A DNA stretch of 39,377 bases from an uncultured Bacteroidales bacterium (lineage in GTDB: Bacteria > Bacteroidota > Bacteroidia > Bacteroidales > Muribaculaceae). A program made the position numbers and the translations under genes. The DNA lies in assembly GCA_947175535.1 (NCBI GenBank), contig CAMWNF010000008.1:1-39377 (forward strand). The letters run 5' to 3'. Below, piece after piece: positions 1 to 39,377 of this stretch; the stretch's first letter is position 1; every line of letters begins with the position of its first letter. The notes beneath the pieces are model-generated. The model searched no databases, was not told where the DNA came from, and saw nothing but the letters and a program-made list of their open reading frames with translations.

Positions 1-141
1 CGACTCGTCCAAAAAATCCTCTCCCGCAAACCACCCCTAACCAATTCTCCATCAACCTCCCACATCGCAAACCGCCATTTTAACCCACGTTAAAACCGCC
101 CCGCACCACAAAAAAACCGGCTTTCGCGTCAAATTTCCCTA
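1..141. other. C-rich, G-poor left edge; possible end of a truncated gene
   Basis: No gene can be assigned with confidence. Frame 1 on the plus strand is open from the window edge to a TAA at 91-93 with C-ending codons, so it could be the last 30 codons of a truncated gene, but the peptide is not recognisable. Positions 78-95 form a perfect inverted repeat (TTTTAAC, 4-nt spacer, GTTAAAA) just upstream of the promoter-like element at 142-149. It could be an operator or a weak terminator. Confidence 0.25.
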
Positions 142-149
142 TAACTTTG
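142..149 (+). promoter_or_regulatory. Bacteroidetes-type -7 element TAACTTTG
   Basis: TAACTTTG fits the TAnnTTTG -7 consensus. It lies 19 nt before the ATG of the small leader-like ORF at 169. No clear TTG is seen at the -33 spacing; TTTC near 122-125 is the nearest candidate. Confidence 0.45.
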
Positions 150-168
150 CCATCGAAAACAAACAACC

Positions 169-267
169 ATGGCTTTGTTTAACCATTACCATTACCCCAC
201 TACTATTACCCTCTATTATTACCCATTCAAGTTTTCCCAAACAGGAAAACCTACTGCAAAAGGATAG
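169..267 (+). CDS. Possible attenuator leader peptide (32 aa), orphan
   Basis: A 33-codon ORF begins 19 nt after a -7 promoter element. The product is skewed to Thr, Tyr, Phe and His, with the cluster HYHYPTTITLYYYPF near its N-terminus. That composition, the short promoter-to-ATG distance and the repeated ATTACC nucleotide pattern resemble leader peptides of amino-acid biosynthetic operons (threonine or aromatic type). No biosynthetic gene follows on the plus strand: the next gene is on the opposite strand and ends at 495. Downstream are a TTCCC/GGGAA inverted repeat (301-318) and a GCCTAT/ATAGGC palindrome (323-335), neither with a T-tract. It may be a remnant of a lost operon, a small regulatory transcript or a chance ORF. 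Confidence 0.4.
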   Translation: MALFNHYHYPTTITLYYYPFKFSQTGKPTAKG

Positions 268-426
268 GCGGATATCTGTCTGACAACAGCGTCCTCCGAT
301 TTCCCCACCCTTAGGGAAGACAGCCTATTATAGGCCTCACCCGCTTCCCGCAACACATTAAGATTGCCTTGTCCGCAATCACCTCACTTTCGGCGAACAG
401 AACCTGCGCCGCTCAGCGAAGGCAGA
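268..426. other. Intergenic, no gene recognised
   Basis: This stretch lies between the leader-like ORF and the terminator of the lipoprotein gene. It holds two small inverted repeats (301-318 and 323-335) but no supported coding sequence or RNA gene. A plus-strand ORF from 369 runs into the antisense of the lipoprotein gene and is probably spurious. Confidence 0.5.
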
Positions 427-461
427 TAAAAAAAGACCGTCAAAACATTGTCCGACGGTCT
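427..461 (-). terminator. Rho-independent terminator of the lipoprotein gene
   Basis: AGACCGTC (434-441) pairs with GACGGTCT (454-461) around a 12-nt loop. Read on the minus strand the stem is followed by an uninterrupted T-run (the A-run at 427-434). It lies just beyond the stop of the minus-strand gene ending at 495. Confidence 0.85.
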
Positions 462-494
462 CTATCGATAAATCTATATGAATATCGGTGCCTT

Positions 495-1604
495 TTACAG
501 CTGCTTTATGATTTCAGCTTCGAGCTTGGTCGGGTCTGTCACACGCGAATGGATAACACCGTCGCGACCGATTACATAGGTGAGCGGCAACACATTGACG
601 TTGTAGCTGATTAACGCTGCCGAACCGTCTTCAGGTGCATTCCAGACCGTAATCCACGGAAGATTGACGGCTGACTGCTTCCACTCGGCTTCGTTGCTGT
701 CGAAGGCAAGCTGATATATTTCGAAGCCCTTGCCGTTATATTTCTTATAAAGGTCGGCAAGTATGACATTGTACGCAGGCGAAGATTCAAGCTCATAGTT
801 CGTGAAACTGAGCAGAACAACGTTGCCCTTCGATGCTACGTCATAAAGAGTGTGCTCTGTACCCTTGTTGTCATAGGCTTTTATATCAGCTGAAAGACCG
901 ATTTCAGGAACTTCGATTGTATTCGTCTCCACTTGCGCCGGATTGGCGGCGGCTTTGGCAGAGAGGAACAGATTGCGAAGTGTTGTCGTGCGCGGATCAT
1001 CCGGCATGTTCGATGCGAAACTCTGAGCGACCGCTCCGATAAGCGACAGGTCGCGTCTCGACGATGGATTGAAAAGAGCCTTTGAGCCTACTCGCTTGTT
1101 GATGATGTAATATCCTGCGATAGGTTCGCCCGATGTGAGTGCAATCTGCGACAACTGACGTTTGAGCAGCGAATCTGTCGCCGCGGCTTGTTCCCCACGC
1201 TGAGCTACGGTAGCGTTGATAAGAGAATCTATTTCGGCGAATTTACGCGCGGCTTCGCTTCCGCTAAGACTGTAGTCCGAACCGAACTTCCCGGCAGAGG
1301 TGTTCAACTTGATATGGCTGACCGAATCGACCGGAAAATAGATGCTCGAACCGTCGAGTGACAGTCGCAGAACCTCGGGATACGCAGCCGGAGTCGCTGA
1401 CACATATTCGAACCGGTCGTTTGACGAAACCGTTATGGAATCGATAGTGTACCAGTTGTTATTGTTGAACGCCTGCAGAGCGACTTTCTTTCCTGCCGCG
1501 CCGGCGACCGTGCCGTCGATTGACCATCCCTTTTTGTCCGAGCAAGAACTCATGACAAGGAGAGACGTGGCGATAGAGATTGAAAAAAGTAGTTTGAATT
1601 TCAT
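495..1604 (-). CDS. DUF4369/thioredoxin-fold lipoprotein lacking the CXXC motif
   Basis: 369 aa from the ATG at 1604. An upstream in-frame start at 1655 would add 17 residues ahead of a clean lipoprotein signal (MKFKLLFSIS...LLVMSSCSDKK), so the later start is chosen. After the lipobox Cys comes a DUF4369-like beta-rich domain (WSIDGTVAGAAGKKVALQ), a helical middle, and a C-terminal TlpA/AhpC-type fold (GNVVLLSFTNYE..., ...VLPLTYVIGRDGVI). In active TlpA-like proteins the VVLLSF strand leads to WCxxC; here it reads NYELESSPAYN, so no redox Cys pair is visible. The cis-Pro region (VLPLTYV) is kept. Probably attached to the inner or outer membrane facing the periplasm. A disulfide oxidoreductase role is unlikely; a binding or structural role is inferred. 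Confidence 0.8.
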   Translation of the reverse strand: MKFKLLFSISIATSLLVMSSCSDKKGWSIDGTVAGAAGKKVALQAFNNNNWYTIDSITVSSNDRFEYVSATPAAYPEVLRLSLDGSSIYFPVDSVSHIKLNTSAGKFGSDYSLSGSEAARKFAEIDSLINATVAQRGEQAAATDSLLKRQLSQIALTSGEPIAGYYIINKRVGSKALFNPSSRRDLSLIGAVAQSFASNMPDDPRTTTLRNLFLSAKAAANPAQVETNTIEVPEIGLSADIKAYDNKGTEHTLYDVASKGNVVLLSFTNYELESSPAYNVILADLYKKYNGKGFEIYQLAFDSNEAEWKQSAVNLPWITVWNAPEDGSAALISYNVNVLPLTYVIGRDGVIHSRVTDPTKLEAEIIKQL

Positions 1605-1626
1605 GATTCTGAATGTTTTTTTCGGG

Positions 1627-2019
1627 TTACATCTCTTTTGCGATACTTTCAGCAATCTGCTGCATGCGCTCGGGCGACAGCTTCAGTTTCTCACCGAAAA
1701 AGTTCATGTCACTTTCTTTGTTGATAGGCACCAGATGGATATGAGCGTGAGGCACCTCCAGACCCATTACCGCTACGCCGATGCGTTTGCATGGCACAGC
1801 TTTACGGAGAGCTTCTGCTACGCGTTTCGCAAATAACTGTAGACCCGCATAGTCATCGTCCGACAGATTGAAGATGTAATCTTCTTCGTGCTTCGGGATG
1901 ACGAGAGTGTGACCTTCGGCTACAGGATTGATGTCAAGGAATGCGAAATATCGCTCGTCTTCCGCCACTTTATATGACGGTATTTCGCCTGCGGCGATTT
2001 TTGAAAAAATGGTCGGCAT
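1627..2019 (-). CDS. HIT family nucleotide hydrolase (HinT-like)
   Basis: 130 aa, full length for the family. The histidine triad is at residues 91-95 (HAHIHLVP), and the N-terminal half has the typical FSKIAAGEIPSYKV and GHTLVIPKHE segments. HIT proteins of this branch hydrolyse nucleoside phosphoramidates and related adenylates in the cytoplasm. The gene follows greA by 11 nt on the same strand and precedes the lipoprotein gene by 22 nt, so the three probably share a transcript starting upstream of greA. Confidence 0.93.
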   Translation of the reverse strand: MPTIFSKIAAGEIPSYKVAEDERYFAFLDINPVAEGHTLVIPKHEEDYIFNLSDDDYAGLQLFAKRVAEALRKAVPCKRIGVAVMGLEVPHAHIHLVPINKESDMNFFGEKLKLSPERMQQIAESIAKEM

Positions 2020-2030
2020 ATCGGTGCGGT

Positions 2031-2501
2031 TTAGAAAGAAATCTCAACGATTTCAAATTTCATAAGACCTGACGGAACCTTAATCTCAACTATTTCTCCG
2101 AGCTTATGCCCGAGAAGACCCTGCGCGATAGGAGTCGATGATGCGATTTTCTTTGCCTTGAGGTCTGCTTCTGAGTCGGCGACAATAGTGTATTCCATCA
2201 CCGCGCCGTTTGCGACGTTTTTGATTTTAACCTTGTTGAGTATCTGCACTTCGTCTGTATTGAGCTTGCTTTCATCGATGATGCGGGCCTGCGCTACAAG
2301 GTCTTTCAGCTGTGAGATTTTCATTTCGAGCATGCCTTGAGCCTCTTTTGCCGCATCGTATTCCGCATTCTCAGACAAGTCGCCTTTGTCGCGGGCTTCA
2401 GCAATTGCACGTGATATTTCTGGACGCTTCACCGACTCGAGGTAAGCGATTTCTTCCATTTTCTTTTTGTAACCTTCTTTGGTCATGTAAGTGATAGCCA
2501 T
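2031..2501 (-). CDS. greA: Transcription elongation factor GreA
   Basis: 156 aa, the usual GreA length. The N-terminal coiled coil spans roughly residues 5-75, with the conserved stretch GDLSENAEYDAAKEAQ carrying the acidic tip residues that coordinate the catalytic metal in the RNA polymerase secondary channel. The C-terminal FKBP-like globular domain ends ...GEIVEIKVPSGLMKFEIVEI. GreA stimulates transcript cleavage by backtracked RNA polymerase. A minus-strand -7-like element (TACCTTTG, 2628-2621) lies about 120 nt upstream of the start. Confidence 0.96.
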   Translation of the reverse strand: MAITYMTKEGYKKKMEEIAYLESVKRPEISRAIAEARDKGDLSENAEYDAAKEAQGMLEMKISQLKDLVAQARIIDESKLNTDEVQILNKVKIKNVANGAVMEYTIVADSEADLKAKKIASSTPIAQGLLGHKLGEIVEIKVPSGLMKFEIVEISF

Positions 2502-2620
2502 AGAGAGTGTCGTTTTAGAGTATAATAATTAATTTTGTTTTTGAGACAGTAAAAAATAAAGAAACCCGGCCGCATATGGGCGAGTCCCCTCAGTTGAGAT
2601 ACCATGATTTTAACTGAATG

Positions 2621-2628
2621 CAAAGGTA
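2621..2628 (-). promoter_or_regulatory. Possible greA promoter -7 element
   Basis: CAAAGGTA on the plus strand reads TACCTTTG on the minus strand, matching TAnnTTTG. It lies upstream of greA. No TTG at the preferred 19-21 nt spacing was found, so support rests on the -7 element alone. Confidence 0.4.
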
Positions 2629-2750
2629 GATACTTTTTACAATACACCATATATTAATAAGTTAATTATTATTAAAAGGAAGCATTCCGCGATGGCTGTT
2701 TGTTAGTATGATATGGAATTATATATTAATGGTAATACACGATTAAAGAT

Positions 2751-3290
2751 ATGAAATCAAAAGAAAACAATCCTGCCATTGAAAACATAATGACGAGGAC
2801 ATCGGTCCGGAGTTTTACCTCGCAGCCCGTTGATGACGATGTGCTCGAGACCGTTTTGAAAGCTGCGATGGCGGCTCCATCAGCGATGAACAAACAGCCC
2901 TGGCATTTCTTTGTGATAAGGGAAGAAAATTTGCGTAATACTATCGCCGATTCTATCGAGTATGGTAAACAGTCTTTGCGTAATTCTTCAGTGGCAATCA
3001 TTGTCGCAGGCGACAAATCTCGTTTCTTCGACGAACCGGATGCCGTCGACTACTGGGTCGAGGATTGCTCGGCGGCAGCGCAAAATCTTCTTCTGGCTGC
3101 ACATGCTCTCGGTCTCGGAGCCGTCTGGTGCGGAGTATATCCAATTCCGGAGCGAGTCGCTCAACTTCGCAAAGCTACAGGCATATCCGACGACTTTATT
3201 CCGATGTGTATAATCCCGATTGGTTATCCCGACGCGGATGCCGAACCTAAAGACAAGTGGGACCCGGCTAAAGTCACTTACCTTAAATAG
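2751..3290 (+). CDS. Nitroreductase family FMN-dependent oxidoreductase
   Basis: 179 aa. The N-terminus carries the family signature RTSVRSFTSQPV, then the FMN-contact segment AAPSAMNKQPWHFFVI (about residues 47-62), and a C-terminal GLGAVWCGVYP region followed by IIPIGYPD. The family uses FMN and NAD(P)H to reduce nitro compounds, quinones or enones in the cytoplasm, usually as a dimer; the physiological substrate cannot be read from sequence. It is divergent from greA and convergent with the glycosyltransferase gene ending at 3299, and stands as a single transcription unit. Confidence 0.92.
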   Translation: MKSKENNPAIENIMTRTSVRSFTSQPVDDDVLETVLKAAMAAPSAMNKQPWHFFVIREENLRNTIADSIEYGKQSLRNSSVAIIVAGDKSRFFDEPDAVDYWVEDCSAAAQNLLLAAHALGLGAVWCGVYPIPERVAQLRKATGISDDFIPMCIIPIGYPDADAEPKDKWDPAKVTYLK

Positions 3291-3298
3291 CCTGCCTC

Positions 3299-4114
3299 TC
3301 ACCAGAGATAGCGGCGGTCGCCTTTCAATATATCAGGAGCCTTCCGCGCCCCGGCAATCATATGTTTTATTGACCACAAGAATCCTGATTGTTTATGCCG
3401 TCTCAGACGCCACGCCTTGATTAAAAAACGAAGCAAGTATGATTTAGGATAGGCTATTGCGACGTAGCATCCTGTCGCACGCAGATTTGCAGGTGTAAGT
3501 CCTTTTTTGGTTCCGGTCGATAGTTCGGGATGGACACATATCACGACGGGAAAGAAATGACAATGAAGATTGCGCCTTATGGCTGAGAGTAGAAACAGTT
3601 CGTCCTCCGCGCCGTGCAGATATCGCGACCCAAGCCCGAATTCAGGATGAAAGCGGAGATTGCCCACCGATGCCCGTCGGAACGCGATGTTAAATGTCGC
3701 CACCCAGTAGTCTTTTGGCAGTGGTTCGCCAAGTCGACAGGCTGCCGGAGGATATATAGGCTCCCAGGGCATTTCGGCGATAAACGTTGCGACATCGACA
3801 TCCGGATTTTGTTCAAACGCTTCAATCACGGCTTTCAGACCCTCTTCGCTGTAGACAAGGTCATCGTCTGAATTAAGGATGAGGTCACCCGTGCAATGGT
3901 CTATGGCGTTATTACGGTTGAGGGACTGACCCGTCTGATTGAAACGGTAAATCTTGACATCGTCGCGTATAAGAGCCGGCGGCACTGGCGCATCACGATG
4001 GTCTTGCCACGAGACAATATAATTCACTCCGTCGACAAAAGGCAGATTCATGTCAGCGACTTTGACAATCCCTTCCGGACGATGTGTGACGAGAGCTAAA
4101 TCGAGAGTCAGCAT
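3299..4114 (-). CDS. GT2-like glycosyltransferase
   Basis: 271 aa. The protein has a GT-A-like layout: an early LALVTH strand, NRNNAIDHCTGDLILNSDDDLVY around residues 61-85 (an acidic DDD in place of the canonical DXD), and a later ...LHGAEDELFLL segment resembling the ED base motif of GT2 enzymes. The C-terminus is basic and rich in aromatics, with no clear membrane segment. It starts 12 nt after the stop of the GT4-type gene upstream, so the two probably act in one glycan pathway. Substrate and acceptor are unknown. Confidence 0.75.
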   Translation of the reverse strand: MLTLDLALVTHRPEGIVKVADMNLPFVDGVNYIVSWQDHRDAPVPPALIRDDVKIYRFNQTGQSLNRNNAIDHCTGDLILNSDDDLVYSEEGLKAVIEAFEQNPDVDVATFIAEMPWEPIYPPAACRLGEPLPKDYWVATFNIAFRRASVGNLRFHPEFGLGSRYLHGAEDELFLLSAIRRNLHCHFFPVVICVHPELSTGTKKGLTPANLRATGCYVAIAYPKSYLLRFLIKAWRLRRHKQSGFLWSIKHMIAGARKAPDILKGDRRYLW

Positions 4115-4126
4115 GGCGTGATGTTT

Positions 4127-5254
4127 TTAATTACCGACCGATGACCAGAAATCAAGATAGCGTTGCGCTACGGTTTTGCAGTCGTTATGACGTTCGACGA
4201 ATTCGCGCGATTTTCTTCCGCGGTCAGCAATCAGCTCGGGATGCACGACGATTTGTTCAAGAGTATCAGTGAGACCTTCAACGGTTACGGGAGCGTTTAT
4301 TATGGGTTGGTTTTCATGTTCGCCTATGAAATCATAGTAGTCATCTTCACCGCCCGAAACGACATTCAGACCGTAAGCCATCGCCATGAGCGCAGTTGTC
4401 GCAGGTGTGTAGCTGTATATCTGGTCAAGTACGACATGGGCGTTTTTAAGCAGTCCGATAAATTCGTCAAAAGGTCTGTTCTCGACTATCATCAATTCCG
4501 CCTTGTCGGGATAGCGTTCCACAATCGTCCGGGCAGCCTCTTCAAGATAATCCGACCCTTTCATCGTCATGCGGGTGCGGTCCCTGCCTAAAAACAACTT
4601 GACCTTGTCAATCTTTTCCGGAAGTTGAACCGGTGTGAACATATCAAGGTCAACGGGTATGCCGCCATATGCGATTTTATTTGCTGGAAGCAGCCTTTGA
4701 AGCGAGAGATGATATTCGTATAGCACAGATGCGGCACCGTCAATATTATCGTAAAAAAACTTCTGGTAATCTCTCAGGGCGTCATTGTGCCACTCCTCCC
4801 AATCTGATTGTTTTTCAAGAAACAGACGGTTCGGTTTGCCATCGATAAACCATTCGCTGTATTTCAAAGGACTGTCAGCAGACGCAAGCATGTCGAGAAA
4901 TGGTACGTCATGACTCATCGCGTTCAGAAACACCGCTCCATTATCTCTTTTAAGCCTGTTGAAGACCTTTTTTATCAGCTTGGGGCGTAATCCGACGAAA
5001 TTGGCGTCGTTGACCGAGACTATATCATATCCTTTAAGATGCTTTCTCAGTGTGGTCGAGAGTTTAAGATATAGTTCCAGTCCGCCGAGTTTACCTGGTC
5101 GGCGTGAAATGTCGATATCGCGTTGACAATTATGCCATGTGTCTCCGTCAGATATAAGCGTCACCTCGCAGCCGAGCCTCCGCAGACCTGAGGCAAGTGT
5201 GCGGTGGCAGTTGCTGTAATCTCCAAGGAGCAGTATCTTTAACGGTTTCGGCAT
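4127..5254 (-). CDS. GT4/GT1-type glycosyltransferase
   Basis: 375 aa with a GT-B layout. The N-terminal Rossmann strand KILLLGDYSNCHRTLASGLRRLG is followed by KLFLGRDRTRMTMKGSDYLEEAA near the domain boundary and a C-terminal donor-site region (HVVLDQIYSYTPATTALMAMAYGLNVV). The EX7E motif of classical GT4 enzymes is weak here. It is probably cytoplasmic and transfers a sugar to a membrane-linked acceptor. It heads a two-gene minus-strand unit with the GT2-like gene. Confidence 0.8.
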   Translation of the reverse strand: MPKPLKILLLGDYSNCHRTLASGLRRLGCEVTLISDGDTWHNCQRDIDISRRPGKLGGLELYLKLSTTLRKHLKGYDIVSVNDANFVGLRPKLIKKVFNRLKRDNGAVFLNAMSHDVPFLDMLASADSPLKYSEWFIDGKPNRLFLEKQSDWEEWHNDALRDYQKFFYDNIDGAASVLYEYHLSLQRLLPANKIAYGGIPVDLDMFTPVQLPEKIDKVKLFLGRDRTRMTMKGSDYLEEAARTIVERYPDKAELMIVENRPFDEFIGLLKNAHVVLDQIYSYTPATTALMAMAYGLNVVSGGEDDYYDFIGEHENQPIINAPVTVEGLTDTLEQIVVHPELIADRGRKSREFVERHNDCKTVAQRYLDFWSSVGN

Positions 5255-5309
5255 ATTGTTAAAACGTGAGTAATGATAAAATTAGTATCGCATACCCGCG
5301 AAAAAATCG

Positions 5310-5317
5310 TAACTTTG
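5310..5317 (+). promoter_or_regulatory. -7 promoter element before the DUF4491 gene
   Basis: TAACTTTG matches TAnnTTTG and ends 7 nt before the ATG at 5325, so the transcript would be leaderless or nearly so. No strong -33 TTG is visible. Confidence 0.5.
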
Positions 5318-5324
5318 CCATTGT

Positions 5325-5654
5325 ATGAACTCAATAACAGAACTTTTGCAACAATGGCATGTACTCGGACTCGCCATCGGTTTATGCACATTCCTGATAA
5401 TCGGGTTGTTCCATCCGATTTGTATCAAGTGTGAATATTATTTCGGCACCCGTTGCTGGTGGTGGTTTCTACTCCTCGGTCTGGCGATGTGTGGCGCGGC
5501 AGTCTGTGTCGAAGATGTCTTTCTGTCGACGCTATTTGGAGTGATAGCCTTTTCTTCGTTCTGGACAATAATGGAAATCTTCGAGCAACGACAGCGTGTG
5601 AAGAAAGGTTGGTTCCCTATGAATCCGCGAAGAAAAGATGATTATCGTGACTGA
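5325..5654 (+). CDS. DUF4491 family small membrane protein
   Basis: 109 aa with three hydrophobic segments: about residues 13-30 (LGLAIGLCTFLIIGLFHP), 43-60 (WWWFLLLGLAMCGAAVCV) and 66-85. The conserved motifs GLFHPICIKCEYYFGTRCWW and the C-terminal EIFEQRQRVKKGWFPMNPRR are those of DUF4491, found in Bacteroidetes. The function is unknown; it is predicted to sit in the inner membrane. It is convergent with the acyl-CoA ligase gene, with only 14 nt between the stops. Confidence 0.85.
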   Translation: MNSITELLQQWHVLGLAIGLCTFLIIGLFHPICIKCEYYFGTRCWWWFLLLGLAMCGAAVCVEDVFLSTLFGVIAFSSFWTIMEIFEQRQRVKKGWFPMNPRRKDDYRD

Positions 5655-5668
5655 CCCCCATTATAAGG

Positions 5669-7477
5669 CTAACAATACATAGCCTCAATCTCGTGGGCGT
5701 AACGGTTGTTGATAATCGGTCGGCGCAGTTTCAGAGTGTTGGTAAGTTCTCCGGATTCGATGGAAAATTCTTTGGGCAGAAGAGTGAAGCGTTTGATTTT
5801 CTCAAAATTGGCAAAACCTTTCTGAAGACGTTCAATGCGTTCGGCTATCATCTTCTTGATATCGTTGTTCTGGATTAATTCGTCGATGCTGCGGAATGCG
5901 ATTTTCTTGCGACGTGCATATTCCTTGAGTGCCTCGAACGCAGGAATGATAATAGCTGTCACATACTTGCGCTGGTCACCGATTACAGCAACCTGCTCGA
6001 TGTATTTGTCTTCGCCCAGACGGCTTTCTATAGCCTGAGGAGCAATATATTTGCCGTTGCTGGTCTTGAAAAGGTCTTTGATTCGTTCAGTGAGGATAAG
6101 CGCTCCTTTTTCGTCGAAACGACCTGCGTCGCCTGTTCTGAACCATCCGTCTTCGGTGAAGGCTTCTGCAGTTGCTTCGGGACGGCGGTAATAGCCGCGC
6201 ATGACTGTCGGTGCCTTAACAAGTATTTCGTTATCAGCGCCTATCTTTACCTCAATTTCAGGCAGTGGTGTTCCGACAGTTCCGATTTCATAGTTCACAG
6301 TCGGGAAGCATGTGACAGTCGCCGTCGTCTCAGACAGACCGTAGCCGATGACGATATTCACTCCGCAGGCATGGAAAAATTCCACAATGTTGGCAGACAG
6401 CGGAGCTCCGGCTGTCGGGAAAATATTACCCTCGTTTATGCCGATGGCTTTTCGCATGACCGACAGAATGCGTTTGTCAAAGAAACGATATTGAGCTTCA
6501 ATCATCCATGGCGCACGACGACCGACGCGGGCATACTTGAGATTACGGATTGAACCTATTTTGAGTGCGCGCTCGACCATAATCTTTTTCAAACCGGTCA
6601 TGGCTGCGATTTTTTCCTGAACGGCAGTATAAACTTTCTCCCAGAAGCGGGGTACACTGCACATGCAAGTCGGCTTAATTTCGCGGATGACAGTCTGAAT
6701 CTCTTTCGGATTATCGTTTATCGCAACCTTTATACCAAAATCGAGACAATAATATGTCCATGCCTTTTCAAATATATGGCTCAACGGCAGGAAACACAAA
6801 GAGCGGTCTTTGTCGCTGAGAGTGTCGAGACGTTTGTGGTGTATCGCGATAGCCGCATCAAAACAGCTGTGGGGAAGTATGGCTCCTTTAGGTTCTCCCG
6901 TTGTGCCTGATGTGTAAATAAGAGTGGCTATATCTTCAGGAACGGCTGATGCACATCTCCGGTTTACAGTTTCACGTGATGCGTCCCCCGCTGCCTCACC
7001 GAGTTTGAGCATCGATGAGAAGCGCATTGTCGTCTTATCGTCCTTGTCGAGGGCAATAGTGTCGTCAAAAGTGACTATGGTCTTCAACGTCGGGCAATTG
7101 GCTGCCACTTCGCGGACAATATTATATTGGCTCTGGTCGCCGACCATAATCATGGTGGCTCCTGAATCGTTGATTATAAACTCAACCTGTTCGCGGCTGC
7201 TTGTCGCATATAATGAAACAGGGATGGCTCGATTTCTGAAACATGCGAAGTCAGTGATGAGGATTTCCGCGCAGTTAGCGGAGAAAACGTTTACCATCGA
7301 CTGCGGTTCGACACCCATTATCTCAAGAGCACATGCGAAATCGATGACCTGCTTGTGAAAAGAATCCCATGACATCGAGACCCATTGTTTTGTGCCGCGG
7401 TCTCTAAAGCTGATTGCTTCGCGCGAGCCATAATGGAGAGATTGTCTCGTCGTTAAATCAGTTAGTATGTTGTGCAT
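5669..7477 (-). CDS. Long-chain fatty acid--CoA ligase (AMP-binding)
   Basis: 602 aa. ANL-superfamily motifs appear in order: the P-loop-like YTSGTTGEPKGAI (about residue 190), HIFEKAWTYY, GYGLSETTATVT (A4/A5, about residue 380), the GWFRTGDAG hinge region, and ERIKDLFKTSNGKYIAPQAIE near the C-terminal lid. The enzyme activates a fatty acid as acyl-AMP and transfers it to CoA, in the cytoplasm or at the membrane. The FadD15-like architecture is common in Bacteroidetes. A well-spaced minus-strand promoter sits 30 nt upstream, so it is probably monocistronic. Confidence 0.92.
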   Translation of the reverse strand: MHNILTDLTTRQSLHYGSREAISFRDRGTKQWVSMSWDSFHKQVIDFACALEIMGVEPQSMVNVFSANCAEILITDFACFRNRAIPVSLYATSSREQVEFIINDSGATMIMVGDQSQYNIVREVAANCPTLKTIVTFDDTIALDKDDKTTMRFSSMLKLGEAAGDASRETVNRRCASAVPEDIATLIYTSGTTGEPKGAILPHSCFDAAIAIHHKRLDTLSDKDRSLCFLPLSHIFEKAWTYYCLDFGIKVAINDNPKEIQTVIREIKPTCMCSVPRFWEKVYTAVQEKIAAMTGLKKIMVERALKIGSIRNLKYARVGRRAPWMIEAQYRFFDKRILSVMRKAIGINEGNIFPTAGAPLSANIVEFFHACGVNIVIGYGLSETTATVTCFPTVNYEIGTVGTPLPEIEVKIGADNEILVKAPTVMRGYYRRPEATAEAFTEDGWFRTGDAGRFDEKGALILTERIKDLFKTSNGKYIAPQAIESRLGEDKYIEQVAVIGDQRKYVTAIIIPAFEALKEYARRKKIAFRSIDELIQNNDIKKMIAERIERLQKGFANFEKIKRFTLLPKEFSIESGELTNTLKLRRPIINNRYAHEIEAMYC

Positions 7478-7506
7478 ATAAATAGTCTACGTGTTAAAAA
7501 TCGCTG

Positions 7507-7538
7507 CAAAGTTACTTGCTTTGCTATATTTATAACAA
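7507..7538 (-). promoter_or_regulatory. Promoter of the acyl-CoA ligase gene
   Basis: Minus-strand -7 element TAACTTTG (7514-7507) with a -33 TTG at 7538-7536, separated by 21 nt. This matches the Bacteroidetes promoter layout and is placed just upstream of the start at 7477. Confidence 0.65.
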
Positions 7539-7610
7539 CCGAAGCGATGATAATTGAGGTGCCGTTAACAAATATTGCCAGGTTGCACACATAAAGTTAA
7601 CTAACGTTAA

Positions 7611-9920
7611 CTATATTGTCAGGAATTTCAGACTTACGAAATAAGTGCGCGGCTGTGTAGGACCGTAGAAATATCCGGAGTCACGGAAACCGCCTTTGTC
7701 AAGGTCTTTCTGAAATGCTCCTGTAAGATTCTTGACGCCTGCGGCAATCTGCATGCGGAGCTTTCCCGAAAGAGGTATGGTGTAAGACGCCTTCAGTCCA
7801 AGTTCGAAGAATGACGGACTATGATATAAAATATCGGTCAGCGGGTATTCGTATTCATAATCTGCGGGAATGTCTTCAGGTGTGGGAGCAAAGTGGGGGA
7901 CGTACATCCTTCCGGTATAAACTCCGGACACCGAGCATTCAAAACGCTTGAGCGGGCGCGCTGTGAGGGTGAAATAACCATACAGGTCAGGAGCACGCGG
8001 CATCTGTCTTGTCGGAGCTATGTTTTCATCTTCACTCCATGCTTCCGCAACATTATATCGGCTTTTCTGAGCCGTGAAGCCAAGCTGACATGAATAATCC
8101 GTGTAATCGAATTTGAAGTCGATATTCGCGCCGTAGACTTTTGCTCCGTTGCCGTTGCGACGTTCTTTTATAACAGTTCCTGCTTCATCCGCACCAAGCA
8201 TCTCAAGCACGAAAACATCACGCAACTCCGTGTAGAATCCTTCAATAAGAAAGTCTGCATCTACTTCTCCTAATGAAACATCCCGGTCAATGGAGCCGCT
8301 GAAGCTGTTTGACCTTTCGGGTTTCAGACCGTTGGCGAGGCGGATGATTACACCTTCTCCACCGACTGCAGTTACGTGAAGGTCTTCGTCATAAGCCTGA
8401 GGGGCACGGAACCCTGTAGACCATGTCGCCCGGAACTGCCATGCCGACGTCGGGCGATAAAGAAGGTTCAGACGTGGACTGATGATTGGATTGTCAATCA
8501 GGTTGTGACTGTCGAAACGAACTCCGGCGAGAAATGTGAAATGTTTCAGTTTCCATTCATTCTGGATAAATGTACCGAATATGCTGACATTCTGCCGCAT
8601 ATCACGACCATATCCGACCATGACATCGTGAAGGCGGTTGGTATGATATTCAACTCCGGCTGTAAATGTAGCGGGCGATACAACGACTTTGTTGAAGTCG
8701 GCACTGAATGTCGCTCCTCCTAATGCTGTAATATCGGTGGTCTTACCGTAGGCATCAGGGTTCTGCTGAGCACCATAATAACTGTTCCGGTCAATGTGTT
8801 GAGCCGAAGCATATGCGTTCAGGCGATACTTATAATCGTTCCAGCTTTGCGTATAATTCAGACTTCCGCTATTTATATAGTGTTGTGTCTGCTCGGTAAT
8901 GTCAGTCTGGAAAGGTTCAAGGTCAAATTTGTTGCCTCCTCGCCGGAATTCATAAGTGTTATGATATTCGAGATTGATTTTCTTTGTTTGGTCAAATCTG
9001 TAAAATGCGTTGAAGCCAAGTGTGTTTGCATTCAGTTTGCCTATTTCGGAGAAGCCGTCGCCATCATGGTCATAGGGGGAGCGGTGTCGGTATGATTCAT
9101 AAAATGCTATACCATATCTTCCATCGGGTTCAACAATGGTGGCGTTTGCCGCAACATTCTCTTCCCATGATTTACCATTGTGGTTTTCAATGTCGGTGGT
9201 GACCTCGAAATGGTCGTTTATGGGTTCTTTTGTGATTACGTTGACAGTGCCTCCTACGGCGTTAGCGCCAAACAAAGCCGAGCCTCCGCCTCTTACAACT
9301 TCAATCCGTTCGACCATATTGACTGGCATCTGTTCGAGAGCATACACTCCTGATAGCGAGCTGACGACAGGTCGGCTGTTTATCAATACCTGTGAATAGG
9401 CTCCTTCCAGACCGTTGATGCGTAATTGTGGAAAACCGCAGTTCTGGCAGTTGTTTTCAACGCGAAGTCCCGACTGATAATTGAGCGACTGTGCTAAGTC
9501 GGTGGAATTGACGGTCTCGAATAGTTTGTTGCTCAAGACGCTCACCACGACCGGAGCTTCGCATCTGCGGACAACATTGCGGTTGGCTGAAACGACTAAT
9601 TCGTCCATAGCCACAGCGTTTTCACGCAGCTCGATAGTCAATACCTCTGTTTCGTTACCGTCCGGCGTTACGGTTACTTCGCTGTTATCGTATCCTATCA
9701 TTGAGACCTTGATAGTCTGAGGTCTGTCGCCGGAGATGTTAAAAGTAAAACACCCGTTCTCGTCAGTCATTGTCGCCAGCTGGGAACCCTCCACGGCGAC
9801 TGATGCATAAGCGACCGCTTCGCCAGTATGCTTGTCAATTACTTTTCCATCAATCTTATATGCTGATATATATTGAGCAGCAACCGCAATAATTGCAGTC
9901 GCGAAAAACCTTAAATTCAT
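7611..9920 (-). CDS. TonB-dependent outer-membrane receptor
   Basis: 769 aa from the ATG at 9920; an upstream in-frame start at 9956 would place 12 polar residues before the signal peptide MNLRFFATAIIAVAAQYISA. The order is a carboxypeptidase-regulatory-like domain (residues 20-110), a plug domain (about 120-240, with ENNCQNCGFPQLRINGLEGA, ERIEVVRGGGSALFGANAVGG), then a 22-strand-type barrel ending in ...YFVSLKFLTI. The barrel carries an FRAP motif (TGFRAPQAYDEDL) and a NGLKPERS segment, as often seen in metal or heme receptors. The CxxC in the plug is notable. The substrate is not proven; the His-rich neighbour suggests a metal or heme ligand. It is downstream of and co-directional with the gene at 10002. 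Confidence 0.9.
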   Translation of the reverse strand: MNLRFFATAIIAVAAQYISAYKIDGKVIDKHTGEAVAYASVAVEGSQLATMTDENGCFTFNISGDRPQTIKVSMIGYDNSEVTVTPDGNETEVLTIELRENAVAMDELVVSANRNVVRRCEAPVVVSVLSNKLFETVNSTDLAQSLNYQSGLRVENNCQNCGFPQLRINGLEGAYSQVLINSRPVVSSLSGVYALEQMPVNMVERIEVVRGGGSALFGANAVGGTVNVITKEPINDHFEVTTDIENHNGKSWEENVAANATIVEPDGRYGIAFYESYRHRSPYDHDGDGFSEIGKLNANTLGFNAFYRFDQTKKINLEYHNTYEFRRGGNKFDLEPFQTDITEQTQHYINSGSLNYTQSWNDYKYRLNAYASAQHIDRNSYYGAQQNPDAYGKTTDITALGGATFSADFNKVVVSPATFTAGVEYHTNRLHDVMVGYGRDMRQNVSIFGTFIQNEWKLKHFTFLAGVRFDSHNLIDNPIISPRLNLLYRPTSAWQFRATWSTGFRAPQAYDEDLHVTAVGGEGVIIRLANGLKPERSNSFSGSIDRDVSLGEVDADFLIEGFYTELRDVFVLEMLGADEAGTVIKERRNGNGAKVYGANIDFKFDYTDYSCQLGFTAQKSRYNVAEAWSEDENIAPTRQMPRAPDLYGYFTLTARPLKRFECSVSGVYTGRMYVPHFAPTPEDIPADYEYEYPLTDILYHSPSFFELGLKASYTIPLSGKLRMQIAAGVKNLTGAFQKDLDKGGFRDSGYFYGPTQPRTYFVSLKFLTI

Positions 9921-10001
9921 GTAAATATCTGAATGGTAATACTTCGTGAAATTCACAGTCCCGAGAATCTGCGTGTGGCAGACTCCCGTAGTAAAAAGAA
10001 A

Positions 10002-10352
10002 TCAGATTACATGAATGAATGGAGGTGAACGGCCTTTAAGAGAGTGTGAGAACCCCTTATTTGTATGTTCCTCAGCAACTGTAATGAATTTGCATCCATC
10101 GAACGAGGGTAATGGCAAATCCGGAATGACAGTTGAATTATCTGTCATTAGGTCGGCAGTAATGATTGCCAACGATTCCAGTTCGGATGATGTGTGCTGT
10201 CGCTCAGCGTTATTGAAGGGGTGGGAGTGTGAAATGACGGAGTTGCCGAAAACATGGGTGTGATAGCAAAGCATGCGCCCTCCCTGAAAACTCAGGAACA
10301 GCATAAGCAGCAATGTCGCTATCAGACTACGTTTTTTAATGGCGATTGTCAT
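10002..10352 (-). CDS. Small His-rich secreted or anchored protein paired with the TonB receptor
   Basis: 116 aa. A hydrophobic signal or anchor segment (residues 9-26, LIATLLLMLFLSFQGGRM) is followed by a His cluster: CYHTHVFGNSVISHSHPF and later RQH. The rest is poorly conserved to the eye. Small proteins of this type sit beside TonB receptors in Bacteroidetes, and the HTH/SHSHPF pattern suggests periplasmic metal binding. The gene ends 81 nt before the receptor start on the same strand and is likely cotranscribed, so it may hand metal to or sense metal for the receptor. That role is inferred. Confidence 0.6.
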   Translation of the reverse strand: MTIAIKKRSLIATLLLMLFLSFQGGRMLCYHTHVFGNSVISHSHPFNNAERQHTSSELESLAIITADLMTDNSTVIPDLPLPSFDGCKFITVAEEHTNKGFSHSLKGRSPPFIHVI

Positions 10353-10365
10353 ACTTTTTCGGGCG

Positions 10366-10373
10366 CAAAATTA
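10366..10373 (-). promoter_or_regulatory. Possible promoter -7 element for the His-rich gene and TonB receptor
   Basis: Plus-strand CAAAATTA reads TAATTTTG on the minus strand, 13 nt ahead of the ATG at 10352. The closest TTG (minus strand, 10392-10390) is about 16 nt away, shorter than preferred. Confidence 0.4.
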
Positions 10374-10415
10374 AGCAAAATAAGTTAAACAACCACCTAA
10401 AGTAAGGGCTAAGTA

Positions 10416-10446
10416 TTGACAAGCGGTCTTAAATGTATTAATTTTG
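10416..10446 (+). promoter_or_regulatory. Promoter of the ftsX-uppP-truB-queA operon
   Basis: TTGAC (10416-10420) and TAATTTTG (10439-10446) with exactly 20 nt between TTG and the -7 element, a textbook Bacteroidetes promoter. The ATG at 10456 is only 9 nt beyond, so the transcript has a very short leader. Confidence 0.7.
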
Positions 10447-10455
10447 CAGGAAATT

Positions 10456-11331
10456 ATGACTAAAAGACGCGCAACCCGCATATCGACATTCGGCTCACAA
10501 TTGACAGCAATCGTAAGTGTGACACTGGTTCTCCTGATTTTGGGAATTCTGGCTGTCATCGGCATGGCCGGTCGTTCTGGAGCCGATGCATTGAAAAGCA
10601 ATCTGGGCTTTATTGTAAAACTGGAACGAAATGTCACTGACCAGAATATCAATCGCCTGAAACAACTCTTTAATACGGCGCCGTATGTCGGGTCATACGT
10701 CTATTCGTCGGCAGAAGATATCCTTGCGGCTGAATCCCAGTATCTTGGCGAAGATATCGCTTCGTTGCTTGATGTCAATCCTTACGGGGCTGAATTTGAT
10801 GTGAAAGTTTCTCCCACCTATGCTTGCGTTGACAGCATAGATGCTTTGGCGATTGTTTTAGGTGCGGATGATGCAGTGGAGTCGGTGCTTACTGAAAGCA
10901 CCATGATTGCCGCAGTAAATTCCACTCTTGGCAGGGCTTCATGGATTTTACTTGCTATAGCCGCAGCCTTACTGGTTATCTCGGTTATACTTATAAATAA
11001 TACAGTCCATCTTGCCGTCTATTCCCGCCGCTTTGTCATTCATACAATGAAACTTGTCGGTGCTACCGGCGGCTTCATACGTCGCCCGTTTGTATTGACA
11101 GGGGCCTTTAACGGTTTGATTTCTGCAGTGATAGCTTCGGCACTGCTGATAGCAATGCTCGCTTACGGAGCTAATATAGATCCGTTCATCGGAGCGTGTT
11201 TCTCATGGCAGTCTTGTGCAATGGTAATGTGTCTGATGATTGTTGTAGGAGTGGTAATATGCACACTCGCTTCGCTGTTTGCCACCAACCGTTATCTGCG
11301 CGCCGATTATGATGATATGTTTATGAAATAG
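10456..11331 (+). CDS. ftsX: Cell division protein FtsX (ABC transporter permease-like)
   Basis: 291 aa from the ATG at 10456; an in-frame TTG at 10444 overlaps the promoter and is rejected. Topology is typical of FtsX: one N-terminal membrane helix (ISTFGSQLTAIVSVTLVLLILGILAVIG), a periplasmic domain of about 120 residues, then three C-terminal helices. FtsX works with the ATPase FtsE at the divisome to control peptidoglycan hydrolases. FtsE is not encoded here, as usual in Bacteroidetes. First gene of a five-gene operon with DUF3098, uppP, truB and queA. Confidence 0.88.
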   Translation: MTKRRATRISTFGSQLTAIVSVTLVLLILGILAVIGMAGRSGADALKSNLGFIVKLERNVTDQNINRLKQLFNTAPYVGSYVYSSAEDILAAESQYLGEDIASLLDVNPYGAEFDVKVSPTYACVDSIDALAIVLGADDAVESVLTESTMIAAVNSTLGRASWILLAIAAALLVISVILINNTVHLAVYSRRFVIHTMKLVGATGGFIRRPFVLTGAFNGLISAVIASALLIAMLAYGANIDPFIGACFSWQSCAMVMCLMIVVGVVICTLASLFATNRYLRADYDDMFMK

Positions 11332-11361
11332 CAGCTTAAATAAATTAAGGTAAAAGAGAAA

Positions 11362-11616
11362 ATGAAATCTAATGATAATATAATAAAGGAAAACCGTCAA
11401 TCGATGCCTCTTGCCAAACGTAATTTTATCGGTATGGCGATAGCAGGAGCGCTTATCATAATAGGTTTTCTATTGATGCTCGGAGGCAGTTCTACTGTCG
11501 ATGAGTTTAATCCCGATATATTCAGTACGCGTCGAATTGTGGTCGGACCCTTCCTTGCCTTTTTAGGTTTTGTCGGAATGGGAGTGGCAATAGCCGTCCG
11601 CCCTTCGTCACGTTGA
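11362..11616 (+). CDS. DUF3098 small membrane protein
   Basis: 84 aa with two membrane helices (about residues 20-40 and 58-77) and the family pattern MPLAKRNFIGM...IIIGFLLMLGG...FNPDIFSTRRIVVGP. DUF3098 proteins lie between ftsX and uppP in Bacteroidetes; the function is unknown. An A/G-rich stretch (AAAGAGAAA) sits just before the ATG. It lies 30 nt after ftsX in the same operon. Confidence 0.88.
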   Translation: MKSNDNIIKENRQSMPLAKRNFIGMAIAGALIIIGFLLMLGGSSTVDEFNPDIFSTRRIVVGPFLAFLGFVGMGVAIAVRPSSR

Positions 11617-11650
11617 TTCTATAATTTTTTAATTCCGATTTTTCTTCACT

Positions 11651-12487
11651 ATGGATTGGATTAACGCCCTAATCATGGGTATTGTGCAAGGTCTGGCGGA
11701 ATATCTTCCCATCAGTTCGTCAGGTCATCTCGAAATATGCCGGGAGTTGTTAGGTCTTGATTTGACAGGAGCTGAAAGCCTTGAATTCGATGTAATGCTT
11801 CACGTTGCGACAGTGCTTAGTACGATTGTCGTTTTATGGCGTGAGTTTGTGCCGTTGTGTACCTCGTTTTTCACCTTCAAGAGAGACAATAATTTTTATT
11901 ACGTTGTCAAGATTCTTGTTTCATGTGTACCTGTTGCCGTTGTAGGTCTGTTTTTCAAAGAGACGATTGAAAGTTTCTTTGGCGGAGGTTTAGGCATCGT
12001 CGGCATATGTCTTTGTGTAACGGCAGCCTTACTGACATTTTCATATTTTTTCCGTACACGCAAAGCGATTGACCATCCCGATGTAAAAGCCTATAAAGGT
12101 CGTGATATATCGATGTTTGACGCTTTCATAATCGGATGCTCTCAGGCTGTGGCTGTTCTTCCCGGACTCTCTCGCTCGGGAACCACAATTGCCACGGGTA
12201 TATTACTGGGAGACCGTCGCGAACAAGTCGCTCAGTTTTCGTTCTTTATGGTAATAATACCGATATTGGGCGAGGCATTGCTCGATGTGAAGAAGATTCT
12301 CGAAGGAAGTGCGGCAGCAGGTGCCTCAATCGGCTGGGTGCCTATGCTTGTAGGGTTCCTTGCGTCGTTCGTTGTCGGTTGTATTGCCTGCAAATGGATG
12401 CTTGAAATAGTTAAACGGGGAAAACTTGTGTGGTTTGCCGTTTATTGCCTGATTGTCGGAGTGATATGTATTGTCACTTCATTCTGA
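11651..12487 (+). CDS. uppP: Undecaprenyl-diphosphatase UppP (BacA)
   Basis: 278 aa multi-spanning membrane protein. Both catalytic signatures are present: GLAEYLPISSSGHLE near the N-terminus and PGLSRSGTTIATGILLG in the middle. UppP dephosphorylates undecaprenyl pyrophosphate to recycle the lipid carrier for peptidoglycan and for polysaccharides such as the one encoded at the right end of this window; activity also gives bacitracin tolerance. The stop lies 1 nt before the truB ATG. Confidence 0.96.
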   Translation: MDWINALIMGIVQGLAEYLPISSSGHLEICRELLGLDLTGAESLEFDVMLHVATVLSTIVVLWREFVPLCTSFFTFKRDNNFYYVVKILVSCVPVAVVGLFFKETIESFFGGGLGIVGICLCVTAALLTFSYFFRTRKAIDHPDVKAYKGRDISMFDAFIIGCSQAVAVLPGLSRSGTTIATGILLGDRREQVAQFSFFMVIIPILGEALLDVKKILEGSAAAGASIGWVPMLVGFLASFVVGCIACKWMLEIVKRGKLVWFAVYCLIVGVICIVTSF

Positions 12488-12488
12488 T

Positions 12489-13208
12489 ATGAATTTTATC
12501 ACCGGAGAAATATTATATATCGACAAGCCGCTCGGATGGACTTCGTTTGATGCGGTCAAGCGTCTGCGTGGTGCAGTAATGAAGCGTATGGGTGTCAGGA
12601 AGTTCAAGGTGGGGCATGCCGGAACGCTCGACCCACTCGCCACCGGTGTGATGATAGTCTGCACCGGCAAAGCCACCAAACGCATCGAGGAACTGCAGGC
12701 GGGGGTCAAGGAATATGTGGCTACCATTGCTCTGGGTGCGACTACTCCGTCATTCGACCTTGAGACGAAAATCGATGCTACATATCCGGTCAGCCATATC
12801 ACCAGACAGATGGTCGAAGATGTGCTGCAGCGTTTTGTCGGTCGCATAGAGCAGGTGCCTCCGTCTTATTCGGCATGTAAGGTCGACGGCAAGCGGGCTT
12901 ATCTCATGGCACGCAAGGGCAAGGAAGTTGAACTCAAACCCAAAGTGCTTGTAATCGATGAAATCGAGTTGCTTGATTATAAGCCGGAAGAAATAACTAT
13001 CAGAGTTGTTTGTAGCAAGGGTACTTATATAAGGGCACTTGCCCGTGACATCGGGCAGGCTCTTGAGTCGGGAGCCCATCTCACTGCTTTGCGTAGGACG
13101 AGGGTGGGAGACATTCGCGTCGACAGGTGTCTGTCAGTAGATGATGCTGTCACGATGATAGCCAATGCCGAGGTAGAGATGCCCGAAGATGAAGCTAATC
13201 AAAAATAA
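12489..13208 (+). CDS. truB: tRNA pseudouridine(55) synthase TruB
   Basis: 239 aa from the ATG at 12489; a TTG at 12471 in the same frame overlaps uppP and is not needed. The catalytic motif VGHAGTLDPLATGVM contains the nucleophilic Asp at residue 48, and the downstream KVDGKRAYLMARKG and KGTYIRALARDIG motifs are family-typical. TruB makes pseudouridine 55 in the T-loop of tRNAs. Tight spacing with uppP implies translational coupling. Confidence 0.96.
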   Translation: MNFITGEILYIDKPLGWTSFDAVKRLRGAVMKRMGVRKFKVGHAGTLDPLATGVMIVCTGKATKRIEELQAGVKEYVATIALGATTPSFDLETKIDATYPVSHITRQMVEDVLQRFVGRIEQVPPSYSACKVDGKRAYLMARKGKEVELKPKVLVIDEIELLDYKPEEITIRVVCSKGTYIRALARDIGQALESGAHLTALRRTRVGDIRVDRCLSVDDAVTMIANAEVEMPEDEANQK

Positions 13209-13242
13209 CAGAAAATATTGATTTGAAAAAATATAGATAACG

Positions 13243-14292
13243 ATGAAACTATCACAGTTTAAATTTCGTCTGCCTGAAGAATTAATCGCGCAATATCCTA
13301 TAGACCATCGCGACGAGGCTCGCATGATGGTAGTAAACCGAAAAACCGGAGAAATAGAGCATAAAGTGTTCAAGGATATTCTCGGATATTTCGGTGACGG
13401 TGATGTCATGGTGTTCAACGATACAAAGGTTTTTCCTGCGTTGCTTTACGGAAACAAAGAAAAAACCGGGGCGCGTATAGAGGTTTTTCTCCTCCGTGAA
13501 CTGAATTCTGACAATAAACTATGGGATGTGCTTGTAGAACCTGCGCGAAAAATCCGTATCGGAAATAAATTGTATTTCGGCGACGATGAATCGATGGTAG
13601 CTGAAGTTATCGATAACACTACGTCGCGCGGCCGCACATTGCGTTTCCTCTATGACGGACCGCACGATGAATTCAAGAAAGCTCTCTACGCCCTCGGTCA
13701 CACGCCGCTGCCGGAATATATCAAACGTGAGTCTAACGCAGACGATGCTGAGGCATATCAGTGTATATTTGCAGATAAGGAGGGAGCTGTAGTCGCCCCC
13801 GCTGCAGGCATGCACTTTTCTCGCGAATTGCTCAAACGTCTTGAAATAAAAGGAGTCGAGCAGGCATTTATAACCGTGCACAGCGGTCTGGGTAACTTCC
13901 GTGAAATCGATGTGGAGGATTTGACCAAACACCGCATGGATTCCGAGCAGATGGAAGCATCGCAGAAACTGGTCGACACGGTCAATAAAGCTAAAGATAA
14001 TGACAAGCAGGTGTGTGCGGTCGGAACGTCGGTTCTCCGTGGTATAGCAACAGCTGTCAGCATGGGCGGTCATATGAAGACTTACGACGGCTGGACCAAT
14101 AAATTTATATTTCCCCCTTACGATTTCACGGTCACCACGGCTCTCGTAAGTAACTTCCATATGCCTTATTCAACCATGCTCATGATGGTATCTGCCTTCG
14201 GCGGATATGATTTAATAAAGAAGGCATACGAAGAAGCAGTAAAAGAAGGCTATAAGTTTGGAGCTTATGGCGATGCAATGCTTATCATTTAA
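13243..14292 (+). CDS. queA: S-adenosylmethionine:tRNA ribosyltransferase-isomerase QueA
   Basis: 349 aa, full length. Family hallmarks are [22 protein letters not shown] at the N-terminus, [44 protein letters not shown] and [18 protein letters not shown]. QueA adds the cyclopentene-ring precursor from SAM to preQ1-tRNA to form epoxyqueuosine. Last gene of the operon. Its stop overlaps the recX stop by 8 nt in convergent orientation. Confidence 0.96.
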
Positions 14293-14770
14293 CATTCTTC
14301 GCCATATCGCGTATAAGCTTTGATATCAAATCAGGTTCAAAACCGCGAGAGGCAGCAAATCTGAATAAACGTGTACGACCTTCATATGTGTCGGCGTCTT
14401 TGATTGTTCTGGCTTTTGCCAGAACAATTCTTTTTAAGATATCCGTATAGGTATCAATGTCGATTTGCTCAAGTTCGAAATCGATAATATTTCTGTCGAT
14501 GCGTTTCTGTATCAGCGACAGTTTGATTTTTCTTTTGCCCCAGTGCGAAAACATAAGTTTATCACGGACAAATGCCCGGCAGTAACGTCGGTCGTCGATA
14601 AAGCGTCGTTCGATTAGCGAACTGATAATCTGTTCGGTGTCTTTTGCCTGGATACCCCAGTTATAGAGTTTTTTACGGGCTTCTCCGCTACATTGTTCGC
14701 TACGGGCGCACAGGTCTTCAAGTCGGCGCAGGGCATTGTCCGGAGTAATGGGTTTTCTTGACCGTATCAT
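14285..14770 (-). CDS. recX: Regulatory protein RecX
   Basis: 161 aa, basic and helical, with the RecX three-helix repeats: [27 protein letters not shown], then [24 protein letters not shown] and [18 protein letters not shown]. RecX inhibits RecA filament growth. Its ATG overlaps the prmC stop (ATGA at 14770-14767), so translation is probably coupled to prmC. Confidence 0.9.
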
Positions 14771-15621
14771 TTGCTCGCCTTGATATAACGATACCTGCCG
14801 ATATAGTCTCTTTGAGTATCTATATTATTGAAACCCGATTGAGCCAGCATACTTTTCATCTCATCGACAAAACGCGGATTGATTTCGAAATACAAGGCTC
14901 CGCCGGATTTGAGCGCGACAGAAGCATATTCGGCTATCGGACGATAAAATTGCAGCGGATTGTCATCAGGTACAAAAAGAGCCGTCCGGGGTTCATGGTC
15001 TTTAACCCGTTTGTCCATTTCTGCCGCCTCTGTCTCAGATATATACGGGGGATTGCTGACTATTATATCGTATCGCTCGTTATCGGGCTTTAATGTCATA
15101 ATATCACGTTTGTAAACTTTCACGGAGGTTTTTAAGACCTTGGCATTGACGTTGGCAACCTCAATCGCTGCGTCACTGATATCTATGGCGTCAACATCGG
15201 CAAATGCAAGATTACGGGCAAGCGCAATCGCTATGCAGCCGCTTCCGGTTCCACAATCGAGAACCTTGAGGTCAGACCTGTCGGCATAGTCCTTTACAAT
15301 CATGTCTACCAGACCTTCGGTTTCGGGTCTGGGTATCAGGACAGCGGGCGATACAAGAAAATCCATGCCATAGAAACGGGCGCTTCCGACGGCATATTGC
15401 ACCGGTTCGCCGTCGATAACGGCATCGGCTATACGTCTGACACGGTTGGCTGTAATGTCTTCAACCGTGCGATGACCGTTGATAATAATATCAGTAGGCG
15501 AAATGCCCCTGACGTCTTCCAGAATAACGCGTGCAGCCGACTTGGCTTCCCGTTCTCCGAGAGATGGCGCGAGAGTCGCAATCAATTCTCGGTATAGTTC
15601 ACTTACAGTCAGTTGCGCCAT
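14767..15621 (-). CDS. prmC: Release factor glutamine methyltransferase PrmC (HemK)
   Basis: 284 aa. The N-terminal helical domain binds the release factor. The methyltransferase part has the SAM-binding VLDCGTGSGCIAIALAR and the catalytic NPPY (VSNPPYISETEAAEM), with PVQYAVGSARFYG and VLIPRPETEGLVD between. PrmC methylates the Gln of the GGQ motif in RF1 and RF2. It follows obgE by 9 nt. Confidence 0.96.
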   Translation of the reverse strand: MAQLTVSELYRELIATLAPSLGEREAKSAARVILEDVRGISPTDIIINGHRTVEDITANRVRRIADAVIDGEPVQYAVGSARFYGMDFLVSPAVLIPRPETEGLVDMIVKDYADRSDLKVLDCGTGSGCIAIALARNLAFADVDAIDISDAAIEVANVNAKVLKTSVKVYKRDIMTLKPDNERYDIIVSNPPYISETEAAEMDKRVKDHEPRTALFVPDDNPLQFYRPIAEYASVALKSGGALYFEINPRFVDEMKSMLAQSGFNNIDTQRDYIGRYRYIKASK

Positions 15622-15630
15622 AATATAGTG

Positions 15631-16836
15631 TTATTCTTCAGTGTATGACTCGTCTTCCGGTTCGATTTCCTCTTCCCAGTCATAACCGTCTTCGCCCCAT
15701 TCGTCGGGAGAAATCGATTGGAGGTCTTCGCCCTCCTCATCCTCCGGCATTGGCTCGTATTCGAATATGAATTCGTCTTCTTCTCGAACGCGGTGACGGA
15801 CATCGAGAGGTCGGTGGACGATATCCACAGCAGCTCGGTTGCTGTCGTCGTTTATAGCGCGCCACAGAATATCTTTAAGTTCGCCGATGCCTTGACCGGT
15901 TACAGCCGAGATGAATACATGAGGAACGTCTTCGGGCAAAGTTTTCGCTATGTCAGCCATCAGTTCCTCATCAAGCATGTCGCTCTTAGATATAGCCAGA
16001 ATACGGTGCTTGTCGGAAAGCTGAGGATTGAATTGCTCAAGTTCATTGAGCAGAATTTTATATTCAGCAGCTATATCGTCAGCGTCAGCCGGAACCATGA
16101 AAAGCAGTACGGCGTTACGCTCGATATGGCGAAGGAAACGCAGCCCAAGACCTTTGCCTTCACTCGCACCCTCTATTATGCCGGGAATGTCAGCCATTAC
16201 AAACGAGCGATTGTCGCGATAGCTTACAATGCCGAGCTGAGGTTCCATAGTAGTGAACGGATAGTCGGCGATTTTAGGACGAGCGGCAGAGACTGCTGAC
16301 AGTAAGGTTGATTTACCGGCATTCGGAAATCCGACAAGACCAACATCGGCAAGCATTTTCAATTCGAGGACAATGGATTTCTCTATAGCCGGTTCTCCGG
16401 GCTGTGCATATCGCGGAGTGCGGTTAGTGGAACTTTTGAAATGCCAGTTGCCGAGTCCACCGCGACCTCCTTTCAGGAGCTTGACTTCTTCGCCGTCATT
16501 GGTGACCTCACACAGAAATTCACCTGTTTCGGCGTCGTAGACCACTGTGCCGCAGGGTACTTCAATAATCACGTCTTCTCCGTCTTTTCCGAAACTTCTG
16601 CCGCCGGAGCCACTTTGTCCGTTTCCGGCGAAAATGTGCCGGCGATATTTTAGAGGCAGAAGCGTCCACATGTTTTTATTTCCCTTCAGTATAATGTGAC
16701 CGCCGCGACCGCCGTCGCCGCCGTCGGGTCCGCCTTTGGGAACATATTTCGCACGATAGAAATGTCGTGAACCGGCACCGCCCTTACCTGAGCGGCAGAG
16801 TATTTTCACATAGTCTATAAAGTTTGAGTCTGCCAT
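15631..16836 (-). CDS. obgE: GTPase ObgE (CgtA) with extended acidic tail
   Basis: 401 aa. The N-terminal Gly-rich Obg domain ([18 protein letters not shown]..., about residues 1-158) precedes a G domain with P-loop [11 protein letters not shown], switch [17 protein letters not shown] (DxPG), and a SKSDM-type G4. The C-terminal 60 residues are strongly acidic ([25 protein letters not shown]), longer than in E. coli-type Obg. Obg acts in 50S assembly and growth control. It starts 13 nt after the sugar nucleotidyltransferase stop, so it probably shares a transcript with the nonulosonate-type genes. Confidence 0.96.
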
Positions 16837-16849
16837 AATAACAATAATT

Positions 16850-17920
16850 TTATTTATCGCTCATATTGCGGTGGTGACGCATTATTTCAGCAGCCTGACG
16901 AAAATCGACTGGAGAACCGATATCAATCCATGTGCCGTTAATCGGAAAATATGTCACCTTGTGACCGTCAGCGATTGCGTTCTGTATGAAATCTGTCGCG
17001 TCAATGCGTTTGTCCGCTTCGAGCGTGTTTAATAATTTATTTGAAATAAGATATATACCAGCATTGGCATAATAAGAGAACGAAGGTTTCTCTTCAATGC
17101 CGGTTACTTGAGATCTATCGGTCGTCAGCACAGCATAAGGAACGGATACCTGATAAGGAATAACCGCTATGCTGATGGCTGCCTGTTCTGCGATATGTTT
17201 CATGTAGAAATCCTCGAAAGAAATGCTCGTAAGCAGGTCGGAATTCATGATAAGGCTTGTGCCTTCTTCTCCGTGATTTATCAGTGAAGCAGCCCCCAGA
17301 GTACCCAATGGTATCTCTTCGCGGATGCATTTTACATTTATTCCTGCCACCGGTTTCGAGAAGTGGTCATATATTTTTTCCGAAAGGTAACGAGTGCAGA
17401 CGGTTATATCCGTAATGCCGCATGCGGCGAGTGCCTCTATATTATAGTCGATAATGGCTTTTCCGTCAATCTCAAGCAAGGGTTTGGGGGTGTCGAGCGT
17501 CAAAGGTCTTAGGCGTTCGCCTTTTCCGCCCGCCATGAGAATTGCGCTGACAGGCAAGATGGTGTGCTTGACATTGAGATTTACAATCCCACATATTTTG
17601 CCATCCTCGTCAATTTCGGGTAAAATTGTTATGCCGCGTTCGCGACACTCCTTGAGTAATTCAATATCCGCTTTACCTTTTATTATGCTTTTGAACGAGC
17701 GGTACATGATATCCTTTACCGCGCTTTTTAGTTCCGCTCCCGAGAGAAGTGCGCGACGTATGTCTCCGTCAGTCAGGGTGCCGACGATTTTATGCTCATC
17801 ATCCTCAATGAATAATGTCATTTCATTTCCCGGCAGACTGTTCAGTTTGCTCAATGCATCGAGCAGTTGCTCATCACGGTGAATAATATGTCTGCTAATT
17901 GCGGTAGTACTCATATTCAT
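16850..17920 (-). CDS. CBS-domain sugar-phosphate nucleotidyltransferase (PtmE-like)
   Basis: 356 aa. Two CBS repeats at the N-terminus (about residues 1-120, e.g. [15 protein letters not shown] and GIVNLN) are followed by a nucleotidyltransferase domain ([31 protein letters not shown], with the GGxGxRL signature). This fusion is the arrangement of PtmE/LegE-type enzymes that make GDP-glucosamine-type donors for legionaminic acid in Campylobacter. Here it stands with a CMP-nonulosonate cytidylyltransferase and a hydrolysing 2-epimerase, which supports that role. It could also serve another NDP-sugar. Start at the first ATG; a second ATG is two codons later. Confidence 0.82.
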
Positions 17921-17923
17921 ATT

Positions 17924-18637
17924 CTATAACGGATGATTACGATGATTGGTTTGCTCTATCAAAGCTTCCGCTACAATCCAATCGGTCGGCGTGTCAATGT
18001 CGATACTCCGCTCTTTTGGCATCGCGAACGGCACTCTTTTCTCGAATTCTCCCAATGCATGAGCACGTATCGATTTTGGATTTATGACATATACCGCACC
18101 ATTATATTCCCATGCCGGGGGAGCATCCTGGCGTCTTGAGAGCTTTCCGTCACCTTTTGAAATATGAAGGAAACCGCTTTCTACATCTGTTTCGAAGCAG
18201 TTGTAATAAGGATTGGTAACCGCTTCTGTAACACTTACAACCATATCGATGTTATCGCTATACAGATTGAGACATTCTTTGATATCTTCGGCTGTGCGCA
18301 TGGGAGACGTGGGTTGTAACAGTACAACGCAGTCATATTTTATTCCATTTTTTTCAGCCCAGTCCATAGCATCGAGAATGACCTCACGGCTTCCTGACTT
18401 GTCGGTGGCAAGTTCGGCAGGGCGCATATAGTCAACTTTCAAGTCCAATGCGCGTCCAACCTGTGCTATTTCTTCCGAATCGGTCGAGAGGATGATATGA
18501 TTGTCATCAGTGGCGCATTCTTTAGCGACCTCGATGGTATATGCTATGAGCGGGCGCCCGCATAAAGGTTTTATGTTTTTTCCGGGGATGCCTTTGCTTC
18601 CTCCGCGCGCCGGTATGATATATAGAGGTGTTATCAT
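17924..18637 (-). CDS. Acylneuraminate/legionaminate cytidylyltransferase
   Basis: 237 aa. The N-terminus IIPARGGSKGIPGKNIKPLCGRPLI is the signature of CMP-NeuAc/CMP-legionaminate synthetases, followed by LQPTSPMRTAEDI and a C-terminal IDIDTPTDWIVAEAL. The enzyme activates a nonulosonic acid with CTP. NeuA and LegF cannot be separated with certainty by eye; the neighbours favour the legionaminate-type branch. Its ATG overlaps the end of the 2-epimerase gene by 4 nt. Confidence 0.88.
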   Translation of the reverse strand: MITPLYIIPARGGSKGIPGKNIKPLCGRPLIAYTIEVAKECATDDNHIILSTDSEEIAQVGRALDLKVDYMRPAELATDKSGSREVILDAMDWAEKNGIKYDCVVLLQPTSPMRTAEDIKECLNLYSDNIDMVVSVTEAVTNPYYNCFETDVESGFLHISKGDGKLSRRQDAPPAWEYNGAVYVINPKSIRAHALGEFEKRVPFAMPKERSIDIDTPTDWIVAEALIEQTNHRNHPL

Positions 18638-19818
18638 TCTTTCTGATTTTCGTAAAAACGTTTGGCACTCAATCCTGACAGATCTACAGACATTATGGTG
18701 TCGACCATAGTTTGCAGCGTATCGGGCTTATAATATGGATTTTCGCGTTTGGCTGCCAATGCCCTGAATTCAGAACTTCGAGCAATTTTTATGGCTTGAG
18801 AAATCTCGGCTTCGCTGTTGCCGCAGTGAATTACCGAATTTGCCGACAATCGCCCACGCTGTCTGATGCCTATATCGATTGAAGGAATTCCTGATGATGC
18901 GACTTCGACAATTCCGCTCGACGAATTGCCGATTGAGAATTCAGCATATTCAAGAGCAGAAAGATAGCGTCTCATGCCAAGCGATTTTACAAGCTTTACA
19001 CGTTTAGGATGCTTCGATGCAAAGTCCTTTATTTCTGCTATTATCTTACTCGAACCGCTGTCATTGTTGGGGTAGGTGAGTAATAAGTTGAGATTATCTT
19101 CGCGTTCAAGTGCTGACAGCATTTCGTGACATTGTTGTCCGGGGTCCGCCTCGTCAAGCGTTGCAGGATGAAAAGTTGCTACGGCAAAAGGCGCGGATAA
19201 ATCAAAATCAATATCTTCACTTAATTGCCGCCGGTCGAGAATAGGGATATTACGGATATTCCAGACACCGATTGCTCCTGTGTCGATAACCCGTTCGGGA
19301 TTTTCACCCATTGCGATTACACGCTTTCTGGCATCCTCGGTTTCAGTGAGGTGGATTGATGACAGTTTGGTGATGGCATGCCGGATAGAGTCATCGATGG
19401 CTCCTTCCGATATCGTGCCGCCGGCTATATGGACAATAGGTATGTGCATCAACACGGCTGCGGAAGCAACGGCAAGCATCTCATATCTGTCTCCTAATAT
19501 AACTGTCAGTTCAGGTTTGATTTTCTGAAATACGTCTGCCATGCCTGTCATGCATATGCCCATTGCTTTGACTCTGGCTGCAGGGCTGTCGTCTTCGCAT
19601 GGCATATTAACTTTTTCCGGCTCGAAACCATCTGCGATAATATCATTGACGGTCATTCCGAATCGTTCGCTCAGATGCATGTTGGTGGCAATAATCCGCA
19701 CATCGCAGTCGTCCCTGCCATTCAGAGCTTTGGCGATAGGGGAGAGTAGCCCCCAGTCAGCCCTGGTACTCGTCACTATACATATTCTACGTCTGTGCAT
19801 GGGTCGGTTTTGCGGCAT
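18634..19818 (-). CDS. Hydrolysing UDP-GlcNAc 2-epimerase (NeuC/LegG-like)
   Basis: 394 aa. Features of the hydrolysing 2-epimerase family are ICIVTSTRADWGLLSPI at the N-terminus, LGDRYEMLAVASAAVLMHIPIVHIAGGTISEGAIDDSIRHAITK in the middle, and IGNSSSGIVEVASSGIPSIDIGIRQRGR near the UDP-binding site. The product would be ManNAc (NeuC) or a 2,4-diacetamido-6-deoxymannose (LegG). First gene of a minus-strand operon that continues through the two activation genes to obgE-prmC-recX. No nonulosonate synthase (NeuB/LegI) is encoded in this window. Confidence 0.88.
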   Translation of the reverse strand: MPQNRPMHRRRICIVTSTRADWGLLSPIAKALNGRDDCDVRIIATNMHLSERFGMTVNDIIADGFEPEKVNMPCEDDSPAARVKAMGICMTGMADVFQKIKPELTVILGDRYEMLAVASAAVLMHIPIVHIAGGTISEGAIDDSIRHAITKLSSIHLTETEDARKRVIAMGENPERVIDTGAIGVWNIRNIPILDRRQLSEDIDFDLSAPFAVATFHPATLDEADPGQQCHEMLSALEREDNLNLLLTYPNNDSGSSKIIAEIKDFASKHPKRVKLVKSLGMRRYLSALEYAEFSIGNSSSGIVEVASSGIPSIDIGIRQRGRLSANSVIHCGNSEAEISQAIKIARSSEFRALAAKRENPYYKPDTLQTMVDTIMSVDLSGLSAKRFYENQKE

Positions 19819-19835
19819 TGAAAAAATGTATTATG

Positions 19836-19843
19836 CAAAGTTA
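19836..19843 (-). promoter_or_regulatory. -7 element of the nonulosonate-obgE operon
   Basis: Plus-strand CAAAGTTA reads TAACTTTG on the minus strand, 18 nt ahead of the 2-epimerase start. A clear -33 TTG was not found at the preferred distance. Confidence 0.5.
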
Positions 19844-19913
19844 ATAAAACCCGTTAACACTTTTATGATTTATTTGACCTATTTCGAAAAAGTATTTAAC
19901 GACTCCACAAAAA

Positions 19914-19945
19914 TTTGCCGGAGTGTCGGCGAATACTTATCTTTG
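19914..19945 (+). promoter_or_regulatory. Promoter of the DUF4465 lipoprotein gene
   Basis: TTTG (19914-19917) and TATCTTTG (19938-19945) with 20 nt between them match the Bacteroidetes consensus closely. The start codon at 20010 leaves a 5' leader of about 60 nt. Confidence 0.7.
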
Positions 19946-20009
19946 TACATGTATTAGTTGAAATATATATTTTAATCCCTAATTTATACAGATTAATTAC
20001 TTTTAGTTT

Positions 20010-20795
20010 ATGAAATCATTTAAGTTTTTTGCTGTTGCGGCAATATGTGCTTGCTCAATATTCGGTTTTACCTCATGTAACAACGATGATGGTCCCTCTA
20101 TTAAGCTCTATCAGATAGATTTGGAGAAGGCTCAGATTGAATTTAATTCGGATAATTACTGGGCTGATTGCTATAATGCTGCGACAGGAGATCTAAAGAT
20201 AGGAAATTTTTCGTTCAGCCATAAGGCATGGGCGGACGAGTATGACGGTGTGTCATATCCTGCATGGAAAGGTTTTTGCCCTTCTAAGGTAAATGATAAT
20301 ACCGAGCATGCCGATGACTGGGTTGCTCATCAGTGGGCATGTGTACCTCAGAACCCCAATGATATAGTTTATCTGGTCGGAAATAGCGAGGCTGTTGTAA
20401 GTGAAAATCCTCTTGCAAACGACAAATGTTCGCTTAGCGTCAATGAAGGCTACTTCATTCCTCAGTATGCATTCGTGGCAAATTCTACTTATGCTTACTA
20501 TGCAGCTAAGAACGGAACAGCATTTAATCCCAAATTCACTACTACTGATAATTTTGTGCTGAATGTTGTCGGAGTCCGCAACGGTGTCATGACTAAACAG
20601 CTTAAATATCCTCTTATGGCGGGTGGTCAGTTCCTTTTGGATTGGGCTTACATTTCACTTGCCGAACTTGGCACGGTCGACAAAGTTCTGTTCTATATCG
20701 ATTCAACCCAGAAAAACGCTTACGGGCTCACCGTTCCGGCATATTTCTGTCTGACAAGCTTTGTATATAGCTTGCCGGCGGATGAAGCGAAATAA
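20010..20795 (+). CDS. DUF4465 domain lipoprotein
   Basis: 261 aa. The signal MKSFKFFAVAAICACSIFGFTSCNND ends in a lipobox Cys at residue 23. The body has DUF4465-like landmarks: YPAWKGFCPSKVND (compare W-x-GF-S-N in the family), QYAFVAN, and a C-terminal DWAYISLAELGTVDKVLFYID with VPAYFCLTSF. DUF4465 proteins are surface or periplasmic proteins of unknown function in Bacteroidetes, often near TonB systems. Here it is a single-gene unit with its own promoter and terminator. Confidence 0.78.
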   Translation: MKSFKFFAVAAICACSIFGFTSCNNDDGPSIKLYQIDLEKAQIEFNSDNYWADCYNAATGDLKIGNFSFSHKAWADEYDGVSYPAWKGFCPSKVNDNTEHADDWVAHQWACVPQNPNDIVYLVGNSEAVVSENPLANDKCSLSVNEGYFIPQYAFVANSTYAYYAAKNGTAFNPKFTTTDNFVLNVVGVRNGVMTKQLKYPLMAGGQFLLDWAYISLAELGTVDKVLFYIDSTQKNAYGLTVPAYFCLTSFVYSLPADEAK

Positions 20796-20830
20796 AAATA
20801 ATCCGCTTTTATAGAAATCTATTCACAAAG

Positions 20831-20855
20831 AAGATCGCATTGCGGTCTTTTTTGT
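20831..20855 (+). terminator. Rho-independent terminator of the DUF4465 gene
   Basis: AAGATCGC (20831-20838) pairs with GCGGTCTT (20842-20849) over a 3-nt loop with one G-U pair, followed by a T-run. Confidence 0.75.
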
Positions 20856-20889
20856 GTTTTGAAATGTCTATATTCACTGAATAATTATC

Positions 20890-20897
20890 TACCTTTG
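20890..20897 (+). promoter_or_regulatory. -7 promoter element before dusB
   Basis: TACCTTTG fits TAnnTTTG and ends 18 nt ahead of the dusB ATG at 20916. No well-spaced -33 element is seen. Confidence 0.45.
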
Positions 20898-20915
20898 TAT
20901 TGAAATAAGTTTGAC

Positions 20916-21905
20916 ATGAAAATAGGTAATATCGATTTAGGCGAACGTCCCGTGATGCTGGCTCCAATGGAGGATGTCACGGACGAATCGTTCCGGCTCA
21001 TATGCAAAGAGTTCGGAGCCGATATGACCTATACGGAATTTGTTTCGGCAGATGCTCTTATCCGCAACATTGCGGCAACGACACGTAAATTAAATATAAA
21101 TCCTGCCGAACGTCCTACTGCCATTCAGATATATGGTCGTGAGGTAGAGCCGATGGTAGAGGCAGCCCGAATCGTAGAAGCAGCCAATCCTGATATTATC
21201 GATATCAACTTCGGTTGTCCGGTTAAAAAGGTAGCAGGTAAGGGTGCTGGAGCCGGAATGCTGCGTGATATTCCAAAGATGTTGCAGATTACGCGCGCGG
21301 TCGTGGATGCGGTGAAATTGCCGGTTACTGTTAAGACCAGACTCGGCTGGGACCATAATTCAAAAATCATCGTCGAACTTGCAGAGCAGCTCCAGGATTG
21401 TGGTATTCAGGCTCTGACCGTCCACGGACGCACTCGTTCGCAGATGTACACAGGCGACGCTGACTGGGAAATGATTGCTAAGGTAAAATCCAATCCCCGA
21501 CTCGCTATTCCTGTAATAGGTAACGGCGATATTACCACGCCCGAGCGACTGCGTGAGGCATTTGATCGTTATGGTGTCGATGGCGTTATGGTCGGTCGAG
21601 CTTCGATAGGAGCGCCATGGGTTTTTCGAGAGCTGAAAGCAGCGCTTGACCCCTCGCTGACACAGCCTACAGTGTCGGAAAAATTTGATTGCCTGCGTCG
21701 TCAGATACGCGAAAGTATCAACCGTATTGACGAGTATCGGGGGATATTGCATATTCGTCGCCATCTCGCGGCGTCTCCGCTTTTCAAGAGCATACCTAAT
21801 TTCCGTCCGACCCGCATTGCCATGCTTCAGGCGGCGACTTACAATGAGTTGCTCGATATCATTGCTGACGTTGAGAATAATATTTTGCCTCGCTTGTGTG
21901 TATGA
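20916..21905 (+). CDS. dusB: tRNA-dihydrouridine synthase (DusB-type)
   Basis: 329 aa. FMN barrel motifs are LAPMEDVTDESFRLICKEFGAD at the N-terminus, DINFGCPVKKVAGKGAGAGML with the catalytic Cys, KTRLGWD, TVHGRTRSQMYTGDADW and IPVIGNGDI, then GVDGVMVGRASIGAPWVF. The family reduces uridine in tRNA D-loops. The stop overlaps the next ATG (ATGA at 21902-21905), so the DUF2807-like gene is translationally coupled. Confidence 0.95.
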   Translation: MKIGNIDLGERPVMLAPMEDVTDESFRLICKEFGADMTYTEFVSADALIRNIAATTRKLNINPAERPTAIQIYGREVEPMVEAARIVEAANPDIIDINFGCPVKKVAGKGAGAGMLRDIPKMLQITRAVVDAVKLPVTVKTRLGWDHNSKIIVELAEQLQDCGIQALTVHGRTRSQMYTGDADWEMIAKVKSNPRLAIPVIGNGDITTPERLREAFDRYGVDGVMVGRASIGAPWVFRELKAALDPSLTQPTVSEKFDCLRRQIRESINRIDEYRGILHIRRHLAASPLFKSIPNFRPTRIAMLQAATYNELLDIIADVENNILPRLCV

Positions 21906-22648
21906 AGGTGTTTCGGTTGATTATTGGCTTTTGTGTGCTTATCGTCGGTGCGTTAGTCGCTGAAGGTCGCTCTTTTGACGAACTTCATGTCGCAGGTTCT
22001 TGCGAAGTACATGTCATTTGCAATCAGGATTCCGTCGGGATGCTTGTCAAGCATGATGATGCCGTTAACATTAAGTTTTCATATGCGGGCGCGTCGTTGA
22101 ATGTTTCGGTTCCGTCAGTCCCGGGCGTGCGTAACCTGCCTAAACTGACTCTATATTCTGACACACTTTTGCGGGTGGTTGAAGTGGCCGGGCGTGCGAA
22201 AGTGGTAATTGATGAGATAAAGTCAGGAGAATCTCTTGCATTGGTGGTTTCGGGCGCATCGTCAATGTCGATAGATGATATGTCGGCTCCGAATATTAAT
22301 GTGTCGCTTTCCGGTTCGGGCTTGATTTCAATATCGGGTGAACTTACTGCATCGACGTTGAACTTTTCGGTCTCAGGCAGCGGAAAGATAAAGGCGGATG
22401 CCGTCACGGCTTCCCGGATGACTGTTACTCAGCGGGGTAGCGGTAAGTTGTCGTTCGCCGGTTCTGCCCGCGATTGTGCGGTTGTTGAGAGAGGGAACGG
22501 TTCTGTTGAACTTCAACAACTCGTTACCGGCAAACTGGATTTGAAAATCTTCGGAGACGGACATATCTATTATCCGGCGGGTGTTCCTGTCAAATTGGGC
22601 GGAAATACCGAAAATATAATACAAGTAAAACCATATCAACCCTTATAA
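21902..22648 (+). CDS. DUF2807 (GIN-like) secreted protein, copy 1
   Basis: 248 aa from the ATG at 21902, which overlaps the dusB stop; the GTG at 21896 is rejected. A signal peptide (MKVFRLIIGFCVLIVGALVAEG) precedes a repetitive beta-solenoid-like body rich in Ser, Gly and Val (VVSGASSMSIDDM, NVSLSGSGLISISG, NFSVSGSGKIKADAV), typical of DUF2807 head-GIN domains. Such proteins are cell-surface or periplasmic and of unknown function. A tandem relative follows after 3 nt. Confidence 0.75.
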   Translation: MKVFRLIIGFCVLIVGALVAEGRSFDELHVAGSCEVHVICNQDSVGMLVKHDDAVNIKFSYAGASLNVSVPSVPGVRNLPKLTLYSDTLLRVVEVAGRAKVVIDEIKSGESLALVVSGASSMSIDDMSAPNINVSLSGSGLISISGELTASTLNFSVSGSGKIKADAVTASRMTVTQRGSGKLSFAGSARDCAVVERGNGSVELQQLVTGKLDLKIFGDGHIYYPAGVPVKLGGNTENIIQVKPYQPL

Positions 22649-22651
22649 ATT

Positions 22652-23377
22652 ATGAAATTGAATTATAGAGCTGGCATGATTCTTTTAGCTGCCTTTGCAG
22701 TAGCATCCTCGTCGACGGCTCAGAAAAGTATGTATAAACTCGATGTAGGTGATTTTAGTGAATTTAAGGTTAACGACGGTATAAATGTCGAATATAACTG
22801 TTCGACGGACTCTGCCGGATGGGCTTATTTCGAGTGTGACGCTGCGACAGCGCAGAAACTGATGTTTACAAATAAGAAAAATAGTCTTGTCATTCAGATT
22901 GATGCAGAGGGAACAACTATTAGTGACTTGCCCACGCTCAAAATCTATTCAATGACGCTTCAGAAAGTTGAAAATTCCGGAGATTCTGTTGTTAGAATAG
23001 GCAGAATGGTGCCGGTCAGAGAATTCAAAGCGTCAGTTGTCGGAAACGGAACTCTTATTATCGATAATGTTCAGACCCATAAAGCCGATTTGTCTATCCG
23101 TACTGGAAATGGTCATCTTGTCGCTAATGGTTCTACGCGAGAAGCCAATTTGCGTAATGTCGGCACCGGTCGACTCGAGGCGTCGGGACTGGAGTCGGAA
23201 CGGACAAAATGTAATGTGTTCGGTACCGGTCCGATTGACTGTAATGCGTCTGCTTCGCTCACCGTTACAGGGGCTGGCTCGGGGAAAGTCTATTACGGCG
23301 GGACTCCTCAGACGATTACCAACCGCGCTATAGGAGTCAAAGCCATTTCGATGGATACGAATCAAGTGATTGATTGA
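22652..23377 (+). CDS. DUF2807-like secreted protein, copy 2
   Basis: 241 aa with signal peptide MKLNYRAGMILLAAFAVASSSTAQ. It has the same layout as the preceding protein (KLDVGDFSEFKVNDGINVEYNC, LPTLKIYSMTLQKVENSGDSVV, SVVGNGTLIIDNVQTHKADLSIRTGNGHLVANG) but is diverged. It probably arose by tandem duplication and may form a pair with copy 1. The gene ends at a terminator. Confidence 0.72.
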   Translation: MKLNYRAGMILLAAFAVASSSTAQKSMYKLDVGDFSEFKVNDGINVEYNCSTDSAGWAYFECDAATAQKLMFTNKKNSLVIQIDAEGTTISDLPTLKIYSMTLQKVENSGDSVVRIGRMVPVREFKASVVGNGTLIIDNVQTHKADLSIRTGNGHLVANGSTREANLRNVGTGRLEASGLESERTKCNVFGTGPIDCNASASLTVTGAGSGKVYYGGTPQTITNRAIGVKAISMDTNQVID

Positions 23378-23378
23378 T

Positions 23379-23418
23379 GCGATTATAGCGTGTTCTTTCG
23401 TGATAATTGCTGTTTTTT
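23379..23418 (+). terminator. Terminator after the DUF2807 pair
   Basis: Imperfect hairpin between GCGATTATAGCG (23379-23390) and CGTGATAATTGC (23399-23410), with one mismatch and G-U pairs, followed by T6 at 23413-23418. Confidence 0.65.
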
Positions 23419-23453
23419 AACTAAAACGATTCCCGATAATTTGTTTTATTCGG

Positions 23454-23461
23454 TATCTTTG
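23454..23461 (+). promoter_or_regulatory. -7 element before the DUF4855 gene
   Basis: TATCTTTG matches the -7 consensus and lies 29 nt upstream of the GTG start at 23491. No well-spaced TTG is seen. Confidence 0.45.
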
Positions 23462-23490
23462 TAATATAAAACCTAAAACCTGATTATATA

Positions 23491-24945
23491 GTGAAAAAAA
23501 TATCTCTTATCGCAGGTCTGCTCTGCGCTTCTCTCTTTGCTTCTGCAGAGAATAATTCGTTTTATGCGGAAGTTACCGATATCGATGATTTGGCACTGAT
23601 TTATATTGGAAGTCAGCATCGCCCTGACTGGAATAAGGACTTGTTTACCCCCTACGTGGTGCATACATATCCTGACGGCTCTAAGTCTTGGATGTTCGAT
23701 GGTTTTCTGATGATTGAATTTCTTGCGTATAACGAGCAGGGTCTTCAAGTATCGTTCGGTGAGACCACTGAACAGGTTCAGGGTGCAAAGAAAGCCGATT
23801 GGGAACGTCTACTCCATGAACAGCTCGGAACCAAGACGGGTTATGGTTGTCGTGCGCTTGACAATCTGATTGACGAGCTCATTCCCGAACTTGGCGAACC
23901 CGGGCACAAACATAAAGTAGTGTTTACTCTTCCTGTTGCAGAAGTTAAATCGGATATTTGGGGTACTATAAATAACAGCCGAACGCTTGACTTTACCAAA
24001 GTGCAGGATCGTATCGACGGAATGAAATGGTATGCCGACCAATTGATTTCAGAGTGGAAAAAGGCGGGGTTCAAGCATCTTGAACTTGAAGGCGTATATT
24101 GGACTAACGAGACTTTCGGTAATACTGCCCTGCAGATGGCTCAGTCGGTCAATCAGTACTATCACGACAAAGATTTGAAGGTCTATTGGATACCTTATCT
24201 TACGCGATATACAGATAAGACCGCGCCGACTCCGGAGCAGGTCTATGATATAGCTCCGAATCAGAATGCTGATAACTGGGAGTCATATGGTATAGATGTC
24301 GTTTACATCCAGCCTAATTACTATTTCCGCGATTGGCAACCGATGAAGTATATAGAGCAGGCGATGGACTATGCTGATAATAAAGAGTTTGGTCTTGAAA
24401 TGGAATTTGAAGGCTATAATTACTCATGGGACCCGAAAACACAGACACGTTCTCGATTGACTCCATATAACTGTGGATTATACTCTTTCTCGCCGACATA
24501 TTATCAGCGTTTTGTCGACTATATAGATAAATTCGAGGAAAATCATGAATTCGAATATGCCCCGTTGGCTTACTACTCCGGTTTCCAAGGCGTTTATGAT
24601 TTCGAAAAATCAGGTAATGCCAAAGACAAAGAAATTATTAACAGGTTGGCAACTCTTATTAATCGGCGTCATGTCATATCCGGTTGGGATTCCGCACCCC
24701 GCACAACAGGAATCGATGATATTGCAGTCGACGACCGAATTCTTGCCTACGGACTTGAAGGAGCGATTTACATCGCGCGTGAAGCCTTTGAAGACGCGGC
24801 GATTTATTCGCTCGATGGAAAAGTAATATACGCTGCAGGCTCCACCAAGGGCGAAAAACTCACCTATGGAGAGACCGTTCCCTGCGCCCCGGGCATCTAC
24901 ATCGTCCGCGTCGGCTCCCACTCCATAAAAGTCTCGGTGAAATAA
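23491..24945 (+). CDS. DUF4855 secreted protein with C-terminal sorting-type domain
   Basis: 484 aa from a GTG start, chosen because the signal peptide MKKISLIAGLLCASLFASAE begins there. The central region (residues 30-390) resembles DUF4855, a TIM-barrel-like domain of uncertain, possibly glycoside-hydrolase-like function (DRIDGMKWYADQLISEWKKAGFKHLELEGVYWTNE, YIQPNYYFRD, EMEFEG with acidic residues in an active-site-like position). The C-terminal 75 residues (AIYSLDGKVIYAAG ... APGIYIVRVGSHSIKVSVK) look like a type IX secretion or surface-attachment domain. Codons in the last 100 nt switch to C-ending forms. Confidence 0.75.
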   Translation: MKKISLIAGLLCASLFASAENNSFYAEVTDIDDLALIYIGSQHRPDWNKDLFTPYVVHTYPDGSKSWMFDGFLMIEFLAYNEQGLQVSFGETTEQVQGAKKADWERLLHEQLGTKTGYGCRALDNLIDELIPELGEPGHKHKVVFTLPVAEVKSDIWGTINNSRTLDFTKVQDRIDGMKWYADQLISEWKKAGFKHLELEGVYWTNETFGNTALQMAQSVNQYYHDKDLKVYWIPYLTRYTDKTAPTPEQVYDIAPNQNADNWESYGIDVVYIQPNYYFRDWQPMKYIEQAMDYADNKEFGLEMEFEGYNYSWDPKTQTRSRLTPYNCGLYSFSPTYYQRFVDYIDKFEENHEFEYAPLAYYSGFQGVYDFEKSGNAKDKEIINRLATLINRRHVISGWDSAPRTTGIDDIAVDDRILAYGLEGAIYIAREAFEDAAIYSLDGKVIYAAGSTKGEKLTYGETVPCAPGIYIVRVGSHSIKVSVK

Positions 24946-24965
24946 AATCTACCGGATAAAAATAT

Positions 24966-25020
24966 AAATCTCCGCCGACAACCATGGGCATTTGACTGGT
25001 TTTCGGCGGAGATTTTATTA
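24966..25020. terminator. Bidirectional terminator hairpin
   Basis: Perfect 13-bp arms (24966-24978 and 25003-25015) with an inner AACCA/TGGTT stem. The flanks are T-rich downstream and A-rich upstream, so it can stop transcription from the DUF4855 gene on the plus strand and from the WecA-like gene on the minus strand. Confidence 0.8.
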
Positions 25021-25183
25021 TTTGCTTTTTGTCGGAAAAATAATCCCTTCGCTATATATATTGTGTATGCAGTGATCTATACTTTGGGGATTGTTCAACC
25101 CAATAGCGATTTATTCACTATGCTAGGTGCTTGTCGGTCTGGCTTCGTTAATTGACAAATACGGTAATTAGGTGTAAAGTTTT

Positions 25184-26290
25184 TTAGACGGTCTGGCGCT
25201 TGGCAGCACGTCTTGACAGCCAGATATTTCCTGAAATCCATATGGCAACGTCTAATGCGATAAGGAGGTTGATATTCATGTATTTCGAAAGCACAATGTT
25301 TGAAACTATGATAACAAACGTGCTAACGAGAATTGATATCATTGCTAAACGCTGAGGCATGCCGATTGCGAGCAATTTGTGATGAATATGATTCTTATCT
25401 GGGAGAAATGGGTTCTTACCATTGCGAACACGGTGGAGGTACACTCTGACAACATCACAGCATGGAACAAACAGAGGTGCAAAACCCAATATTAATGGAT
25501 TTGCATGCCATATGCATTCGTCAAGGGGATACATTGCCATGCGGATACTCAGGATAGACAGAATAATGCCGATTGTGAGACTGCCGGTGTCGCCCATGAA
25601 GATTTTTTTTCTGCGGGAGGGATCGCCGAACACATTATAATAGAAGAAAGGCATCAATACTCCTAACGTTGCAAAAGCTAACATGGCATAAAGATACTGC
25701 GATGTCATATAGAATGTTATGCCATATACAAAACAAGCCACACCACTTAGGCCTGAAGCAAGACCGTCTATTCCATCGATAAGATTGATTGCATTAATGA
25801 TAAAAACTACCAGTAGAACAGTAAACGGATATCCAATCCATGTGGATAGATGGTGTATTCCTAAAGCTCCGTGAAGGTCGTTAATCCATAGACTACCTGA
25901 CAAAAGCATTATGGCGCAAAGAATCTGAGCAATGAACTTTGCTCTGTATCTGACACCTATAAGATCGTCGGCGATGCCTACCAGATAAAGCAGGAGCATG
26001 GCGCAGAAACCAAATAATATCGGACTTAAATCAGCTAATGAACTTGTTAAAATACCGATATGTCCGAAAGTAAAGTTCAATCCGACAACTAAAAAGGACA
26101 CGAAAAAAATAACAGGAGAAAATGCTATTCCGCCGAGGCGAGGAACAAGGCTGTTATGAATCTTGCGGGCATCAGGCACATCGAATAGTTTCTTTCGAAA
26201 AGCAATAAGAAGTATCTGCGGGATGACTATACCTGCACAGAAGACAGAGAGGAAAAATACGGCGATGCAGTTAATAAACCAGGTTGGCAT
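25184..26290 (-). CDS. WecA/MraY-like undecaprenyl-phosphate sugar-1-phosphate transferase
   Basis: 368 aa with about ten membrane helices. Polyprenyl phosphotransferase motifs are GIADDLIGVRYRAKF (cytoplasmic Asp pair), NAINLIDGIDGLASGLSG, FMGDTGSLTIG, and a late HIHHKLLAIG box. It transfers a sugar-1-phosphate, commonly GlcNAc-1-P, to undecaprenyl phosphate and so starts a polysaccharide repeat unit. It faces away from the polysaccharide operon across a shared regulatory region and probably supplies its lipid-linked primer. It is not the peptidoglycan MraY, judging from the HIHH motif and genomic context. Confidence 0.9.
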   Translation of the reverse strand: MPTWFINCIAVFFLSVFCAGIVIPQILLIAFRKKLFDVPDARKIHNSLVPRLGGIAFSPVIFFVSFLVVGLNFTFGHIGILTSSLADLSPILFGFCAMLLLYLVGIADDLIGVRYRAKFIAQILCAIMLLSGSLWINDLHGALGIHHLSTWIGYPFTVLLVVFIINAINLIDGIDGLASGLSGVACFVYGITFYMTSQYLYAMLAFATLGVLMPFFYYNVFGDPSRRKKIFMGDTGSLTIGIILSILSIRMAMYPLDECIWHANPLILGFAPLFVPCCDVVRVYLHRVRNGKNPFLPDKNHIHHKLLAIGMPQRLAMISILVSTFVIIVSNIVLSKYMNINLLIALDVAIWISGNIWLSRRAAKRQTV

Positions 26291-26409
26291 AATTGTGATG
26301 GCTCAGATTAAGATTTATGGTTTAATGTGATTAATTCTATAGCGATACTCAACAAATGAATTCAATGAAGCGTATTCATTAAACTTCGTTTCTCTGCATC
26401 CTCCCGCAT

Positions 26410-26449
26410 GAATGTGCGATTCCACAAAAGGCATGTGGGAATGTGCGAT
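26410..26449. repeat. 11-bp direct repeat flanking a small inverted repeat
   Basis: GAATGTGCGAT occurs at 26410-26420 and 26439-26449. Between them TCCACA (26421-26426) faces TGTGGGA (26434-26440). The layout resembles a regulator binding site or a short RNA stem; the binding factor is unknown. Confidence 0.6.
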
Positions 26450-26501
26450 GTATAAATTACTTCCGGTAGAATCCACTGCGATTATCATTAAAAATTTGTT
26501 A

Positions 26502-26520
26502 GAAATGGGTAGCCCATTTC
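26502..26520. repeat. Perfect inverted repeat GAAATGGG/CCCATTTC
   Basis: Eight-bp arms around TAG. It is not followed by a T-tract in either direction, so an operator or recombinase-type site is more likely than a terminator. Confidence 0.6.
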
Positions 26521-26767
26521 AAAACCACTTTGTGCTGTCAAGTCAGAGCCACGAGAGACAACCGACATGAGAGCTGCGTCTGTAGTTTTGACAAAAATAG
26601 ATAAAAATTACCGATTAAGCAAAATAATATTTCAATATGTTAGATTTTTCATGTTGGCTGCATCTGAAATTATATTATTAAGCATGCTTTTACGGCATAT
26701 ATGTTCTATTCCGATTTCATTATGCAACTATTGGATGATATCATGGTGAGGTTACGGGAAAATTTTG

Positions 26768-26775
26768 TAACTTTG
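26768..26775 (+). promoter_or_regulatory. -7 promoter element of the polysaccharide operon
   Basis: TAACTTTG ends 42 nt before the ATG at 26818 of the fusion gene. At -33 only a weak TGG (about 26744-26746) is seen. No inverted repeats bracket it, so the invertible-promoter layout of Bacteroides capsule loci is not evident. Confidence 0.5.
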
Positions 26776-26817
26776 TCGTCAGGCGGTGTCGCATTTTGAA
26801 AAGTGCTCACTGTTAAA

Positions 26818-28404
26818 ATGTATTTTTCGTCCACGAGAAAGACGATGACATTAGTTGACATATCCCATCTAAACCTCTGTTCTTGTCTGAGTACGACTGA
26901 AATAGGGGGAAGAGAAGAATTGAAGAATAATTTGGTTTCGTTACCCGACGATATAGATGGTGTAGGATTTGATAACGAATTGGTTAGAGGAGAAAATCTT
27001 GTGTCATATTTTCGGACGAAAATTGCTGAAATCCCCAATAAATCTACGGCTGACAGCAAGCAGAAAGCCTTTAATGCGTTTCTGAACTTTATTGGAGGAG
27101 ATGAAGTCTCCGTGGAGCATTTTGCCGAAACTTATTTGCTTGAATGGGCAGCATGGCTTATCCAAAACAGCTATACACAGAAGACAGCAGCCTTTTATCT
27201 TAAACAACTTGGCACGTTGTATAATCAAGCTGTTGCTGACGGCTTGGTTCCTCAGTCAGATGCATTAGGCATTGTGAGAAAACGCCTTCTGGCAATACCG
27301 GAAGGTTGTTTTTCAGTGATGGTGACTGATTTGGTAAATAGGCTCCGTATATTTTTGCAGTCTTGGGCAGCAGGACATGTCACTAAAGGATTGGCAACGG
27401 ATATTGTCGCTTTTGCTATACTAAACGGTGGAATGTCGTTCGAACAAATCGCAAATTATAAAAAGGCAGACTATCAAGGGGATGATGAGCTTTTGAAACG
27501 CGTTGTTGATAAATACGCCCAACCGCGAAATAAATATCTTTTTCCGCTCGGTCAATCAGTCAAAACGCCAGCTCAGATGAAAAAAGAGCTGAGCAAACTT
27601 TTTTATATTGCTCTGACACCTTATGGCATGTCGCTGTCGAAAGACGAAGAAACTACGGCGACAGATCTGTGGAGCCTCGCAGCATTGCAAAACGGAGTCG
27701 CACCGCGAGTCATGCTCGGCATGACAGACGGCTATGCCCCATCGTTCAATCCTGTTTACAGATTGCTTGAACCCATAAACGTTACAGCCGAAGACGCGGC
27801 GAGGATACAGCAGCGTATAATTACTTCGCTGACCGCCAATCCAACGCATTGGTATGCCATGCAGTTCCGTCCAAGAGTAAAATTCGAACAGGTCAAACAA
27901 GCCCTCGAAGCAATAAAAGACGAAGTCAAATGCACCGACCTGTTTTATCCGAGCGAGGAAATCATGCGCCGAGTCGGAAATAAAATGGTCAAAGAGCGTA
28001 AGCCGATAATTCCCGGATTACTGTTTTTCAGAAGTCGCCCCACTGACATCACGACGATTTTTCGCCATATCGGCAACCTCGCTTGGTGCTACCGCCAGAC
28101 CAACGACCGCACGAGTCCTTACGCCGTAATTCCTACAAGCGAAATTCTCGCATACCAAACAGTGATTGGTCAATTCTCCTCAGATATTGAGCTGTTGCCC
28201 GAAGGAACATTATCGATTAAAGAAAACGACCGCGTTATAATACTCGGCGGCAACTTAGTCGGACAAGAAGCAACAGTCACAGGCGTCAAAGCCTCCGAAG
28301 GCGGCAGAACCATCTACAAACTCTCCTTCATCGGCAACAACAGCATCGAATGGGCTGTCACCGCCGCCCCCCGCCTCCTCCACAAAAATCCTAAATATAT
28401 TTAA
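26818..28404 (+). CDS. Tyrosine-recombinase-like/UpxY-NusG antiterminator fusion
   Basis: 528 aa from the ATG at 26818. Alternatives are a GTG at 26803 and an ATG at 26845, preceded by GAGAAAG. Residues 63-145 look like an integrase core-binding domain (YLLEWAAWLIQNSYTQKTAAFYLKQL) and 160-320 like its catalytic fold (DIVAFAILNGGMSFEQIANYKKADY, YLFPL, SLAALQNGVAPRVMLGM). The family reads TRGMSF, HxxR and LGH where this protein has NGGMSF, TATDLWS and GMTDG, so the catalytic Arg and His residues are not recognisable. Residues 343-445 form an NGN domain (HWYAMQFRPRVKFEQVKQAL, PGLLFFRSR) and 460-510 a KOW domain (VIILGGNLVGQEATVTGVK). Inferred role: operon-specific antitermination, with the recombinase fold serving DNA or RNA recognition. 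It is the first gene of the operon, 30 nt before wzx. Confidence 0.82.
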   Translation: MYFSSTRKTMTLVDISHLNLCSCLSTTEIGGREELKNNLVSLPDDIDGVGFDNELVRGENLVSYFRTKIAEIPNKSTADSKQKAFNAFLNFIGGDEVSVEHFAETYLLEWAAWLIQNSYTQKTAAFYLKQLGTLYNQAVADGLVPQSDALGIVRKRLLAIPEGCFSVMVTDLVNRLRIFLQSWAAGHVTKGLATDIVAFAILNGGMSFEQIANYKKADYQGDDELLKRVVDKYAQPRNKYLFPLGQSVKTPAQMKKELSKLFYIALTPYGMSLSKDEETTATDLWSLAALQNGVAPRVMLGMTDGYAPSFNPVYRLLEPINVTAEDAARIQQRIITSLTANPTHWYAMQFRPRVKFEQVKQALEAIKDEVKCTDLFYPSEEIMRRVGNKMVKERKPIIPGLLFFRSRPTDITTIFRHIGNLAWCYRQTNDRTSPYAVIPTSEILAYQTVIGQFSSDIELLPEGTLSIKENDRVIILGGNLVGQEATVTGVKASEGGRTIYKLSFIGNNSIEWAVTAAPRLLHKNPKYI

Positions 28405-28434
28405 AGGGAGCATTAGTAGATTACACTTATCTGA

Positions 28435-29964
28435 ATGACTTCATCTACGGCTAATACAAAAAGGATTGCCAAAAACACGATGATGCTTTACGTAAGAATG
28501 TTACTCATTATGGGAGTAACGTTATATACGTCACGTATTGTTTTAGCAGAATTAGGAGAAACAGATTATGGTATCTACAATGTAGTGGGTGGCGTGGTGG
28601 TTATGTTTTCATTCTTAAATGGAGCTATGTCACAGTCCACTCAACGCTTTTTATCATATGAATTAGGCAGATCAAACGAAGAACAATTAAAAAAGACTTT
28701 TAAAACTGCCCTATCTATTCACTTAATTATTGCTATATTTATTCTATTATTGGCGGAAACGATAGGCCTATGGTTTTTAAATAATATAATGAATATTCCT
28801 CCAGGACAGAAGATAGCGGCTAATTGGGTCTTTCAATGTTCAGTTTTAGCGTATATTGTGTCTGTCTTACAAGTGCCTTTTAATGCTGCAATAATCGCAA
28901 GAGAGCATATGCAAGCATTTGCAATTATAGGCATAATAGAGGTTTTCTTTAAGCTAATCATTGCCTTTTCTCTATCTTTATTTAGGTTTGAAAAATTAAA
29001 AATTTATTCACTCTTAGTGTTGTTTGTGACATTAATAGTGAGTACTATATATATACTTTATTGTAAACGTTTTTTTCGCGAATGCGTTTTGGGTTGGCTG
29101 TACGAGAAACCTTTATTTAGGACGATGTCAAAATACGCAGCTTGGAATACATTTGGTTCGTTAGCATGGATGGGGAAAACGCAAGGATGCAATATAATTC
29201 TCAATATTTTCTTTGGGCCAATTGTGAATGCTGCCTATGGTATTTCAAATCAAGTAAATGCAGCCGTAAATAGTTTTGTCCAAAATTTTACCACTGCTGT
29301 GAATCCACAAATTGTAAAAAGTTTCTCCCAAGAGCAATACTCTGAAATGCAAAAACTATTGACTTATGGTTCGAAATTTGCTTTTTTGTTAATAATAATA
29401 TTATCTTTCCCAATTTTAGTTGCTACAAAGTCAATTCTTCAAAAATGGTTAGTTGAAGTACCTTCATATACCGTTTTATTCACACAATTGGTTATTGTAA
29501 ATTCAATAATAGAATCCTTTTCACATAATATGGCAGCTGCCATTCAGGCAACGGGAAAGATTAAGTGGTATCAAATTATTGTAGGGGGATCAATATTGTT
29601 AAACGTTCCACTTAGTTATATTTTCCTTAAATTAGGGTATAGGCCTCCTATTGTATTCATTATAAGTATTTGTATCTCTATAATCACAATAATTGAGCGC
29701 CTTTCAATTATGAAAGTAATTATTCCGCAATTTTCAATTTATAAATTTATAAATGTGGTATTACTTCCAAGTATGATAATTTGCTTCTTATGCGGGGCGA
29801 TATACTGGGGCATACAGTATTTTGATATAATATCTAAATTTCATTTTGTAACATTAATCGTGTTATCATTTATTGTAGTATGTTGCTTGGCTTATATAAT
29901 AGGACTTAGAAAAGAAGAAAGAGCGTTAATATGTACATACCTAAGAAAAAAGATAGCTTTATAA
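28435..29964 (+). CDS. Wzx-type polysaccharide flippase
   Basis: 509 aa with 12-14 membrane helices. The N-terminus KRIAKNTMMLYVRMLLIMGVTLYTSRIVL and the LGETDYGIYNVVGGVVVMFSFLNGAMSQSTQRFLS segment are typical of Bacteroidetes flippases of the PST/MOP group. It moves undecaprenyl-linked repeat units across the inner membrane. The DNA from here on is clearly more AT-rich than the core. It overlaps the start of the deacetylase-like gene by 34 nt. Confidence 0.9.
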   Translation: MTSSTANTKRIAKNTMMLYVRMLLIMGVTLYTSRIVLAELGETDYGIYNVVGGVVVMFSFLNGAMSQSTQRFLSYELGRSNEEQLKKTFKTALSIHLIIAIFILLLAETIGLWFLNNIMNIPPGQKIAANWVFQCSVLAYIVSVLQVPFNAAIIAREHMQAFAIIGIIEVFFKLIIAFSLSLFRFEKLKIYSLLVLFVTLIVSTIYILYCKRFFRECVLGWLYEKPLFRTMSKYAAWNTFGSLAWMGKTQGCNIILNIFFGPIVNAAYGISNQVNAAVNSFVQNFTTAVNPQIVKSFSQEQYSEMQKLLTYGSKFAFLLIIILSFPILVATKSILQKWLVEVPSYTVLFTQLVIVNSIIESFSHNMAAAIQATGKIKWYQIIVGGSILLNVPLSYIFLKLGYRPPIVFIISICISIITIIERLSIMKVIIPQFSIYKFINVVLLPSMIICFLCGAIYWGIQYFDIISKFHFVTLIVLSFIVVCCLAYIIGLRKEERALICTYLRKKIAL

Positions 29965-30835
29965 AAATAGTTATTAAAGCTATCTTTGTGTGCACATTCA
30001 TAATATTTATTTTTTATATATGGAATCATAACTCTGATGCCATAGAATCGCAATCCCAAAATAAAGTAGTTCATATTAGTATAGATGATGTCGAGGCGAT
30101 TTTTGATTTAATAAATAATCAGGATACATATTCCTCTTTATTTGATCAACCATTCATGGGATATCTTAAAGAATTACATGACAGATATGGAGCGTATTTT
30201 GCGCTATATACTTATAGATCAACAAAATGTGGGGGGGGGTAGTAGATATACCATTAAAGTATAAATCAGAATTTATTAGCAATTCCAATTGGCTAAAGAT
30301 TGGGTTTCATAGCGATAGTCCGGTATTTAATAATAAAATAACTAAACATGAATTTAGAACATCAATTAATGAAGTAAATAATGCCATTAATAGGTTTGCA
30401 GATACTTCTGTTATTGCAAAAACCTTAAGACTTCATTATTATTTTTGCCCAGACTCGTTAATACATTGTTTGGAAAACGTGACAACCCTATTATGTGCAG
30501 ACTCTAAGAATCGTATATCATACAATTTAACTATAGAGGAAGCAAACTATATCTTCAACAATAATCAAATCATTAAAGATAATCTCAAATATATAAAAAC
30601 AAATATAAGATTAGAAAATCATATTAATATTGGCAAGGAATTAAGAAAACTTCAAGATCAAGATACTTTGGTAATATTTACACATGAGTGGGCTCTTATT
30701 CCTCAAACTCCCAGACAAATATTATCAATATTATTGCACGAACATAGGTTTCAATGTAATACTGTAGTTAAAAATAATCTTGAGAAGACGCTTCAATGGC
30801 TTAATGAACACGAATATAAATATTCCTTTTTATAA
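29931..30835 (+). pseudogene. Polysaccharide-deacetylase-like gene, out of frame at a G9 tract (candidate phase-OFF)
   Basis: Two ORFs join into one protein of about 301 aa if the G-run at 30231-30239 had ten (or seven) G. As sequenced, nine G lead to TAG at 30240-30242 after 103 residues. The N-terminus has a membrane anchor (IKIVIKAIFVCTFIIFIFYIW). NodB-like elements, numbered for G10, are HISIDDV (Asp 52-53), GFHSDSP (His 127, Asp 129), LRLHYYFCPDS and IFTHEWAL. It would deacetylate or otherwise trim the polysaccharide in the periplasm. The intact downstream frame and the absence of other lesions argue for slippage rather than decay; an assembly error in the homopolymer is the main alternative. 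Confidence 0.75.
30231..30239 (+). repeat. G9 homopolymer, candidate phase-variation tract
   Basis: Nine consecutive G in an AT-rich operon, placed exactly at the frame break of the deacetylase-like gene. Tract lengths of 7 or 10 restore the full frame; 8 and 9 truncate it. Confidence 0.75.
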
Positions 30836-30843
30836 TTTCTCAA

Positions 30844-31950
30844 ATGGAAAAGATTAAACGTTTTATAGACATTCAAATCCCAGTAACGACGTGTACATTG
30901 AGATGTCATTACTGCTATATAACTCAGCACAGATTGTTTTCAGCTTCAGTCCCTAAATTGAAATATTCAGCAGAACAAATTGGGAAGGCTCTATCAAAAG
31001 AACGATTAGGGGGAATTTGTCATTTTAATATCTGTGGTAATGGTGAAACATTATTACCGGATGAAATGACAGATATAATTAGAGCAATTTTAGAACAAGG
31101 CCATTATGTTATGATTGTAAATAATGGAACTGTTACACGGCGCTTCCAAGAAATGATGACTCAGTATCCAGAAGAACTTAAGAAGAGGTTAGGTTTTAAA
31201 TTCTCGTTTCATTTTCTTGAATTGAAGAAAAGGAATTTGATGGATTTGTTTTTCAAGAATATAGATTTGGTTCGAAAAAATGGGTGTTCCTTTTCATTGG
31301 AATTGACACCATCAGATGAATTGATTCCATATATTGGCGATGTCAAAGAGGAATGTATTAATCGATTGGGAGCATTATGTCATGTAACAGTGGCCAGAGA
31401 TGAGAATGTTGAAGACTTCGTTATATTATCTAAATTATCTCGCGAAGAATATATTAAAATTTGGGGACAATTCAATTCCCCCTTATTTGATTTTAAAATA
31501 AAAATATTTAATGAAAAACGGCAAGAATTTTGCTATACAGGACTGTGGGGCGGTATATTAGACCTGGGGACAGGAATTCTAAGAGCTTGTGACCGAACTT
31601 TTCTTGCTCAAAATATTTTGGATGATCCTATAAAACCTATTAATTTCCGTCCGATAGGTAAATGTAACAAGGCGCATTGTCATAATGGTCACGCATGGCT
31701 TGGGCTTGGAATGATTCCTGAACTTCAAACGCCCTCCTATGCAGATATGAGAGACAGAATTGATGATAAAGGGAATCATTGGCTTAGGCCGGAAATGAGA
31801 GAGTTCCTGAGTCAAAAACTTGCCGATGGAAATGATTTATTAGATGAAAAGAGAAAAGTCCAGATTAAGCGTAGAGCAATTGTAAATAACTCTGTGTGGA
31901 ATCTAAGACATAGGACGGCAAAAATAGTTAGTAAGTTTAGAAATAAATGA
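30844..31950 (+). CDS. Radical SAM enzyme of the polysaccharide locus
   Basis: 368 aa. The iron-sulfur motif is CX3CX2C at residues 17, 21 and 24 (TCTLRCHYCYI). ICGNGETLL corresponds to the GGE-type SAM-binding segment. The C-terminal part has further Cys and His (CDRTFLA, GKCNKAHCHNGHAW), possibly an auxiliary cluster or metal site. Radical SAM enzymes in glycan loci are rare and the substrate is unknown; a sugar or lipid-carrier modification is possible. It ends with an ATGA overlap into the next gene. Confidence 0.88.
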   Translation: MEKIKRFIDIQIPVTTCTLRCHYCYITQHRLFSASVPKLKYSAEQIGKALSKERLGGICHFNICGNGETLLPDEMTDIIRAILEQGHYVMIVNNGTVTRRFQEMMTQYPEELKKRLGFKFSFHFLELKKRNLMDLFFKNIDLVRKNGCSFSLELTPSDELIPYIGDVKEECINRLGALCHVTVARDENVEDFVILSKLSREEYIKIWGQFNSPLFDFKIKIFNEKRQEFCYTGLWGGILDLGTGILRACDRTFLAQNILDDPIKPINFRPIGKCNKAHCHNGHAWLGLGMIPELQTPSYADMRDRIDDKGNHWLRPEMREFLSQKLADGNDLLDEKRKVQIKRRAIVNNSVWNLRHRTAKIVSKFRNK

Positions 31951-32906
31951 ACTTCAGGTCTAAAATATCTGAGTTGCGATTAAATATCGAGAATGCGTTA
32001 TCTCCGATTATTACAGATAAGGTGATATTAGTGGATGCGCCTTACTATGATAACATAGGAGATGTCCTTATCTGGCAAGGAATAATAGAGTTCTTATCCG
32101 CTCAGGGGAAAACACTTATTGCATGTTCAAGTGGAATGACTTTCCCTTATTCGGAAATTTCCGAAGATGTTACTATATTACTCATGGGAGGTGGCAATTT
32201 TGGGGATTTATGGAGATGGTTTCAGAATATCCGCCTAAAAGTGATACAACAGTATCCCAATAATCGAATTGTGATGTTTCCACAGTCAGTATGGTACGAG
32301 GATGAGAGCCTAATTTCTGAAGATGCTCGCATTTTGGCTCAACACAAGGATTTGTATTTATGCGCAAGAGATCAGTGGAGTTATGATTTCTTAAATCATC
32401 ATTTTTCGGCAAATAATGTTTTATTGGTTCCTGATATGGCTTTTTATATTAATGATAAAATATTAGAACCTTATCGAGGTAAAGAATCAGGCCGAAAGCT
32501 ATTTTTCCGTCGTCTCGACAAAGAAATTACAGATGATACACCGGTATTTATTTCCAACGAATATGATATCCATGACTGGCCTACAGTGGAGCATAAGCCT
32601 CAGCGTTTTTATTTCGTGGGAAAAGCTTATGGTGCTGTACGTCGGTTGCATAATAAACCTTTAGTCCGATTCACTAATCATTGTATAGACCTTTTTGCCA
32701 ATCGTTTCATAAAGGATGCATTGGTTAAAATAGGTTGTAAATTTCTATCTCAATATTCCTCAGTCACTACGACTCGTCTTCATGCGATGATACTATCCGT
32801 ACTTCTTCATAAACCTGTAGAATATATCGACAATTCAACAAAAAAACTTTCCGCTTTTGCTCAAACATGGCTGAATGATTTAAAAGAAGTCCGACCTTAT
32901 GAATGA
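31947..32906 (+). CDS. Polysaccharide pyruvyltransferase family protein
   Basis: 319 aa. Family features are DAPYYDNIGDVLIWQGIIEFL at the N-terminus, ILLMGGGNFGDLWRWFQNIR, and TTRLHAMILSVLLHKPVEYIDNS near the C-terminus. It would add a pyruvate ketal from phosphoenolpyruvate to a sugar of the repeat unit. The ATG overlaps the radical SAM stop (ATGA), which suggests coupled synthesis of the two modifying enzymes. Confidence 0.9.
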   Translation: MNFRSKISELRLNIENALSPIITDKVILVDAPYYDNIGDVLIWQGIIEFLSAQGKTLIACSSGMTFPYSEISEDVTILLMGGGNFGDLWRWFQNIRLKVIQQYPNNRIVMFPQSVWYEDESLISEDARILAQHKDLYLCARDQWSYDFLNHHFSANNVLLVPDMAFYINDKILEPYRGKESGRKLFFRRLDKEITDDTPVFISNEYDIHDWPTVEHKPQRFYFVGKAYGAVRRLHNKPLVRFTNHCIDLFANRFIKDALVKIGCKFLSQYSSVTTTRLHAMILSVLLHKPVEYIDNSTKKLSAFAQTWLNDLKEVRPYE

Positions 32907-33870
32907 TTATATAAATGTTTCGGTTTTGGTCCCTATATATGGGGTCGAAAAGTATATCGAACGCTGTGCCCGCTCCCTTTTTGAACAGACCATGAAAGAG
33001 GGAATAGAGTTTATATTCACTGATGACTGTACTCCTGATAATAGTGTAGCCGTTCTAATAGAAGTACTAAATGACTATCCCGAAAGAAAATCGCAAGTGA
33101 AAATCATTCGTCACGAAGAGAACAAAGGACTTGCGGTGGCACGAGTTACAGGTCTAAAAGCTGCCAAGGGCGAATATGTTATTCACTGTGATAGTGATGA
33201 CTGGCCAGAGTTCGATATGTACGAGGTTATGTATCATCATGCTAAAACAAACGATAGTGATATTGTGATTTGTGACTTCTATGAAGGAGATGATAATTCC
33301 GAAGAATATAGGAGACAGAATGTTCCTGAAGAACCGTTAGATATATTTAAAGCGATTATCAATGAATCTCTTCATTCGGCAATGTGGAATAAGATGGTAC
33401 GAAAAAAATATCTTGAGAAGATAAATGTTAATGTCAATCCGGAAATCAGTATGTGGGAAGATATGGCATATATGACACCAGTATTAATATCGGGAGGTAA
33501 GATTTCCAAGATAGATAAGGCTCTATATCATTATCGATGCATCCCGTTATCAATGTCTCGAACTCTATCTGTAAAAACTATAAACTCAAAAATTAAGGTA
33601 GCAGAGTATATATCAGAGTATATACATTCACTTCCCTACTCTAATGACTTTGGTACTTGGTTAGATCTTTTAAAATTGAAATCAAAAGATTGTTATTTAA
33701 TATTAGGAGAAACGTATAATCAACAATTATGGCGCCAAACTTTTCCTGAATCACATAAATCAATTTTCTCAAAACCAATACCAATTATAAAAAAGGTTCT
33801 ATATTCTCTTTGTGATCAACATCTAGATTTTTTAGCGAGAATCTTAGTCGGTTTAAGAAAAAAAGTTTGA
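32899..33870 (+). CDS. GT2 family glycosyltransferase
   Basis: 323 aa. GT-A signature VSVLVPIYGVEKYIERCARSLFEQT, then IFTDDCTPDNS, ENKGLAVARVTGLKAAKGEY and a DXD-type HCDSDDWPEFD near residue 95. The C-terminal part is variable. It adds a sugar to the lipid-linked repeat unit on the cytoplasmic side. It overlaps the pyruvyltransferase stop by 8 nt. Confidence 0.92.
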   Translation: MNDYINVSVLVPIYGVEKYIERCARSLFEQTMKEGIEFIFTDDCTPDNSVAVLIEVLNDYPERKSQVKIIRHEENKGLAVARVTGLKAAKGEYVIHCDSDDWPEFDMYEVMYHHAKTNDSDIVICDFYEGDDNSEEYRRQNVPEEPLDIFKAIINESLHSAMWNKMVRKKYLEKINVNVNPEISMWEDMAYMTPVLISGGKISKIDKALYHYRCIPLSMSRTLSVKTINSKIKVAEYISEYIHSLPYSNDFGTWLDLLKLKSKDCYLILGETYNQQLWRQTFPESHKSIFSKPIPIIKKVLYSLCDQHLDFLARILVGLRKKV

Positions 33871-33930
33871 CTATGTCGGCATAGAGTATTAGCGGTTTAT
33901 TGTTGATATTGCTATAGAAAACGAGATTTA

Positions 33931-35004
33931 ATGTTTCCATATTACGCTATTATTTCGTTTCTGCTGCTTTTCGGAGTAGTATCTTTGGATAAAAGAATTA
34001 GTAAATTTAATAATGGTGGTATTTTACTTGTTAGCATAGTCGTAATAATTTTCAGTGGCTGTAGGATGTGTGGATATGATTACTACACGTATTTAGATCA
34101 TTTCAATTCATTACCTGACTTATATGCATATAAACGGCAAGAATCAACGTTTGAGGTTGGTTATGAATATGTGGTTAGTGCTTTTAAGACCTTTTCTAAC
34201 AATTTTAATCTTTTCCTATTTTTTTATGCGTTAGTAACGATATTGATGGTGATTTTTTTAAGTAAAAAATATTCGCCATTGCCTCTACTCTCAGTTGTCT
34301 TATTTTGTGGTCCCTTCCTTTTTGGTCAAATTATGGGACAAATGCGGCAGCCTCTTGCAAACTGTTTGCTTTACATGTGTATTATTCCATTCTTGCTGAG
34401 GAATAAAAAATGGTCTGTGTTTTTCATATCTTTGTTTATCGGATTTTGTTTGCATAAATCAATAATTTTGATTGCTATTTTTTTGCCATTCATGGGGAAA
34501 GTTTATAGTAAGAAACAATTGAAACAGTTTGGCTTAATTAGTATAGGTTGTTTTATTTTAAGTAGCGTAGTGCACAACTATATATTAAATATTATACCGA
34601 ACAGTTTTTTATTAGCTAAAACAGCTATTAATTATCTCAATTCCAATGTGAGCTTTAATTTGGGAATGTTAGAAAGAATTGTATTATTTGTAGTCGTGTT
34701 GTTTTATAGTTGTAAATATAGATTATATGCTGAAAATAAGGTGTTTAGGATTTTTCTTAATTTGTACGGATTAGGAATGTTGTTGTATATATCTTTAATC
34801 CATGTTTCATCAGAATTTGCTGTGCGAGGAACAAATGGATTATATTTCAGTATAATATTTATACTTCCATATTTGATAAAGAAGGCAATCGGAAGAGATA
34901 AAAGTATTCTGATAGTCGGATCAATTTTGTGGTGTTCATATCTACTGGTGTCTTTTGTATTACGACTACCAAATGAATATTATCCCTATCAATCAATTAT
35001 ATAA
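33931..35004 (+). CDS. EpsG-type O-antigen/capsule polymerase (Wzy-like)
   Basis: 357 aa, very hydrophobic with 10 or more membrane helices. SGCRMCGYDYYTYLDHFNSLPD and FEVGYEYVVSAFK match the conserved loop of EpsG/Wzy polymerases (G-x-D-Y-x-x-Y and E-x-G-Y). No signal peptide. It would polymerise flipped repeat units in the periplasm. A 60-nt gap separates it from the preceding glycosyltransferase gene. Confidence 0.85.
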   Translation: MFPYYAIISFLLLFGVVSLDKRISKFNNGGILLVSIVVIIFSGCRMCGYDYYTYLDHFNSLPDLYAYKRQESTFEVGYEYVVSAFKTFSNNFNLFLFFYALVTILMVIFLSKKYSPLPLLSVVLFCGPFLFGQIMGQMRQPLANCLLYMCIIPFLLRNKKWSVFFISLFIGFCLHKSIILIAIFLPFMGKVYSKKQLKQFGLISIGCFILSSVVHNYILNIIPNSFLLAKTAINYLNSNVSFNLGMLERIVLFVVVLFYSCKYRLYAENKVFRIFLNLYGLGMLLYISLIHVSSEFAVRGTNGLYFSIIFILPYLIKKAIGRDKSILIVGSILWCSYLLVSFVLRLPNEYYPYQSII

Positions 35005-35013
35005 TATTATCAA

Positions 35014-36141
35014 ATGAAAATTGCATATACAATCTCGGGTTTATACAATTCGGGGGGGATGGAGAATATTCTGATTCAGAAAGCCAATTACTTGGCAGAT
35101 GTATTAGGCTACGATGTCACGATTATTACAACTGATCAAAAGAATCGGGGAACGTTTTTCGATCTTTCGGATAAAGTAAAAATAGTGGATTTGGCAATTA
35201 ATTACTGCGATGGACTGAGCAGTAAGTTTTGGCTTCTAAAAAAAATATGCCTGATAAGGAAGCATAGAAAGCGTCTTGCAAGCCGTTTGATTTCAGAAAA
35301 ATATGATATTGTGATATCTTTAATGGCATTTGACTTCACATTTCTATGTAAAATAAAAGACGGAAGTCGTAAGATATTGGAGTATCATTTTGCAAAATAT
35401 AGCAAGGTTCATGCAACAAAAAATAATTTAAAAAAACTAATTCAGAAAAAAAGAGCGGATAATTGGAATAATATTGTATCATGTTATGATAAATTTATTG
35501 TTCTAACGGAAGAAGATAAAAGATTGTGGGGCAATCTAAATAATATAGAGGTAATCCCGAATTTTATTAAAAAATTACCTGGGAAAAGTGCCGAGTTAAA
35601 GAATAAACGTGTGTTATCTGTAGGTAGAGCTGATTATCAAAAAGGCTTTGACATGCTCATTGATGCGTGGGAAATAGTCTCAAAAGAACGTCCTGATTGG
35701 AAACTGACTATTGTTGGTGGGGGAGATAAGACGTATTTGGAAAATCAAATCAAGAACTTGAATTTAACCAACACGGTTGAATTATTACCGCCTAATCCAA
35801 AAATTGAGGAAGAGTATCTTAAAAGTTCAATATATGTCCTTAGTTCACGATATGAAGGCCTGCCATTAGTACTCATCGAAGCAATGTCATATGGTCTACC
35901 TATTGTGGCATTCGGTTGTCAATGTGGGCCAAAAGATATTCTGAAGGCCAGTTTCAGTAGCATAGTTGAGTGTGGTAATGTCGTTTTATTGGCACAAGCT
36001 ATTCTTACATGGATAAACTCGGAAGAGAAAAGAATTGAAGCTAGTAAGGCAGCACTGGCAGAAGCAGGAAACTACAATATTGAACAAGTAATGTCTCAGT
36101 GGGATGCCCTTTTTAATTCGCAGAATAATGAACAAGGATAA
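35014..36141 (+). CDS. GT4 family glycosyltransferase
   Basis: 375 aa with GT-B layout. The N-terminus reads IAYTISGLYNSGGMENILIQKANYL, the inter-domain region VLSVGRADYQKGFDMLIDAWEIV, and the donor site SSRYEGLPLVLIEAMSYGLPIVAFGCQCGPKDIL carries the conserved EX7E. It transfers a sugar from an NDP donor to the growing repeat unit. A G7 run (35052-35058) at residues 14-15 is in frame here and could be a second slippage site. Confidence 0.92.
   Translation: MKIAYTISGLYNSGGMENILIQKANYLADVLGYDVTIITTDQKNRGTFFDLSDKVKIVDLAINYCDGLSSKFWLLKKICLIRKHRKRLASRLISEKYDIVISLMAFDFTFLCKIKDGSRKILEYHFAKYSKVHATKNNLKKLIQKKRADNWNNIVSCYDKFIVLTEEDKRLWGNLNNIEVIPNFIKKLPGKSAELKNKRVLSVGRADYQKGFDMLIDAWEIVSKERPDWKLTIVGGGDKTYLENQIKNLNLTNTVELLPPNPKIEEEYLKSSIYVLSSRYEGLPLVLIEAMSYGLPIVAFGCQCGPKDILKASFSSIVECGNVVLLAQAILTWINSEEKRIEASKAALAEAGNYNIEQVMSQWDALFNSQNNEQG
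35052..35058 (+). repeat. G7 run in the GT4 gene
   Basis: Seven G within codons for Ser-Gly-Gly-Met near the N-terminus. It is in frame as sequenced; loss or gain of one G would abolish the glycosyltransferase. Confidence 0.6.
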
Positions 36142-37126
36142 ACTATCAATAATAATCCCGGCATATAATGTGGGCGCGTATATTAATGAGTGCCTCGATT
36201 CAATTGAGCGTCAGACATATCAAAATATTGAAATAATAATTGTTGATGACGGTTCTAAAGATGATACCTATGCAATAGTGAAACGACGAGCAGAGGAATC
36301 AAAATTAGATTATAAAATTTTCACACAAAAAAATTCCGGTCAAAGTTCCGCAAGAAATCGAGGTTTAAGAGAGGCAAGCGGGAAATATATTGTGTTTGTT
36401 GATAGTGATGATTGGTTGCCAACAAGTGACATCCTCGAAAAGATGTATAATGCTATTGAAGAAACAGGATGCGATTACATACAAGGTGGCGTATGTTTTG
36501 TTAAAAATGGAGAAAAAACGAAGGAGTATCTACCTAAGCGGAAGAATGTCCTTCCCGGCTCTGAAATTCTCGTCTCTGCCATAACGCTAGATAGTCTTTA
36601 TACAGGTCCTATTGCTAAAATTTATAATACGACATTCTTAAAATCGAATTCTTTATATTTTATGGAGGGTTTGGTTAACGAGGACACTGCCCATTCAATC
36701 ATGATAGCGGCAAATGCGAAAACAGTCGGCTTTATAAACGATTGTGTTTATTATATCAGAGAAGTAGAAGGATCAACATCGCGAGCTGATTTTAAGCGCA
36801 TGATTACAACTATGCATGAAGTTTTATCACGTACGGAAAATTATCTCTATAGCTTGAATAAATTTGAGGGTGTAAAAAATATTTTTTATGCCAGATATTT
36901 GAGGTCAATGCTATATAATCTATTACAATCATCGCAACGTTTGCCATATAATTCATTTTTAGCTGATTGGAAATTTTGCATGACTAATACCAATTATTTA
37001 AAGTATAGAAATTATTCAAAGTTTCTTCCTTCAGCACATAAACTGCTATATAAATTGTCTAAGTATCCAAAGGTATTTTATTATTCCTTTCGGGGACTAA
37101 ATCAAATTGGTATAAAAATGCATTAA
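36128..37126 (+). CDS. GT2 family glycosyltransferase
   Basis: 332 aa from the ATG at 36128; an ATG at 36104 would add eight residues upstream and overlap the previous gene further. Signature LSIIIPAYNVGAYINECLDSIERQT, IIIVDDGSKDDT, NSGQSSARNRGLREASGKYIVFVDSDDWLP (DXD). The C-terminal third is helical and variable. It overlaps the GT4 gene by 14 nt. Confidence 0.92.
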   Translation: MNKDKLSIIIPAYNVGAYINECLDSIERQTYQNIEIIIVDDGSKDDTYAIVKRRAEESKLDYKIFTQKNSGQSSARNRGLREASGKYIVFVDSDDWLPTSDILEKMYNAIEETGCDYIQGGVCFVKNGEKTKEYLPKRKNVLPGSEILVSAITLDSLYTGPIAKIYNTTFLKSNSLYFMEGLVNEDTAHSIMIAANAKTVGFINDCVYYIREVEGSTSRADFKRMITTMHEVLSRTENYLYSLNKFEGVKNIFYARYLRSMLYNLLQSSQRLPYNSFLADWKFCMTNTNYLKYRNYSKFLPSAHKLLYKLSKYPKVFYYSFRGLNQIGIKMH

Positions 37127-37133
37127 TAATGTT

Positions 37134-37886
37134 ATGGAAAAAGTAAGTATAATCACACCGGCATACAATGCTTCAAAATTCATTTCTAAAACTATTGACT
37201 CTGTTATTGGTCAAAGTTATGGAGATTGGGAAATGCTTATAGTAGATGATGGATCCCGTGATAATACGGCAGAAATCGTTTCAGCATATGCAACATCGGA
37301 TAACAGAATAAAACTTATTCAACAGACGAATGCAGGGTCTGCTGCCGCTCGTAACAATGCACTCAGAAACGCTAGTGGACGATATGTGTGTTTTTTGGAT
37401 GCTGATGATCTTTGGGATTCTGATTTCTTATCCTCTCAGATTTCTTTTATGAAAGAGAAACAATGTGCTCTCGTATTTGCCTCTTATCGGCGAATCAATG
37501 AAGATGGTGAAGAAATTATGGCTCCGTTTATAGTACCGGAAAAAGTTAATTACAAAGGACTCTTAAAAACCTGCTCGATTTCTTGTTTAACGGCGCTCTA
37601 TGATAAAAATGTTGTCGGAGACAACTATTTTAACGAAAATCTTAGAAGTTTGCGAGATGATCTTGTTTTTTGGCTGCAGATTTTAAAAAGGGTACCATTT
37701 GCATACGGTAACAAAGATGTTCTGGCTTCATACAGAGTTTTTTCTGCAAGCACAACTGCAAATAAGAAAAAGGTTATAAAACCTCAGTTTTATGTCTATT
37801 ATAAGGTTGAAAAGCTTGGTTTGGTGAAGAGTGTTTACTATTTATTGAATTGGGCAGTTAATGGTTTTAAAAAATATCATTTGTAA
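37134..37886 (+). CDS. GT2 family glycosyltransferase
   Basis: 250 aa, shorter than its neighbour. Signature VSIITPAYNASKFISKTIDSVIGQS, LIVDDGSRDNTAEIV, NAGSAAARNNALRNASGRYVCFLDADDLWD (DXD), and RSLRDDLVFWLQIL near the base. It likely adds one of the sugars of the repeat unit. The stop overlaps the next ATG by 1 nt (TAATG). Confidence 0.93.
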   Translation: MEKVSIITPAYNASKFISKTIDSVIGQSYGDWEMLIVDDGSRDNTAEIVSAYATSDNRIKLIQQTNAGSAAARNNALRNASGRYVCFLDADDLWDSDFLSSQISFMKEKQCALVFASYRRINEDGEEIMAPFIVPEKVNYKGLLKTCSISCLTALYDKNVVGDNYFNENLRSLRDDLVFWLQILKRVPFAYGNKDVLASYRVFSASTTANKKKVIKPQFYVYYKVEKLGLVKSVYYLLNWAVNGFKKYHL

Positions 37887-39133
37887 TGGATTTAATTATC
37901 GGTGCAGGTGTAACTGGTTTGAGTTACGCTAATTTTACTCAGAATAAATGCTTGGTCGTAGAGGGCAGTGAGTCTCCGGGAGGCTATTGTAAAACTTTAA
38001 AACGCAATGGGTTCGTTTGGGATTACTCCGGCCATTTCTTCCATTTTCGATATCCGGAACTAGAAGCATTCGTATGTAAGAATATACCGGAAGAAGACCT
38101 TGCTCATGTACAAAAGCATACTCAAATATTATATAACGGTAAATATATTGATTTCCCGTTTCAAAAGAATATACACCAGTTAGATAAACAAGAATTTATT
38201 GATTGTTTATACGACTTATTTAATACAAATTCGTCCGATAACGTCTCTACTTTTAAAGAGATGCTTTATGCTAAATTGGGCAGGTCTATAGCCGAAAAAT
38301 TTTTGATTCCCTATAACGAAAAGCTATATGCTTGTGATTTAAATCGCTTGGATATGGAAGCTATGGGACGTTTTTTTCCAAAGGCAACACCAGAAGAAAT
38401 AATCAAAAATTTTAAGGACGGTGACAATCGCTCTTATAATAGCTATTTTACATATCCAAAGGGTGGCGCGATTCAATATATAGATTCTATATTACAAAAT
38501 ATCAATTGTGAGATATTGTATAATACATTTATATCAAAGATTGATATACAAAATAAAATTGCGTATTCTGCTAATGGTCAAGAGTTTAAGTATGATAATC
38601 TTATTTCTACGATGCCTTTCCCGCAGCTATTGGATGTAACAGGACTTGATTATGATAAAACGCTTTTTACATGCAATAAAGTATTAGTTTTCAATTTAGG
38701 TTTTGATAAAAAAGGTTTCGATAAGAAGAATAGTTGGATATATATACCGTCTAAGGACTTTGTGTTCTATCGTATCGGTTATTATGATAATATTCTCTCA
38801 ACGGATCGATTGTCACTATACATTGAAATAGGTATGGCGGAAAATGCTCCGTTGCCCGACGAAAGAGGATTATTAAGCAAGGTTATAGAAGATTTAATTA
38901 AGGCTGGTATCATTGATGACACGTACGAGCTCGTAGATTACCAGACGATCCTTATGAACCCCGCCTACGTGCATGTGAATAAGTTGAGTGCTCAGGCTGT
39001 TGAAAAGTATAAATCACAATTGGAGAAGGATAATATCTATTCAATTGGCCGATATGGAAGTTGGATATATTGCTCTATTGAAGATAATATATTGGAAGCC
39101 AAAGAGCTGGCTGGTCGAGTTTCCAAAGTTTAA
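37886..39133 (+). CDS. FAD-dependent UDP-galactopyranose-mutase-like oxidoreductase
   Basis: 415 aa. The N-terminal FAD-binding motif is IIGAGVTGLSYANF, followed by VVEGSESPGGYCKT (GGxC/GG turn) and an aromatic DYSGHFFHFR stretch. The overall order resembles UDP-galactopyranose mutase and protoporphyrinogen-oxidase-like flavoproteins (YNEKLYACDLNRLDMEAMGRFFPKA in the middle). It may form UDP-galactofuranose or another ring-altered donor. The classical Glf active-site residues cannot be assigned by eye, so the exact reaction is unsure. Last gene of the operon. Confidence 0.8.
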   Translation: MDLIIGAGVTGLSYANFTQNKCLVVEGSESPGGYCKTLKRNGFVWDYSGHFFHFRYPELEAFVCKNIPEEDLAHVQKHTQILYNGKYIDFPFQKNIHQLDKQEFIDCLYDLFNTNSSDNVSTFKEMLYAKLGRSIAEKFLIPYNEKLYACDLNRLDMEAMGRFFPKATPEEIIKNFKDGDNRSYNSYFTYPKGGAIQYIDSILQNINCEILYNTFISKIDIQNKIAYSANGQEFKYDNLISTMPFPQLLDVTGLDYDKTLFTCNKVLVFNLGFDKKGFDKKNSWIYIPSKDFVFYRIGYYDNILSTDRLSLYIEIGMAENAPLPDERGLLSKVIEDLIKAGIIDDTYELVDYQTILMNPAYVHVNKLSAQAVEKYKSQLEKDNIYSIGRYGSWIYCSIEDNILEAKELAGRVSKV

Positions 39134-39212
39134 ATAATTTGAATATATTATTATAGCAAGGAACACATTGTCAAAAATAATGAGGCGTTTTTTGCAATTA
39201 CCGCTTATTATG
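39134..39212. other. Short intergenic stretch after the polysaccharide operon
   Basis: AT-rich, without a recognisable gene. It leads into two terminator hairpins. Confidence 0.5.
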
Positions 39213-39249
39213 GAAGCTGTTGGATTTTATTCTAACAGCTTCTTTCTTA
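39213..39249 (+). terminator. Terminator of the polysaccharide operon
   Basis: GAAGCTGTT (39213-39221) pairs with AACAGCTTC (39234-39242), followed by TTTCTTAT. It is placed 80 nt after the last gene. Confidence 0.75.
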
Positions 39250-39275
39250 TATTATAATGAGAATGCAATGTTGAT

Positions 39276-39322
39276 AAAAACAGTAGCAGGCATTACTGAT
39301 GGTAATGCCTGCTACTGTTTTT
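39276..39322. terminator. Very strong bidirectional terminator beside the tRNA
   Basis: Perfect 21-bp arms (39276-39296 and 39302-39322) with a 5-nt loop. A-run on the left and T-run on the right give a U-tract in both directions. It starts 2 nt from the tRNA 3' end, so it probably terminates the minus-strand tRNA transcript and also backs up the polysaccharide operon terminator. Confidence 0.85.
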
Positions 39323-39324
39323 TG

Positions 39325-39377
39325 CGGAGTGACCGAGATTCGAACTCGGGATACGCTTTTGGCGTATACACGCTTTC
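39325..39377 (-). tRNA. tRNA-Ser (partial, anticodon NGA)
   Basis: The reverse complement of the window end gives a tRNA 3' half: a GAAAGCGTG segment (anticodon GA and 3' anticodon stem), a long variable arm (ATACGC/GCGTAT), a T-arm with TTCGAAT loop (CCGAG/CTCGG), acceptor TCACTCC and discriminator G. The long variable arm is class II, and G35-A36 as read from the stem position fits the serine UCN family. The 5' half lies outside the window. CCA is not encoded. Confidence 0.85.

Follow-up and report, generated by a model that had tools for sequence, protein, structure and literature searches.

A recombinase-fold/NusG fusion with a covarying leader hairpin leads a glycan operon in Muribaculaceae

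A degenerate tyrosine recombinase fold and a UpxY-like NGN-KOW antiterminator are joined in one polypeptide, encoded by the first gene of a glycan operon in an uncultured bacterium of the family Muribaculaceae. The window analyzed is the whole stretch of 39,377 nucleotides at positions 1 to 39,377 of contig CAMWNF010000008.1 (assembly GCA_947175535.1). The fusion is real, recurs in one family and, to the extent of our searches, is undescribed. A covarying leader element goes with the fusion family, and promoter inversion is seen in one pair of relatives; the leader hairpin and the candidate invertible promoters were both missed by the earlier note, which was made by a model from the sequence alone. 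We consider it fairly probable that the fusion is an operon-specific, specialised UpxY-type NusG paralog with an exapted, catalytically dead tyrosine recombinase as its N-terminus, and that it provides antitermination after recruitment at its own leader hairpin.

The two folds were verified by domain matches and structure prediction within a single intact reading frame, as the earlier note had proposed. Pfam SAM_5 (PF13102, integrase SAM-like) matches residues 60-147 with an E value of 3.5e-10, and the Pfam NusG domain PF02357 matches residues 344-424 with an E value of 1.7e-5. Both parts of a tyrosine recombinase fold, the core-binding and the catalytic domain, are found. Two domains of UpxY are also present, the NGN by sequence and the KOW by structure; the C-terminal domain is strand-rich in the structure model, and RfaH is among the closest solved folds to the fusion NGN. 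The NCBIfam UpxY model NF033644 matches residues 345-492 with an E value of 4e-15 at 56.2 bits, below its cut-off of 100 bits, and all five fusions tested score 32-58 bits. The LoaP model NF033641 (cut-off 125 bits) gives 36.1 bits. The true start of the gene is uncertain, and a TTG at 26980 is possibly the alternative. The features are collected in Table 1.

Table 1. Features of the fusion locus, in window coordinates.
Feature	Position	Strand	Details
Weak inverted repeat	26511..26807		arms 26511-26524 and 26794-26807; 14 nt, 86%
Candidate Bacteroidetes-type promoter -7 box	26768..26775	+	TAACTTTG, found by eye and presumed to be a -7 box from its motif; position resembles that in relatives
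Fusion gene	26818..28404	+	528 aa, stop included; single intact ORF
Conserved leader hairpin element	26866..26927	+	5' arm CCUCUGUU at 26874-26881, 3' arm AAUAGGGG at 26901-26908, then a purine-rich tail
Core-binding (SAM-like) domain	26995..27258	+	residues 60-147
Degenerate recombinase catalytic-like domain	27268..27834	+	approximately residues 151-339; no longer has Arg-I, the Lys hairpin, Arg-II/His or Tyr
NGN domain, NusG/UpxY-like	27844..28176	+	about residues 343-453
KOW domain	28192..28401	+	about residues 459-528
Eleven downstream co-directional ORFs, glycan operon	28435..39133	+	flippase, pyruvyl transferase, glycosyltransferases, EpsG-like polymerase, oxidase

Catalytic residues were counted within 65 aligned fusions. 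These derive from 104 candidate frames, each 350 aa or longer, among which 67 were distinct over the last 300 residues; the truncated frames L028 and L114 were left out. The R-K-HxxR-Y residues of an active tyrosine recombinase are lost in the window protein. Across the family, Arg-I is kept in 4 of 65 fusions, Arg-II in 13, the His of the GH motif in 11 and the Tyr in only 1, and the Lys hairpin is deleted in 64. Of the 65 N parts, 60 were scanned for the Pfam catalytic family PF00589, and no match was obtained. These counts rule out an active recombinase, and the view that strand exchange is unlikely thus holds family-wide.

The gene is the first of a glycan operon, in agreement with the earlier note. 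The first ORF after the fusion encodes a MatE-type flippase and is followed by two small ORFs for which no family passes its cut-off. Radical SAM, pyruvyl transferase, glycosyltransferase, EpsG-like polymerase and FAD oxidase-like proteins are encoded by the later ORFs. The upstream neighbour is a divergent glycosyltransferase family 4 gene. A co-directional called ORF begins within 250 nt of the fusion in 25 of the 32 hairpin-bearing loci with downstream DNA, and three more loci end there; among the other seven of the 32, listing by hand revealed co-directional frames, overlapping or close by, in several. Of the 90 downstream genes picked, 79 were scanned, and the commonest domains were class I/II aminotransferases (8 members), DegT (7), Polysacc_synt_3 (6), Polysacc_synt (6), UDP-sugar dehydrogenases (4) and Poly_export (4).

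The expectation that homologues always lead glycan operons stands for most hairpin-bearing loci and fails for most members of one clade. In the phylogenetic tree, ten fusions (L105, L107-L113, L116 and L117) are set apart with support of 100/99. The next called ORF lies on the opposite strand in 8 of the 10, and the four members scanned adjoin a glycan-degradation gene, GH88, with a GH106 gene beyond it in the two members scanned there (L105 and L116). In L105, L110, L112 and L116 the fusions are convergent to the GH88 genes and have no leader hairpin; they are possibly trans-acting regulators. None of the ten loci has a hairpin match, L109 and L113 having little upstream DNA. No convincing hairpin was found elsewhere in the genomes of seven members: among the best 150 or fewer candidates per genome, six genomes had no match and one had a match at E 0.016. 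The nearest relatives of this clade, L065 and L106, lead co-directional runs and also have no leader hairpin. Since most of the clade leads no operon and none of it has a hairpin match, it may act in trans on another signal.

Candidate invertible promoters were found upstream of related fusions. Perfect inverted repeats of 15-26 nt are present in 18 of the 58 loci with enough upstream DNA, compared with 1 of 290 in shuffled DNA. Their arms are 139-241 nt apart, the right arm lies 208-222 nt upstream of the counterpart of window codon 62, and the common core is TCTCTT-N3-AAGAGA. Comparison of L033 with L085 gave an opposite-strand alignment (77%) for the 214 bases bounded by the repeats and a same-strand alignment for the flanks (94% toward the gene and 76% on the far side). 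This indicates that the promoter segment is flipped between these two genomes. The other 40 of the 58 loci, the window included, have no perfect repeat. The right arm of the weak window repeat lies 207 nt upstream of codon 62, near the site of the perfect repeats of the relatives; the repeat is perhaps a decayed, fixed promoter, or perhaps due to chance. Beside the closest free integrases, the TCTCTT-AAGAGA site was found in 0 of 11 and inverted repeats in 1 of 11. Nothing on invertible promoters with capsule, or on invertons, in Muribaculaceae was found in the open-access literature searched.

Alignment of the upstream DNA of the relatives revealed a conserved element, approximately AACCUCUGUU-loop-AACAGGGGG-UCGGGAAGAAUUGU. 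In 32 sequences, 81.9% of the cells of the hairpin are paired, compared with 71.5% after shuffling, and double changes number 42, compared with 18.7; neither value was reached in any of 500 shuffles. Changes on both sides occur in 9 of the 10 pairs, a count reached by 11 of 500 shuffles, and the pair types were as high in 6 of 500. Slid versions of the arms pair at most 61.3%. The arms had first been picked by pairing, so the same picking was rerun on shuffled upstream DNA as a control, covering the 45 loci with a 3' motif score of at least 2. A p value of 0.05 or below was obtained in 16 of the 45 loci, with a combined p of 6.6e-10 over loci that are related to each other. The window hairpin gave a p of 0.073; as RNA it folds at -13.4 kcal/mol with a z of -0.72, no better than shuffles. 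G-U pairs are frequent, with 15 of 32 at one position and 11 of 32 at another, and no stable fold was found for the window strand as DNA. This suggests that the leader element acts as an RNA rather than a DNA hairpin. Rfam families gave no match up to E 1 in positions 26300-27200, and a search of the window leader for an intrinsic terminator was likewise negative. Inspection by eye shows a second motif, approximately GGTTAAAA or GGTAAAA, between the hairpin and the start codon in many relatives, such as L050, L056 and L057; it is absent from the window leader.

The specificity of the hairpin was measured with a covariance model. Run over the 65 fusion loci, model R1 matches 35 at E below 0.02, of which 31 are training members that match by construction. 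The non-training matches are L089 (4.9e-6), L083 (1.8e-5), L093 (8.2e-5) and L041 (0.012), with L091 at 0.049; one training member, L101, was missed. The 30 loci with no match at this threshold include a few with little upstream DNA and the operon-leading L065 and L106. The host genome holds one convincing match, the fusion leader itself (a training member, E 4.9e-11), and the next is at 0.77; no free UpxY above cut-off was found in this genome. At other NusG/UpxY genes of the order, no hairpin was found at E below 0.01 among 50 sources representing 40 distinct loci, the best match being at E 0.018, several kb downstream of its upxY.

The model was also applied to 297 genomes of the family, and 33 have a match at E of 0.001 or below. 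Of the 37 hairpin places listed, 25 are training loci and 12 are others. Six of the 12 stand before fusions (G201:C29, G117:C1, G220:C1, G034:C28, G102:C9 and G167:C65), two lead glycan operons with no fusion, and four are places where no fusion was found. The fusion is split into two ORFs at G220:C1, and a contig end at G034:C28 leaves the recombinase half only. The five best non-training places, which include the split and the contig-end fusion, all precede fusion genes, and the sixth (G103) does not. One fusion, L208 at G117:C1, is unlisted by the protein search and was found through its hairpin. The two hairpins that lead glycosyltransferase operons with no adjoining fusion are L202 (G008:C18, E 1.9e-4) and L205 (G112:C20, E 4.5e-4); they are possibly trans targets, loci that have lost the fusion gene, or chance matches.

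A mechanism is proposed from these data. A polymerase starting at the promoter, which is apparently invertible in many relatives, would transcribe the leader with its conserved hairpin. The fusion protein, a product of the same operon, would most likely be recruited at this hairpin; its NGN would clamp the RNA polymerase and its KOW would sustain elongation or translation coupling, and the long glycan operon would thereby be read through. The recombinase fold, which no longer cuts DNA, most likely gives the factor its specificity through an extra contact close to the polymerase's upstream edge, made with the leader hairpin, the upstream duplex or a partner protein. We infer that the added fold matters because the hairpin and the fusion co-occur and the hairpin is absent at the other UpxY genes searched. 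The key paper on how UpxY is recruited is probably Saba et al. 2024. UpxY prevents premature termination in the 5' leader of its own operon (PMC7819879, PMC7315117). LoaP requires a small hairpin of leader RNA, and UpxY reportedly touches the DNA duplex upstream (PMC12691694). The recruitment proposed for the fusion follows the analogy with these factors.

The charge of the protein bears on what the recombinase fold does. Among 21 columns at which related integrases are basic, the fusion family is still basic at only 3 and has deleted 4, and over 246 shared columns integrases carry a net charge of 10.0 and fusions one of 5.2. The lost basic positions speak against an unchanged DNA-binding surface and would be compatible with a new one. 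Because basic residues are lost, the fold may bind a protein instead. It could be a protein-interaction or autoinhibitory domain with a UpxZ-like role in cis, leaving the NGN alone to read the hairpin. The near-neutral SAM part (mean net charge -0.6, with +2.1 for the catalytic-like part) next to a basic NGN (+6.7) with conserved R351, R384, K389 and R405 favours this reading, as does, weakly, the failure to find UpxZ in the host genome with a search whose control matched nowhere. The lack of the hairpin at the 40 distinct other NusG/UpxY loci argues that the hairpin goes with the fusion and not with the NGN alone, and we regard this reading as somewhat unlikely.

The earlier note had suggested that the recombinase fold became a DNA-targeting module. 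The fold would bind a duplex near the promoter or the inverted repeats and load the antiterminator at its own operon, with MrpR/YopR on operators as the model. This would be a special form of hairpin-recruited antitermination and does not exclude it. The small number of basic positions kept and the lack of perfect repeats at most loci, the window included, weigh against it, and the suggestion is, in our judgement, unlikely.

The leader hairpin may alternatively be a translational or attenuation element, for example one that controls the start of the fusion, in which case the protein would act on the operon otherwise. In 35 of 35 matching loci, the 3' arm motif keeps a fixed distance of 94-97 nt to the downstream counterpart of window codon 62, which is in the folded core. 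The reading frame traverses the hairpin in the window clade, and an in-frame ATG lies inside the 3' arm in L005/L085 (one contig). All three observations favour a translational role. However, distances of 94, 95, 96 and 97 are not in one frame, and by eye the ATG lies well downstream of the hairpin in many relatives. We consider this reading doubtful, and recruitment of the fusion at the hairpin is preferred.

A false join of two separate genes in assembly or sequencing, which the earlier note had named among the outcomes that would refute it, could be imagined from the unusual architecture and from a relative, L210, split into two overlapping ORFs, and is refuted by the recurrence of the fusion as 65 non-redundant proteins from many assemblies, including the isolate Duncaniella muris DSM 103720 (L097). 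Matches were obtained in 60 of the 297 same-family genomes and in 11 of 30 genera, a few covering one half only. The 35 named loci with matches are mostly recorded as Muribaculaceae or other Bacteroidales. Among 393 genomes of the order, a sample that includes at least 6 genomes of the window's family, a full profile match was found only in the host genome and integrase-half-only matches in nine others, considering the best 4 or fewer candidates per genome. None of the long NusG frames inspected in other families of the order is an integrase fusion. Within this limited sampling the fusion looks restricted in distribution, and the relatives L084 and L086 carry Rikenellaceae titles. A plasmid or phage origin was rejected: tblastn gave 3 plasmid and 5 phage records, all partial, in the integrase half, and none covering 80% of the query. 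No description of a recombinase-fold/NusG fusion was found in the open-access literature searched, so the earlier note's statement that the architecture is undescribed is upheld to that extent.

Several related arrangements were observed. At L210:1566-3280 (G220:C1), the recombinase half and the NGN-KOW half are overlapping ORFs behind one hairpin, either by a frameshift or as a natural split. At L167:3891-6801 (G022:C25), again within the family, an ORF of 525 aa has a SAM-like domain and gives no Pfam catalytic match. A separate UpxY-like gene follows it on the same strand after about 770 nt; the arrangement is maybe an unfused form. At L158:2605-4971 (G355:C2), an integrase gene with a catalytic domain is followed by 17-nt inverted repeats and then by a separate upxY, an unfused arrangement. 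A different NusG-like fusion at L150:103-1395 (G401:C8) joins an NGN to a C-terminal stretch that is weakly APH-like (E 0.008, below cut-off).

The fusion was compared with known systems. UpxY shares the NGN-KOW, the position as first gene of capsule-type operons, the upstream leader and the often invertible promoters (PMC12632263, PMC7315117). UpxY frames are mostly 160-220 aa and carry no recombinase fold, whereas the fusion falls below the family cut-off, has a hairpin whose model finds no match at the UpxY loci searched, and is accompanied by no UpxZ in the host genome by the same weak search. LoaP is similarly a specialised NusG with a leader RNA hairpin (PMC12691694). It uses a UNCG hairpin and serves antibiotic operons, whereas the hairpin of the fusion differs in sequence and is longer in the loop, and the fusion scores below the LoaP cut-off. 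To our knowledge, LoaP has no recombinase fold. RfaH with its ops element is likewise a specialised NusG recruited at a leader element; it differs in that it acts in trans, has a fold-switching CTD and is not known to carry a recombinase fold. The MrpR/YopR and SroF proteins of SPbeta-group phages, SroF by its PDB title only, also have a tyrosine-recombinase fold without recombination. MrpR has lost catalysis (PMC10516654). In contrast to the fusion, which has lost the Lys hairpin and the Tyr, MrpR keeps Lys and Tyr and binds duplex operators, and none of these phage proteins is fused to NusG. The L158 locus has the same two kinds of protein side by side with inverted repeats, and differs in that these are two genes and the integrase keeps its Pfam catalytic domain.

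A bolder origin can be proposed, and we offer it tentatively as an improbable one. A site-specific recombinase of the type that flips capsule promoters would have been captured by an antiterminator, and the dead fold would now read the RNA hairpin or the DNA behind the polymerase, confining antitermination to its own phase-variable operon. If this is true, one lineage of folds has controlled first the promoter and then elongation.

Capsule switching decides the phage sensitivity and the immune contact of gut Bacteroidales, and the Muribaculaceae are abundant in mice and little studied. The fusion, understood as a specialised NusG factor by a mechanism that we infer, would add a class of such factors that have a large exapted enzyme fold and their own cis element. 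With the culture-collection carrier Duncaniella muris DSM 103720, the discrimination of its own operon by a NusG paralog is directly testable. The finding points to an unstudied control of surface sugars in Muribaculaceae.
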